Assembly: GCA_027623325.1 (NCBI GenBank)
Contig: JAQBXY010000025.1
Coordinates: 1-51,555, forward strand
Direction: 5' to 3'
Source: Gemmatimonadota bacterium
GTDB taxonomy: Bacteria > Gemmatimonadota > Gemmatimonadetes > Longimicrobiales > Gaopeijiaceae
Length of the DNA stretch: 51,555 bases
Shown: piece after piece, positions 1 to 51,555 of the stretch
How positions within the stretch are numbered: position 1 is the first letter of the stretch
Layout of the letters: every line of letters starts with the position of its first letter
Notes under the pieces: generated by a model
Seen by the model: only the letters and a program-made list of their open reading frames with translations
What the model was told of the DNA's origin: nothing
Database searches by the model: none
Position numbers and translations under genes: made by a program

Positions 1-872
<872 letters not shown>

Positions 873-1005
873 AGTTCCTCCCCCCTCCAGACTCTCATCA
901 TATGCTGCATCTCTTTGAGATGAGCAGCCGTTACAGCTAGGCTTTCAATACTTCTCTCGACCTCTGTTATCGCTTTCCCGGGTCGACTCGTTGACCCGTT
1001 GGTTT

Positions 1006-1123
1006 TGTCGGTGACAATTGCGTAGAGGCTACACCCGTTCCCATCCCGAACACGGCCGTTAAGCTCTACTGCGCGGATGGTACTGCCGGGGTAGCTCGGT
1101 GGGAGAGTACGTCGTTGCCGGCA
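1006..1123 (+). rRNA. rrf: 5S ribosomal RNA
   Basis: A 118-nt 5S rRNA. The ends pair as helix I (TGTCGGTGAC at 1006 with GTTGCCGGCA ending at 1123, with G-U pairs). The conserved interior CCCATCCCGAACACGG and the loop E/helix IV segment GGGAGAGTACGTCG are present. It lies downstream of 23S in the same orientation and is followed 9 nt later by a strong terminator, so this is the end of the rRNA operon. Boundaries come from the terminal helix and are accurate to 1-3 nt. Confidence 0.96.
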
Positions 1124-1132
1124 TTACATTGA

Positions 1133-1173
1133 GTGGCCCGTCTGGTTTAGCCAGGCGGGCCGCTCTTTTTTTG
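1133..1173 (+). terminator. Rho-independent terminator of the rRNA operon
   Basis: A 13-bp G-C-rich stem (5' arm 1133-1145, 3' arm about 1150-1162, with some G-U pairs) and a tiny loop are followed by a run of seven T's within CTCTTTTTTTG. It begins 9 nt after the 5S 3' end. The next gene (aminotransferase) is on the other strand and converges on it. Confidence 0.93.
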
Positions 1174-1189
1174 TGGCCTATCGCGGAGG

Positions 1190-2317
1190 TCAAACCACGC
1201 GGCCGAGGGCCTCGGCGAAGGTCGCGACGGTACGCTCGACGTTCTGAAGCTTGTCGATTCCAAACAGCCCGAGGCGAAAGGTCTTAAAGCCTTCGGGTTC
1301 ATCACATTGCAAGGGGACGCCGGCCGCGATCTGAAGGCCGACATCCGCGAACTTCCGGCCGGTCTTGATGCCGTCGTCCTCGGTGTAGCTCACCACCACG
1401 CCGGGTGCTTGAAAGCCCGCCGCCGCCACGCTCGGGATCCCATTCTTTTCCAGGAGCGCGCGGACCTGCCGCCCGAGCTCGAGCTGCCGGTCCTTGATCT
1501 TGTCCAACCCGAAAGCCTCGGTCTCTTCCATGACGGCAGCGAAGGTACGGAGGGCGTCCGTAGGCATGGTCGCGTGGTAGGCGTGAGCTCCCCCGACGTA
1601 GGCCTGCATGATCTGGTGCCATTTGCCTAGATCGCAGGCGAAGCTCGTGCTCGCGGTCTTCTCCAGCTGCGCGAGGCCCGTTGAGTTCATCATTACGAGT
1701 CCGCAACAGGGAGATCCGCTCCACCCCTTCTGCGGGGCGCTGATCAGGACGTCCACACCGCAGGCTTCCATATCGACCCAAATGGTGCCGGACGCAATGC
1801 AATCGAGCACGAGCATGCCTCCCACGGCGTGCACGGCATCGGCGAGCGCTCGAACGTAGTCGTCGGGGAGGATGATGCCCGAAGATGTTTCCACATGCGG
1901 TGCGAACACGATCGCCGGCCGTTCTGCCGCGATCATGGCCACGACTTCGTCGATTGGCGGGGGAGCGAACGGAGCCTGGGGGCCGTCTCCGGTCGTTCGG
2001 GCCTTCATGACGATGGACTCGGACGGGATGCCGCCCATGTCGAAGATTTGAGTCCAGCGAAAGCTGAACCAGCCGTTACGCACGACGAGGCACTTCCTTC
2101 CTGTCGCGAACTGCCGCGCCACGGCTTCCATGGCGAAGGTGCCGCTTCCCGGGACGACCACCACCGCTTCGGCACGGTAGACGCGTTTCAGCGTCGTATT
2201 GATGTCGTTCATGACCCCCTGGAACGACTTCGACATGTGGTTGAGTGAGCGGTCCGTGTATACGACGGAGTATTCGAGCAGTCCGTCTGGATCTACGGTC
2301 GGGACCAGTCCAGGCAC
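1190..2317 (-). CDS. Class V aminotransferase (alanine-glyoxylate / serine-pyruvate transaminase type)
   Basis: A 375-aa PLP enzyme of aminotransferase class V, close in length to alanine-glyoxylate and serine-pyruvate aminotransferases. The PLP-binding lysine is K197 in SAPQKGWSG. Upstream are the cofactor loop GSGTFAMEA (about 57-65) and the acidic VLDCIASG segment (about 170-177) that contacts the pyridine ring. The family transfers amino groups from alanine, serine or aspartate to glyoxylate or pyruvate; the exact substrate pair cannot be read from sequence. The start is GTG at 2315-2317, with a GGGAG ribosome-binding sequence about 8 nt upstream and an in-frame stop just before it. It is a single gene, divergent from era and convergent with the rRNA terminator. 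No signal peptide or membrane segment is seen, so it is cytoplasmic. Confidence 0.9.
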   Translation of the reverse strand: MPGLVPTVDPDGLLEYSVVYTDRSLNHMSKSFQGVMNDINTTLKRVYRAEAVVVVPGSGTFAMEAVARQFATGRKCLVVRNGWFSFRWTQIFDMGGIPSESIVMKARTTGDGPQAPFAPPPIDEVVAMIAAERPAIVFAPHVETSSGIILPDDYVRALADAVHAVGGMLVLDCIASGTIWVDMEACGVDVLISAPQKGWSGSPCCGLVMMNSTGLAQLEKTASTSFACDLGKWHQIMQAYVGGAHAYHATMPTDALRTFAAVMEETEAFGLDKIKDRQLELGRQVRALLEKNGIPSVAAAGFQAPGVVVSYTEDDGIKTGRKFADVGLQIAAGVPLQCDEPEGFKTFRLGLFGIDKLQNVERTVATFAEALGRVV

Positions 2318-2533
2318 GATGTTCTCCCGTTAGGGCGGACGATGGATGAGCGCTCTCCCTGGCGCGCGGCGTCAGCATGATACGGTGGGGCCGGAATCGC
2401 AAACGTGTCGGTCATCGGCTCGGACCCTTGAGATCAACCTCGTGACGCGGCAGCTTTCGCGTCTCGCCGACCGGCGCGTGGCCCGCGGCGCCCAACCGGG
2501 AGGCCCAGCGCACGCTACTCCCCGAGCCCATAC

Positions 2534-3475
2534 GTGACCGAGACCACATCCGAACCGCAACCCACCGAGAGGCGGGCTGGATATGTGACGCTCGTCGGGC
2601 GCCCCAACGCCGGGAAATCGACGCTGTTGAACGCACTGATCGGAGAACATCTTTCGATCGTGACCCCCAAGGCTCAGACGACGTGGCAGCGAGTCACCGG
2701 AATCCTGACAGTCGAGGCGGACCAGCTGATCTTTCTCGACACACCCGGTCTTCTCGAGGCCCGCGATCTGATGCAACGGGCGATGCTGGGCGCGGCGCTC
2801 GAGGCCCTGGCCGAGGCCGACATCGTCCTTCTCGTCGTCGACACCACACGCTCTCCCAGCACAAAGGATGGTGCCCGGATCCTGGCGGCCCTCGACCAGG
2901 CCCGCGCACCACAGAGGGTTGCGCTCAACAAGGTCGACATTGCTTCGGAACCTTCGATCCACGCCTGGGAAGACTGGGTCGACACACATCTTGGCTGTCC
3001 GCGATTCCGGATCTCGGCGGAAGTGGGCACCGGCGTGGACGATCTTCTCGCAGCGCTTCGGGTCGACCTGCCGCCGGGACCGTTCCTCTATCCAGAAGAT
3101 GAGATCGCTTCGGATCCGGTACGGTTTTTCGTCGCCGAACTCGTCCGGGAGACGATCTTCGAGCAGTTCCAACAGGAGATACCCTACTCGGTCTTCTGTC
3201 AGGTCGAGGAGTATCGGGAAGCGCAGGATCCGGTATACATCCAGATGAATATCTACTTTGAGCGAGACTCTCAGAAGGGAATGCTGATTGGAAAAAAGGG
3301 AGCCGCGATCCGGGCGCTGGGAGAGGCGTCGCGGGCCAAGATCGAGCACTTTCTGGGCCGATCCGTGTATCTGGATCTCTGGGTCAAGCCGCTCAAGGCC
3401 TGGCGAAAGAACAGGGCCCACCTGAGCCAACTCGGATTCCGACTACCGGCCGAGGATGAGACTGAAAAACGCTGA
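2534..3475 (+). CDS. era: GTPase Era
   Basis: A 313-aa Era GTPase, which binds the 3' end of 16S rRNA and acts in 30S subunit maturation. The GTPase motifs are in order: G1 GRPNAGKS (about 22-29), G2 region KAQTTWQ, G3 DTPG, G4 NKVD and G5 SAEVG. The C-terminal half is a KH domain with the GKKGAAI signature (GxxG) near residue 255. The length matches the family (about 300 aa). The start is GTG at 2534. The 216-nt divergent spacer from the aminotransferase should hold its promoter, but no clear -35/-10 pair was seen. It overlaps the next gene by 20 nt. Confidence 0.96.
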   Translation: MTETTSEPQPTERRAGYVTLVGRPNAGKSTLLNALIGEHLSIVTPKAQTTWQRVTGILTVEADQLIFLDTPGLLEARDLMQRAMLGAALEALAEADIVLLVVDTTRSPSTKDGARILAALDQARAPQRVALNKVDIASEPSIHAWEDWVDTHLGCPRFRISAEVGTGVDDLLAALRVDLPPGPFLYPEDEIASDPVRFFVAELVRETIFEQFQQEIPYSVFCQVEEYREAQDPVYIQMNIYFERDSQKGMLIGKKGAAIRALGEASRAKIEHFLGRSVYLDLWVKPLKAWRKNRAHLSQLGFRLPAEDETEKR

Positions 3476-4433
3476 ATTTCTGCTGCTTCTGCTCGCCACA
3501 ATGGCTCTCGTTCCGGGTGTAGCCGCGCAGGACAACCAGGATCGCGCGGAAGGAGCCTTGTTCCTACTGCTGCCGGTGGGCGCACAGGGTGTGGCGTTGG
3601 GGCGGGCCATGACGTGGGTCGAGACCACGGAGGGGGCGTTCTGGAACCCAGCGGGACTCGCCGGCATCGACCGCAGTCAGGCGCTCCTCATTCACGGCGA
3701 TCATGTCGCCGGCACCGGGACGGGAGTCTCAGCGCTGTGGGCGATCGGCGGCGGTACGCTCGGGGCTTCGTATTTTCTGCTCGACGCGGGGGATATCGAC
3801 CAAACGGACGAATTCGGTAACCCGACGGGCAAGATCACGATCAGGAATCACCTCGGAATCGCGTCGGCCGCAACGCGCCTCAGCCGTACCGTGACGGCCG
3901 GCGTGAACTTCAAGGTCGTCCGGTTTCAACTGTCTTGTCGGGGACTGTGTGCGGACGAGGGCACGACCGCGACCACGTACGCAGTCGACGTTGGTATTCA
4001 AACGCTTCCCATGGAGCGTCTTCGCGTGGCCGCGATGGTCGCGCACTTGGGTCCGAGCCTTCAGGTCGTGAATGCCGATCAAGCCGATCCACTCCCGGCG
4101 CGCCTGAGGATCGCCGTGGCGTACAACGTGCTTTCTCAGATCGTCGAGGCGGATGAGCTGAAGGGTTGGGTAGCGGTCGAGGTCGAGGATCGACTCCGTG
4201 CGTTAGGGTCCATGTCTGTGTACCTGGGCACGGAGCTGACGGCGGGGCAGGGTGATGCACTCTCCTTGAGGGCGGGCTACGTGTGGTCTGAACTCGACCA
4301 AGAGGATGGCGGTCGGGTCGGCCTCGGGCTTCGGTACGAACGGTTCGATCTTTCAATCGCAAAATCGCTGTCCGTTTCCACGCTCGGCATCGAATCCGAA
4401 CCGGTTCACGTCACGTTTTCGATCGGATTCTGA
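3456..4433 (+). CDS. PorV/PorQ-like outer-membrane beta-barrel protein (UPF0164 type)
   Basis: A 325-aa exported protein. Residues 1-24 form a signal peptide (basic MRLKN, hydrophobic LLLLLATMAL, cleavage near VAAQ). The mature part opens with the GAxFLLLPVGAQGVALGRA...EGAFWNPAGLA pattern typical of PorV/PorQ (UPF0164) barrels, and alternating hydrophobic strands continue to the terminal phenylalanine (SIGF), as in outer-membrane proteins. Relatives in Bacteroidota serve type IX secretion, but no other T9SS gene is in the window, so an outer-membrane protein of unknown role is the safe reading. It overlaps era by 20 nt and shares a base with the next start (TGATG), implying translational coupling. 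Confidence 0.8.
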   Translation: MRLKNAEFLLLLLATMALVPGVAAQDNQDRAEGALFLLLPVGAQGVALGRAMTWVETTEGAFWNPAGLAGIDRSQALLIHGDHVAGTGTGVSALWAIGGGTLGASYFLLDAGDIDQTDEFGNPTGKITIRNHLGIASAATRLSRTVTAGVNFKVVRFQLSCRGLCADEGTTATTYAVDVGIQTLPMERLRVAAMVAHLGPSLQVVNADQADPLPARLRIAVAYNVLSQIVEADELKGWVAVEVEDRLRALGSMSVYLGTELTAGQGDALSLRAGYVWSELDQEDGGRVGLGLRYERFDLSIAKSLSVSTLGIESEPVHVTFSIGF

Positions 4434-5299
4434 TGCGGCGGATCGTTGCGATCGTCGCCGGTACTTCGATCGGCCTGGCCATGAGCATGGCACAGGCAGA
4501 CGCTCAGCGCCTGATCGAGACCCCCAGGGGGGGCGACCCGCCGATCGCTTGGAGTTGGGATCCGGCACGCGGTTCGGCGGGAGGGCAGTCGATGGGATCA
4601 CGTCATGGTCCTGGAGCTGCAACCGCGCTCTCCGCGATCCTCCCGGGCGCCGGCCAACACGTTCTGGGCCAGCGACGGAAGTGGGCGTATCTGGCGCTCG
4701 AAACGCTGGGATGGGTGTTGTACTTCGATCGACGGTCGGCCGGTGCTGACTTCCGCGATCAGTACCGCGACTTCGCTTGGAACGAAGCGCGAACGCAGGT
4801 TGGCCCCAGGATGGACGGGCGGTTCGGGTACTACGAGACGCTTTCGAAGTGGACCCGATCTGGGGCCTTCGACGCAGATCCCTCGACCGAGGGTATCCAG
4901 CCTGAACCCGATGTGCTGTCGTTCAATGGGTCGGTATGGGACCTCGCCACGAGGCTGTTCGTCACGGGTGGGCCGACAGTGCCCGAGAGCGATCCGCAGT
5001 ATCAACGAGCGCTCGGCTACTACCAGCGCGAGGCATACGGCTCCGACTTCCTTTGGGACTGGACCGGTACCGGCGGAGCTCAGGACGCCTTCGGCAGCCT
5101 CATACGCCTTAGTGATGACCGGTTTCGCGAAGCCACGAACGTGGTCGGCGCCCTGATCGCGAACCACATTGTCTCTGCCGTCGATGCGTACCTGAGTGCG
5201 AGGGGGGTCCCTGTGCCCTCTGAGGCTCGGCTCGTACCCATGCGAGGGCTGGTGGGCATCCGCTGGACGACCCGCATCGACATTTCACCGCCGCGGTGA
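4433..5299 (+). CDS. Exported protein with DUF5683/TM2-like small-loop segment, function unknown
   Basis: A 288-aa protein with an N-terminal signal peptide (MRRIVAIVAGTSIGLAMSMAQADAQ, cleavage near ADAQ). Residues about 60-95 read ATALSAILPGAGQHVLGQRRKWAYLALETLGW, the hydrophobic Gly-Pro hairpin seen in TM2/DUF5683-like proteins of the FCB group. The remainder is rich in aromatic and charged residues and looks globular or periplasmic. No catalytic motif is seen. The start ATG overlaps the stop of the PorV-like gene by one base, so the two are probably co-translated and may act together at the outer membrane (inference). Confidence 0.72.
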   Translation: MRRIVAIVAGTSIGLAMSMAQADAQRLIETPRGGDPPIAWSWDPARGSAGGQSMGSRHGPGAATALSAILPGAGQHVLGQRRKWAYLALETLGWVLYFDRRSAGADFRDQYRDFAWNEARTQVGPRMDGRFGYYETLSKWTRSGAFDADPSTEGIQPEPDVLSFNGSVWDLATRLFVTGGPTVPESDPQYQRALGYYQREAYGSDFLWDWTGTGGAQDAFGSLIRLSDDRFREATNVVGALIANHIVSAVDAYLSARGVPVPSEARLVPMRGLVGIRWTTRIDISPPR

Positions 5300-5312
5300 C
5301 CCGGGAGAGTAT

Positions 5313-7472
5313 GTGAAACGAACAAGAAAAGGTCGCGCCGGTCCTCCTGACTCGACCGTGGGCGACTCAGGGCAGAGTCTCGAGGCGAGGGTGCTCGCTG
5401 CGCTCGCGGGCTCGGATCGGGGACCGCTGAAGACAAAGGAACTCGCGCGGGCGCTCACGATCCCGGCGGGGGACTACCGTTCGTTTCGCCGCCTCCTCGC
5501 GGGGCTGGAGAAGAGCGGCAAGATCTACCGGACGAAAGGCCATCGCTACGCGGTCGCGGCCAAACTCGACCTCGTCACGGGAAGTCTCTCCATCACCCGA
5601 AACGGTGACGGGTTCATACGACCCGACGATGGAGGGGAGGACGTCTTCGTACCCGGTCAGCGGTTGGCGACTGCCATGGTCGGAGATCGGGTCGTCGCCC
5701 GGATCGAACGCCGCCCACGCGGACGGAGCCGTGAGGGCACCGTCATCCGAATTCTCGATCGGGCCCGTGAGACGCTCGTTGGGACCTTCCATCGCGGACC
5801 TAAATTCTCGTACGTGACTCCCTTGGACGTCCGCCTCACGCGTGACGTTCTCGTCGCGAGCGACGACGATCAAGGCGCCCAGGACGGCGAGGTCGTGGTC
5901 GTGAGGATCGTGACGTACGGCGATGGTCGCGTCAGTTCGGTAGGCTCGATCGAACGGGTACTGGGTTCGCTGTCGGACCCCGGTGTGGACGTTGTGGCCG
6001 TCGCGTATGGTTTCGGGATTTCGCTCGAATTCGAGCCCGATGTCGACAGCGCCGCGGCGGCGGCCGCGAAGTCGGGTTCCCTCGACGGGGGGCCGGACCG
6101 AGTGGATCGGACCGATCTGCTCTGCTTTACGATCGATCCTGCCGACGCGAAGGATCACGATGACGCGCTGTCCCTGACCGAGGCGCCGGATGGGACCGTG
6201 GAGGTCGGCGTGCATATTGCCGACGTGTCACACTTCGTCCGCCGTGACACGCCGGTCGACATCGAGGCCGCGGCTCGCGGGACAAGCGTCTATTTGGTCG
6301 ATCGGACGATTCCGATGCTTCCCGCTGTCCTTTCCAACGACGTCTGCTCCCTACGGGCTGGCGAGGCCCGATTCGCGGTGTCCCTCTTCATGACATTGGA
6401 TGGGGAGGGAAGGGTCACTTCGCGGCGCTACGAGCGGACCCGGATCCGGTGTAGCCGCGGCCTGTCCTATGAGGAGGCGCAGGAGGTTCTGGACGGTGTC
6501 GGGTCCATCTCGCCTGACGTGGATGGCGCTTTGCGGGGGCTCGTCGAGCGGGCTCGCCTCGTGCGCGCCTTGCGCTACGCGCGGGGAGCCCTCGACTTCG
6601 ATTTGCCGGAAGCGAAAGTGGTCCTGGACGACGAGGGACTCCCCATCGACATCAAGCGTCGTGAGCGAAAGGAGAGCCATCGGCTGGTCGAGGACTTCAT
6701 GATCCTCGCCAACGAGGTGGTCGCCAACGATCTGGAGGCGAGGGGTCTCGCGACTCTTTATCGGGTGCACGAACCGCCCACGCCGGAGAGGGTCGAGGCG
6801 CTCGCGGAAACCCTCCTTGACTTCGGACTCAAGGTGTCGAGGCGTAAGGCGTTGAAGCCCAGTGACATGCAGGGTTTGCTGACGGCGGTAAAGGGTCGAG
6901 AAGAGGAGTCGCTGGTGAGTAGTCTGGTGCTTCGCTCCCTCAAGAAAGCTCGGTATCACACGGAGAACCTGGGGCACTTCGGACTCGCGTCGGAGGGCTA
7001 CCTACACTTCACGTCTCCGATTCGCCGATACCCCGATCTGATCGTCCACCGGGTTCTCACGGCGGCGTTCGTCCATGGCTCCGCCCCGCCGTACCGAGAT
7101 GCGGAGGACCTGGTTTCCACCGCGGAACAGTGCAGCGTGCGCGAACAGGCGGCGGAGGAGGCCGAAAGGGCCTCGGTCGCCCTGAAGAAGGTCGAGTTCA
7201 TGGAACGACACCTGGGAGACACCTTCTCAGGGCGGGTTTCGGGTGTCGCCGCGTTCGGTTTCTTCGTCACGCTCGAAGAGTTCTTCGTCGATGGACTCGT
7301 CCACGTGAGTGGACTGCAGGATGATTTCTACCATTTCCGTGCGAAAGATCATGCGTTGGTCGGGGAACGCGGCGGGCGTCGTTTTCGGCTGGGAGACCGC
7401 GTCGAGGTTCAGGTCGCGAGGGTCGACAAGGAGGCGCGCCAGATCGACTTTCAGGTTGTGCGCAAGCTCTGA
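5313..7472 (+). CDS. rnr: Ribonuclease R (RNB family 3'-5' exoribonuclease)
   Basis: A 719-aa processive 3'-5' exoribonuclease that degrades structured RNA and takes part in rRNA quality control. Domains in order are: a basic N-terminus, a winged-helix RNB-N domain (about 20-85), two cold-shock OB folds (about 90-260), the RNB catalytic domain (about 270-595) with the metal-binding aspartates in FTIDPADAKDHDDA (about 274-287), and a C-terminal S1 domain (GRVSGVAAFGFFVTLEEFFVDGLVHVS). The GTG at 5313 is chosen because GGGAGAG lies just upstream and the previous gene ends at 5299. Extending to 5196 would overlap that gene by 100 nt and add non-homologous sequence. The basic tail typical of E. 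coli RNase R is absent. Confidence 0.95.
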   Translation: MKRTRKGRAGPPDSTVGDSGQSLEARVLAALAGSDRGPLKTKELARALTIPAGDYRSFRRLLAGLEKSGKIYRTKGHRYAVAAKLDLVTGSLSITRNGDGFIRPDDGGEDVFVPGQRLATAMVGDRVVARIERRPRGRSREGTVIRILDRARETLVGTFHRGPKFSYVTPLDVRLTRDVLVASDDDQGAQDGEVVVVRIVTYGDGRVSSVGSIERVLGSLSDPGVDVVAVAYGFGISLEFEPDVDSAAAAAAKSGSLDGGPDRVDRTDLLCFTIDPADAKDHDDALSLTEAPDGTVEVGVHIADVSHFVRRDTPVDIEAAARGTSVYLVDRTIPMLPAVLSNDVCSLRAGEARFAVSLFMTLDGEGRVTSRRYERTRIRCSRGLSYEEAQEVLDGVGSISPDVDGALRGLVERARLVRALRYARGALDFDLPEAKVVLDDEGLPIDIKRRERKESHRLVEDFMILANEVVANDLEARGLATLYRVHEPPTPERVEALAETLLDFGLKVSRRKALKPSDMQGLLTAVKGREEESLVSSLVLRSLKKARYHTENLGHFGLASEGYLHFTSPIRRYPDLIVHRVLTAAFVHGSAPPYRDAEDLVSTAEQCSVREQAAEEAERASVALKKVEFMERHLGDTFSGRVSGVAAFGFFVTLEEFFVDGLVHVSGLQDDFYHFRAKDHALVGERGGRRFRLGDRVEVQVARVDKEARQIDFQVVRKL

Positions 7473-7537
7473 TCGCGATTGACCTTACATCATGCGCACG
7501 ATAACGCCCCGTTGTCGTTGCTCCCCCATGAGGGTCC

Positions 7538-8560
7538 ATGGCCTCCGACAACACTATTCTGTACTTCGGGCCGGGTCGTGCCGCGCCGTCCGAGTTCATC
7601 GCCCGCTTTGCCCAAGAGAACACACTCGAGGTTGAAGCGGTGGAACGGGAGGACGAGGTGCGGGCGCTCCTTAACCGCACTTTTCCTGCCTGCGTCATCC
7701 TTGAAGGTGACAGCAATGTGGAAGAGATCCTCGAGCTGTCGAGAGTTCTGAAGGGGGATGTCTTCACGGGCATCGTTCCGCTGATCGTGATGCTGTCCGA
7801 TCGTGCGGTGACGGCGTCCGCCGAGTTCCTGGAAGCGGGCGTGGACGACGTGATTCGGGCCGATCTCTCGGAACGCGAACGATACCTGAGACTCCAACAG
7901 GTGCTTCGTCGTGCCGACCGTGACGTTTCCGTGCACCCGACGACTCGGTTGCCCGGCACCAATCACATCGCGCGAGACATGCAGGCGCGGCTGGTGGCGA
8001 ACCAACAGTTCGCGGTTTGTTACGCCGACCTGGACCACTTCAAGGAGTTCAACGATCGGTACGGTTATGCTTTTGGGGACGGCGTCATCCGCATGCTCTC
8101 CAAGATCTTGCGGGATATGGTGAGGGGCCTTGCTCCGGGGGGATTCGTGGGGCATATCGGGGGTGACGATTTCATCTGCATCCTGCCGCTCGAGTATCTC
8201 GAGGTCACGTGCGATGAGATCATCGACTTGTTCGACGAACTGATTCCGTACCAGTACACCGAGGAGGACCGGCGGGCGGGCTATTTCCTCGGGAAGGATC
8301 GCCGCGGCAACATCCATAGGATTCCACTGATAGCGTTGTCCATTGGTGTGGTCACCAACCAGTTTCAGGAATTCGAGCACACGGGGCAGATCAGCGAGCT
8401 CGCGGCTGAGATGAAGACGTATGCCAAATCACTTCCCGGATCGAAGTACGTCGTCGATCGCCGTCATCAGTCTCCGATGCTGCCGACGGCATCGGCTGAG
8501 GACGAAGCCACTCTGGCGGCCCCCGATCAGCGGGGTCGGCCGGCCGAGATGAACACCTAA
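7538..8560 (+). CDS. Degenerate receiver domain fused to GGDDF (diguanylate-cyclase-like) domain
   Basis: A 340-aa two-domain signalling protein. Residues about 5-128 have a response-regulator fold pattern, but the usual phospho-acceptor aspartate position reads VILEGDS (Glu) and the conserved lysine after the last strand reads VIRAD (Arg), so it looks like a pseudo-receiver. Residues about 135-310 are a GGDEF domain: YADLDHFKEFNDRYGYAFGDGVI supplies the metal-binding Asp, and the active loop is GHIGGDDF instead of GGDEF/GGEEF. An insertion (about 240-265) precedes the LIALSIGVV strand. c-di-GMP synthesis is possible but unproven; a binding-only role is equally plausible. It starts at ATG 7538, 65 nt after rnr. 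The C-terminal 30 residues are low-complexity. Confidence 0.82.
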   Translation: MASDNTILYFGPGRAAPSEFIARFAQENTLEVEAVEREDEVRALLNRTFPACVILEGDSNVEEILELSRVLKGDVFTGIVPLIVMLSDRAVTASAEFLEAGVDDVIRADLSERERYLRLQQVLRRADRDVSVHPTTRLPGTNHIARDMQARLVANQQFAVCYADLDHFKEFNDRYGYAFGDGVIRMLSKILRDMVRGLAPGGFVGHIGGDDFICILPLEYLEVTCDEIIDLFDELIPYQYTEEDRRAGYFLGKDRRGNIHRIPLIALSIGVVTNQFQEFEHTGQISELAAEMKTYAKSLPGSKYVVDRRHQSPMLPTASAEDEATLAAPDQRGRPAEMNT

Positions 8561-8571
8561 CCAAGCCGATC

Positions 8572-9342
8572 ATGGTCATCACCGTCACCTGTCCGTCGTG
8601 CTCCTCCTCGTTTCCGGTCGACCCGGCCAAGATTCCCGTGGGCGGCGTCAAAGCACGGTGCACGTCGTGCAAGGACGTGTTCCGGATCGAGAAGCCCGCC
8701 GAGGCCGCGCCGCCGCCGGCTGTTGTGGAGGTGGCGCCCCCCGTGTTCGAAGCGCCTCCGGTTGAGGCCGCTCCGGAGCCCGAGCCGGAGCTGCCCACCC
8801 TCCGAGCCCCCGCGCCCGCCGCGGCGGACGACTGGGTGGTGGACCACGAAGAGGTGCCATCGATGGAGCCGGAGCCCATCCCGGCTCCGCCAGTCGCAGA
8901 CCCGTTCGGTGAGGCTGCTCCGTTCGAGAAGAGCGCTCCCGCCGAAGCGTCGGACCCATTTGCCGCTGCGGCCCCCTTCGAGCAGGCCGAGTCGCTTCCT
9001 GCGCCTCCCGCGGTGAAGCCTCCCGCACCGGCTGTCGCTCGGGCACCCGCGGCACCGGTCGCGGACTCAGTGCAGGGCTTCACCTTCGGAAAACGCGATC
9101 CGACCGACAAGGCCAAACGCCTCGCTCGCGTGCTGGTGTCCGACATGATCATGTACAACGCAGAGCGACACCAGAATGCGCTCGCGGCGGGTACCCTTGG
9201 GCCGGACTTCGAGGAGGAGATCGCCAAGTCGTGGAAAGAATTCGTGGATCAGGTGGGTGATGAGATCGCCGGTGGGCCAGGAAGAGCCTTCTGGACCGAC
9301 GCACTCAACGACATCCTCGCGAAAGGGAAGCAGGTCTTCTAG
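8572..9342 (+). CDS. MJ0042-type zinc-ribbon protein with Pro/Ala/Glu-rich linker
   Basis: A 256-aa protein. Residues 1-40 carry an MJ0042 zinc ribbon with paired CPSC and CTSC motifs (Cys at about 8, 11, 29 and 32). A long disordered linker follows (about 42-165) rich in Ala, Pro and Glu with repeated DPF(A/G)xAAPFE units. A conserved-looking C-terminal helical domain (about 170-256) begins GFTFGKRDPTDKAKRLARVLVSDMIMYN. In myxobacteria and Gemmatimonadota such proteins are uncharacterised. It starts 11 nt after the GGDDF gene, so the two are probably cotranscribed, and a terminator follows. Function unknown. Confidence 0.8.
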   Translation: MVITVTCPSCSSSFPVDPAKIPVGGVKARCTSCKDVFRIEKPAEAAPPPAVVEVAPPVFEAPPVEAAPEPEPELPTLRAPAPAAADDWVVDHEEVPSMEPEPIPAPPVADPFGEAAPFEKSAPAEASDPFAAAAPFEQAESLPAPPAVKPPAPAVARAPAAPVADSVQGFTFGKRDPTDKAKRLARVLVSDMIMYNAERHQNALAAGTLGPDFEEEIAKSWKEFVDQVGDEIAGGPGRAFWTDALNDILAKGKQVF

Positions 9343-9380
9343 CTCCTCGGCTGTGCCGATATGTTTCTGACGTTCGAACA

Positions 9381-9412
9381 GAGGGGCCGTCCCTGTGGGC
9401 GGCCCCTCTTGT
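9381..9412 (+). terminator. Rho-independent terminator between the zinc-ribbon gene and prfB
   Basis: GAGGGGCCG (9381-9389) pairs with CGGCCCCTC (about 9400-9408). Three further C-G pairs extend the stem after a one-base bulge, and the loop is TGT. The stem is followed by TTGTTCGTTC. It lies 39 nt past the zinc-ribbon stop and 33 nt before the prfB start. Confidence 0.82.
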
Positions 9413-9444
9413 TCGTTCTCCCGCTTCCGTGACCCGATCGTTCG

Positions 9445-10555
9445 ATGAACAAAGATCAGATGCAGCAGCTATCGGAGCTGAGAAGAAAGCTCCAGGATCT
9501 TAGGGGGTATCTTTGACCTCGACACACGCGAAGAAAGGCTGAAGAACCTCGATCAGATGATGTCGGCTCCGGGCTTCTGGGACGACCAGGAAGTGGCCCG
9601 CACCGTCATCGACGAATCGAACCGTTTGAAGGGCTGGATCGGTCCGTGGGCTGACCTCACCGGACAGGTCGCCACCCTGGATGCAGTCGTCGAACTGCTC
9701 AAGATGGAAGCGGATCCCGATCTGCTGGCGGAGTTCGAGAACGGACTGGTGACTCTGGCCACCGGGGTCGAGGCGATCGAGCTGCGCACCATGCTCCAGG
9801 GCGAGGACGATCACCGGGAGGCCATCGTCACGATCCACCCGGGGGCGGGTGGCCTGGAATCTCAGGACTGGGCGGGCATGCTCATGCGGATGTACACCCG
9901 TTGGGCCGAGAAGAAGGGGTTTTCGGTCAACGTGCTCGACCTGCAGCCCGCGGAGGAAGGGGGAATCAAGAACGCCACACTCGAGATCCTCGGCGAGAGT
10001 GCCTACGGATATCTCAAGGCCGAGGGGGGGGTGCACCGACTAGTGCGAATATCCCCGTTCGATGCCCAGTCGCGCAGGCATACTTCGTTCGCCAGCGTGT
10101 TCGTGTATCCGGTGGTCGAGGACGAGATCGAGATTGAGATCGATGAGTCGGACCTCAGAATCGATACCTACCGTGCCTCCGGGGCGGGCGGACAGCACAT
10201 CAACAAGACGGATTCGGCCGTCCGTATCACGCACGGTCCTTCCGGCATTGTGGTGGCCTGTCAGCAGGAACGCTCGCAGCACAAGAACAAGAGCACGGCC
10301 ATGAAGATGCTCCGGGCGGCTCTGTATCAACGTGAAGTCGCGGTGCGGGATGCGGCGAAGGCGGAACTCCAGGCGGGTATGAGCGATATCGCTTTCGGGA
10401 GTCAGATCCGTTCCTACGTCTTCCAGCCGTACACGATGGTCAACGACCACCGGACCGAACTGAAGGTCACCGATGTCCACGCAGTGATGGACGGAGACCT
10501 CGATCCACTCATCGAAGCCTACCTGAAGAAGGCGGGAGCCGGAGCGGCCCTCTAG
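9445..10555 (+). CDS. prfB: Peptide chain release factor 2 (programmed +1 frameshift)
   Basis: RF2 releases the nascent chain at UGA and UAA codons. The coding sequence is join(9445..9513, 9515..10555), 369 aa, near the family length. Frame 0 starts at ATG 9445 and meets an in-frame TGA at 9514-9516, immediately after the classical shift site: internal Shine-Dalgarno AGGGGG (9502-9507), three bases, then CTT TGA C. A +1 slip at CTT continues as GAC CTC GAC into the long frame. That frame carries the anticodon-like SPF motif (RISPFDAQSRRHTSF) and the catalytic GGQ (ASGAGGQHINKTDSAV). Calling the gene only from the later ATG (9557) would lose about 38 residues. lysS follows 29 nt later, the same order as in E. 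coli. Confidence 0.96.
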
Positions 10556-10584
10556 ACGGTCGCCGGTCGAGGACGCACGCGATT

Positions 10585-12111
10585 ATGGAAGATCTCAGCC
10601 AGGTTCTGCGCCATCGGCGCGAAAAACTCGCTGCCCTTCGGGAGCGCGGGGTCGAGCCGTTCGCGTACAACTTCGATCCTACGGCGTCTTCGCTCGATGC
10701 CATCGCTGGATTCGAAGCCGATGAAGCGGCCGAGGGCCTGTCCGAAGCGGGTCACGGGACGTCCGTCCGGGTGGCCGGTCGCATCGTGGGTTGGCGCGAT
10801 ATGGGCAAGAGCGTCTTCGCGCACATCGAGGACCGAGCCGGGCGCGTGCAGATCTACTTCAAGAAGAACGCGCTCGGCGACGACTCGTTCGACCTGCTGG
10901 GCCTCGTCGATCTCGGGGATTGGATCGGGACCGAGGGGGGGACGTTTCGCACGCGGACGGGGGAGGTGACCGTTCATGCTCAGTCCTGGACCCTCCTGAC
11001 CAAGTCGCTGCGCCCGTTGCCCTTCGGGAAGGTCGAGACCGACCCGGACACGGGAGAGCGCATCGTACACTCGGGTTTCACGGACCAGGAAACGCGCTAT
11101 CGGCAGCGCTACGCCGACCTGGCCGTACATCCTGAAGTTCGGGAAGCCTTCCGAACCCGGTCGAAGATCATTACGGCGCTCCGCCGCTTCCTGGACAACG
11201 AGGGCTTTCTCGAGGTGGAAACACCGGTGCTCCAGCCGCTGTACGGAGGAGCCTCGGCGAAGCCGTTCGTGACGACCCACCACGCGCTCGATCAGACCAT
11301 GTACCTGCGGATCGCCGACGAGCTCTATCTGAAGCGGCTCATCGTGGGAGGACTGGATCGTGTCTACGAGATTTCGAAGGATTTCCGAAACGAAGGGTTG
11401 TCTCGCGTTCACAACCCCGAGTTCACGATGCTCGAGTGGTATCAGGCGTTCTCCGACTACGAGGATCAGATGGCGCTCGTCGAGCGGATGGTTCTCTTCG
11501 TGCTCGACGAAGTGATCGGTTCGCGGACGATCAGGGCCGGCGGTGAGGACGTCACGGTTTCGACGCCTTTCCGACGCCTCGGTCTGATCGACGGGCTGTC
11601 CCAGGCGCTGGGGACGGACGTGCACGAGATGACGGATGCGGCGCTCCGCGCGAAAGCGGAGGAGCTCAAGGTCCCGGACCTCGGGGGCGCCGGGCGCGGA
11701 AAGCTCGTCGACAAGCTATTCGGCGAGTTGGTCGAGCCGGGGCTGATTCAACCGACTTTCGTCATCGATCACCCGAAGGAGTTGAGTCCGCTAGCGAAGC
11801 CTCACCGGAACGATTCCAGGCTCACCGAACGCTTTGAGCTCTACATCGGTGGGGCCGAGATCTTCAATGCGTTCTCGGAGCTCAACGACCCGATCGATCA
11901 GCGGCAACGCTTCGAGGGTCAAGCAGCCCTTCGCGCGGCAGGCGATGATGAGGCTCAGCCGATCGACGACGACTACATCCGAGCTCTCGAATACGGCATG
12001 CCGCCCACCGGCGGTGTGGGGATGGGCGTGGATCGCTTCGTGATGATGCTGACGGGCCAGACGTCGATCCGGGACGTCATTCTGTTCCCGATTCTGCGAA
12101 CCGAGGAATAG
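10585..12111 (+). CDS. lysS: Lysyl-tRNA synthetase, class II
   Basis: A 508-aa class II LysRS, charging tRNA-Lys. An N-terminal OB-fold anticodon-binding domain (about 60-150, VRVAGRIVGWRDMGKSVFAHIED) precedes the catalytic core. Motif 1 lies around FLEVETPVLQPLYGGASAKPF, motif 2 around YEISKDFRNEGLSRVHNPEFTMLEWY, and motif 3 at the end (GVGMGVDRFVMMLTGQTSIRDVILFP). The length is typical. The start ATG is 29 nt downstream of prfB, and the stop abuts the GTG of the next gene with no spacer, so the downstream permease is probably translated by reinitiation. Confidence 0.96.
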   Translation: MEDLSQVLRHRREKLAALRERGVEPFAYNFDPTASSLDAIAGFEADEAAEGLSEAGHGTSVRVAGRIVGWRDMGKSVFAHIEDRAGRVQIYFKKNALGDDSFDLLGLVDLGDWIGTEGGTFRTRTGEVTVHAQSWTLLTKSLRPLPFGKVETDPDTGERIVHSGFTDQETRYRQRYADLAVHPEVREAFRTRSKIITALRRFLDNEGFLEVETPVLQPLYGGASAKPFVTTHHALDQTMYLRIADELYLKRLIVGGLDRVYEISKDFRNEGLSRVHNPEFTMLEWYQAFSDYEDQMALVERMVLFVLDEVIGSRTIRAGGEDVTVSTPFRRLGLIDGLSQALGTDVHEMTDAALRAKAEELKVPDLGGAGRGKLVDKLFGELVEPGLIQPTFVIDHPKELSPLAKPHRNDSRLTERFELYIGGAEIFNAFSELNDPIDQRQRFEGQAALRAAGDDEAQPIDDDYIRALEYGMPPTGGVGMGVDRFVMMLTGQTSIRDVILFPILRTEE

Positions 12112-13362
12112 GTGAAGCGGCTCAATTGGTTCATCGCTCGGCACTACCTGCGAGCGGGCCGTGGGCGCGGCCTGTTGTCGCTCATCACGTGGATTGCCCT
12201 CGGTGGGGTAACGCTCGGAGTAGCGGCACTCATCACCGTCATCTCGGTGATGGGCGGCATGCAGGGGGAACTCCGTGGGAAGATTCTCGAATCGACACCC
12301 CACCTGTACGTGTTGGAGTACAGCACGAGCTTGAGGTTGCAGGACTACCGACAGGTCGTCGACAGCATCCTCGCAATGGACGACGTCGTCGGCGCGGCCC
12401 CGTTTGCGATGTCCTCTGTGTCCGTAATGAGGCAAGGGGCCGACTACCCGCAGCCGGCCTACCTCTTCGGGGTAGATATCGATACCACGCGAATTGCTGC
12501 GACGGATATGGAACGCAGCATCATCGACGGCTCACTCGACTTGACGACGCCGGCTTCCGGACTGCCTCCGCTCCTTCTGGGTTCTGTGCTGGCGGACCGA
12601 ATGGGGGTATTCCCGGGGGACAGCCTCGTGGTCCTCTCGATGGAGAACCTGAAGCAGGACATGTTCGGCGGGTTTCAGCCCACGCTTCGGCAGTTTGAGG
12701 TTACCGGGACCTTCACCACGGGCATGTACGAGTACGACCTGCAGAACGTGTATACGCGACTCGACGCGGCCCAGGAACTCATCGGGATCGATTCGCTCGA
12801 TGCGAGCGGCATCGGCGTCCGCACGGCAGATGCGGAGCGGGCGACCGAGATCGGACTTCGGCTCGGAGATCGTCTCGGCGGCCCCTACTATGTGGAGTCC
12901 TGGATCACGAGGAACCGGGCCCTCTTCAGTGCACTCGAGCTCGAAAAGTTGGCGCTCGGAGTGATCGTGTTCCTCATCGTGATCGTGGCAGCGTTCAACA
13001 TCGTCAGTACGCTGGTCATGGTGGTGTCCGATCGCACGAAGGAGATCGGCATCCTGCGGACCATGGGCATGACGCAGGCAGGGATCCTCCGCGTGTTCGT
13101 GCTTCAGGGCGTATGGATCGGCGTGATCGGGACGGCGGCGGGCGCCGCTCTCGGTATCGGTCTTTCCTGGGCTCTCGACCGCTTCGAGTTCATCAAGATT
13201 CCGGGGGACGTGTATTTCGTCGATCACCTACCCGCAACGTTGGATCTCGTCGATACGAGTCTGGTCATCGTGGCCAGCATTGCCATCTCGCTCGTCGCCA
13301 CCATCTACCCTGCCGTGCAGGCCTCTCGACTCGAGCCAGTCGATGCGATTCGCCATGAGTGA
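12112..13362 (+). CDS. LolC/LolE-family lipoprotein-releasing ABC permease
   Basis: A 416-aa inner-membrane permease with the FtsX/LolE layout: TM1 near residues 22-45 (LITWIALGGVTLGVAALITVISVMGGM), a large periplasmic MacB-PCD-like domain (about 50-270), and three C-terminal TM helices (about 280-310, 335-360, 378-400) ending in the usual YPAVQASRLEPVDAIRHE. Together with the following LolD ATPase it should extract lipoproteins from the inner membrane for delivery to the outer membrane. Only one permease gene is present, suggesting a homodimeric transporter (LolF-like arrangement), which is inference. The GTG start directly follows the lysS stop, and its 3' end overlaps lolD by 8 nt. Confidence 0.88.
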   Translation: MKRLNWFIARHYLRAGRGRGLLSLITWIALGGVTLGVAALITVISVMGGMQGELRGKILESTPHLYVLEYSTSLRLQDYRQVVDSILAMDDVVGAAPFAMSSVSVMRQGADYPQPAYLFGVDIDTTRIAATDMERSIIDGSLDLTTPASGLPPLLLGSVLADRMGVFPGDSLVVLSMENLKQDMFGGFQPTLRQFEVTGTFTTGMYEYDLQNVYTRLDAAQELIGIDSLDASGIGVRTADAERATEIGLRLGDRLGGPYYVESWITRNRALFSALELEKLALGVIVFLIVIVAAFNIVSTLVMVVSDRTKEIGILRTMGMTQAGILRVFVLQGVWIGVIGTAAGAALGIGLSWALDRFEFIKIPGDVYFVDHLPATLDLVDTSLVIVASIAISLVATIYPAVQASRLEPVDAIRHE

Positions 13363-14065
13363 GGTGAACGGCGGACGGGTCGCGCCGCTCACGGCCCGAA
13401 ATCTGGCCAAGACGTTCGTGGGGGGGGATGGTCGAGAGCTCACGATCCTCCAGGGTGTAGACTTCGAACTCGAGGCGGGAGGGGCGGTCGCGATCACCGG
13501 GGTAAGTGGTGCCGGAAAGTCGACGCTGCTCCATCTCCTCGGCGCCCTGGATCGCCCGACGGGAGGGGAGGTGTTTCTTGGTGGACGTTCGGTTGCCGGG
13601 CTCGATGACGTGGAGTTGGCAGGGGTCCGCAATCGTGACATCGGTTTCGTATTTCAGTTCCATCACCTGCTCCGGGAGTTCACTGCCCTGGAGAACGTGA
13701 TGATGCCGGCTCTGATCGGCGGGGCCACGATGCGGGTCGCGTCGGATCGTGCCCGTGCGCTGCTCACGGATGTTGGCCTCGCCGAAAGGGCGTCGCACAA
13801 GCCGCGCCAACTTTCCGGCGGCGAGCAACAGAGGGTGGCGGTCGCTCGCGCGCTCGTGAACGATCCGGTTGTGCTCCTCGCCGACGAGCCGTCCGGCAAT
13901 CTGGATAGTGAGACCAGCTCGCAACTCCACGACCTCCTTTTCGACCTTCGCGAGCGGCGGGCGCTCTCTCTCGTCGTGGTCACGCACAATCCGGATCTGG
14001 CGGGTCGTGCCGACCGCGTTCTCGTACTGTCCGCTGGGGGGCTCCATCCGACCACTGCGGTGTAG
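13355..14065 (+). CDS. lolD: LolD-type ABC transporter ATPase
   Basis: A 236-aa ATP-binding subunit of the lipoprotein-releasing transporter. Walker A is GVSGAGKST, the Q-loop is FQFHHLL, the signature is LSGGEQQRVAVARAL, Walker B is VVLLADEPSGNLD, and the switch His is in VVVTHNPDLA. The length is that of LolD/MacB-type cassettes. ATG at 13355 is chosen because it overlaps the permease stop in the usual coupled way. In-frame ATG 13343 is an alternative, and longer versions reach into the permease coding region with no homology. Confidence 0.9.
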   Translation: MSEVNGGRVAPLTARNLAKTFVGGDGRELTILQGVDFELEAGGAVAITGVSGAGKSTLLHLLGALDRPTGGEVFLGGRSVAGLDDVELAGVRNRDIGFVFQFHHLLREFTALENVMMPALIGGATMRVASDRARALLTDVGLAERASHKPRQLSGGEQQRVAVARALVNDPVVLLADEPSGNLDSETSSQLHDLLFDLRERRALSLVVVTHNPDLAGRADRVLVLSAGGLHPTTAV

Positions 14066-14108
14066 CCCCCGACAACGAGTGGGCCGGGCACGTGTCGAGG
14101 AGTCGGCG

Positions 14109-14612
14109 ATGGCGGACATGATCTGTAACAACTGCGGTGCGACGGACGCTGTCGTGCACCTGACGCAGATCGTGAACAATCAGATGTCCACGCACCACCT
14201 CTGTGAGCGTTGCGCCGCGGAAAAGGGGCTCGAGAACGCGCCGGATATCTCCAATCTGCCCCTCATCGATGTCATCGCTCAGATGACGGAGGACGTGCCG
14301 GCGGACCCGCGAATGTCGGGTACAGAGTGTTCCTTCTGTGGTTTGACCTACGAGGACTTCCGCAGGACGGGCCGATTGGGTTGCCCGCATTGCTACGAGA
14401 CGTTTGCTGGACATCTGCCGCAGCTGCTGCAGAGGATCCATGGCGCCGTGAAGCACGTGGGCAAGGTCTACCTGCCGCCCGACCCCACGGCGTCCGACAT
14501 GGAGAAGAAACTCGAAGGTCTCCGACGACGCCTTCATCGGGCGATCCAGTCTGAGGATTTCGAGCGTGCGGCAGAGTTGCGCGATCAGATCCGAGCCCTC
14601 GAGCCCGCCTGA
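14109..14612 (+). CDS. mcsA: McsA, activator of protein-arginine kinase (zinc-finger/UVR protein)
   Basis: A 167-aa protein with paired zinc-binding motifs: CNNCG and CERC in the N-terminal third, CSFC and CPHC in the middle. A C-terminal UVR motif (KLEGLRRRLHRAIQSEDFERAAELRDQIRALE) follows. This is the McsA architecture. McsA activates the arginine kinase McsB and connects it to ClpC. ATG 14109 has a GAGGAG ribosome-binding sequence about 8 nt upstream; earlier in-frame starts run into lolD. mcsB begins 13 nt later and clpC follows, so the order mcsA-mcsB-clpC matches Bacillus, but no ctsR repressor gene is present in the cluster. Confidence 0.93.
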   Translation: MADMICNNCGATDAVVHLTQIVNNQMSTHHLCERCAAEKGLENAPDISNLPLIDVIAQMTEDVPADPRMSGTECSFCGLTYEDFRRTGRLGCPHCYETFAGHLPQLLQRIHGAVKHVGKVYLPPDPTASDMEKKLEGLRRRLHRAIQSEDFERAAELRDQIRALEPA

Positions 14613-14625
14613 GTTCGCCCCGCCG

Positions 14626-15753
14626 ATGAACGACTTCGATGCGTTGCCCGATCACGGATTGGGATGGTTGGAGGCGAGCGGTGCGCATGCGGACATCGTG
14701 TTGTCCACACGTGTGCGATTGGCGCGCAATCTCCAGGGGCATGCGTTCGGGCCGCGAGCCCGTGTGAATGACCGGGAGGCGGTGCTCCGTCAATTCAAGC
14801 ACTCGATCGAGCGGTCCGAAATGCTGCGCGATGGAACCCTCCTGGTGATGTCGAAGATCGACGCGCGGACTCGTCGGATTCTCCTGGAACGGCGCCTCGC
14901 GACGCGCGATCTCCTCGGGGAAGCCGGTGAGGATCCTGCAAACGGAACGGCGGTGCACTTGTCGAGCCGGGACCCGGTCAGTGTGATGATCAACGAGGAG
15001 GACCATCTCCGCGTCCAGAGCCTCCTTTCCGGGCTGCGGATCCAAGAGGCGTGGGAAATGGTGGATCGACTCGACGAAGAGCTCGGACGCGAGTTGCCCT
15101 TCGCCTATCACAATGACTTCGGGTTTCTGACGAGCTGTCCCACGAATGTCGGGTCGGGGCTCCGAGCATCGGTCTTCATGCATTTGCCGGGTCTGGTTCT
15201 GACGAAGGAAATCGGCAAGGCTCTACGGGGCCTCGGAGAACTGGGACTGACGTTCCGAGGGTTGTACGGCGAAGGTTCGGAAGTCGTCGGCAACTTCTTC
15301 CAGGTCTCCAATCAGACGACGTTGGGGCGGACCGAGGAAGACCTCGTGGACCACCTCGACCGGGTGGTCCGGAAGGTCATAGATGACGAGCTACGAGCTC
15401 GTCGAGTATTGCTTCGCGACGCCCGCGGCGTCACCGAGGACAAGATATGGCGGGCCTACGGGCTTTTGCGCTACGCCCGCTCGCTCTCTTTCGAAGAATT
15501 GATGAATTTATTGTCGGGAGTGCGGCTCGGAGTGAGTCTGAAACTACTCCCGGAGCTCCGTGTATACACGCTGAACAAGATGATGATCTTCACGCAACCG
15601 GCGCATCTCGAGCAGGCGGCCGGTCGTGACCTTCCTCAAGCGGAAAGCGACGCGCACCGAGCCGCGTATGTGCGACGAATCCTTGACACCGAGGGGGACG
15701 TTTCGACGGGCGACCAGGCGACCGACGACAGCGATCTCTCCGACCAGCCCTGA
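14626..15753 (+). CDS. mcsB: Protein-arginine kinase McsB
   Basis: A 375-aa phosphagen-kinase-fold enzyme that phosphorylates arginine side chains and so marks proteins for ClpCP degradation. Hallmarks are the ATP-binding STRVRLARNLQGHAF (about 30-44), the NEEDHLR loop (about 124-130), the active-site-like cysteine in SCPTNVGSGLRASV (about 167-180), and the C-terminal GVRLGVSLKLLPE segment. The length suits McsB (about 350-365 aa) and differs from metazoan arginine kinases, which have an extra N-terminal domain. ATG 14626 is preferred over 14566, which would sit inside mcsA. The last 30 residues are acidic and poorly conserved in appearance. Confidence 0.94.
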   Translation: MNDFDALPDHGLGWLEASGAHADIVLSTRVRLARNLQGHAFGPRARVNDREAVLRQFKHSIERSEMLRDGTLLVMSKIDARTRRILLERRLATRDLLGEAGEDPANGTAVHLSSRDPVSVMINEEDHLRVQSLLSGLRIQEAWEMVDRLDEELGRELPFAYHNDFGFLTSCPTNVGSGLRASVFMHLPGLVLTKEIGKALRGLGELGLTFRGLYGEGSEVVGNFFQVSNQTTLGRTEEDLVDHLDRVVRKVIDDELRARRVLLRDARGVTEDKIWRAYGLLRYARSLSFEELMNLLSGVRLGVSLKLLPELRVYTLNKMMIFTQPAHLEQAAGRDLPQAESDAHRAAYVRRILDTEGDVSTGDQATDDSDLSDQP

Positions 15754-15759
15754 CGGGTC

Positions 15760-18249
15760 ATGAACTACAATTTTACCGACCGTGTTCGGAAGGTTCTTGC
15801 GATGGCCCGCGAGGAGGCCATTCGTCTTCAACACGACTATGTCGGCACGGAGCATATTTTGCTCGGCCTCATCCGCGAGGGGGAGGGGGTCGCGGCCGCC
15901 GTGCTCCAGAACCTCAGCATCGATCTCGAGCAGATCCATGAGCGGGTCGAGGAGTCCGTCCGTAAGGGCAAGGCGACCATCGCGCTGGGCGAACTCCCTT
16001 ATACGTCGCGAGCCAAGAAGGTCCTGGAATTCGCGATGGCCGAGGCCAAGGACTTCAATCACTCCTACGTTGGCACCGAGCACCTTCTGCTCGGTCTTCT
16101 GCGCGAGGAGAAGGGGATCGCCGCCCAGGTCCTGAACTCGCTCGGTGTAACGCTCGACGAGGCTCGAGGGGAAACGCTCAAGGTCCTCGGATCCGACGTG
16201 TCGCCGTCGGAGCCGGCCGGCATCGGTGGCGGAAGCGACGTGCCATCGAGCGCGACCTCGGGCAAGCCCGGGGACAAGAAATCGAAGACTCCGGCCCTCG
16301 ATCACTTCTGTCGAGATCTCACGGAACTCGCTCGGCAGGACAAGCTCGATCCAACCATTGGGCGGGCTTCCGAGATCGAACGTGTGATCGAGATCCTCTG
16401 CCGGAGGAAGAAGAACAATCCGGTCCTGATCGGAGAGCCGGGTGTCGGCAAGACTGCGATCGTAGAGGGACTCGCACAGATCATCGCAGAGGGCGGAATT
16501 ACCGAGTCGCTGAAGGAGCACCGGGTGTTGGCGCTCGACATGGCGGCCGTAATCGCGGGAACGAAGTATCGCGGGCAATTCGAGGAGCGTTTGAAGGCGG
16601 TTATGAACGAGATCCAGGCGAGCAAAACGGTGATCCTTTTCATCGACGAGCTACATACGCTCGTGGGTGCGGGAGCCGCCGAAGGCGCGATCGACGCGTC
16701 CAACATGCTCAAGCCGGCGCTCGCTCGGGGTGAACTCCAGTGCATCGGAGCCTCGACGCTGAACGAATACCGCAAGTACATCGAGAAGGACGGCGCCCTC
16801 GAACGGCGTTTCCAGCCCGTCATCGTGGACCCGCCGGCGGTCGAGGAGACGGTCGAGATTCTGAAGGGTCTGCGCGGCCGTTATGAAGACCACCACCGTG
16901 TCGTGATTCCTGATGACGCACTGGAGCAGGCCGCGAAGCTGGCGGACCGGTACATCACGGACCGATTCCTGCCCGACAAGGCGATCGATGTGATCGATGA
17001 GGCCGGGGCGCGTGCGCGTATCGCGAGTCAGGTCCCGCCGGCCGATGTCGAGGAGCTCAAGATCCGGCTCGCTGAGATCGCGAAGCGAAAAGAAGACGCC
17101 ATCGGCGATCAGGACTTCGAGCGCGCGGCGGATCTGCGTGACGAGGAGCGCGAGTTCAGTCAGGCCATTCGGGTCCGACAGGACGCCTGGGAAGAAGAGC
17201 GCAAGCAGCATCGCCCGGAAATCACCACGGAGGAAGTGGCGTTCATCGTCGGGCGCTGGACCGGCATCCCCGTGACTCGAATTCGCCAAACGGAGTCCGA
17301 GCGCCTCGTTCGGATGGAAGACGAACTCCATCGCAGAATCGTCGGGCAACACGATGCGATCAAGGCGATCAGTCGCGCCATTCGTCGCAGTCGCGCGGGC
17401 CTCAAAGACCCTCGGCGTCCGATCGGATCATTCATCTTTTCGGGCCCCACGGGCGTCGGAAAGACAGAGCTCGCACGGGCCCTGGCGGAGTTCCTGTTCG
17501 ACGATCGTGAGGCGCTGATTCGCGTCGACATGAGTGAGTACATGGAGAAGTTCTCCGTGTCGCGTCTGATTGGAGCCCCTCCGGGATACGTCGGATACGA
17601 GGATTCGGGCGCCCTGACGAAGGCCGTTCGGCGCCGGCCGTACTCGGTGGTTCTGCTCGACGAAATCGAGAAGGCCCACCCTGACGTGTTCAATATCCTC
17701 CTCCAGGTGTTGGACGAAGGACATCTGACCGACAACTACGGGCGCGTGATCGACTTCAAGAACACGGTTCTGATCATGACGTCGAATCTCGGAACGCGGG
17801 ACATATCAAAGGGCGGACTGGGCTTCCAGACCGCCGATCCGCAGACCGACTACGAGATCATGAAGGACAAGGTGGCGAAGGAAATCGAGCGGGCGTTCAA
17901 CCCGGAGTTCCTGAACCGCGTGGACGACACGATCGTCTTCCACTCTCTGACCAAGGCCGAGATCGGCGAGATCATCCACATCCTCATGGTGGACGTACGT
18001 GCCCGCCTCGAGGAAGAGGGGATCACGCTCCGATTCAGCGATGCCGCGCTCGCGTTCCTTGTTGACGAGGGGTACGACGAGAAGTTCGGTGCCCGCCCGC
18101 TCAAGAGGGCGATTCAGAGATATCTCGAGGATCCCTTATCGGAGAAGATCCTGCAGTCCGAATTCAGCAGCGGTGACGAGGTCGAAGTGGATGTCGATCC
18201 GGACCACAGAGGTTTGATTCTCCGCGCGGAGTCGGCGACCAAGACGTGA
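15760..18249 (+). CDS. clpC: ClpC AAA+ unfoldase
   Basis: An 829-aa Hsp100 unfoldase for ClpP-dependent proteolysis. Two Clp-N repeats come first (about 5-70 and 80-145), each with GTEH(I/L)LLGL. E31 and E107 occupy the positions known in B. subtilis ClpC to bind phospho-arginine. AAA-1 has Walker [13 protein letters not shown]-bearing middle domain follows ([29 protein letters not shown]), where McsA/MecA-type adaptors dock. AAA-2 has GPTGVGKT and a GGLGFQ loop resembling the ClpP-docking GF loop. It starts 6 nt after mcsB, and its TGA overlaps the GTG of bamA. clpP is not in the window. Confidence 0.96.
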
Positions 18250-20687
18250 GTTATTCAGCCAAGGAAGTCCTTCGAGCCTCGGGGAAGGCCACCGCGTTCG
18301 CGGCGGCCTTCTTCGCCGTCATGGCGGCACTATCTCCTACAGCTGTCGTGGCTCAAGCCGATCAGACCGGCTTGGTGCGCGTCGATACGCTGCTCGTCGA
18401 GGGCAATCAGCGCATCCAGGCGCAGGTGATCCTCTCCCTATTCGCGGTACAGCCCGGTCAGGAGATCACCTACCGGGCGGTTCAGCGCGGCGTCAAGGAG
18501 CTCCTGGAAACGGGGCAATTTCGTGATGTTGTCGTCCGAGCACGCGGGCAGGACCCCTACGTCCTGGTCATCACGGTAGATGAACAGCCTATCGTTCGCC
18601 GGGTGGCCATCGAGGGGCTGCAGAACGTGTCGGTCCGAGAGGTCCGCGACACCACGGGCCTCAACACCGGGTTTCCGCTCAACCAGCAGCGCATCCTGGA
18701 CGCGAAGGCCTACATCCGGGCGGAGTTGGCATCCGAAGGGATACCGTTCGCAGAGATCGTGGACCGGGTCGTTCCGATTCCGGGCGCCGACAACGAAGTC
18801 GAGCTGATCATCGAAGTTGCGGAGGGCCAGCGCGTCACCATCGCACAGGTCCAGTTCATCGGGAATGAGGGCCTCGCCGACGGTGACCTTTCGGGCGCGA
18901 TGACCACGAAGGCCGAAGGATTCTGGTGGTTCCGGTCCGGTGCGTTCGATCAGATTGATTTCTCGCTGGATCTCGAAGGCAACCTCCCTCGACTGTACCG
19001 ATCCCGTGGCTACCTCGACTTCCGGATCGTCAACGACACGGTGATCGTCGATCCGGCCTCCGGAAAGGCGCGCGTCGAGATCACGGTCGACGAGGGGGTC
19101 CAGTATCGACTCGGTGAGTTCTCCGTCGAAGGCAACACGGTGTTCACCGACGCGGAACTCGAGGGGCTGTTCCGGGCTCGTCGCGGAGGAGGAATTCTCG
19201 GGACGTTGGGCTTGGGCGGCGGAAGCGCGTTGGTCAATGAGGTGGGTCAGGTCTTCGACGCAGAGGCGTTCAACGAGGCGATCCAATCGGTCCAAGAGCG
19301 CTACCGGAACGAGGGGTACCTGTACATCCGTGTCGATCCGGTCGTATCGGTGGTCGCCAATGCCGGTGGAGAGGGGGGCACGGTCAATGCGACCTGGCAG
19401 GTGACCGAGGGTACACCCGCCATCGTCAACCGCGTTTCGATCGTGGGGAACGAGTACACGTACGAGTGGGTCATCCGGAATCAGATGTTCATTCTGCCGG
19501 GCGACGTGTACAGTCAGGACCTACTCCTGCGCAGCTACCAGAACATCTCGGCGCTCGGTTTCTTCGAGGCACCGATGCCGTTCCCCGACATTACACCGCT
19601 CGACAACGGTGACGTCGACGTGACCTTCAACGTCGTCGAGAAGCAGACGGGCTCCATCAACTTCGGGACCTCTGTCGGTGGAGGAATCGGCCTGTCGGGC
19701 TTTGTGGGCTATGAACAGCCCAACCTGTTCGGCCAGGCCAAGGCGGGCACGCTCCGGTGGGACTTCGGACGGTACGTGAACAGCTTCGAGCTGGCGTACA
19801 CCGATCCGGCGCTGTATCAGACCCGGACGTCGGCGACGATCTCGCTCTTCAACTCTCGCGACCGGTTCTTTCAGTTCTCATCCGGCCGTCGGCGGAGAAT
19901 CGGCACGAACCTCCGGGTCGGTTTCCCGTGGCGCTCGGCACGATCCACGAGGGTATTCCTTGGCTACGGGATTTCGCGCACGAAGTATGAGCTCTTCAAC
20001 GACGTCGATGACAACTCTTTGTTCGGTCGCCCTCCTGGGGTGCAGAGTCAGCTCTCTGCCGGCATCACGCGTCAATCGCTCGACCATCCGCTCTTCCCGA
20101 CCATCGGCTCGCGCCAGAACCTCAACGTGGAGCAGAACGGAGGGTTCCTCGGCGGCGATGGAGACTTCACGCGGGTGCTGGGTGATGCGACCTGGTGGGT
20201 GCCGGTCGGTCGCCTCGGTGGAAGCGATACCGGTGGTGGGGTGCGCTTCGCATTGGGACTCACGCTGAAGGGTGGCGCCGTCTTCGGCGACGCCGAAGCC
20301 TTCCCGTTCGACCGCTTCTGGATGGGTGGTGTTCAGTTCGGCCAGAATCTCCGTGGCTACGACGAGACCTCGGTCACGCCCCTCGGATATTTTGCGGAGC
20401 GCTCGGCGGACATTACCGACATCGATCGCTTGGGAGATGCGTTCTTCACGCTCACGGCTGAATACGCGATCCGCCTCAACGACCAGATCGGCATGGGCCT
20501 CTTTTACGATGCCGGCTCGGTCTGGCGGGATCCAGGCGAGTTCGACCCCACGAGCCTGTTTCGAGGGGCGGGCTTTGGCGTGCAGGTCGTAACACCGTTC
20601 GGACCGATTGGCCTCGACTACGCCTACGGATTCGATCGTGACGTGCCGGGTTGGCAGTTGCACTTCCGGATGGGCCCGGGATTCTAG
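18246..20687 (+). CDS. bamA: BamA/Omp85 outer-membrane protein assembly factor
   Basis: An 813-aa Omp85 protein that folds beta-barrel proteins into the outer membrane. A signal peptide (about 1-35, ending VVAQA) precedes five POTRA-like repeats (about 38-420: VDTLLVEGNQRI..., VRRVAIEGLQNV..., VTIAQVQFIGNE..., YRLGEFSVEGNTVF..., VNRVSIVGNEYT...). The C-terminal barrel contains the Omp85 motif region (RFWMGGVQFGQNLRGYDE) and ends in phenylalanine (HFRMGPGF). The GTG start overlaps the clpC stop (GTGA), so it is translated in coupling with clpC. A skp-like chaperone gene and lpxD follow, as in many diderms. Confidence 0.95.
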   Translation: MSYSAKEVLRASGKATAFAAAFFAVMAALSPTAVVAQADQTGLVRVDTLLVEGNQRIQAQVILSLFAVQPGQEITYRAVQRGVKELLETGQFRDVVVRARGQDPYVLVITVDEQPIVRRVAIEGLQNVSVREVRDTTGLNTGFPLNQQRILDAKAYIRAELASEGIPFAEIVDRVVPIPGADNEVELIIEVAEGQRVTIAQVQFIGNEGLADGDLSGAMTTKAEGFWWFRSGAFDQIDFSLDLEGNLPRLYRSRGYLDFRIVNDTVIVDPASGKARVEITVDEGVQYRLGEFSVEGNTVFTDAELEGLFRARRGGGILGTLGLGGGSALVNEVGQVFDAEAFNEAIQSVQERYRNEGYLYIRVDPVVSVVANAGGEGGTVNATWQVTEGTPAIVNRVSIVGNEYTYEWVIRNQMFILPGDVYSQDLLLRSYQNISALGFFEAPMPFPDITPLDNGDVDVTFNVVEKQTGSINFGTSVGGGIGLSGFVGYEQPNLFGQAKAGTLRWDFGRYVNSFELAYTDPALYQTRTSATISLFNSRDRFFQFSSGRRRRIGTNLRVGFPWRSARSTRVFLGYGISRTKYELFNDVDDNSLFGRPPGVQSQLSAGITRQSLDHPLFPTIGSRQNLNVEQNGGFLGGDGDFTRVLGDATWWVPVGRLGGSDTGGGVRFALGLTLKGGAVFGDAEAFPFDRFWMGGVQFGQNLRGYDETSVTPLGYFAERSADITDIDRLGDAFFTLTAEYAIRLNDQIGMGLFYDAGSVWRDPGEFDPTSLFRGAGFGVQVVTPFGPIGLDYAYGFDRDVPGWQLHFRMGPGF

Positions 20688-20815
20688 AAATTATCCGGCT
20701 CTGCCGATGGGTCCGGCGCGGCCGGTTGTGTGGAACACGGGAACCTGCCGCCCCTTTTGGACTACGACCGAGCGGCGGGTCGATACTTGCAAGTCACCAG
20801 ATGGAGTACGAGATC

Positions 20816-21355
20816 ATGCGACGCACCTCCTACGCGTTCACGGCGCTGGCTTTTCTGCTCACGGCAGGGGCCGTTGAGGCGCAGGCGCTCAAGATCGCCT
20901 ATATCAATTCGCAGGAAATCCTGCTCAGCGCGCCCGGAGCCGATGCTGCCCAGCAGCAGTTCGATCAGGAAATGCAGAGCTATCAAGTCGAGGTCGCTCA
21001 ACTCGAGAGCGAACTCGAGAACCTGGAAGCCTCGCTCCAGCAGCAACAGCTGACGTTGTCGCCCGAGGCCAAGGCGAACCGAGAGCAGCAGCTGCAGCAG
21101 AAGTTTCAGCAGTACCAGCAGCGTACCGCGCAGCTCCAGGAGCTCGCGAATTCGAGGCGCGCTGCGCTCATCCAGCCGGTCATGGATAACATCACCGCGG
21201 TGATCGAATCGATGCGTGAAGAGGGTGCCTATTCCCTCATCCTGGACGCGGCTGCCGGTTCCATCATCTCGGCAGATCCGGCGCTCGACCTCACGCAGCA
21301 GGTGATATCGAGACTTCAATCGCCGACAGGCGCGGCCCCCGGCGGCGCTCGGTAA
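20816..21355 (+). CDS. skp: OmpH/Skp-family periplasmic chaperone
   Basis: A 179-aa protein with a clear signal peptide (MRRTSYAFTALAFLLTAGAVEAQ). The OmpH fold follows: a KIAYINSQEIL first strand, then a long, highly charged Gln/Glu-rich coiled coil (about 45-130, many QQ and EL pairs), then a short strand region (AYSLILDAAAGSIISADPALDLT). Skp holds unfolded outer-membrane proteins before BamA. ATG 20816 gives the better signal peptide; in-frame ATG 20801 would add MEYEI. The gene follows bamA by 128 nt and ends before a strong terminator hairpin. Confidence 0.9.
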   Translation: MRRTSYAFTALAFLLTAGAVEAQALKIAYINSQEILLSAPGADAAQQQFDQEMQSYQVEVAQLESELENLEASLQQQQLTLSPEAKANREQQLQQKFQQYQQRTAQLQELANSRRAALIQPVMDNITAVIESMREEGAYSLILDAAAGSIISADPALDLTQQVISRLQSPTGAAPGGAR

Positions 21356-21381
21356 CACGGGTCCGCCGAAGAGCGGTTGGG

Positions 21382-21429
21382 GAGGGGCGGCGAAGCGGAT
21401 TGACCCCTCTGCCGCCCCTCTCTCTCTTT
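21382..21429 (+). terminator. Rho-independent terminator hairpin between skp and lpxD
   Basis: GAGGGGCGGC (21382-21391) pairs perfectly with GCCGCCCCTC (21411-21420) and is followed by TCTCTCTTT. It lies 26 nt past the skp stop. Because lpxD begins within about 40-80 nt on the same strand, it may act as a partial terminator inside the envelope gene string. Confidence 0.8.
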
Positions 21430-21466
21430 GGGGGACGTTTCACATCCCGGCACAGCGAGGCCCTCC

Positions 21467-22531
21467 TTGAACGATCCGCGTACCGAGAGCTCGCCGAGGC
21501 CGTCCTTGACGCTCGGATCGATCGGCGAAGTCGTAGGCGGTCGGGTCGTGGGTGACCAAGACCTCGAGGTCTCCGGGATCGCCCCGGCGGGCGAGGCGGG
21601 TGAAGCCCAGATCGCCTTCCTGGCGTCCCGGCGATACCTCCGACGTATAGCCGGGTCGCAGTGCGCCGCGTACCTGGTATCGGCGGAGCTGGAGGCCGAA
21701 CTGGCGCCCGATACTCCCCGTGTCGTGGTCGATGCTCCGTACCCCGCGCTCCGAACGCTCCTCCAACAGTTCTTTCCCGCCGAAGAACGGACTCCCGGGA
21801 TCCACCCGACGGCGGTGATCGGACACGGTGTACGATTCGGCTCGCGGGTGAGCGTGGGACCCTATGCCGTGCTCCAAGACCGCGTGCAGGTGGGGGATGA
21901 CGTCATCATCGGAGCGCACTCCGTACTAGGTGCAGGGACGGTGATCGGAGCGAGAACCCGCCTCTATCCGCACGTCGTTGCCTACGACGACTGTGTCATC
22001 GGAGACGACGTCATCGTGCACTCGGGCGCTCGGCTCGGTGCCGACGGGTTCGGATACACACAGGTGGACGGGGAGCGACACAAGATGCCCCAGGTCGGCC
22101 GGTGTGTGATCGGGGATGGCGTCGAGATCGGCGCGAACACGACGATCGATCGTGGCTCCCTCGGCGACACCGTCATCGGTGAGGGAGTGAAGATCGACAA
22201 CCTCGTCCAGATCGCTCACAACGTGCGCGTCGGGGCCCGTAGCCTGATCGCTGCCCTCGTCGGCGTTGCCGGATCCACACGCATCGGGAAGAACGTTTGG
22301 CTGGGTGGGCAGGCGGGTGTCATCAACCAGCTCGAGATCGGGGATGGGGCTCGGGTGGTCGTCGCTTCGACGGTCATGCGTGACGTGCCTGCCGGTGAGA
22401 CGGTCTCCGGGCATCCGGCCCGACCGCATCGCGAGGACCTGAGAAGGCAGGCGCGCCTCGGTCGACTTTCCCACCTCAAGCGTCGGGTCGAGCGGTTGGA
22501 GGAGGAGATGCGGCGCCTTTCCTCGGAGTAG
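21467..22531 (+). CDS. lpxD: UDP-3-O-acyl-glucosamine N-acyltransferase LpxD
   Basis: A 354-aa third enzyme of lipid A synthesis, adding the N-linked acyl chain to UDP-3-O-acyl-GlcN. The N-terminal uridine-binding domain ([18 protein letters not shown]...[11 protein letters not shown]) is followed by the left-handed beta-helix of hexapeptide repeats. The catalytic-histidine segment is [15 protein letters not shown] and the helix carries [23 protein letters not shown]-terminal helix (about 325-354, [16 protein letters not shown]) helps trimer assembly. The start is uncertain. TTG 21467 has GCGAGG six bases upstream; TTG 21506 is similar, while TTG 21428 sits in the terminator tail with no ribosome-binding site. 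Confidence 0.93.
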
Positions 22532-22611
22532 GGTGCGTGTCCTATCGTGTGTCTGTCTCTTCGGAGGCGTTATTTTGTCGGGTCGCGTAATCTTCCGGTG
22601 AGGCAAGCGCT

Positions 22612-23898
22612 ATGAGTCGCCCTTCCCAGCGCACGATTTCAAAGTCCGTAACCCTCGAGGGGACGGGAGTCCACTCCGGCGAGAGCGCGTCGCTCACCTT
22701 CCGGGCGGCTGAGCCCGGGAGCGGTGTACGTTTTCGCCGAGTGGATGTCGAGGGGAGTCCCGAGGTGCCTGCCGATCTCGACTTTGTGGTCGGGAGTGAT
22801 CACGGCACGACTCTGGGCCGAGACGGAACGACGATCATGACCGTCGAACACGTCCTGGGGGCTTTGGCGGCTCTCTCGATCGACAACGTCACGATGGAGC
22901 TGGCCGGACCCGAGGTCCCCATCCGTGATGGCTCGTTCCGAGACTTTCTGGCGGCGCTCGATGAAGCGGTGCCGTTGGATCAAGACGTCGAGGCGGCTGT
23001 CATCGAAGTCTCCGGCGTAGTGCAGGCGAGTGATGAGAGTGGCCGGTCCTCCTATGTCGCGACATCTGCCGAAGGGCTGAGAATCTCGTCGACGATCGAT
23101 TTCGACCATCCGGCGATCGGGCGTCGCTACGGTTCCTTTCTCATCGATGAATCGACCTTCCGGTCGGGGTTGGCCGACGCGCGCACCTTTGGATTCCGGG
23201 CCGATGCCGACTCGTTGCGTGAGCGGGGGCTGGCCCTCGGCGCGTCGATCGAGAACACGGTAGTCCTCGACGAGAGCACGGTGCTTAACGAAGAGCTTCG
23301 GTTCGACGATGAATTCTTGCGTCACAAGGTCGGCGATATCGTCGGCGACCTCGCGCTCCTGGGGGGGCGCTTGAGCGCCCACGTGATCGCAGAACGACCG
23401 AGTCATGCCGGGAACGTCGCCCTCGCTCGCGCCATTCGTCAGCACATCAGGCGCTCGGGACCGCCCTTCGCCGACATCAATCGGATCATGGAGTTTCTGC
23501 CGCACCGATACCCCATGTTGCTCGTAGACCGGATCATCGACTTCGAGGCAGGACGGAGCATCGTCGGCATCAAGAATGTCACGATCAACGAACCCTTCTT
23601 TCAGGGCCACTATCCGGGCCACCCGATCATGCCGGGCGTCCTGATTATCGAGGCGATGGCGCAGTGTGGCGGTCTCCTCCTCATGGACGAGGTGGACGAC
23701 ATGGGAGAGAAGGTCGTCTACTTCATGACGATGGATAACGTCAAGTTTCGGCGGCCCGTGACTCCAGGCGACACCCTGCTCTTCGAGCTGGAGGTCATTC
23801 AGTTCCGGCGGGGCGTCTGCCGAATGGCGGGCCGCGGCCTCGTGGATGGGAAGGTCGTCGCCGAGGCCGAGTTCATGGCCAAGATCATGGATAAGTGA
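22612..23898 (+). CDS. lpxC-fabZ: Bifunctional LpxC-FabZ fusion (deacetylase / hydroxyacyl-ACP dehydratase)
   Basis: A 428-aa fusion. Residues 1-about 282 are LpxC, the committed zinc deacetylase of lipid A synthesis: H80 (TVEHVLGAL), H238 and D242 (FLRHKVGDIVGD) bind zinc, and H265 (ERPSHAGN) is the catalytic histidine. Residues about 288-428 are FabZ, the hot-dog-fold 3-hydroxyacyl-ACP dehydratase: EFLPHRYPMLLVDRI, then catalytic H337 in GHYPGHP and E347 in GVLIIEAMAQ. Both active sites look intact. The two activities compete for and supply hydroxyacyl-ACP, so a fusion may balance lipid A against phospholipid. Such fusions are known in Bacteroidota and relatives. It is followed directly by lpxA. 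Confidence 0.95.
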   Translation: MSRPSQRTISKSVTLEGTGVHSGESASLTFRAAEPGSGVRFRRVDVEGSPEVPADLDFVVGSDHGTTLGRDGTTIMTVEHVLGALAALSIDNVTMELAGPEVPIRDGSFRDFLAALDEAVPLDQDVEAAVIEVSGVVQASDESGRSSYVATSAEGLRISSTIDFDHPAIGRRYGSFLIDESTFRSGLADARTFGFRADADSLRERGLALGASIENTVVLDESTVLNEELRFDDEFLRHKVGDIVGDLALLGGRLSAHVIAERPSHAGNVALARAIRQHIRRSGPPFADINRIMEFLPHRYPMLLVDRIIDFEAGRSIVGIKNVTINEPFFQGHYPGHPIMPGVLIIEAMAQCGGLLLMDEVDDMGEKVVYFMTMDNVKFRRPVTPGDTLLFELEVIQFRRGVCRMAGRGLVDGKVVAEAEFMAKIMDK

Positions 23899-23900
23899 TC

Positions 23901-24707
23901 ATGCAGGATGCGGCCGCGTTGAACGTGCGTCCCGAAGCCCAGGTCCACCCCACCGCGATCGTACATGAAGAGGCGCGCCTGGGCCCTGGAGTGATCGTGG
24001 GACCGTGGGCACTCGTAGGCCCTGGGGTGGTCATCGGGGCGGGGACCCATGTCGGGCCGCGCGTCCTGATCGAAAAGCACACGAGCGTCGGCGAGGATTG
24101 TTTTCTCGCGAACGGAGCGGTGCTGGGGACCGATCCTCAGGACCTGAAGTACATGGGCGAGCACTCGACCCTCGTGATCGGCGATCGGACGATTGTTCGG
24201 GAGTTCGCGACACTCAACCGCGGGACGTCGGCCCACGGCCGGACGATCGTGGGCAGCGACTGCCTACTCATGGCATACACCCATGTCGCGCACGACTGCG
24301 AGATCGGAAACCACGTCATTCTGGCCAACTCCGTTCATATGGCCGGGCATGTGAGCATCGAGGACTGGGCGATCGTCGGCGGAGTGACCCCTATTCATCA
24401 GTTCGTTCGGATCGGGGCTCACGCGTTCGTCGGGGGTGGGTCTCGTGTGCCTCAGGATGTGCCCCCGTATTGCCGCGCGGCGGGGAATCCGCCGAAGCTC
24501 TACGGACTGAATACCGTCGGCCTCGACCGACGGGGGTTGTCCGAAGATGTGAGGAAGGCGCTCAAGCGTACCTATCGCCTCCTCTTCCAGAGCGACCTCA
24601 GCTTGACGAAGGCGCTGGATCGTGTCGACGATGAAGTCATGGGCTTTCCCGAGGTGAGGCACCTCGTGGCGTTCATCCGCGCGAGTGAGCGAGGGATCAC
24701 CACATGA
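23901..24707 (+). CDS. lpxA: Acyl-ACP:UDP-GlcNAc O-acyltransferase LpxA
   Basis: A 268-aa first enzyme of lipid A synthesis. The beta-helix repeats start at VHPTAIVHEEARLGPGVIVGPWALVGPG. The catalytic histidine lies in AYTHVAHDCEIGNHV, with the conserved IVGGVTPIHQFVRIG and an acyl-ruler region before the C-terminal helical bundle (GLSEDVRKALKRTYRLLFQS). ATG 23901 starts 2 nt after the fusion gene's stop; GTG 23895 overlapping that stop is an alternative. It lies in the order lpxD, lpxC-fabZ, lpxA, small ORF, lpxB. Confidence 0.95.
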   Translation: MQDAAALNVRPEAQVHPTAIVHEEARLGPGVIVGPWALVGPGVVIGAGTHVGPRVLIEKHTSVGEDCFLANGAVLGTDPQDLKYMGEHSTLVIGDRTIVREFATLNRGTSAHGRTIVGSDCLLMAYTHVAHDCEIGNHVILANSVHMAGHVSIEDWAIVGGVTPIHQFVRIGAHAFVGGGSRVPQDVPPYCRAAGNPPKLYGLNTVGLDRRGLSEDVRKALKRTYRLLFQSDLSLTKALDRVDDEVMGFPEVRHLVAFIRASERGITT

Positions 24708-24725
24708 CCCGACGGAATTGATCGA

Positions 24726-24860
24726 ATGTCGTTGATACGGGCTAGAAGACGCCGGAAGAAGAATTGGATCGCAGCGCGAAAGGGGATGGCGAAGGGGCGC
24801 CTCATGGGACTTCTCGTCCTCACGTTGCTCGCGATCTGGTATTTGGGCTGGCGTTTCTGA
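24726..24860 (+). CDS. Small basic single-pass membrane protein between lpxA and lpxB (44 aa)
   Basis: A 44-residue open frame starting at ATG 24726, 18 nt after the lpxA stop and ending 4 nt before the lpxB ATG. It fills the only gap in this tightly packed lipid A run. The N-terminal 26 residues are very basic (an RARRRRKK cluster near the start, then further Lys/Arg). Residues about 27-42 are hydrophobic (MGLLVLTLLAIWYLGW), predicting one membrane helix with a cytoplasmic basic tail. A weak GGAA lies about 9 nt upstream. No known family is recognised. Tight spacing and composition support it, but a chance ORF cannot be excluded. Confidence 0.5.
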   Translation: MSLIRARRRRKKNWIAARKGMAKGRLMGLLVLTLLAIWYLGWRF

Positions 24861-24864
24861 CGCC

Positions 24865-25995
24865 ATGAGCGCCCCCAGGATCCTGCTCCTGGCAGGAGAA
24901 CCGTCGGGCGATCAGTACGGGGGCGCTCTCGCACAAGCGCTTCGGCGTCGATATCCGGACGCAGGCCTGGTTGGGACGGGTGGACCGGAGATGAGGTCGG
25001 CGGGGGTCGAGTTAATCGAGGACATCGACACCATGGCGGTCATGGGGTTCGTCGAGGTCGTCCCAAAGCTCTGGGGCAGCTGGCAACTCAAGCGTCGTAT
25101 CTGTGACCTGATGGACGAGCGTCGCCCCGACCTCGTGGTGCTGATCGACTATCCCGGCCTCAACATGCGGCTCGCTCGAGCCGCCAAGGAGCGGGGCCTC
25201 GCCGTCCTCTACTATGTGCCCCCCAAAGTGTGGGCATGGAGGACGTCTCGGGCGAAGGCTCTGGCGGAGATCACCGAGCGCGTGGCGGTCGTCCTTCCGT
25301 TCGAGGTGGACCTACTGCGGGGCTGGGGCGTGGAGGCCACCTACGTCGGGCACCCTCTCCTCGAACGCTCGGACGATGTGCCGGATCGGGAGTCGTTCTG
25401 CAAACAGTGGGGACTCGACCCCTCTCGGCGCCTTCTGGCGATCTTGCCCGGGTCACGCGCACAGGAAGTCCGACGCCACATCGAGCCCTTTGGTCGGATC
25501 GCAGATCTGGTGGCCCGTGCGCGCCGCGACGTCCTCCCCGTTTTCTCGCGCGCGGCCTCGATTCACGCCGCAGCCTTTCACCGCACGGGGTTTCCTTTCG
25601 TGGATGATGCGCGGGCTCTCTTGCGGCATGCAGACGCCGCGCTCATCAAGTCCGGTACCGCCACCCTCGAGGCTGCCATCGAGGGCACCCCGCATGTTGT
25701 CGCCTACATCACGAATCCCATAACCATGGCGATCGGGAAGCACTTGTTGGTGGCGGACCACATCGCGTTGCCCAACCTCGTCGCCGAATCTCGGCTCGTC
25801 CCGGAGCTTCTCCAGGAGCAGGTCCAGCCCCATACCGCCGGCCACCTTCTTCTGGATCTTCTCGACCACACGAGTGAAATACGGTCACAACAAGTGGTCG
25901 GCTTCGAGCGTGTGCGCGACCGGCTGGGGACGCCGGGTGCGGCCGGGCGCGTGGCGGCTATGGCGGAGGAACTCATCGAGCGTGGTCGGGCGTGA
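24865..25995 (+). CDS. lpxB: Lipid-A-disaccharide synthase LpxB
   Basis: A 376-aa GT19 glycosyltransferase joining UDP-diacyl-GlcN and lipid X into the disaccharide. The N-terminal LLLAGEPSGDQYGGALAQAL, GTGGPEMRSAG, LIDYPGLNMRLA and YYVPPKVWAWRTSRAK are standard LpxB signatures, as are GHPLLE, ILPGSRAQEVRRH and the donor-binding ALIKSGTATLEAAIEGTPHVVAY. The length is typical. It starts 4 nt after the small ORF and overlaps the next gene by 4 nt (GTGA). Confidence 0.95.
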   Translation: MSAPRILLLAGEPSGDQYGGALAQALRRRYPDAGLVGTGGPEMRSAGVELIEDIDTMAVMGFVEVVPKLWGSWQLKRRICDLMDERRPDLVVLIDYPGLNMRLARAAKERGLAVLYYVPPKVWAWRTSRAKALAEITERVAVVLPFEVDLLRGWGVEATYVGHPLLERSDDVPDRESFCKQWGLDPSRRLLAILPGSRAQEVRRHIEPFGRIADLVARARRDVLPVFSRAASIHAAAFHRTGFPFVDDARALLRHADAALIKSGTATLEAAIEGTPHVVAYITNPITMAIGKHLLVADHIALPNLVAESRLVPELLQEQVQPHTAGHLLLDLLDHTSEIRSQQVVGFERVRDRLGTPGAAGRVAAMAEELIERGRA

Positions 25996-26627
25996 GCGAT
26001 CTCCGCTTCGAGAGCGCGGGTGTCCTTGGCTCGGGTCTGGTGAGTGCCCTTTTTTTCACCACCACCGTTCGTCGTCACGGTCACGGGGAGTACGAACGAT
26101 TCCGAGAGGCGGGTGAGCCGGTCATGTTCGTCTTTTGGCATGGCCAACTGCTGTCGCTTGTGCACTACCACCGGCACGAAGGCATCGTGGTACTCGTCAG
26201 CGAGCATGCAGACGGCGAGTACGTCACGCGCGTAATCGAACGAAACGGCTTCGGTGCAGTGCGCGGCTCGAGTACACGAGGGGGCATGAAGGGGCTCAAG
26301 GGACTCGTTCGTGCCGCCCGGAAGGGGAGAGACCTCGCGGTGACGCCGGATGGCCCTACAGGCCCCGCTTGCGAATTCAAACCGGGTGCCCTGGTCGCGG
26401 CTCAGATCACGGGTGTTCCTGTGATCCCGATCGCGGTGCGGGCGTCGAAGGGTTGGCGTTTTCGCAGCTGGGACGGCTTTCTCGTACCGCGCCCCTTTTC
26501 GGCCATCACGATCGAATATCTGCCCGCCCGCTACATCCCGCGTGCGGCGAGTCGCGTCGAGTTGGCCACCATCGCTGAGGAGATCGGAAGCCAGCTCAAT
26601 CAACGAATCCAGGGCGATGCGGAGTGA
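25992..26627 (+). CDS. lpxJ: DUF374 lysophospholipid-acyltransferase-like protein, probable lipid A late acyltransferase (LpxJ-like)
   Basis: A 211-aa member of the DUF374 family: VFWHGQLLSL (about 40-49, the acyltransferase histidine region), VLVSEHADGEYVTRVIERNGFGAVRGSSTRGG, DLAVTPDGPTGPACEFKPGALVAAQITGVPVIPIAVRA and a C-terminal basic/aromatic region. LpxJ of epsilonproteobacteria, a non-canonical secondary acyltransferase of lipid A, belongs to this family. Its position between lpxB and lpxK, with 4-nt overlaps on both sides and no LpxL/LpxM-type gene in the window, makes a lipid A acyltransferase role likely. The acyl position is unknown. GTG start at 25992. Confidence 0.8.
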   Translation: MSDLRFESAGVLGSGLVSALFFTTTVRRHGHGEYERFREAGEPVMFVFWHGQLLSLVHYHRHEGIVVLVSEHADGEYVTRVIERNGFGAVRGSSTRGGMKGLKGLVRAARKGRDLAVTPDGPTGPACEFKPGALVAAQITGVPVIPIAVRASKGWRFRSWDGFLVPRPFSAITIEYLPARYIPRAASRVELATIAEEIGSQLNQRIQGDAE

Positions 26628-27661
26628 ACGGACGGGTCGAGCGCTTTGCCCGAAGGTGGTGGTCCGGCCAGGCGGGTCTCGTCGGGACGCTGCTCTCGGT
26701 GCTCCTCGCACCCGTCTCCACCGGCTGGGGGCTCGCGACGAGGCTCAAGAGTCGGCGCCATGACCGGCATCCCGCCTCCCCCGTCGAGGACCTGTCCGTC
26801 ATCTCGGTCGGCAATCTCGCGGTGGGAGGTACCGGGAAGACACCGTTCGTGTCGTGGGTCGCGGGAACGGTCCAGGAGGCCGGCCAAAGACCCGCCGTCA
26901 TCGTAGGCCGCTATGGCTCCGATGAGGCGCTGTTACACCGAGCGTGGAGGCCTCAGCTCCCGGTCCTGACCCAGTCCGATCGGTATCAAGGCGCGATTGC
27001 CGCACGTCAGGGGGGCGCCCACGTAGCGATCGTGGACGACGGGTTTCAGCACCGGCGTCTCGCGCGAGGGCTCGACATCGTGCTGCTCGCCGTCGAAGAT
27101 CGCTTCCCAGGCAGGTTGCTGCCCTGCGGACCGTACCGGGAACCGCCCGAGGCACTCGAACGAGCCGACGTCGTGATCCTCACGCGCCGCTCGGGCACCA
27201 TCGACGACTCTCGACGTCTGGCGCGGTCCGTGGCGGCGTTCACCGCCTCCAAGAAGCCACCGCTCGGCGCGGTCGTGTTCGGACCGGGAGCGCTTCGACC
27301 GCTGGGCAAGCAGCTGATATCGCCGTGTCCCGGCGGCGGGTTGCCCCCCGACGTACTCGTCGTGACGGGCATCGCACGTCCCGACACGTTCCTTCATGAG
27401 GTCCAGGCCCGCGGCGGTTCGCGTGCCGACCTGCTTTCCTTCCGCGATCACCACACCTTCTCCCTTCGAGATGCCCGGGCGGCGCGAGCCCAAGCGAGGA
27501 ACCGGCCCATCATCGTGACGGAAAAGGACGCGGCAAAGATGGTCGCCTTTGAGGCCGATTTGGGCGAGACTTGGGTCGTCGGACAACAGTTGTCGTGGGA
27601 CTGGGGAGAAGATGAAGTGCGGAGTCGCATCGTTGTGTTTTCCCGCGGGGACGAGGAGTGA
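26624..27661 (+). CDS. lpxK: Tetraacyldisaccharide 4'-kinase LpxK
   Basis: A 345-aa inner-membrane-associated kinase that phosphorylates the 4' position of the lipid A disaccharide. The P-loop is in VISVGNLAVGGTGKTPFVSWVA (about 58-79, GGTGKTP). The hallmark DDGFQHRRLARGLDIVLL follows (Asp pair near residue 138), with LLPCGPYREPPEALERADVVILTR and TEKDAAKM further on. The GTG start overlaps the acyltransferase stop and its own stop overlaps rlmH (GTGA), so all three are translationally coupled. waaA (KDO transferase), the usual next step, is not in the window. Confidence 0.94.
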   Translation: MNGRVERFARRWWSGQAGLVGTLLSVLLAPVSTGWGLATRLKSRRHDRHPASPVEDLSVISVGNLAVGGTGKTPFVSWVAGTVQEAGQRPAVIVGRYGSDEALLHRAWRPQLPVLTQSDRYQGAIAARQGGAHVAIVDDGFQHRRLARGLDIVLLAVEDRFPGRLLPCGPYREPPEALERADVVILTRRSGTIDDSRRLARSVAAFTASKKPPLGAVVFGPGALRPLGKQLISPCPGGGLPPDVLVVTGIARPDTFLHEVQARGGSRADLLSFRDHHTFSLRDARAARAQARNRPIIVTEKDAAKMVAFEADLGETWVVGQQLSWDWGEDEVRSRIVVFSRGDEE

Positions 27662-28128
27662 GGGTCTTGGTCGTCGTGGTTGGACGAGTTCGAAAGGACC
27701 TCTCCGCGCCTGTCCGCGAGTACGAAAAGCGCGCCGCCCGCTATTGGAAGCTGGAAGTCATTGAGGTCGCAGGAGGTGGCCCGGGTCGAGACACCGCGCC
27801 CGACGCGGTACGAGATGCAGAGGCGGACCGCATTCTGGCGCGAATCCCGTCAGAACTCGAGATCGTGGCGCTCACCCGAGAGGGACAGGGGATGGATTCG
27901 AGGGAACTTGCAGGGTATCTCGAGCAACATGGAGTGCGGTCGTCGCCCGGAGTGGCGTTCGTTGTCGGCGGTGCCTTCGGCCTCGGCCGGGCCGTGTTGG
28001 AACGAGCGCGCAAGGCATTGTCGCTGTCAGAGATGACCCTGCCGCACGAGATGGCGCGACTCCTTCTTGCGGAGCAGTTGTACCGCGCGGGGACGATCCT
28101 GCGCGGAGAACCGTATCACAAGGGGTAA
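27658..28128 (+). CDS. rlmH: 23S rRNA pseudouridine-1915 N3-methyltransferase RlmH
   Basis: A 156-aa SPOUT methyltransferase that methylates pseudouridine 1915 in helix 69 of 23S rRNA. The N-terminal strand is MRVLVVVVGRVRKD. The SAM-binding knot reads VAFVVGGAFGLGRAVLERARKALSLSEMTLPHEMARLLLAEQLYRAGTILRGEPYHKG, almost the family consensus down to the terminal YHKG. The GTG start overlaps lpxK by 4 nt, and bshC begins one base after its stop. Confidence 0.95.
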   Translation: MRVLVVVVGRVRKDLSAPVREYEKRAARYWKLEVIEVAGGGPGRDTAPDAVRDAEADRILARIPSELEIVALTREGQGMDSRELAGYLEQHGVRSSPGVAFVVGGAFGLGRAVLERARKALSLSEMTLPHEMARLLLAEQLYRAGTILRGEPYHKG

Positions 28129-28129
28129 C

Positions 28130-29713
28130 ATGGACCTGATCGTATCCCATCCGACCGGTTCTGAGGTCGTGCGTGACTACCTCGCGGGCGAGCGTAGTGT
28201 GGAGAGTTTCTTCGGCTCCCACTTCCGCGATGCCTCTGCGTATGTCGCGAAGGCTACCGAGGTGGACTCCCGTTTCGATGGCTCCGCGCGCGAGCGGGCG
28301 GTCGAGGCCATCATCGTTCCCGAGGGGGGAGATCAGGGGCGCCTCGAGCGGTTTGTCGAGGAGGGCGGCTATATGGTCACGACGGGTCAGCAGCCGGCGC
28401 TGTTCGGCGGTCCGCTGTACAGCATTTACAAAGCGATGACAGCGATTCGGCTGGCTGAAGCGCTGGAATCGCGACTCGGGAAGACAGTCCTTCCGCTCTT
28501 TTGGGTCGCATCGGATGACCACGACTGGGCCGAAGCCAACCACACGGACATGGTGGGGATCGACAACGAACTCCACCGCTTCGAGGTACAGGCGCCCACC
28601 CCCGAAAAGGCCCCCTCTCTGCATCGAATCCCGCTCGGATCGGACGCAGCGCAGGTGGCCGATCGATTCTTGGAACATGTTCCAAGTACGGAATTTAGCG
28701 ACGCGTATATCGAGTTGATTCGAGGCTTCGCTCCGGGGGCGACTTTGCCCGCGGGCTTTCACCAGATGCTTCAGCGAATCCTCGGGCCCTACGGTCTCTT
28801 CTTCACGGACGCGGCTCATCCGGCCCTCAAGCAGCATTCGGCCGAATGGCTCCTTCGTGAACTATCGGGCTCGGCAGACCACGAAGCGGTGTTGCAAGGA
28901 ACGGCCGACCAGCTCGAGGCTGCAGGGTACCACCTCCAGGTTCCGATCATGGAAGGCGGGGTCAATCTCTTCATGGAGGGGCCGTCGGGTCGGGAGCGCC
29001 TCTATCGTGAAGGAGACTCTTTCAGACTTCGGACATCCGGACAGGTGCTCACGGAGGCCCAGATCCGCTCGGCGTGCCAGGAAGACCCCTCGGTGCTGAG
29101 TCCGAATGTGCTCTTTCGGCCGGTCGTCGAGAGTGTGGTGTTTCCGACGCTCGCCTATGTCGGTGGACCAGGTGAGATGGCCTACTTCGCTCAACTAAAG
29201 AGCTATTTCGAGGCGCACGGAGTCGGGATGCCCGTCGTGTATCCACGCTGGGCGGCGACCCCCGTGGAAACGAAAATCCGAAAGGTTCTGGACAAGTTCG
29301 GAGTCGCGCCTGAGTCTCTGCGCCGACCGTTCCACGAGATCGCGAGCGAGATCGCGCGCGAGGAGGTCCCGGGCGACATTCGGGCGGCACTGGGCAAGCT
29401 TCGAGGGGCCATCGGGGGCGGTGTCGGTGAACTACAAAAAGCCGCGGCCGCGCTCGATCCGACTCTGAAGGGACCGGTGCAACACCTGCGGAGCCAGTCT
29501 CTCGCGGCCCTGGATAACGTCGAGAAGAAGATCCTCCAAGCGGTGAAGCGGGAAAGCGAAATCATGCTTTCCCAGCTCGAGAAGGCCCAACTCCATCTGT
29601 ATCCCGCTGGGAAGCCGGCAGAGCGGGTCCAGAACCCGACGTATTTCCTGGCTCGTTACGGCGGCGCGTTTCTTGATGCCGTCTACGAACGATTCGAGGT
29701 GAACCTCGACTGA
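28130..29713 (+). CDS. bshC: Bacillithiol biosynthesis cysteine-adding enzyme BshC
   Basis: A 527-aa enzyme proposed to ligate cysteine to glucosaminyl-malate in the last step of bacillithiol synthesis. Family signatures are TGQQPALFGGPLYSIYKAMTAIRLAEAL (about 82-109), PLFWVASDDHDWAEANHTDM (about 120-139), LPAGFHQMLQRILGPYGL, and VGGPGEMAYFAQLKSYFEAHGVGMPVVYPRWAAT. A coiled-coil region follows (about 400-480). The length (520-540) is typical. ATG 28130 follows GGGG and the rlmH stop; the longer in-frame start lies inside rlmH. bshA and bshB are not in the window. Its presence implies bacillithiol is the low-molecular-weight thiol (inference). Confidence 0.92.
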   Translation: MDLIVSHPTGSEVVRDYLAGERSVESFFGSHFRDASAYVAKATEVDSRFDGSARERAVEAIIVPEGGDQGRLERFVEEGGYMVTTGQQPALFGGPLYSIYKAMTAIRLAEALESRLGKTVLPLFWVASDDHDWAEANHTDMVGIDNELHRFEVQAPTPEKAPSLHRIPLGSDAAQVADRFLEHVPSTEFSDAYIELIRGFAPGATLPAGFHQMLQRILGPYGLFFTDAAHPALKQHSAEWLLRELSGSADHEAVLQGTADQLEAAGYHLQVPIMEGGVNLFMEGPSGRERLYREGDSFRLRTSGQVLTEAQIRSACQEDPSVLSPNVLFRPVVESVVFPTLAYVGGPGEMAYFAQLKSYFEAHGVGMPVVYPRWAATPVETKIRKVLDKFGVAPESLRRPFHEIASEIAREEVPGDIRAALGKLRGAIGGGVGELQKAAAALDPTLKGPVQHLRSQSLAALDNVEKKILQAVKRESEIMLSQLEKAQLHLYPAGKPAERVQNPTYFLARYGGAFLDAVYERFEVNLD

Positions 29714-29776
29714 TCGGGGTGCGTAAGTGAATCAGAGAGCCTGTTTCCCATACACGCGGCGGTCTAACTTCAAGCC

Positions 29777-30061
29777 ATGTTCCTTCAGCTGATCCTCGTG
29801 CTGGTCGTACTGATCCCCCTCCTGGCGATCGTCCTCGATTCTCAGGTGGGCAGGGCGCTCGCGTCCCGGCTCGAGCGCCGCAGTCTGGATGGTTCGTCGG
29901 ACCTGACGGCAGAGCGCCTCGCGTACCTCGAGGGAGAGATGGAGCGATTGACCAGCGAGGTTCTTCGCCTCGACGAAGAGGGTCAGTTCGTTCACAAGCT
30001 TCTGACGGAGCGGCGCGACGCGGAGGGCGGCTCGCTCCCGCCGGGTGACGATTCAGCCTAG
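29777..30061 (+). CDS. Small membrane-anchored coiled-coil protein, function unknown
   Basis: A 94-aa protein with one N-terminal hydrophobic helix (about 3-20, LQLILVLVVLIPLLAIV). A charged segment and a predicted coiled coil follow (about 45-75, LTAERLAYLEGEMERLTSEVLRLDEEGQFVHKLLTER), then an acidic tail. The outline resembles PspB-like or other small envelope-stress proteins, but no family is recognised. It overlaps murJ by 17 nt, so the pair is probably co-translated. Confidence 0.7.
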   Translation: MFLQLILVLVVLIPLLAIVLDSQVGRALASRLERRSLDGSSDLTAERLAYLEGEMERLTSEVLRLDEEGQFVHKLLTERRDAEGGSLPPGDDSA

Positions 30062-31613
30062 CGACGGGCCGAAGGGCCCCGCCGGCGAAACCAGAGCGGC
30101 CGCCAAGGTCGGCGCGGGGATCTTCCTCAGCAAGATCTTCGGCTTCGTCCGCGAGCGCATATTCGCGCACTATTTCGGATCGAGTGGCTTCGCCGACGCT
30201 TGGTGGGCGGCGCTGCGGATGCCCAACGTAATCCGGAATCTTCTGGGGGAGGGGACGCTATCGGCCTCCATGATCCCCGTCTACGCGGAGTTTCTCGCAG
30301 AAGGCAAAGAGGAGGAAGCGCGGCGCTTCGCCGGCGCCGCCCTCGGTATTCTGACCCTTCTCGCCAGCGGACTCACGTTGGTCGGTTTCGCCATCGCACC
30401 CGTGCTCGTACGGCTCTTCTTTCCGCTGTGGGCGCCGGCCATCCAGGACCTCACCATCACCCTGATCCGAATCCTCTTTCCCATGTCGGGGCTGTTCGTC
30501 ATCTCGGCGTGGGCGCTCGGTATTCTCAACAGCCATCGGAAGTTCTTCATCTCGTTCGTAGCACCGGTGTTCTGGAATCTTGCGATGATCGCGGCCATGG
30601 TCGGTGGGTCGCTGTACATGGGATTGGGAGGTCCCGCGCTCGTCGTGGCTTTGGCATGGGGAGCGCTGGGCGGGGGAGCCCTCACCCTGGCGGTACAGTT
30701 GCCGTTTCTTGTGGGCCACCTTGGGGGCATGCGGATATCTCTCGGTCGCGGTGTAGACGGCGTCGCCGAGGCCGTCCGTAACTTCCTGCCCGTGGTCGCC
30801 GCGAGGGGCGTCGTGAATCTGAGCGGCTGGATCGACCTGATTCTCGCGGGGCGCCTCGTCCCGGGGGCGGTCGCGGTCATGGGGTACGCCCAGACCTTCA
30901 GCAATCTGCCGATTGCGCTGTTTGGGACGGGTGTGGCGGCTGCGGAATTGCCGGAAATGTCGAGAATGCGGGGCGAGGCTGAGCGTGTTCTGGCGAGTCG
31001 AGTGGGTCGTTCGCTGAAGCGTGCGCTGTACTTTCTGATTCCGGCCGCTCTGGCCTATGTGACGCTCGGCGACGTCGTGGTGGGGGCACTCTATCAGACG
31101 GGAGAGTTCGGCTCCACGCAGACGCTCATCACGTGGGGCGTCCTCGCGGGGTATTCGCTCGGGATCCCCGCGTCTGCGAGTTCCCGAGTCCTATCCTCGG
31201 CGTTCTATGCGCTCCGCGAGACCAAGACTCCGGCGAGGATCGCGTACCTGCGCGTCGCCGTCTCGATCGCCTTCGGGGTCGCGCTGATGATCCCCGCGGA
31301 TCAACTCGGCTTTGCGAGCCTCCGTCTGGGGGCGGCGGGCCTGGCGCTCGGATCGGCGATCGGGGCGTGGCTCGAGTTGGGACTCCTGACACGGGCGTTG
31401 AATGCGCGCATCGGTCCCCATGGACCCGGGGCTGGAGTCGTCACGCGCATGATGTTGGCTGCGGCTCTAGGAGCTTTGACCGGAGTGACGCTCCAGACGT
31501 TGCTCCCTGCGGCCCATCCCGTGGTTTCGGCCCTGGAGACGCTCCTACCGTTCGGGCTCGTGTACCTGTCGGTGACGGCCCTCATGGGGCTGAGCCCGGC
31601 GCGAAAGTCGTAG
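30045..31613 (+). CDS. murJ: Lipid II flippase MurJ
   Basis: A 522-aa polytopic MOP-superfamily protein with about 14 TM helices, flipping lipid II for peptidoglycan synthesis. Family signatures include SKIFGFVRERIFAHYFGSSGFADAWWAALRMPNVIRNLLGEGTLSASMIPVYAEFL (about 29-84, including the conserved Arg residues of the central cavity) and LPIALFGTGVAAAELPEMSR. The GTG start at 30045 overlaps the small membrane gene. Murein lipid export is consistent with the surrounding envelope genes. uvrC starts 3 nt after the stop. Confidence 0.94.
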   Translation: MTIQPSDGPKGPAGETRAAAKVGAGIFLSKIFGFVRERIFAHYFGSSGFADAWWAALRMPNVIRNLLGEGTLSASMIPVYAEFLAEGKEEEARRFAGAALGILTLLASGLTLVGFAIAPVLVRLFFPLWAPAIQDLTITLIRILFPMSGLFVISAWALGILNSHRKFFISFVAPVFWNLAMIAAMVGGSLYMGLGGPALVVALAWGALGGGALTLAVQLPFLVGHLGGMRISLGRGVDGVAEAVRNFLPVVAARGVVNLSGWIDLILAGRLVPGAVAVMGYAQTFSNLPIALFGTGVAAAELPEMSRMRGEAERVLASRVGRSLKRALYFLIPAALAYVTLGDVVVGALYQTGEFGSTQTLITWGVLAGYSLGIPASASSRVLSSAFYALRETKTPARIAYLRVAVSIAFGVALMIPADQLGFASLRLGAAGLALGSAIGAWLELGLLTRALNARIGPHGPGAGVVTRMMLAAALGALTGVTLQTLLPAAHPVVSALETLLPFGLVYLSVTALMGLSPARKS

Positions 31614-31616
31614 GCC

Positions 31617-33443
31617 GTGCCCGTACCCCGTGACCGCCTCGCGAAGCTCTCGACCGAGCCCGGTGTCTACCTGTTTCGTGATGACCGAAACCAGGTGCTC
31701 TATGTGGGCAAGGCGAAGGCGCTGCGGGCGCGGGTCCGAAGCTATTTCCAGCGAGAGGCCGACCTCAGCCCGAAGAATCGGGAACTGGTGAAGCTCATCG
31801 ACGATCTGGAAACGATCGTCGTGGGGAGTGAGGCCGAAGCCCTGATCCTGGAGGCCAATCTCATCAAGGAGCATCGTCCGCGCTTCAACATTCTCATGCG
31901 CGACGACAAGAAGTACCCCTACATCAAGGTGACCGTCCAGGAGCCGTTTCCCCGCGTCTACGTGACGCGGCGGGTCAAGAACGATCGTAGCCGGTACTTC
32001 GGCCCCTACACGGCGGTCGGCCCCATGCGACAGGCCCTCGAAGTCATCAAGCGGCTGCACACCGTTCGCTCGTGCCGCTACGACTTGCCGAAAGAGCGGC
32101 CGGAGCGCGCCTGCCTCGACTACCACATCGGGCGTTGCCTTGCGCCCTGCGTAGGATTGCAGACCGAGGCCGAATACCGAGCGATGACCGACGAAATCGT
32201 GAAGATCCTCGAGGGTCAGACGGAGGAACTCCGGGCTCAAGTCGAGGGGCGAATGCGGGAGGCGTCGGCCGCGCTGGACTTCGAGCGCGCCGCTCTCATG
32301 CGAGATGTGGTGGTGGGTCTCGATGGTCTGGCTCAGCAGCAGAGGGTCCACAAGGCCCAAGGCGGCGACGTCGACGTCGTGGGTATCGCGCGGGATGGTG
32401 AGATCGGGGCGGGAATCGTCCTGAAGGTTCGATCGGGGCTCCTTCTCGGCCGATCCGCGATGCGCTTCGCGAAGGTACAACAGGAATCGGACGCGGACCT
32501 CCTCAGCTCACTCGTATCGCGCCACTACTTGGGAGATGGAGGCGCGAACAGCGCCGATCTTCCGCGCGACGTTCTCCTACCGACCGATTTCGCGGATCGG
32601 GCGTTGCTGTCGGAGATCCTCACCGAAACGGCGGGCCGGATCGTTCGCGTGGCGGTACCTCAGCGGGGCGAGAAGAGGCGTCTCCTCGAGCTCGCCGAAC
32701 AGAACGCTCGTCAGGTGCTCGAGGATCGAGTGACGGCCTTGGAATACGCCGCCGATCGAGCCGAAGAAGCCCTGTTCAGTCTACAGAACGAGCTCGACCT
32801 CAAGATCGTGCCGCGCCTGATGGTGTGTTTCGACATTTCCCACCTCCAGGGGGAGGAAACGGTCGGAAGCGCTGTCGTGTTCGAGAACGGTGAACCGCGC
32901 CGCGCCGCGTACCGACACATGCGCATCAAGGGTGCGTGGGGAAACGACGACTTCCGCTCAATGGAGGAGGCGGTCGGGCGATATTTCCGACGCTGTCTCG
33001 ACGAGAGTCGCCCGATTCCGGATCTCGTGGTCATCGACGGTGGCAAGGGACAGCTCGGCGCCGCGGTTTCGGCGCTCCGCGGACTCGATCTGGCGGACGT
33101 CGCGGTGGTGGCGTTGGCCAAGAAGGAGGAGGAGGTGTTCACCCCCGGGCGTGCGGACCCGATTCGCCTGGATCGTCGAGACCGAGCGCTCCACGTACTG
33201 CAGAGAATCCGGGACGAAGCGCACCGATTCGCCCTACGCTACAATCGAAAACTGCGCAGCAAACGAACGCTCCGCAGCGAGCTCGGCGAGATTCCGGGGG
33301 TCGGGCCGAAGCGCCAGACCGTGCTTCTCCGGCGCTTCGGTTCGCTCAAAGGGGTGCGCGACGCCACCAAAGAGGAGATCGCCCGCGTTCCCGGCTTCTC
33401 CGACGCGCTTGCGAGTCGGATTCTCACCTATCTGGGGCGCTGA
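31617..33443 (+). CDS. uvrC: UvrABC excinuclease subunit C
   Basis: A 608-aa subunit that makes both incisions in nucleotide-excision repair. The N-terminal GIY-YIG nuclease domain (PGVYLFRDDRNQVLYVGKAKALRARVRSYF, about 12-42) precedes a UVR motif (about 200-235, LRAQVEGRMREASAALDFERAALMRD). The RNase-H-like endonuclease domain contains CFDISHLQGEETVGSAVVFENGEPRRAAYRHMRIKG and LVVIDGGKGQLGAA, and two C-terminal HhH motifs follow (IPGVGPKRQTVLLRRFGSLKGVRDATKEEIARVPGFSDALASRI). GTG start at 31617, 3 nt after murJ. Confidence 0.96.
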   Translation: MPVPRDRLAKLSTEPGVYLFRDDRNQVLYVGKAKALRARVRSYFQREADLSPKNRELVKLIDDLETIVVGSEAEALILEANLIKEHRPRFNILMRDDKKYPYIKVTVQEPFPRVYVTRRVKNDRSRYFGPYTAVGPMRQALEVIKRLHTVRSCRYDLPKERPERACLDYHIGRCLAPCVGLQTEAEYRAMTDEIVKILEGQTEELRAQVEGRMREASAALDFERAALMRDVVVGLDGLAQQQRVHKAQGGDVDVVGIARDGEIGAGIVLKVRSGLLLGRSAMRFAKVQQESDADLLSSLVSRHYLGDGGANSADLPRDVLLPTDFADRALLSEILTETAGRIVRVAVPQRGEKRRLLELAEQNARQVLEDRVTALEYAADRAEEALFSLQNELDLKIVPRLMVCFDISHLQGEETVGSAVVFENGEPRRAAYRHMRIKGAWGNDDFRSMEEAVGRYFRRCLDESRPIPDLVVIDGGKGQLGAAVSALRGLDLADVAVVALAKKEEEVFTPGRADPIRLDRRDRALHVLQRIRDEAHRFALRYNRKLRSKRTLRSELGEIPGVGPKRQTVLLRRFGSLKGVRDATKEEIARVPGFSDALASRILTYLGR

Positions 33444-33595
33444 CTGTTCGGGCTCCGGCAAGGTCTTTGCAACATCGAAGCGATGAGGGCGTACGAGCGG
33501 GTAGAATGTGGCCGCCGTTGGCCCTTGGCGGGCTTTTGGAGCCCTTCTAAGTTATTCGGTCTATCTAACAACGTGACCCCAATGGAGGAACCCGG

Positions 33596-35023
33596 ATGAA
33601 GATCCGATACGGACTCGTCCTGGCGATGGTGATCGGTCTCGGACTCACCGGCTGCGCGTCAGGTGGTGGGACTGGGGGCGGCGGCACGCCTCAGGCCGGA
33701 GGTGGAAGCGGCTCGATCGGTGCCGGTGAGAACCCTCGCGATACCGAGAACACACGCGCCGCGGAGCGGGCCTTGGACGATGCGGAAGACGCCGACGACC
33801 CCGCACAGGCCAGGATGCACTATGAGCAAGCGCTCGCCAGCGCTCAGGCCGCCATCGCGGAGGACGGGCGCAACCCCCTCGCCCACCGACTCGCCGCGCT
33901 CGCTTCGATCGGTGTCGACGACTACGAGTCGGCCTCCGCCCACTTCGATCACGCGGTCGAGCTTCGTCCTTTGTACGAGTTCACCTTCGGTGATATCCGT
34001 GAGGGTGCCTGGCTCGACCAGTACGATCTTGCGACCCCTCATGTTCAGTCCGGTGACTACGAGGCGGCGGCGGTCTACTTCGAGCGTGCGAACGCGATTT
34101 ACAGAGATCGCCCGGAAGCGATGATCACCCTCGGCCAGATCTACGCGCAGCTCCGTCAGCACGACGCGGCCATCGAGAACCTCGACGCCGCCCTGGCGTT
34201 CATGGACTCAGATGTCGCGAGTTTGGCGGACGAGGAGACGATGGCCGGATGGCAGGAACAGGTGGCGGATCTGCCGCTCCTGCGGGCCCAGGTGCTGGCC
34301 GACGCTGGTCGCTTCGAGGAGGCAGTCGTCACCTACCGCGAACTTTCGGCAGCCGATCCGGGCAACGTCGAACTCAAGCGCGGGCTCGCGGCGATCCTGG
34401 GGCAGATGGGCAACGATGAGGAAGCCTTCGTCGTCTACCAGGAGCTGATGGCGGCTCCGGGGCTTTCCGCCCAGGACCTCTTCACCATCGGCGTCGGCTT
34501 CTACCAGGGCAGCGACTACACGATGGCCGGGCAAGCGTTCGGCAAGGCTGCCGGCGTGAGCCGCAACGACCGTGACGCGATCGAGATGTGGGCGCGTTCG
34601 CTCCAGCTCGACTCGCTGTATGCGGACGTACCCCCGGTGGCGCAGCGGTGGATCGCGCTCGACCCGAACAGTCAGAATGCTTACTTGATCCTGGCTCAGG
34701 CCGCGAACCAGAACGGCGACCAGGCGACCACCCAGTCGGCGATCTCGACGGTCGACGGCCTCGACGTGAGCATGAACGACCTTCAGCTCCAGCGATACTC
34801 CGCTGGCGGCGCGATGGTGAGTGGATCTTTGATCAATAAGAAGCTCGCTGCGGGTGCATCGGTGTCGATTCGGTTCACCTTCTACGCCGATGACGGGTCC
34901 GCAATCGGCACGGTAACCGAGCCGGTCACGGTTGGTGCTGCCGACATGGCGGAAGTCTTCCAGGTGGAGTTCGCCTCCGCTCAGATGGTCGGCGGGTACG
35001 GTTACGCGCTGACGATCGGCTAA
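33596..35023 (+). CDS. TPR-repeat lipoprotein
   Basis: A 475-aa lipoprotein. The signal peptide with lipobox LTGC (Cys 20) is followed by a Gly-rich linker (GGGTGGGGTPQAGGGSG) and several tetratricopeptide repeats (about 50-330; for example YESASAHFDHAVELRPLYEF, YEAAAVYFERANAIYRDRPEAMITLGQIYAQL, HDAAIENLDAALAFM). A beta-rich C-terminal domain of about 70 residues follows. The protein probably scaffolds interactions in the periplasm; the specific role is unknown. A good GGAGG ribosome-binding site precedes ATG 33596, the 152-nt upstream spacer may hold its promoter, and a terminator follows. It is likely a monocistronic unit. Confidence 0.82.
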   Translation: MKIRYGLVLAMVIGLGLTGCASGGGTGGGGTPQAGGGSGSIGAGENPRDTENTRAAERALDDAEDADDPAQARMHYEQALASAQAAIAEDGRNPLAHRLAALASIGVDDYESASAHFDHAVELRPLYEFTFGDIREGAWLDQYDLATPHVQSGDYEAAAVYFERANAIYRDRPEAMITLGQIYAQLRQHDAAIENLDAALAFMDSDVASLADEETMAGWQEQVADLPLLRAQVLADAGRFEEAVVTYRELSAADPGNVELKRGLAAILGQMGNDEEAFVVYQELMAAPGLSAQDLFTIGVGFYQGSDYTMAGQAFGKAAGVSRNDRDAIEMWARSLQLDSLYADVPPVAQRWIALDPNSQNAYLILAQAANQNGDQATTQSAISTVDGLDVSMNDLQLQRYSAGGAMVSGSLINKKLAAGASVSIRFTFYADDGSAIGTVTEPVTVGAADMAEVFQVEFASAQMVGGYGYALTIG

Positions 35024-35046
35024 CGTCGTAACGGTCTTTGAATGAG

Positions 35047-35084
35047 GCGGGCGGTCCGGTTTATCCGGGCCGCCCGCTTTTCTT
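35047..35084 (+). terminator. Rho-independent terminator of the TPR lipoprotein gene
   Basis: GCGGGCGGTCCGG (35047-35059) pairs with CCGGGCCGCCCGC (35065-35077) with one mismatch or G-U near the middle and a 5-nt loop. It is followed by TTTTCTT. It starts 23 nt after the stop codon. Confidence 0.88.
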
Positions 35085-35120
35085 GACCGCCCGAAAGGGC
35101 CCGCTACATTTCGTGCCAAT

Positions 35121-35193
35121 GCGGGAGTAGCTCAGTTGGTAGAGCATCAGCTTCCCAAGCTGAGGGTCGCCGGTTCGAACCCGGTCTCCCGCT
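35121..35193 (+). tRNA. tRNA-Gly (anticodon CCC)
   Basis: A 73-nt cloverleaf. The acceptor arm is GCGGGAG/CTCCCGC, and the D arm is GCTC...GAGC with the AGTTGGT loop. The anticodon stem TCAGC/GCTGA has loop TTCCCAA, giving anticodon CCC. The T arm is GCCGG-TTCGAAC-CCGGT, and the discriminator is T. CCA is not encoded. It decodes GGG. A strong inverted repeat follows at 35206-35241. Confidence 0.96.
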
Positions 35194-35205
35194 CTGTGGT
35201 AAGGA

Positions 35206-35241
35206 GTTGCCCCCCAAGGCTTAATGGCCTTTGGGGGCAAC
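35206..35241. repeat. Inverted repeat (15-bp arms) downstream of tRNA-Gly
   Basis: GTTGCCCCCCAAGGC (35206-35220) faces GCCTTTGGGGGCAAC (35227-35241) with a short loop; one or two positions near the centre are unpaired. There is no T-run on either strand. It could end tRNA transcription, be a bidirectional terminator for the convergent phosphatase gene, or be a remnant of an insertion next to the tRNA. Confidence 0.6.
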
Positions 35242-35391
35242 TTCGCTCACGGTCGGTGGACTGCTGAGGCTCTTCACCGGGTCGACGACCACCGTGAACG
35301 GAACGCTGATCGCGAGCGGTGGCTGTACAACGCTTGGCGGGTCCATAACGGGAACTGGAACCTGGACGACCTGTTCACCATAGGTCGCTAG
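35224..35391 (+). CDS. Doubtful 55-aa ORF beside tRNA-Gly
   Basis: An open frame from ATG 35224 to TAG 35389-35391 encodes 55 residues ending in RWLYNAWRVHNGNWNLDDLFTIGR. It is unusually rich in Trp, Asn, Asp and His with ordered hydrophobic spacing, and most third positions are G or C. It could be the tail of a decayed gene. Against it: the start lies in the loop of the inverted repeat, there is no ribosome-binding site, and the other strand is also open here. No family is recognised. Listed as a candidate only; the region otherwise holds no recognisable gene. Confidence 0.2.
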   Translation: MAFGGNFAHGRWTAEALHRVDDHRERNADRERWLYNAWRVHNGNWNLDDLFTIGR

Positions 35392-35930
35392 CGACCGCCC
35401 CCATACTGGACCTTGGCCCGCTCGATGAGAGCAGCCCATTGGGGTTGATCGGCCGGGTCCCACACCTGATTCATCGTCGCGCGGGCTTCCGCCTCCGGCA
35501 CACCCTGGATGAGGCTCCGGAACAGATACACGAAGGCGGACGCGCGCATGTTGGCGAAGCAGTGGACATAGACGCGGCGTTCCTGGTTCGCCGTCATGAC
35601 GTCGAAGAACATGTCGACGTCGCGCAGTGTCGGCTGTTCCCAATCGACGGGAATGTGCACGTAGGTCAGACCTTCCTGGGCGACGAGGAAACCCTCTTGC
35701 CCGTTCCGGGCTTCGTCGGCGATGGCGAGGTTGATGACCACCTCGTACCCGGCCTCGTGAATGAGCGGAATCTGGTCGTACGTGATCTGCCCGGAGGACG
35801 CGAGGCGGTCTGAGACCACCTGAAAGTTGCGGACGGTCTCCAGCGGGGCAGGGGGACTCGTTTGAGCGGACATGGCAGGCGCCGAGCAGAAGAAGAGAAG
35901 GGCGACGAGAATCCGCGGTGCTGATTTCAT
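35388..35930 (-). CDS. Exported Cys-phosphatase-like protein (DUF442/BLH-type)
   Basis: A 180-aa protein with a signal peptide (MKSAPRILVALLFFCSAPAMSAQ). The mature part matches DSP-like/BLH phosphatase folds: NFQVVSDRLASSGQITYDQIPLIHEAGYEVVINLA (about 35-69), then VHIPVDWEQPTLRDVDMFFDVM. The catalytic loop VYVHCFANMRASAF has Cys and Arg separated by four residues, as in DUF442-type proteins, rather than the classical HCX5R. It is probably a periplasmic phosphatase or a pseudophosphatase; the substrate is unknown. Its ATG lies 1 nt after the stop of the pentapeptide gene, so they form a two-gene operon. It is transcribed toward the tRNA. Confidence 0.78.
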   Translation of the reverse strand: MKSAPRILVALLFFCSAPAMSAQTSPPAPLETVRNFQVVSDRLASSGQITYDQIPLIHEAGYEVVINLAIADEARNGQEGFLVAQEGLTYVHIPVDWEQPTLRDVDMFFDVMTANQERRVYVHCFANMRASAFVYLFRSLIQGVPEAEARATMNQVWDPADQPQWAALIERAKVQYGGGR

Positions 35931-35931
35931 T

Positions 35932-36840
35932 TCACCTCTGGAGTTCGGCGATCACGTAACTCATTGCTACCCAAACTCGCTCGAAGAGCAATCCCAGCCC
36001 GAGGACGCCACCGCTGAACATGAACAGCGCAGTCGACTTCTGCCATTTTCGGATTGTGCTCTCTGCGAGGTATTGGATCCGGGGCCGTCCGTGCTGTTCC
36101 ACCCATTGAGTCTCAGAAAACTCCTGAACGCGCGGCGGGCACGCCAATCGGTACATCGAACTGCCGATGAGCAGCAGGAAGGAAGACAGGAGTAGCCAGA
36201 GGAGACGGTCGGGCAGGGCAACGGGCCGATCGAACTGTTCGGCAAGCGCGGACCCATTGAGGTATCCCACGCCCGTGATCATGAGGATGGCTCCCGTGAG
36301 GCCCAGGTACGACACCTCGAACAGCGGTAGGGCACCTGCGATCCGGATGAGCGCCCAATTCAGAATCCTATCTCGCCGCGGAAGATGGATGGTGTCCGAT
36401 CCGTCACTGAATGAGCGATGCGAGGGATCGAATCGGATCCGGTGCAAGCGGGTCTTCCGTGATATCGTCGCGCCGCTCCACGTCGATCCACCGAGCTCAG
36501 CCTCACGAAAGTCGGCTCCCCTCAGGTCGGAACGTGACAATTCCGCGCCGGTGAGGTCGGCGCGAACGAAGACGGCGTTGTTGAGGTTGGCGTCGATGAA
36601 GTAGGCCCCGCGCAGGCGGGCACTCACGAAGTTCGTGTCGGACATGATGGCCCGATCGAATCGAGTCCCCGAAAGGTCGGCGCCGCTGAAGTTCACCCCG
36701 ATTAGGTTCGCGCCGCGAAGATCGGCGTTCTCGAGTGTGGTCCCGCTCAGGTCGATCGTCGTAAGTTGATACTTCTCTCGCCACCGATTCCATTCGGTCG
36801 CGCCCTTTCGCAGTTGCGCCTCGATCTCTGCAGCGCTCAA
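35932..36840 (-). CDS. Pentapeptide-repeat membrane protein
   Basis: A 302-aa protein. The N-terminal helix (EAQLRKGATEWNRWREKY) is followed by about 20 tandem pentapeptide repeats (about 30-125; LSGTTLENADLRGANLIGVNFSGADLSGTRFDRA and so on, the A(D/N)LXX pattern) forming a right-handed beta-helix. The C-terminal half contains about three TM helices (about 170-195, 215-235, 272-297). It is first gene of the operon with the exported phosphatase-like protein. Membrane-anchored pentapeptide proteins are widespread and mostly uncharacterised; no gyrase-protection features are evident. Good confidence in family, none in function. Confidence 0.85.
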   Translation of the reverse strand: MSAAEIEAQLRKGATEWNRWREKYQLTTIDLSGTTLENADLRGANLIGVNFSGADLSGTRFDRAIMSDTNFVSARLRGAYFIDANLNNAVFVRADLTGAELSRSDLRGADFREAELGGSTWSGATISRKTRLHRIRFDPSHRSFSDGSDTIHLPRRDRILNWALIRIAGALPLFEVSYLGLTGAILMITGVGYLNGSALAEQFDRPVALPDRLLWLLLSSFLLLIGSSMYRLACPPRVQEFSETQWVEQHGRPRIQYLAESTIRKWQKSTALFMFSGGVLGLGLLFERVWVAMSYVIAELQR

Positions 36841-37016
36841 GTCGGCGGTCTCCTCTGGCTCTGCGGGTTGGCTTCTGTGTGCCCAAGGCTACGCCGTTGA
36901 CTAGCTGACGGACAACACCTCTGCAGACGCGGCTTGCTCCGGGGCGCGCTCCACGGCCATGATGTGCGTCGATTCCGACGCTCGTCGGTGAGACCCCAGA
37001 CACTTCATAGACCGCC

Positions 37017-37655
37017 GTGGCCGATCGACGCACCAGGCTCCACCGTACCCTGTTCAGCGCGCTCTTCTCGTTCTGGATCGCGGCCCCCGCCGTGGCGGCA
37101 CAAGACTTCGTGTTCGCTGCGAACCAGCGAGGAGTCGAATTGGGCCGGAGCGGGTCCGCGATCTTCGTCGAGGCGGATGGACCCCGTCTGTTCCGGACCG
37201 GACCGGTCATCCTCGAGCACCCAACGCTGCGGAATCGATGGATCATCGTTCAAGACTCCACGATGGGGGTCGTGTTCACCGGACCGAGCGGCGTCAAGAT
37301 CAACCCTCCGGACTACGACGGTGATGTCAACCTGGTCGCGCTCACGGGGGTCGTGGCGATCGAGGTTCGTGCGCTGCTCTTCAATGTGTGGGGGGACTTT
37401 ACCGCCCACGTTGGAGCGACCCGCCTGGTCGCGGAGCAGATCGGTGAGACATGGACGATGGATCCGCGGTGGTCCGGAGTACCCACTCCGGGCGGGGACT
37501 ACCGCACGAGCCTGATGTGGGTCCATCGAGTCATGTTCCGAGACGAGACGGTCTTCGTGGCGGACCCGGCTGTCATCGAGGCCGCGGTTCGGCGATTGAC
37601 GGGGGCGGCCGTGCCCGACATCGGCGTGCCGATTCCTGGGTCGTCGGGTCGCTGA
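37017..37655 (+). CDS. Exported protein of unknown function
   Basis: A 212-aa protein from GTG 37017. A signal peptide (about 1-32, TLFSALFSFWIAAPAVAAQ, cleavage near VAAQD) precedes a beta-strand-rich mature domain (FVFAANQRGVELGRSGSAIFVEADGPRLFRTGPVILEHP, VNLVALTGVVAIEVRALLFNVWGDFTAHVGAT). Nothing resembles a known enzyme. No strong ribosome-binding site is visible. The 176-nt spacer behind it separates it from the divergent pentapeptide gene and should contain both promoters; none was clearly seen. Confidence 0.6.
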   Translation: MADRRTRLHRTLFSALFSFWIAAPAVAAQDFVFAANQRGVELGRSGSAIFVEADGPRLFRTGPVILEHPTLRNRWIIVQDSTMGVVFTGPSGVKINPPDYDGDVNLVALTGVVAIEVRALLFNVWGDFTAHVGATRLVAEQIGETWTMDPRWSGVPTPGGDYRTSLMWVHRVMFRDETVFVADPAVIEAAVRRLTGAAVPDIGVPIPGSSGR

Positions 37656-37785
37656 TGTCGGGTGCCGTAATGGACCTAGTTGTGACCGCCTTCCTGGACC
37701 GAATGACGCGGTCCCATAGCGACATGTAACATCCCCACCAGCGTCGACATCCTTGCTCGTGTGAAGTCCCGAATGAGGAGTGTAC

Positions 37786-39057
37786 GTGCTGGCGACCCCG
37801 AGCAAACACAACCGTATTCGCGCAGCTGCGGCCCTCCTGATCTGCTACGGGCTCGTAGGATGCGCCCCCTCCGGCGCCGCGCCGTTTTCGACGCCGCATG
37901 GTGCGACCGGGGGCGTCTGTAGAGCGGAGGAGAGCCAGCGTTTCGGCCTAGCGCTGCCCGATGGCGACCCGCTGTACGTCGAACCTCAGGCGATCCATCC
38001 CATTGAGGGGGGTTTCTTGATCGCGGGGGCGCCCACCTACGAGTGGCGCTTCGCTTCCGACGGCAGCGTAACGAGAGTCAACGACGAACGATTCGTAGGA
38101 GCGTTCGTCCGAAACGGAACGGTCCAGACCGTGGACAAGCCACAGGGGCTTCGCAGCGTTGGATGGGTCCGCCTCGCTCCGCTCGGCGCCGATCGATGGG
38201 CCTGGCTACTCCAGGAAGTGAAGCGCGAAGGTGATCGCACCGAAACGACGCGGATCGTATACGCGGAGTCCCAGGGAGGGCAGTGGACCACCTCCGAGGA
38301 TCTGATCGTGCCGCCCGGCGGGCAACTCCACTTCCCGACGTCTTCGCCGCTGACCGCATCGGGACGTGGTGTGGCTTGGGTCGTACCCTTCCACGCGGAC
38401 GACCGAACGATCGGAGCCATGCTCTACGAGCGCGTAGGCGGGACCTGGTCCTTTCGCTCGGTGGCCGAGGACTGGATCGATGAAGTCGCCCTCTTCCCGG
38501 CTCCCAATGGTGGTCTTCGGGTCGGTGTCGGCGGCTTGGACGAGGATCATGAGTACCAACGCGTCTCCCTGCGGATCCTCCCTGAGGGTGGGCGGGACGC
38601 TAGAGCTGAACGCGTGTTTGTGGCGGAGCCGGGAGATCGTGTCCGAAGTATTCGCGCCATGGACACGGGACCGAACGTCGCAACCTCATGGCTCGTCGTC
38701 GGACGCGGAGAGTCGGTCCAGTGGGCCTTGTGGGGCCGACGCGAAACGACTTCAAAGCCTCTGGTCGTCGACCCGTCTGCGATCACCTCCGTCTCTGTGG
38801 TGACCCCGGACGAGATCACTCTCATCGTGACGCATCACGTCGAGGACGAGACGAGCCTCCAGGAGCTACGCGTCCACCACTTGGGCCCCACGGGCGCCCC
38901 CGTCATCGCGGCTCTGCCGCATCCCTTTCTCGGGTATTTCACCGCGGTCTCCGCGGAGCCCGGAGAAGTGACCGTCGTGGGACCGGAATTCGATCCCCGC
39001 GCGGCCCACCCCTTTGTTCGCAGCCTCGTTCTACGCTTGAGCATTTCCTGCACCTAA
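37786..39057 (+). CDS. Predicted lipoprotein of unknown function
   Basis: About 423 aa from GTG 37786 (GGAG five bases upstream); GTG 37780 is an alternative two codons earlier. The signal peptide ends in lipobox LVGC (AAALLICYGLVGCAPSG). The mature region has repeated beta-strand patterns with recurrent motifs such as RFASDGSVTRVN and GTWSFRSVAEDWIDEVALF..GGLRVGVGG, suggestive of a beta-propeller or similar repeat fold, but no family is recognised. It is preceded by 130 nt of non-coding sequence and followed 52 nt later by another lipoprotein gene with its own strong ribosome-binding site. Confidence 0.68.
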   Translation: MLATPSKHNRIRAAAALLICYGLVGCAPSGAAPFSTPHGATGGVCRAEESQRFGLALPDGDPLYVEPQAIHPIEGGFLIAGAPTYEWRFASDGSVTRVNDERFVGAFVRNGTVQTVDKPQGLRSVGWVRLAPLGADRWAWLLQEVKREGDRTETTRIVYAESQGGQWTTSEDLIVPPGGQLHFPTSSPLTASGRGVAWVVPFHADDRTIGAMLYERVGGTWSFRSVAEDWIDEVALFPAPNGGLRVGVGGLDEDHEYQRVSLRILPEGGRDARAERVFVAEPGDRVRSIRAMDTGPNVATSWLVVGRGESVQWALWGRRETTSKPLVVDPSAITSVSVVTPDEITLIVTHHVEDETSLQELRVHHLGPTGAPVIAALPHPFLGYFTAVSAEPGEVTVVGPEFDPRAAHPFVRSLVLRLSISCT

Positions 39058-39109
39058 GTCTCCGCTGCGGATCACCTGCCAGGCACTCACCAACCCACCT
39101 GGAGGATCC

Positions 39110-39868
39110 ATGTACCACGTCCGTTCCGCACTCCGCATTCTCTCAATTCCCCTTGCCCTTGCCGCCTGCACGGAGGAGGCGACAACCCCGCTCGAGCCCA
39201 TGGCCGAAGAGGCGATCGAGGCGCTCGCTTTCCATATGCCGCCGCTGGATCGGGCGGTCCTGAGTCCCACGACGATCAACGAACGCCTACCGGAGCCGGC
39301 GGACGGACCCCAAGCCACCGAGGTGGGGGGAGACCTGGACCGGCCTCTACAGGCGATCTTCGGAGCCAAGACACTTACGGGATTCTACACCGGCATGGCG
39401 TGGGCGGAGGGGCAGCAGTCCTACATCGGTAACGTCGGTTCTGTCGAAACCACGGCGCGCGTCACGATCGAGGACAAGTATCTCGCCGACCAAGTGGCGA
39501 AAGAGCAAGACTACATACCGTTTCTATTCGACTTCGGTCAGAAGAAGTTCATCAGTGCCTTCGCGCCCGTGCACACGGACCATACATGTGGGCTCACGGT
39601 TCGTGGCAGCTCGTTCCACACCGCGGCGTGGCAGTTTTTCCAGGGAACAGGCGTCTCGAACTGGGGGCAGGCCATCCAGTCCTCGACGGCGAATCCTTCC
39701 TCGCAGTCTCCGTGTGAAACGGGTCCGACGACCGGCCAGGTGACCGTCGGGTCGCCGTCGACCGGTGGCTCCGTCTGTTACTACCTGGTGACATTCGATC
39801 TAGGCACTGGCCAGATCTACAGCGCCCAACTGCTCTTCTGCTCGTCGGCGTCCGACGAACAATGGTGA
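39110..39868 (+). CDS. Predicted lipoprotein with Cys-containing C-terminal domain, function unknown
   Basis: A 252-aa protein. The signal peptide with lipobox LAAC (Cys 20) is followed by a low-complexity acidic stretch and a mature domain (about 80-252). That domain contains four cysteines (in HTCGL, SPCETG, SVCYY and LFCSS), possibly two disulfides, and many aromatic residues. GGAGG stands 6 nt before ATG 39110. No family is recognised. It lies in a run of exported unknowns with their own ribosome-binding sites. Confidence 0.68.
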   Translation: MYHVRSALRILSIPLALAACTEEATTPLEPMAEEAIEALAFHMPPLDRAVLSPTTINERLPEPADGPQATEVGGDLDRPLQAIFGAKTLTGFYTGMAWAEGQQSYIGNVGSVETTARVTIEDKYLADQVAKEQDYIPFLFDFGQKKFISAFAPVHTDHTCGLTVRGSSFHTAAWQFFQGTGVSNWGQAIQSSTANPSSQSPCETGPTTGQVTVGSPSTGGSVCYYLVTFDLGTGQIYSAQLLFCSSASDEQW

Positions 39869-39936
39869 GTCCATCCCGGCCGCCAAAAAGAGCCCTACCT
39901 CGTCACTCCCACACCTCATTTCAGGAGTCGTACCTC

Positions 39937-40374
39937 ATGCCCCACGCCATCCAGTCGTCCCGACTCTTTCCCTTCGTGCTGCTGGCTCTGACGAGCCTGT
40001 GTGCCGCTCCCGTGAGCGCGCAGAACGAAGGTGCCACCGGCGTCTTCGTCGCCATCCCCGAGACGTTCCCCGATGTGGATGCACGCGCGTTGATCATTCG
40101 CGAACGCGGCCGAGATGTCATCCTGCTGCGAAGCACCGAGGCCACACCCGAAGCGATCGCGATGTCGATGGTCGCGCTGCGACGCGTCCGGGTGGATCAC
40201 CCGGCTCCTGAGCATGGCCAAATGATTCCGATCGCAGGCTTTGTCAGGACTCGCCCGCTACCCGAGGAATACAAGGCAGAGCTCGAGGCCCTTCTCGAGC
40301 GGTTAGCGCTCCGCCCCACCACGGACGTAGGTAACCTCGGGCCCGGGCGCTGGGTGCGTTACGTGGGCCGTTGA
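39937..40374 (+). CDS. Small exported protein of unknown function
   Basis: A 145-aa protein with a signal peptide (MPHAIQSSRLFPFVLLALTSLCAAPVSAQ, cleavage after VSAQ). The mature domain of about 115 residues is strand/helix mixed (GVFVAIPETFPDVDARALIIRERGRDVILLRSTEATPEAIAMSMVALRRVRVD...). ATG 39937 has CAGGAG upstream and lies 68 nt after the preceding lipoprotein; longer in-frame starts overlap that gene and lack a signal sequence. No family is recognised. Confidence 0.66.
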   Translation: MPHAIQSSRLFPFVLLALTSLCAAPVSAQNEGATGVFVAIPETFPDVDARALIIRERGRDVILLRSTEATPEAIAMSMVALRRVRVDHPAPEHGQMIPIAGFVRTRPLPEEYKAELEALLERLALRPTTDVGNLGPGRWVRYVGR

Positions 40375-40418
40375 CGGGACGAGCGCCGTAGGGGACCGGC
40401 CGCGGCCGCGTCGAAGTC

Positions 40419-40454
40419 TCCGGGGGTGGTGGGGCCTCCCCCTCCACCCCCGGA
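40419..40454. terminator. Strong hairpin between convergent genes, possible bidirectional terminator
   Basis: TCCGGGGGTGG (40419-40429) pairs perfectly with CCACCCCCGGA (40444-40454), with a further GGGG/CCCC extension inside. There is no T-run on either side. Its place between the ends of two convergent genes (40374 and 40490) supports a terminator role. Confidence 0.5.
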
Positions 40455-40489
40455 ACCCCTCACTCGTTCGGGCGTTCGGCGGGTATGAC

Positions 40490-41848
40490 TCAGTCCTGCT
40501 GCTGCGCCGCGTCCTGGATCCACGCGGTGAATCCGTCCGGCGCCCGCACGTACAGGTAGCCGTCGAACCGCCCCAGGATCGGCACTTCCGTGCCGAACTC
40601 GAGAGTCGCTCGGACGGGAGCGCCAAGGTCCGGTCGCGTCCGGAGCGATTCGCCGCTTGCCACAACCTGTGATGCGACGGGCTGATCGGCGGACTCGGTC
40701 AGCCGCGCTGCGACGTAACCCATCGCGCCGTCGGGCAAGCTCACGCGGTAGTACTCACCGGAACCACCCAGAACGCGGAGTGGCGTGTACTGTCCCAGCT
40801 CACGAATCACCGGGGCTCTTGTCCCAGGGGCGGAACGCAGGCGAATGCCCTCAGTGCGCAAGCGCACCCAATCGCCGAGTAGCGTGAGGTCGGCGCTCAT
40901 CTCGGCCAACGTACCCGATGGCATCCGCAGGAACGGCGCTGGATCGATCGGACCCTCCCCGCGCCGGTAGATCCCGAAGTGCAGATGGGGCGGCGTCGTG
41001 CGCGCGTTCCCCGTGTTTCCGACGAACCCTACCGTGTCGCCGACCTCTACACGATCGCCGCTGGCCACGTGTTGGCTGTCGAGATGTGCGTAATAGATGT
41101 TCGAGTTGCGTGCCGGGTCGCGTAGCCAGACGACCTTGCCACCCAGATTGGTTACGTCGACTCGATTCACCAGGCCTGCCGCCACTGCGAGTACGGGCGT
41201 TCCCCTTCGCGCAAAGATGTCGACGCCGTCGTGCCTGCGACGGCCGGCGTCGCGGTCCACGCCAAAGACGCTCTGGACCGCCCGCATGCCGTGCCCCTCG
41301 ACCGGGAAGGCGAGTTGGGCCTCCAGCTTGAGCGTCACACGGTATTGTCCTCCACGGAGAAGCTCTGGCTGGAGACGCAGAATGAAGTCGCCGCCCCGCC
41401 AGGGCTCGTGCACGAACGCCTCAGGCGCAGTGTCCGAAGAGTAGATCGGCCGGGGACGATCGTCTTCGGAAGTCGGCACACGGAACAGGTCGATGAAGAC
41501 TCGAATGCCTTCGCCGCTCTCCAGTTGCACCTCGGCGGTCAATCTTTGGCCGCGGCCGACCGAGATTCGGTAGGCCATCGCTCCCGGCTCCTCGGGCGTG
41601 ATGAAGCCCTCTTCCTCGAAGGGAAGGGAGACCGGTGCTGCTGCTTCGACCGCCGCACGCCCGGCGGTGAGCCAATCACGACCGAGCGCCGTGCCGTCGA
41701 GGCCGGCCTCTCTCAGCGACTCCTGATAGGCCTCGTAGGGCGTGAGGTCTCTGAATCGGTCCTGAACTTGCTCGACGCCCTCGCATCCTGCGAGCCCGAC
41801 GAGGGTCGCGAGCAGCCCTGCGAAGCAGGCCTGTTGTCTTCCTGTCAT
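40490..41848 (-). CDS. M23 (LytM) peptidase lipoprotein with C-terminal SH3 domains
   Basis: A 452-aa lipoprotein. The signal peptide with lipobox LAGC (MTGRQQACFAGLLATLVGLAGCEG) is chosen from ATG 41846-41848, which has GGGGAGG upstream; the in-frame extension to 41908 is unlikely. A beta-rich domain (about 90-195) precedes the M23 peptidase. The zinc ligands are in RRRHDGVDIFARRGTPVLA (HxxxD) and PPHLHFGIY (HxH), so the site looks complete. Two SH3-like repeats follow (about 315-380 and 390-445). It should cut or sense peptidoglycan at the outer membrane. It is divergent from the PDZ-radical SAM gene. Confidence 0.87.
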   Translation of the reverse strand: MTGRQQACFAGLLATLVGLAGCEGVEQVQDRFRDLTPYEAYQESLREAGLDGTALGRDWLTAGRAAVEAAAPVSLPFEEEGFITPEEPGAMAYRISVGRGQRLTAEVQLESGEGIRVFIDLFRVPTSEDDRPRPIYSSDTAPEAFVHEPWRGGDFILRLQPELLRGGQYRVTLKLEAQLAFPVEGHGMRAVQSVFGVDRDAGRRRHDGVDIFARRGTPVLAVAAGLVNRVDVTNLGGKVVWLRDPARNSNIYYAHLDSQHVASGDRVEVGDTVGFVGNTGNARTTPPHLHFGIYRRGEGPIDPAPFLRMPSGTLAEMSADLTLLGDWVRLRTEGIRLRSAPGTRAPVIRELGQYTPLRVLGGSGEYYRVSLPDGAMGYVAARLTESADQPVASQVVASGESLRTRPDLGAPVRATLEFGTEVPILGRFDGYLYVRAPDGFTAWIQDAAQQQD

Positions 41849-41909
41849 CGTCCTCCCCACCTCGACCGCACCGTTTCGGAAGAGCTCGCCGTCATCCGAC
41901 CTCCACAAG

Positions 41910-41946
41910 GGTGAGACCCCACCTCAAAGGTGAGACACCCACCTCA
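41910..41946. repeat. Tandem direct repeat (two 17-18 bp copies) in a divergent intergenic region
   Basis: GGTGAGACCCCACCTCA (41910-41926) and GGTGAGACACCCACCTCA (41929-41946) are two near-identical copies offset by 19 bp. Each holds an imperfect internal inverted repeat (AGGTG/CACCT). They lie immediately upstream of the M23 lipoprotein start and about 130 bp before the radical SAM gene, so they could be an operator. No regulator is known to me for this sequence. Confidence 0.5.
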
Positions 41947-42074
41947 GTTCAGGGTTTCGAAGCTGCGTCGATCGGGTGGCTCCGGTCAAGGCGATAAATT
42001 GTTGAGACGATGAGGGCCGGTTAGCTTTGCCAGCCCTTACGGGGGCGCCCCCCGCTCGTCCGCGCAAGGTCATT

Positions 42075-43355
42075 GTGGTTCGTATCGCCCAAATCGAAGC
42101 TGGAAGTATCGCCGAAGAGTTGAATCTCGAAATCGGCTCTCGAATCGTACGCATCAACGGTGAGAGAGTCCGTGATGGGATCGACCTAACCTTCCTGCTC
42201 TCCGACACCGATCTGGAACTGGAGACCCTGTCTCCCTCCGGTGAGGCAGTCGTGTATGAGATCGAACGAGAGCCCGGGGACCCCATCGGCATCATTCCGG
42301 CGCCCGACACCATTCGGGAATGTGCCAACAAGTGTGTCTTCTGTTTCATCGACGGGAATCCGGAGGGCGCGCGCCAGACGTTGTGGGTAAAGGACGACGA
42401 CTTCCGGCTGTCGTTCACGTACGGGAGCTACGTGACGCTCACCAACCTGGGGCCGAAAGGACTTCAGCGGCTGGTGGACCAGCGGCTCTCGCCGCTCTAC
42501 GTGAGCGTCCATGCGACGGAGCCCGAGGTGCGGGAGCGACTCCTGGTCAATCAGCGAGCGGGGATCATCATGGACCAGCTTCGCGAGTTGATCGACGGAG
42601 GGCTTGAAGTCCACACCCAGATCGTGCTTTGTCCTGAGTGGAACGACGCGCTGCACCTCAATCGTACGATCGAAGACCTCTGGGGTCTGGGAGAGGCCAT
42701 TCTCTCTCTTTCGGTCGTGCCGGTCGGCCTTACGCGCTACAACCTGAATCGCCCAGTGCGTCATCTGACGTCACTCGAAGCGGCGGCTGCCATCGACCGT
42801 GTGGATCAGGCGCGCGAGCAAGGCCTCGCGGAACGTGGTGTGGGTTGGTGTTATGCCGCGGACGAGATGTATCTGATCGCCGGGCGCCCGATTCCTGCGG
42901 TGGGGTATTACGACGATGGAGCACTCTATGAGAACGGTGTGGGTGCGATTCGCCGTTTCGTCGACTCGTTCGATGTGGGACTGGCGTCCGTGCCCCGCTA
43001 CGACGGTCGTCGCATTCGTGTGGTAACAGGAGGATCAATGGCCCCATTTCTTCGAGATCGGGCCCCTCGCCTGGCCGCAGCGGTCGGCGCTGACGTCCAG
43101 GTGGTTCAGGTACGCAACGAATATTTCGGCGAATCTGTCACGATCGCGGGGCTGTTGGGTGGCCGTGACATTCTGGCGGCCCTGAAGGAAGGCGGTGACA
43201 GTCGGGACGGCGATCTCGTTCTCCTTCCGGCCGAGGCGCTCAACGCCGACAAGGTGTTCATCGACAATCTGCCCCTCACCGAACTGTCCGCGGGTCTGGG
43301 ACGAGCGGAACTCCGCATGGGCTTCGAGATCACGGAAGCGCTGAGAGCCTCATGA
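42075..43355 (+). CDS. PDZ - radical SAM - DUF512 protein
   Basis: About 426 aa. An N-terminal PDZ-like domain (RIAQIEAGSIAEELNLEIGSRIVRINGERVRDGIDLTFLL) leads into a radical SAM core. Its [4Fe-4S] cysteines lie in ECANKCVFCFIDGNP (CxxxCxxC, C83, C87 and C90 from this start), followed by KDDDFRLSFTYGSYVTLTNL, and the C-terminal part is DUF512. The reaction of this family is unknown. GTG 42075 has AAGG about 5 nt upstream; TTG 42027 is the longer alternative. The stop overlaps der (ATGA). The order of this gene with der, plsY and gpsA also occurs in Firmicutes, so the linkage looks ancient. Confidence 0.88.
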   Translation: MVRIAQIEAGSIAEELNLEIGSRIVRINGERVRDGIDLTFLLSDTDLELETLSPSGEAVVYEIEREPGDPIGIIPAPDTIRECANKCVFCFIDGNPEGARQTLWVKDDDFRLSFTYGSYVTLTNLGPKGLQRLVDQRLSPLYVSVHATEPEVRERLLVNQRAGIIMDQLRELIDGGLEVHTQIVLCPEWNDALHLNRTIEDLWGLGEAILSLSVVPVGLTRYNLNRPVRHLTSLEAAAAIDRVDQAREQGLAERGVGWCYAADEMYLIAGRPIPAVGYYDDGALYENGVGAIRRFVDSFDVGLASVPRYDGRRIRVVTGGSMAPFLRDRAPRLAAAVGADVQVVQVRNEYFGESVTIAGLLGGRDILAALKEGGDSRDGDLVLLPAEALNADKVFIDNLPLTELSAGLGRAELRMGFEITEALRAS

Positions 43356-44680
43356 GCCATCGACTTCCGGTCATCGCCGTTGTAGGCCGACCGAACGTGG
43401 GCAAGTCCACGTTCTTCAATCGCGTGATCGGCAAACGCGTCGCGATCGTGGATGATCAGCCGGGTGTGACCCGCGACCGTAACTTCGCGAAGACGGACTG
43501 GGCTGGGCACGACTTCTTCATCGTCGATACGGGCGGAGTCATCGAGGGGAGCGAGGACGCGCTCGACGTAGCCATCCGAGGGCAAGCGATGGCGGCGGTC
43601 GAGGAGGCGGACATCATCCTCTTCCTCGTGGACGGTCGAGACGGCGTTCAACCCCTCGACGAGCGGCTCGCCGAGGTCCTTCGCAAGGCGAACAAGCCGG
43701 TCGTACTCGTGGTCAACAAGATGGACAACCTCCCCCAGGACCAGGCACACCTCGATTTCTGGTCGCTCGGGATCGGTGAGCCCGTTCCGGTGAGCGCCTT
43801 GTCGGGGAAGGGGTCCGGTGACCTTCTCGATCGAGTCCTCGCGGAGTTGCCGGATTGGCCCGATTCCGATTCGGGAGAGGACGACATTCGGGTAGCGGTC
43901 GTGGGCAAACCCAATGTGGGCAAGTCGAGCATGGTCAACCGCCTGATCGGTGAAGATCGGGTCGTTGTTTCCGACATCGCTGGCACCACGCGTGATCCGA
44001 TCGACACCCGATTTCAGTACCATGGCAAGACGCTGGTCTTCGTCGATACGGCGGGCCTGAGACGGCAGGCCAAGGTCAAAGACAGTCTCGAGTACTACAG
44101 TGCGCTCCGAACGGACCGAGTCGTGCACGGGGCTGACGTCTGTATCGTGCTCGTCGATGCGAGTGAGGAAGACCTTCACGCCCAGGACGTGCGAATTCTC
44201 CAGACGGCTTGGGATGCCGGAAAGGCCGTGATCCTTCTGGCCAACAAGTGGGATCTCGTGGAGAAGGACACCATGACCGCTCCCGAGTGGGAGAAGAAGG
44301 TCAGAGCACGAATTCCCTTCCTCCAATGGGTCCCGATCGTGTTCACCTCCGCCTTGACCGGGCAACGGATTCGCAAGTGTCTCGACCTCGTTCTCGAGGT
44401 CAACGAGACGCGGTCCAAGCGTGTCGAGACCCACGAGGTCAACGAGGTGCTCGAGGCTTTGGCGCGGCGGCAGCCTCCTCCGCACTTTCGTGGGAAGCGG
44501 GTGAAGGTGAAGTATGCCACCCAGGTCTCCGTGCGCCCTCCGACCTTCGCGATCTTTTCCAACTTTCCGAGGGAGCTTCCGGAACACTACATTCGCTTTC
44601 TCCACAATGGGTTCCGCGATGCGTGGAGCTTTATGGGATCGCCGATTCGGTTGAATTTGCGAGGTGGCAGGGAAGAGTAG
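43352..44680 (+). CDS. der: Ribosome-assembly GTPase Der (EngA)
   Basis: A 442-aa double-GTPase acting in 50S subunit maturation. The first G domain has GRPNVGKST, DTGG and NKMD. The second has GKPNVGKSS, DTAG and NKWD. A KH-like C-terminal domain follows (about 355-442, ending FMGSPIRLNLRGGREE). The length is typical. ATG 43352 overlaps the radical SAM gene stop by 4 nt. Confidence 0.96.
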   Translation: MSHRLPVIAVVGRPNVGKSTFFNRVIGKRVAIVDDQPGVTRDRNFAKTDWAGHDFFIVDTGGVIEGSEDALDVAIRGQAMAAVEEADIILFLVDGRDGVQPLDERLAEVLRKANKPVVLVVNKMDNLPQDQAHLDFWSLGIGEPVPVSALSGKGSGDLLDRVLAELPDWPDSDSGEDDIRVAVVGKPNVGKSSMVNRLIGEDRVVVSDIAGTTRDPIDTRFQYHGKTLVFVDTAGLRRQAKVKDSLEYYSALRTDRVVHGADVCIVLVDASEEDLHAQDVRILQTAWDAGKAVILLANKWDLVEKDTMTAPEWEKKVRARIPFLQWVPIVFTSALTGQRIRKCLDLVLEVNETRSKRVETHEVNEVLEALARRQPPPHFRGKRVKVKYATQVSVRPPTFAIFSNFPRELPEHYIRFLHNGFRDAWSFMGSPIRLNLRGGREE

Positions 44681-44708
44681 AGAGACCGCACTCCCTCAGG
44701 ACGACACG

Positions 44709-45332
44709 TTGACTTATGCCTTGATCGGGCTCGCGTACCTGCTCGGTGCGACGCCGACCAGCTATTGGGTCGGGCGCGCCCTTCATGGCGTGGATCTACG
44801 TGAGCAAGGGTCGGGTAACCTGGGTGCTACCAACGCATTCCGCGTCTTGGGGTGGCAGTCGGCTCTGCCGGTAGTGCTCGTCGATGTCGCGAAGGGTTTC
44901 GTCCCGGTGTGGCTTTTCGCCGATCTCGTGGGCGTGGGTCTTCCCTGGCGTCTGGCGTACGGATCCGCGGCGATTCTCGGGCACATGTTCAGCCCCTGGG
45001 TCGCCTTCCGTGGAGGGAAGGGGATCGCGACGAGCGCCGGGGTCTTCTTGGCCATGGCGCCGTGGGCTGTTCTCGGCGGGCTCGTCGTCTGGCTCGGCCT
45101 TACGCTCCCGACCGGGTACGTCTCGCTGGGGTCGATCGGGGCCGCCTTCGCCCTTCCGATTCTGATCGCGCTAACCCCCCACCAAGGTGGCAGGACACTG
45201 ATTTGGTTCGCCTCAGTGCTCGCGGTCTTCGTGATCTGGAAACATCGTAGCAACATCGGCCGCCTGAGGCGCGGGGAAGAGAATCACTTTCGTCGAAAGC
45301 CCGAGGCGAAACGGGCGGAGCCCACGACATGA
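44709..45332 (+). CDS. plsY: Acyl-phosphate glycerol-3-phosphate acyltransferase PlsY
   Basis: A 207-aa inner-membrane enzyme making lysophosphatidate from acyl-phosphate and G3P. The conserved loops are LLGATPTSYWVGR, DLREQGSGNLGATNAFRVLG, GHMFSPWVAFRGGKGIATSAG and VIWKHRSNIGRLRRGEE, with five hydrophobic segments. TTG 44709 is preferred because AGGA stands 7 nt upstream and the protein then begins like PlsY. GTG 44664, overlapping der by 17 nt, is the longer alternative. It overlaps gpsA by 4 nt, and GpsA supplies its G3P substrate. Confidence 0.92.
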   Translation: MTYALIGLAYLLGATPTSYWVGRALHGVDLREQGSGNLGATNAFRVLGWQSALPVVLVDVAKGFVPVWLFADLVGVGLPWRLAYGSAAILGHMFSPWVAFRGGKGIATSAGVFLAMAPWAVLGGLVVWLGLTLPTGYVSLGSIGAAFALPILIALTPHQGGRTLIWFASVLAVFVIWKHRSNIGRLRRGEENHFRRKPEAKRAEPTT

Positions 45333-46330
45333 AGGCCACTGTGGTCGGGGCAGGCTCGTGGGGGACCGCTCTCGCGATGGTCCTCGTCGAGAAGGGCCAC
45401 GGCGTGACCTTGTGGTCGTACGAACCCGAGGTCGCGGCGTCGATTGCGGAGCGGGCCGAGAATCCGTATCTGCCCGGCGTCACACTACCGGAAGGCCTGC
45501 AAGCCGAAACGGACCTTCCGACCGCCGTCGCCGACGCGCAGCTGGTGGTATCCGTCAGCCCTTCGCAGGTGGTGCGGGCCGTAATGGGGCAGGCCGCGCC
45601 TCACATGCAGGAAGGTGCTCTGCTGGTCAGTGCGTCCAAGGGTATCGAACTGGGGTCGCTGCTCCGGATGGACGAAGTGCTCTCCGAGGTGATGCCAAGC
45701 AGCATCATGGACCGCTTCTGTGTGTTGTCGGGGCCCAGCTTCGCTCGAGAGGTCGCGGGTCGTCAGCCGACGGCCGTCGTCGTCGCCAGCCATGACTCCG
45801 CCGCGGCCCTCGAAGCGCAGCAGGCGTTCCAGACCCCCTGGTTCCGTCCCTACACGAACCTCGACGTCGTCGGCGTGGAATTGGGTGGCGCGTTAAAGAA
45901 TGTGATCGCACTCGCGGCGGGGGTCGCCGCGGGACTCGGCCATGGGCACAATACCTTGGCGGCGCTCATGACGAGGGGGCTCGCCGAAATGACGCGCCTC
46001 GGTGTCGCCATGGGGGCGCGCCAAGCTACGTTCTATGGGTTGGCGGGCATGGGCGACCTGGTGCTCACGTGTACGGGGTCGCTCAGCCGCAACCGGACGG
46101 TCGGGTTCCGATTGGGGCAAGGAGAGTCCCTGGAAGCGATCCTGTCGGACATGACAGCGGTCGCGGAAGGGGTCAAGACGGCGAGCGCCGTGTACGAGTT
46201 GGCGAGGCGGCACGGCGTCGAAATGCCGATCGTGGAACAGGTGCACGCCATCGTGGAGCACGGGCGAAGTGCTTCCGAAGCAGTGAGCAGCCTAATGTTG
46301 AGGGATCCGAAGCCGGAAGAATGGTCATGA
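45329..46330 (+). CDS. gpsA: NAD(P)-dependent glycerol-3-phosphate dehydrogenase GpsA
   Basis: A 333-aa cytoplasmic enzyme reducing dihydroxyacetone phosphate to sn-glycerol-3-phosphate for phospholipids. The Rossmann motif VVGAGSWGTALAMVL is followed by VSVSPSQVVR, LLVSASKGIE, LSGPSFAREVA, and the catalytic VELGGALKNVIALAAGVAAGLGHGHNTLAALMTRGLAEM. GDLVLTCTGSLSRNRTVG completes the signature. ATG start overlaps plsY (ATGA). The order plsY-gpsA pairs substrate supply with use. Confidence 0.95.
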   Translation: MKATVVGAGSWGTALAMVLVEKGHGVTLWSYEPEVAASIAERAENPYLPGVTLPEGLQAETDLPTAVADAQLVVSVSPSQVVRAVMGQAAPHMQEGALLVSASKGIELGSLLRMDEVLSEVMPSSIMDRFCVLSGPSFAREVAGRQPTAVVVASHDSAAALEAQQAFQTPWFRPYTNLDVVGVELGGALKNVIALAAGVAAGLGHGHNTLAALMTRGLAEMTRLGVAMGARQATFYGLAGMGDLVLTCTGSLSRNRTVGFRLGQGESLEAILSDMTAVAEGVKTASAVYELARRHGVEMPIVEQVHAIVEHGRSASEAVSSLMLRDPKPEEWS

Positions 46331-46346
46331 ATCGCGTGAGAAATCC

Positions 46347-46718
46347 ATGAACGAGTCCATCGCGAAGAAGGTCTACTATTCCATCGGCGAAGTCTGCGAT
46401 CTGACCGGTCTGAAACCGCATGTTCTGCGCTACTGGGAGACTCAGTTCGAGGTGCTCAACCCCACGAAGAATCGAGCCGGGAACCGGGTCTATCGATCGC
46501 GGGACGTGGAGGTGGTTCTGTTGGTGAAGAGCCTCCTGTACGACGAGAAGTACACCATCGAGGGCGCGAACCAGAAATTGGTGGACATGCGTCGCGAGGG
46601 AGAGCTCAAGGCAGGGGGCCATGAAGTCGTGGCGCCAGACTTCCTCACCGGCATCAAGGCCGACCTCGAAGAGCTGAAAGCGCTGCTCACCGAGCCGACC
46701 CGGGGAGCGGGTACCTGA
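46347..46718 (+). CDS. MerR-family transcriptional regulator (stand-alone DNA-binding domain)
   Basis: A 123-aa protein: winged HTH of MerR type (YYSIGEVCDLTGLKPHVLRYWETQFEVLNPTKNRAGNRVYRSRDVEVVLLVKSLLYDEKYTIEGANQKL, about 10-78) and a short C-terminal tail with a helix. There is no effector-binding domain, as in many short MerR proteins of this type. Target and signal are unknown. It begins 16 nt after gpsA and precedes surE, so it probably belongs to the same transcript. Confidence 0.87.
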   Translation: MNESIAKKVYYSIGEVCDLTGLKPHVLRYWETQFEVLNPTKNRAGNRVYRSRDVEVVLLVKSLLYDEKYTIEGANQKLVDMRREGELKAGGHEVVAPDFLTGIKADLEELKALLTEPTRGAGT

Positions 46719-46773
46719 GCTCACGCGTGGTGTGGTCCGGCACGATCGTTCGGCACTCGGGAGGCGGTTCGCT

Positions 46774-47523
46774 TTGAACATCCTCTGCACGAACGACGAT
46801 GGTTACCTGTCGACCGGAATTGGGGTCCTCGCGGCCGCCGCCTCGACATTGGGGACCGTCACAACGGTGGCACCCGATCGCGAGCAGAGCGCTTCGAGCA
46901 GTTCTCTGACGCTACATCACCCCCTCAGAGCCCGGCGCTCGCGCGACGGGGCGTGGATCATCGACGGGACGCCGACCGACTGTGTGATTCTGGCCGTGAA
47001 CGAGTTGCTGCCGACCCGGCCCGATGTGTGCGTTTCGGGCGTCAATCACGGCTCCAACATGGGCGAGGACGTCTTGTACTCGGGCACCGTGGCGGCAGCG
47101 ATGGAAGCGACCGTGATGGGTATTCCGGCCATCGCGCTCTCGTACTGTGGTCAGTTTCCCGAGGAGCTCGAAGGCTGTGAGGGGCTCGTCGCAGCCGTCC
47201 TCGAAGCCATTCTCCGTCGAGGCGACCTTCCGACGGATACACTCTTCAACGTGAATTTGCCCGCGATCCCGGCGTCGGAGGTGAAGGGCATACGCGTTAC
47301 TTCTTTGGGCCGGCGTCGTTACGCAGATTCCATTACCCGCGCGAACGACCCCTCGGGTAAGGAGTACTTCTGGATCGGAGGGGGCGTGGCCCACTGGCGC
47401 GGCCCGAAGGACTCCGACTTCCAGGCCGTGGAGGACGGGTATGTCTCGGTGACACCGCTCCACCTCGACCTCACGAATTACAAGCTTCTCGAAGGAATTC
47501 GCGCGTGGGATCTGACGCTCTAG
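46774..47523 (+). CDS. surE: 5'/3'-nucleotidase SurE
   Basis: A 249-aa metal-dependent survival nucleotidase. The N-terminal NILCTNDDGYLSTGI provides the Asp-Asp metal pair, followed by TVAPDREQSASSSSLTLHHPLR, GTPTDCVILAV, and VSGVNHGSNMGEDVLYSGTVAAAMEATVMGIPAIALS. TTG 46774 gives the usual SurE N-terminus and has GGGAGGCGG about 8 nt upstream; GTG 46732 would add 14 non-homologous residues. It overlaps pcm by 19 nt. The surE-pcm pairing is common in bacteria and is linked to stationary-phase survival. Confidence 0.93.
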   Translation: MNILCTNDDGYLSTGIGVLAAAASTLGTVTTVAPDREQSASSSSLTLHHPLRARRSRDGAWIIDGTPTDCVILAVNELLPTRPDVCVSGVNHGSNMGEDVLYSGTVAAAMEATVMGIPAIALSYCGQFPEELEGCEGLVAAVLEAILRRGDLPTDTLFNVNLPAIPASEVKGIRVTSLGRRRYADSITRANDPSGKEYFWIGGGVAHWRGPKDSDFQAVEDGYVSVTPLHLDLTNYKLLEGIRAWDLTL

Positions 47524-48182
47524 AGGACGTCCGTTTCGTCGGATATCGACGGAAGTTGATCGAGGACATCCGTGCGCGAGGCATCAACGACCTCGGGACC
47601 CTCCAACTGTTCGATCGGGTGCCCCGGCACCTGTTCCTGCCCGAAGGGGTGCGACCGCGGGCCTACGAGGACGGGCCGATCCCCATTGGATTCGGTCAGA
47701 CCGCGTCCCAGCCGTCCCTTCAGGCCCATTACTTGACTATTCTCGAGCCGCAGTCTCACGAGAAAGTGCTCGAAATCGGAACGGGCTGCGGATACCTGAC
47801 CGCCCTGTTGTGCCTGTTGGCGGACCGCGTCTACTCGGTTGAGCGGGTCCGGGAGCTTTCGCAGCGATCGAGACGAGCGCTCGACACATTCGGAGTGAAG
47901 AACGCGGCCTTGCTCGTGGGAGACGGAACCATCGGCTGGCGAAAGTACGCGCCCTTCGACGTGACCGTCGTTTCCGCCGCCTCGCCGTCGATTCCCTCGG
48001 CGCTGGTGGATCAACTCGCGGTCGGTGGTCGAATGTTGATCCCTGTCGGGGCGTTGGATACCCAGGAGCTCGTGCTCGTTCGCAAGACCGGCACCGAGGT
48101 GACCGAAGAGGTCCTGAGCGGTGAGGTCAAGTTCGTGCCGTTGCTCGGGCGTTTCGCCTGGGGGGATGAGGGCAGCGGATGA
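47505..48182 (+). CDS. pcm: Protein-L-isoaspartate O-methyltransferase
   Basis: A 225-aa SAM-dependent enzyme repairing isoaspartyl damage. It has LFDRVPRHLFLPEGVRPRAYEDGPIPIGFGQTASQPSL, the SAM-binding motif VLEIGTGCGYLTALLCLLADRVYSVER, and DGTIGWRKYAPFDVTVVSAASPSIPSALVDQLAVGGRMLIPVG. GTG 47505 is preceded by GAAGGA. The gene overlaps surE upstream and the DedA-like gene downstream (ATGA), so all three are translationally coupled. Confidence 0.93.
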   Translation: MGSDALEDVRFVGYRRKLIEDIRARGINDLGTLQLFDRVPRHLFLPEGVRPRAYEDGPIPIGFGQTASQPSLQAHYLTILEPQSHEKVLEIGTGCGYLTALLCLLADRVYSVERVRELSQRSRRALDTFGVKNAALLVGDGTIGWRKYAPFDVTVVSAASPSIPSALVDQLAVGGRMLIPVGALDTQELVLVRKTGTEVTEEVLSGEVKFVPLLGRFAWGDEGSG

Positions 48183-48772
48183 GCCCTCTTCGCAAGCTGT
48201 ACGACTGGGTGCTTCACTGGGCCGAGACTCCGTATGGGGTGCCGGCGCTCTTCATCATCGCACTGGCGGAGTCTTCGTTCTTTCCGATCCCCCCGGATCC
48301 GCTGCTCCTCGCATTGTGCCTCGGAGCGATAAAGAAATCCTTCCGATTCGCCGCCGTCGCGACGCTGGCCTCGGTCGTGGGAGGAATCATCGGCTATGGA
48401 ATCGGGGCGGGCGCCTGGCACCTGCTGCAGGATTGGTTCTTCGCCTACGTCCCCGGCGTGACGCCCGAAGCGTTCGATGGAGTGAAGGGGCTGTACGACC
48501 GATTCGGCTTCGCCGCCGTCTTTTTGGCCGGACTGACGCCGATCCCCTACAAGGTATTTACGATCTCCTCCGGCGTATTCTCGATCAATTTCGGAGTCTT
48601 CGTGGTTGCCTCGATTCTGAGCCGCGGTCTTCGCTTCTTCGTGCTCGCAGCGCTCATCTATCGATTTGGCGAGCCCATCGGGGCCTTCATCGACCGCCAC
48701 TTCAACAAACTCGTCATCGTCTTCGGTATGTTGTTCGTGGGCGGATTCATTCTCATCGAGTTCCTCCTCTAG
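48179..48772 (+). CDS. YqaA/DedA-like VTT-domain membrane protein
   Basis: A 197-aa polytopic protein with the VTT/SNARE-associated signature: ALFIIALAESSFFPIPPDPLLLALCLG (about 23-49), VVGGIIGYGIGAG, and DRFGFAAVFLAGLTPIPYKVFTISSGVFSINFGVFVVASILSRGLRFFVLAALIYRFG. About five TM helices are present. Relatives include YqaA and DedA proteins implicated in membrane lipid scrambling and membrane-potential homeostasis; the substrate here is unknown. The start overlaps pcm by 4 nt. Confidence 0.86.
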   Translation: MSPLRKLYDWVLHWAETPYGVPALFIIALAESSFFPIPPDPLLLALCLGAIKKSFRFAAVATLASVVGGIIGYGIGAGAWHLLQDWFFAYVPGVTPEAFDGVKGLYDRFGFAAVFLAGLTPIPYKVFTISSGVFSINFGVFVVASILSRGLRFFVLAALIYRFGEPIGAFIDRHFNKLVIVFGMLFVGGFILIEFLL

Positions 48773-48884
48773 GATCGGCGCGAGGGGCCAAGAAACCTTT
48801 GTACCCTTGGGGCATCGCGGCCTATATTACGGGCCAGAGGGGCGCCGACACGTCCGTAGCCACGCCAGAGGGGTTGGGGCCGCA

Positions 48885-49427
48885 ATGAGCGAGAACACCA
48901 ACGAGCATCGACTTCCTCCGCCCGCGTTCCCGCCGGGCACGCGGAAACGTGTGCAGAAGGACGCTCCGCCTTCCAGTCCGAAGCTGTACGAGCCGGAGCC
49001 TGGCGAGAGCGCGTTCATCGCGCCGGACGATCCGATGCCCGAACGTATCGACGCCATCGCTCGGGCCTTCATCTCTCCCGGTGATCCGATGCCCGAACGC
49101 AAGATCGAATTGGCGTTTGCGTTCCGTCAGGAGGAATCCGTCGACCCCGACGAAGAGGGCCAGGTCGTGGGGATGGATCTCAATCCCCACACGGGGCCTG
49201 ATGAGGTCGCTTCTGGTGGGGATCCCCATGTGCTGGAGGTGATGCGTGCCGTCGCGAAGTTGGCCGAGAGCCTCAAGCGCCGGGGAGAAGCCGCCTTCCG
49301 CTCCGCACCCGAAATGTCTCGCTTCGAGGCGACGCTGCGAGCGTACTGCGTGGGGTATGTCGCGGGGCGAAGGGCGGGAGAACCGCCGGTGCCTGAAATG
49401 GACGAGGCGTTGCCGAGCGACTTCTAG
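48885..49427 (+). CDS. Hypothetical cytoplasmic protein with an internal repeat
   Basis: A 180-aa protein from ATG 48885 (longer versions overlap the membrane gene in another frame and look unlike protein). The N-terminal 40 residues are Pro-rich and basic. An internal duplication follows: AFIAPDDPMPERIDAIA then AFISPGDPMPERKIELA (about 44-78). The C-terminal part is helical (VLEVMRAVAKLAESLKRRGEAAFRSAPEMSRFEATLRAYCVGYVAGRRAGE). No signal peptide is seen. No family is recognised. Its stop overlaps the stop of the convergent mtgA remnant. Confidence 0.65.
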   Translation: MSENTNEHRLPPPAFPPGTRKRVQKDAPPSSPKLYEPEPGESAFIAPDDPMPERIDAIARAFISPGDPMPERKIELAFAFRQEESVDPDEEGQVVGMDLNPHTGPDEVASGGDPHVLEVMRAVAKLAESLKRRGEAAFRSAPEMSRFEATLRAYCVGYVAGRRAGEPPVPEMDEALPSDF

Positions 49428-50355
49428 GTCGATGGGGAGGAGCCGACCGGCGAAGTCCCCGTAGAGGTAGTGTCGGCAGGTCCGAGTGGGTTCGGGTTCT
49501 GTGGTTCATCCAAGTCGGTCGGGTCGATGACGGGCTCGGGCAACGGCATGGGAGCAGGCGGGATTCGGCCCGACGGATCGAGCCTCAGAAGGATCAAGTT
49601 CTTGCGCCAGCGCATCCGTGATGGGCGGTGAGCGGGATTCGAGGTGAGCGGGTGAGGGAGCGTCGCGGCCAGAGCAGCCGCCTCGTCGAGGGTAAGGGAA
49701 GATGCGGATCGCCCGAAATACGTGCCGAGGCGCCGAACACGCCCGGCCCCCACTCGGCGACGTTGAGGTAGAGCTCGAGAATCCGATCCTTTCCGAGTCG
49801 GCGCTCCAGACGACCCGCCACGACGAACTCGAGCGCCTTCCTCGCGAACGTGCGCTCCGCACCGAAATAGAGATTCTTCGCGAGCTGTTGGGTGATCGTG
49901 CTGCGACCGCGAACGCTGTCCCGGTTGGCCCGCACATACCCGACCGCCGCGATCAGCGCCCGGACATCGGCGAGGCTCCACAACGAGAAGTCCTCGTCCC
50001 CCGTCCAGTGAACCTCCTCCGCCAGGGAGACCCAATCGATTCCTCGGTGCTCCCGGAAACGGTAGTCCTCGGCCGTCAGAACCGCCCGGACGAGGTTCGG
50101 GGAGATCTCGTCCAACCGGGCCCACTCCTGCCGAAGCTCGAAGGGAGCGTCCTGGTTCCGAGCGTCCTGGACACGCTGCTCCATCAGCGCCGTTCTCTCC
50201 GGATTCGTCCCTGCGAGGGTCCACGGGTAGGGAATGACGCCGTACCAGAAGACTGGAGCGGCGCACGCCGCCGCACCGACTAGGATGAACACGAACCTCC
50301 CGCGTCGCTTCGGGCGCGACCGCGCTGGCTCTCGATGATCACGCGAACGTCGCAA
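49424..50355 (-). pseudogene. mtgA: Monofunctional peptidoglycan transglycosylase MtgA, frameshifted
   Basis: A GT51 glycosyltransferase polymerising lipid II. From ATG 50353-50355 the first frame encodes a membrane anchor (about 20-40), the catalytic glutamate segment VLTAEDYRFREHRGIDW (E96) and GRSTITQQLAKNLYFGAERTFARKALEFVVAGRLERRLGKDRILELYLNVAEWGPGVFGASAR. It then leaves the family and runs to 49594 in nonsense. The expected continuation (TYFGRSASSLTLDEAAALAATLPHPLTSNPAHRPSRMRWRKNLILLRL) is in another frame, ending at 49424. About 7 residues normally separate GVFG from YFG; only about 11 nt remain, suggesting a 10-nt deletion near 49719-49731, real or an assembly error. Confidence 0.85.
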
Positions 50356-50524
50356 GCGATCTCCTGATGCTACTGCTTAGATGCCACTGCCGACGCGTCG
50401 ACGACAACGGCCGCCGGACCTGCGTCAGACACGGTGCGCATCCTCATTCGGCTACTCCCCGGGAGGCCGATCGGTCCCTCGACGCGGATAGAGGGTTCCT
50501 AGTCCGATGCGCTATCATGACCGC

Positions 50525-51205
50525 ATGAGCGCACTGTCCCTTTATCTGCTCCTGGCTGCGACACCCCAGGTCATGAGCGGACCCATAGAGTATGAGGTGA
50601 TTCCGGAAGAGTCCGTTTTTGCTCTCGGGACGCACAAGGCCGGATTCGCTTCAGGTTTGGCGCATAATCACCTCATCGTGGCCTCCGGCTACTCGGTTCG
50701 CCTCGCGTTCGATGCCGCCGATCCGAGCCGGACGTCTTTCCAGATCCGGCTCTCGGCAGCCGAATTGATGGTGGACGATGCGGTGATCAAGGATCGCTGG
50801 TACCCCCGCCTCAGTGAGTTGGACGTGTGGGGGGACTCCTATCGCGGGATATCCGACGAGGATCGCGAGGACGTACGGACAAACATGCTCGACGAGACGC
50901 AGCTGTACGCCGACTCGTTTCCGACTATCGAGGTCCGTTCGACGACGATCGAGGCGAGGGGCGCCGAGAGAGGGGACACCCACTTTTCGTATGAGGTGCT
51001 TCTCGCCGTCACGATCCGGGGAGAGACGGTGCATCGCCCCTTCGTGGCCCGCTACGCGATCGACGACAAGGCGCTGATCCTCGAGGCGCTGGGGGTGTTC
51101 TACTTCACAGACTTCGGAATCGAACCGTACTCGAAGTTTCTGGGCAGCGTGAGGAACAAGAACGAGTTTCACCTCTACCTGTATCTCAGAGCGCTGCCGC
51201 TGTAG
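50525..51205 (+). CDS. YceI-like exported protein
   Basis: A 226-aa protein. ATG 50525 gives a short signal peptide (MSALSLYLLLAATPQVMSG); an in-frame ATG at 50507 is an alternative. The mature part begins IEYEVIPEESVFALGTHKAGFASGLAHNHLIVASGYSVRLAFDAADPSRTSFQIRLSAAELMVDD, the opening of YceI-type lipocalin-like beta-barrels that bind isoprenoid or other lipids, with the usual SVRSTTIE-type strand in the middle. It ends in a strand-rich tail. Function is inferred from fold only. It is followed by 277 nt without a gene. Confidence 0.72.
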   Translation: MSALSLYLLLAATPQVMSGPIEYEVIPEESVFALGTHKAGFASGLAHNHLIVASGYSVRLAFDAADPSRTSFQIRLSAAELMVDDAVIKDRWYPRLSELDVWGDSYRGISDEDREDVRTNMLDETQLYADSFPTIEVRSTTIEARGAERGDTHFSYEVLLAVTIRGETVHRPFVARYAIDDKALILEALGVFYFTDFGIEPYSKFLGSVRNKNEFHLYLYLRALPL

Positions 51206-51482
51206 ATCACGAGTTCAGGAGGTCGGTGCGCATCCCGCTCGTCGGTCCGCCTGTCCTGCTTCGGCGGTCGTACCATGAGGTCGTCTCCGTCGGTTGACCC
51301 GGGGACGCCACGACTTCTACGTTCCCTGCCGGATCGCCCTTGGGGGTTGGTTCCGAAAGGGCGGCCTCCGAATCGTTTCGCGGAGGGCGGAGCGGCGCGG
51401 TTCCGTACCAGAATCTTGGCACAGTTTGGTTGTAGGGGCCAAGCAGGAAGCACGTGTCAAGAAATTGCAGTAGAACGACTTA
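51206..51482. other. Intergenic region before tRNA-Arg, no gene seen
   Basis: 277 nt between the YceI-like gene and tRNA-Arg. Two G-C hairpins without T-runs are visible (CGCCCTT/AAGGGCG near 51327-51357, and CCTCCG/CGGAGG near 51365-51387), and a short inverted repeat CTTGGC/GCCAAG lies at about 51414-51442. The tRNA promoter should be here but no convincing -35/-10 pair was found. Confidence 0.5.

Positions 51483-51555
<73 letters not shown>

Follow-up and report, generated by a model that had tools for sequence, protein, structure and literature searches.

Small single-helix bacterial membrane peptides (<50 aa) can bind and modulate membrane proteins, according to the accessible part of PMC6813294. 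The 44-aa protein described here shares with MgtR-type regulators a length below 50 aa and one hydrophobic helix, but differs from MgtR in its long basic N-terminus, its place in an envelope gene cluster, and its conservation across two classes. Its score against the MgtR model (NF033229) is 12.5 bits (E = 0.11), well short of the 35-bit cut-off. LapB and YejM, regulators of the lipid A pathway, are comparable as factors that have a membrane anchor and a connection to lipid A synthesis, but are far larger. The small protein also occurs in genomes in which searches found neither LpxB nor full-length LpxC. The zinc ribbon of LapB (PF18073) has no match in the one genome searched, that of the window (0/1), and this is a weak test because the model matches only 10 of 14 controls. 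GnnA is comparable in position, as it occupies the lpxA-lpxB interval in most relatives, with its 3' end overlapping the start of the small ORF; unlike the small protein, it is an enzyme (GFO/IDH/MocA), and it is absent from the operon studied here.

The window is the whole stretch of DNA that was analyzed, 51,555 nt in length. The features discussed below are the following:

22612..23898, + strand: lpxC-fabZ fusion (NCBIfam)
23901..24707, + strand: lpxA (NCBIfam), directly 5' of the small ORF
24264..24866, - strand: 200-aa antisense ORF, discounted as a gene (no Pfam match; stops within the small ORF interval in 7 of the 15 relatives checked)
24726..24860, + strand: small ORF, 44-aa membrane protein (ORF reading, homologues, purifying selection)
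24726..24797, + strand: codons 1-24 of the small ORF, basic, predicted cytoplasmic (column conservation, charge counts, alignment; motif MSL...R..RK)
24798..24848, + strand: codons 25-41 of the small ORF, predicted membrane helix (conservation periodicity, AlphaFold2)
24865..25995, + strand: lpxB (Pfam and NCBIfam), directly 3' of the small ORF
25992..26627, + strand: DUF374 acyltransferase (Pfam PF04028), between lpxB and lpxK, which we take to be lpxJ

The small ORF has an ATG start, 44 codons, and a TGA stop, and encodes MSLIRARRRRKKNWIAARKGMAKGRLMGLLVLTLLAIWYLGWRF. Its coordinates agree with the sequence-only reading, in which it fills the gap between lpxA, whose stop ends at 24707 (18 nt upstream), and lpxB, whose ATG lies at 24865 (4 nt downstream). 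That reading also took this gap to be the only one in the lpxD-to-rlmH run, which needs correcting: at 157 nt it is the longest, but a second gap of 80 nt separates the end of lpxD (22531) from the start of lpxC (22612). The strongly basic tail and single hydrophobic helix it described are both there, with 11 K/R and no D/E in the first 25 residues (counted by eye), followed by one hydrophobic segment. The lpxD, lpxC-fabZ fusion, lpxA, lpxB, and lpxK genes of the window all score above NCBIfam cut-offs, while the RlmH matches cover the whole protein yet score below the family cut-offs. A search of the window's own genome returned a single match to the small protein.

The window protein has no Pfam match, and in NCBIfam only the subthreshold MgtR match given above. 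Searches with 22 members of the family gave best E-values of 0.027 (Pfam) and 0.019 (NCBIfam), and no family was matched by more than 2 members, with cut-offs shown for the first member only. Among solved structures (PDB), the only matches were weak ones with long membrane proteins (E ≥ 0.13). In the accessible portions of the literature on Gemmatimonadota lipid A, LPS, and small proteins, on gnnA/gnnB, and on small lpx-linked membrane proteins, nothing was found on this protein. Most likely, it represents a single-span inner-membrane protein family that the searched libraries do not cover.

The small ORF is a real, conserved gene under purifying selection. The three forward frames were compared in 63 unique homologues of 44 codons: the two noncoding ones contain stops in 50 and 54 of them, whereas the coding frame contains none (0/63), partly by construction because the ORFs were collected as open frames. 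Comparisons of the window with three members of its genus give pN/pS values of 0.39, 0.25, and 0.29, and when the same changes are placed at random, a nonsynonymous count this low arises in no more than 1 of 2,000 trials. When unique sequences are grouped into 23 disjoint pairs, pN/pS comes to 0.32; the nonsynonymous changes number 244, vs. 378 ± 8 under random placement (minimum 351, 500 trials). A tally of close pairs (ratio 0.65) was set aside, since many of these pairs are distant and saturated.

In the window protein, residues 1-24 include 10 K/R but no D/E, and a single K/R falls within the last six residues. As the positive-inside rule holds that the basic flank of a membrane span is cytoplasmic, the N-terminus would lie on the cytoplasmic side. 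M1, S2, L3, R10, and W38 are invariant in 39 aligned sequences. AlphaFold2, run with 14 sequences, predicts one helix spanning residues 3-43 (mean pLDDT 84.4, pTM 0.37). A short ORF, one predicted helix, and one basic side give the protein the structural features of small single-span membrane proteins, with membrane insertion and topology as predictions.

Conservation within the predicted span is not randomly distributed. In 73 family sequences, conservation of residues 24-41 is periodic at 100 degrees (permutation P = 0.0035), this being one of three stretches tested, in sequences that are related. Residues 26-40 give P = 0.01, and the N-terminal stretch 3-20 gives P = 0.18. The conserved face, which was named after the data had been seen, consists of L26, L30, position 33 (mostly V, T in the window), I37, and L40, joined by W38-Y39. 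Positions 26, 30, 33, 37, and 40 follow a 4-3-4-3 spacing, as if the helix were packed on another helix, and the face could also mean self-association only.

Using the LpxB of the window as query, we found lpxB in 56 of 59 genomes, a set made up of 58 relatives and the genome of the window. DNA around lpxB was taken for 55 of these, leaving out G008 (lpxB at a contig edge), and two more (G010 and G025) were unreadable because their contigs end too near lpxB, so that 53 genomes are readable, the window's own included. A homologue of the small ORF lies directly 5' of lpxB in 51 of the 53; six of these homologues are low-scoring (16-30 bits) and were accepted because of their place and membrane segment. 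The remaining two genomes (G036 and G040) have readable DNA 5' of lpxB without a homologue. The window's genus carries the ORF in 9/9 readable genomes (window included), each time with 44 codons and with spacers of differing length. The ORF and its position are thus conserved in relatives, which the sequence-only reading had named as a check, and the frame-breaking indels, stops, or lack of purifying selection that would have refuted it do not appear: all nine genus copies keep their 44 codons, and synonymous changes are in excess.

A profile built from 39 sequences finds a match in 140 of the 246 class genomes and in 107 of the 249 phylum genomes (E ≤ 0.01), and a broader profile matches 157 of 394 phylum genomes (E ≤ 0.001); some weak matches within long frames are probably due to chance. 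Among the rows listed in the broader search, 92 genomes of the window's family are positive and 8 are negative. The lpxB neighborhood was read for three of the latter (G070, G125, and G229); it carries lpxA, gnnA, lpxB, lpxJ, and lpxK, and the small ORF is absent from it. Seven lettered families are positive (f1, f2, f3, f4, f5, f9, and f11), and the phylum they span is probably Gemmatimonadota. Of these, f11 belongs to another class of the same phylum, and its four matching genomes carry the small ORF adjoining lpxB. Families f6, f7, f8, and f10 give weak profile matches only (e.g. G068, G186, G231, and G307, E = 2.7e-4 to 8.9e-4). The G307 match, the sole one of these that was read, sits away from the lpx cluster and is spurious. 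In these four families, the small ORF is absent at lpxB in 17/17 genomes read, with lpxA, lpxB, and lpxK present; this sample is not random, as the genomes were chosen for absent or marginal profile matches.

The phylum name follows record titles: one scan with the small protein gave 21 loci, 17 of them titled Gemmatimonadetes, Gemmatimonadota, Gemmatimonadales, or BD2-11 clade, and four titled Gammaproteobacteria. In records with the latter title (L144, L145, L147, and L148), the small ORF does not differ from the one in genomes that belong to the window's family, and the titles look misassigned.

Gene order was read from loci fetched for 128 genomes, many of which were picked for a family match; 104 had a candidate, or 103 without the spurious one in G307. 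The order gnnA-small ORF-lpxB is found in 77 of the 103 genomes and lpxA-small ORF-lpxB in 16. Three have the small ORF between lpxA and lpxJ, five between fabZ and nadB, and one between fabZ and a contig end. In the last one (G077, L102; 55% complete), the order is cut by the contig end near which the small ORF sits, and no recognized lpx gene lies 5' of it. Overall, the small ORF lies inside the lpx cluster, between lipid A genes, in 96 of 103 genomes. Its neighbors nonetheless vary on the 5' side (gnnA, lpxA, and fabZ) and on the 3' side (lpxB, lpxJ, and nadB), so there is no fixed neighbor, and we rejected the deduction of a partner from a constant one. LpxB is weakened as a partner, since lpxB is elsewhere or not found in some genomes that carry the small ORF. 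For example, in f5 the small ORF stays between lpxA and lpxJ, and lpxB lies on another contig in both genomes where lpxB was found. LpxJ is likewise weakened, because lpxJ was not found between lpxB and lpxK in several genomes that carry the small ORF. It was not found there at L136-L138, L140, L145, and L147, so late lipid A acylation may differ between genera.

The gnnA label rests on GFO/IDH/MocA domains (PF01408), on a best NCBIfam match to UDP-GlcNAc 3-dehydrogenase that is below cut-off, and on the position between lpxA and lpxB that gnnA has in some other bacteria. Many relatives have the start of the small ORF inside the 3' part of gnnA (e.g. L011:1356-1378), which puts its first codons in two reading frames, and in many its end lies a few bases 5' of lpxB. 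It occurs both with and without gnnA, and gnnA status does not explain its absence either: of the 17 negative genomes, 13 have gnnA and 4 do not. Separately, the gnnA-like gene is missing between lpxA and the small ORF in the window (23901-24865) and in 15 other genomes, which may reflect a changed lipid A backbone sugar.

Genus g65 comprises six genomes (G166, G159, G081, G103, G138, and G083; L193-L195, L160, L161, and L164) that are 71-90% complete. These were noticed through their profile matches, so the presence of the small ORF in 6/6 is by selection. Genome-wide searches found LpxB (PF02684) in 0/6 of them, vs. 2/2 genomes of sister genera, and full-length LpxC (PF03331) in 0/6, vs. its presence in the three other genomes searched. 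In G083, a 64-residue end of lpxC is joined to FabZ, and in the other five only fabZ is left of lpxC-fabZ. At the locus itself, none of the lpxD, lpxA, gnnA, lpxB, lpxJ, and lpxK genes of the sister cluster (G073) was found in the fetched g65 stretches, although lpxA, lpxD, or lpxK may have moved to other places in these genomes. The order is bamA-skp-fabZ-small ORF in G166, G159, and G081, the readable part of G138 shows skp-fabZ-small ORF, and the G103 stretch begins at fabZ; in G083, neither bamA nor skp was found within 5 kb 5' of fabZ. Downstream, the five readable genomes have nadB (5/5), bshC (5/5), and rlmH (4/5, not found in G166), and MurJ further downstream was confirmed in one g65 genome. 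Omp85 proteins are found in 6/6, which makes retention of the outer membrane probable. g65 thus appears to have lost lipid A and kept the outer membrane. LptD (PF04453), tried as an indicator of LPS export, was uninformative, with matches in 0/9 genomes, the window's own included.

Within g65, two disjoint pairs of small ORFs differ by 21 synonymous vs. 3 nonsynonymous changes (pN/pS 0.05), with 0 of 2,000 random placements as low, and a wider pairing gives 0.16. The small ORF is therefore constrained where the lipid A pathway appears lost, and does not appear to occur only together with that pathway, as a lipid A component would.

The window also contains a 94-aa ORF (29777-30061, + strand) with an N-terminal hydrophobic segment, a charged tail, and no Pfam match, whose layout is similar to that of PspB. 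It is also found 3' of bshC in G166, G081, and G083 of g65 and in the sister genome G073.

The explanation we favor, at somewhat less than an even chance, is that the small protein serves an integral inner-membrane protein of envelope biogenesis, as its accessory subunit or its regulator, and does not need the lipid A pathway. In such an arrangement, the N-terminus would be cytoplasmic and the C-terminal span would sit in the inner membrane. The conserved face (L26-x3-L30-x2-V33-x3-I37-W-Y-L40) would dock into the partner or into a second copy of the small protein, and the basic N-terminus (MSLI..R..RK) may touch the cytoplasmic side of the partner or anionic lipid heads. The process served by the partner would be general cell-envelope biogenesis—i.e. 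of the outer membrane or phospholipids—with the small protein housed in the lipid A operon but independent of its pathway. Docking is proposed because of the conserved helix face, the gene cluster, and the way the small ORF stays with fabZ (and with bamA-skp in three genomes) after the loss of lipid A genes. Against the envelope reading stand the 96 copies between lipid A genes, which alone point to lipid A. The small protein is also missing from lineages with LPS genes, so it is not required for envelope building everywhere. It may still have a general role as a membrane-protein partner. A more specific proposal, which we regard as rather unlikely, is that the small protein is an undescribed inner-membrane component of outer-membrane biogenesis, encoded in the bamA-skp-fabZ-lpx cluster, and would be a single-helix partner of an envelope machine, retained under selection when lipid A was discarded and the outer membrane was kept.

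The same 96 genomes are what argues for a dedicated lipid A factor, which could tether or regulate LpxA, LpxB, LpxK, or the DUF374 acyltransferase and would have a second role in g65; that LpxA and LpxB act at or near the membrane surface also favors it. This is close to the regulator of a lipid A enzyme implied by the sequence-only reading, and it fits the wider distribution poorly. Specifically, searches of g65 found neither LpxB nor full-length LpxC, and no further lpx gene at the locus, yet the small ORF is present there and constrained; it is also kept where the operon lpxJ is not found, as well as in the two f5 genomes with lpxB on another contig. Conversely, lpxA, lpxB, and lpxK are present without it in all 17 genomes read from four families and in three genomes of the window's own family. 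On balance, we consider a dedicated lipid A factor improbable.

We are more doubtful that the small protein is a basic tether drawing some cytoplasmic body, such as a ribosome, nucleic acid, or a soluble enzyme (e.g. FabZ), to the inner membrane, with the operon place incidental. A very basic N-terminus attached to a single C-terminal span would suit such a tether, FabZ or LpxC-FabZ is encoded 5' in those window-class clusters that were read far enough, and FabZ is the neighbor retained in g65. However, fabZ was not found in the ~6 to 8 kb fetched 5' in three other-class genomes, and the conservation of the N-terminus shows no significant periodicity.

It is very unlikely that the small ORF is a leader whose main task is translational coupling between the preceding gene and lpxB: its start within gnnA and its end just before lpxB in many relatives would fit, but selection at the protein level, residues that never vary, an almost constant length, and occurrence beside nadB without lpxB argue against it. 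A chance ORF or an antisense gene, suggested by an antisense frame that is open in the window, can be dismissed given the synonymous excess, the stops in the other forward frames, and the antisense frame broken in relatives.

Place in the operon alone would have labeled the small protein, which we favor as an envelope partner, a lipid A protein. A lineage apparently without lipid A separates the two, and as such provides a natural experiment that sets lipid A genes apart from outer-membrane genes. It also follows that the main family libraries can lack a small envelope gene even when it is conserved in two classes.
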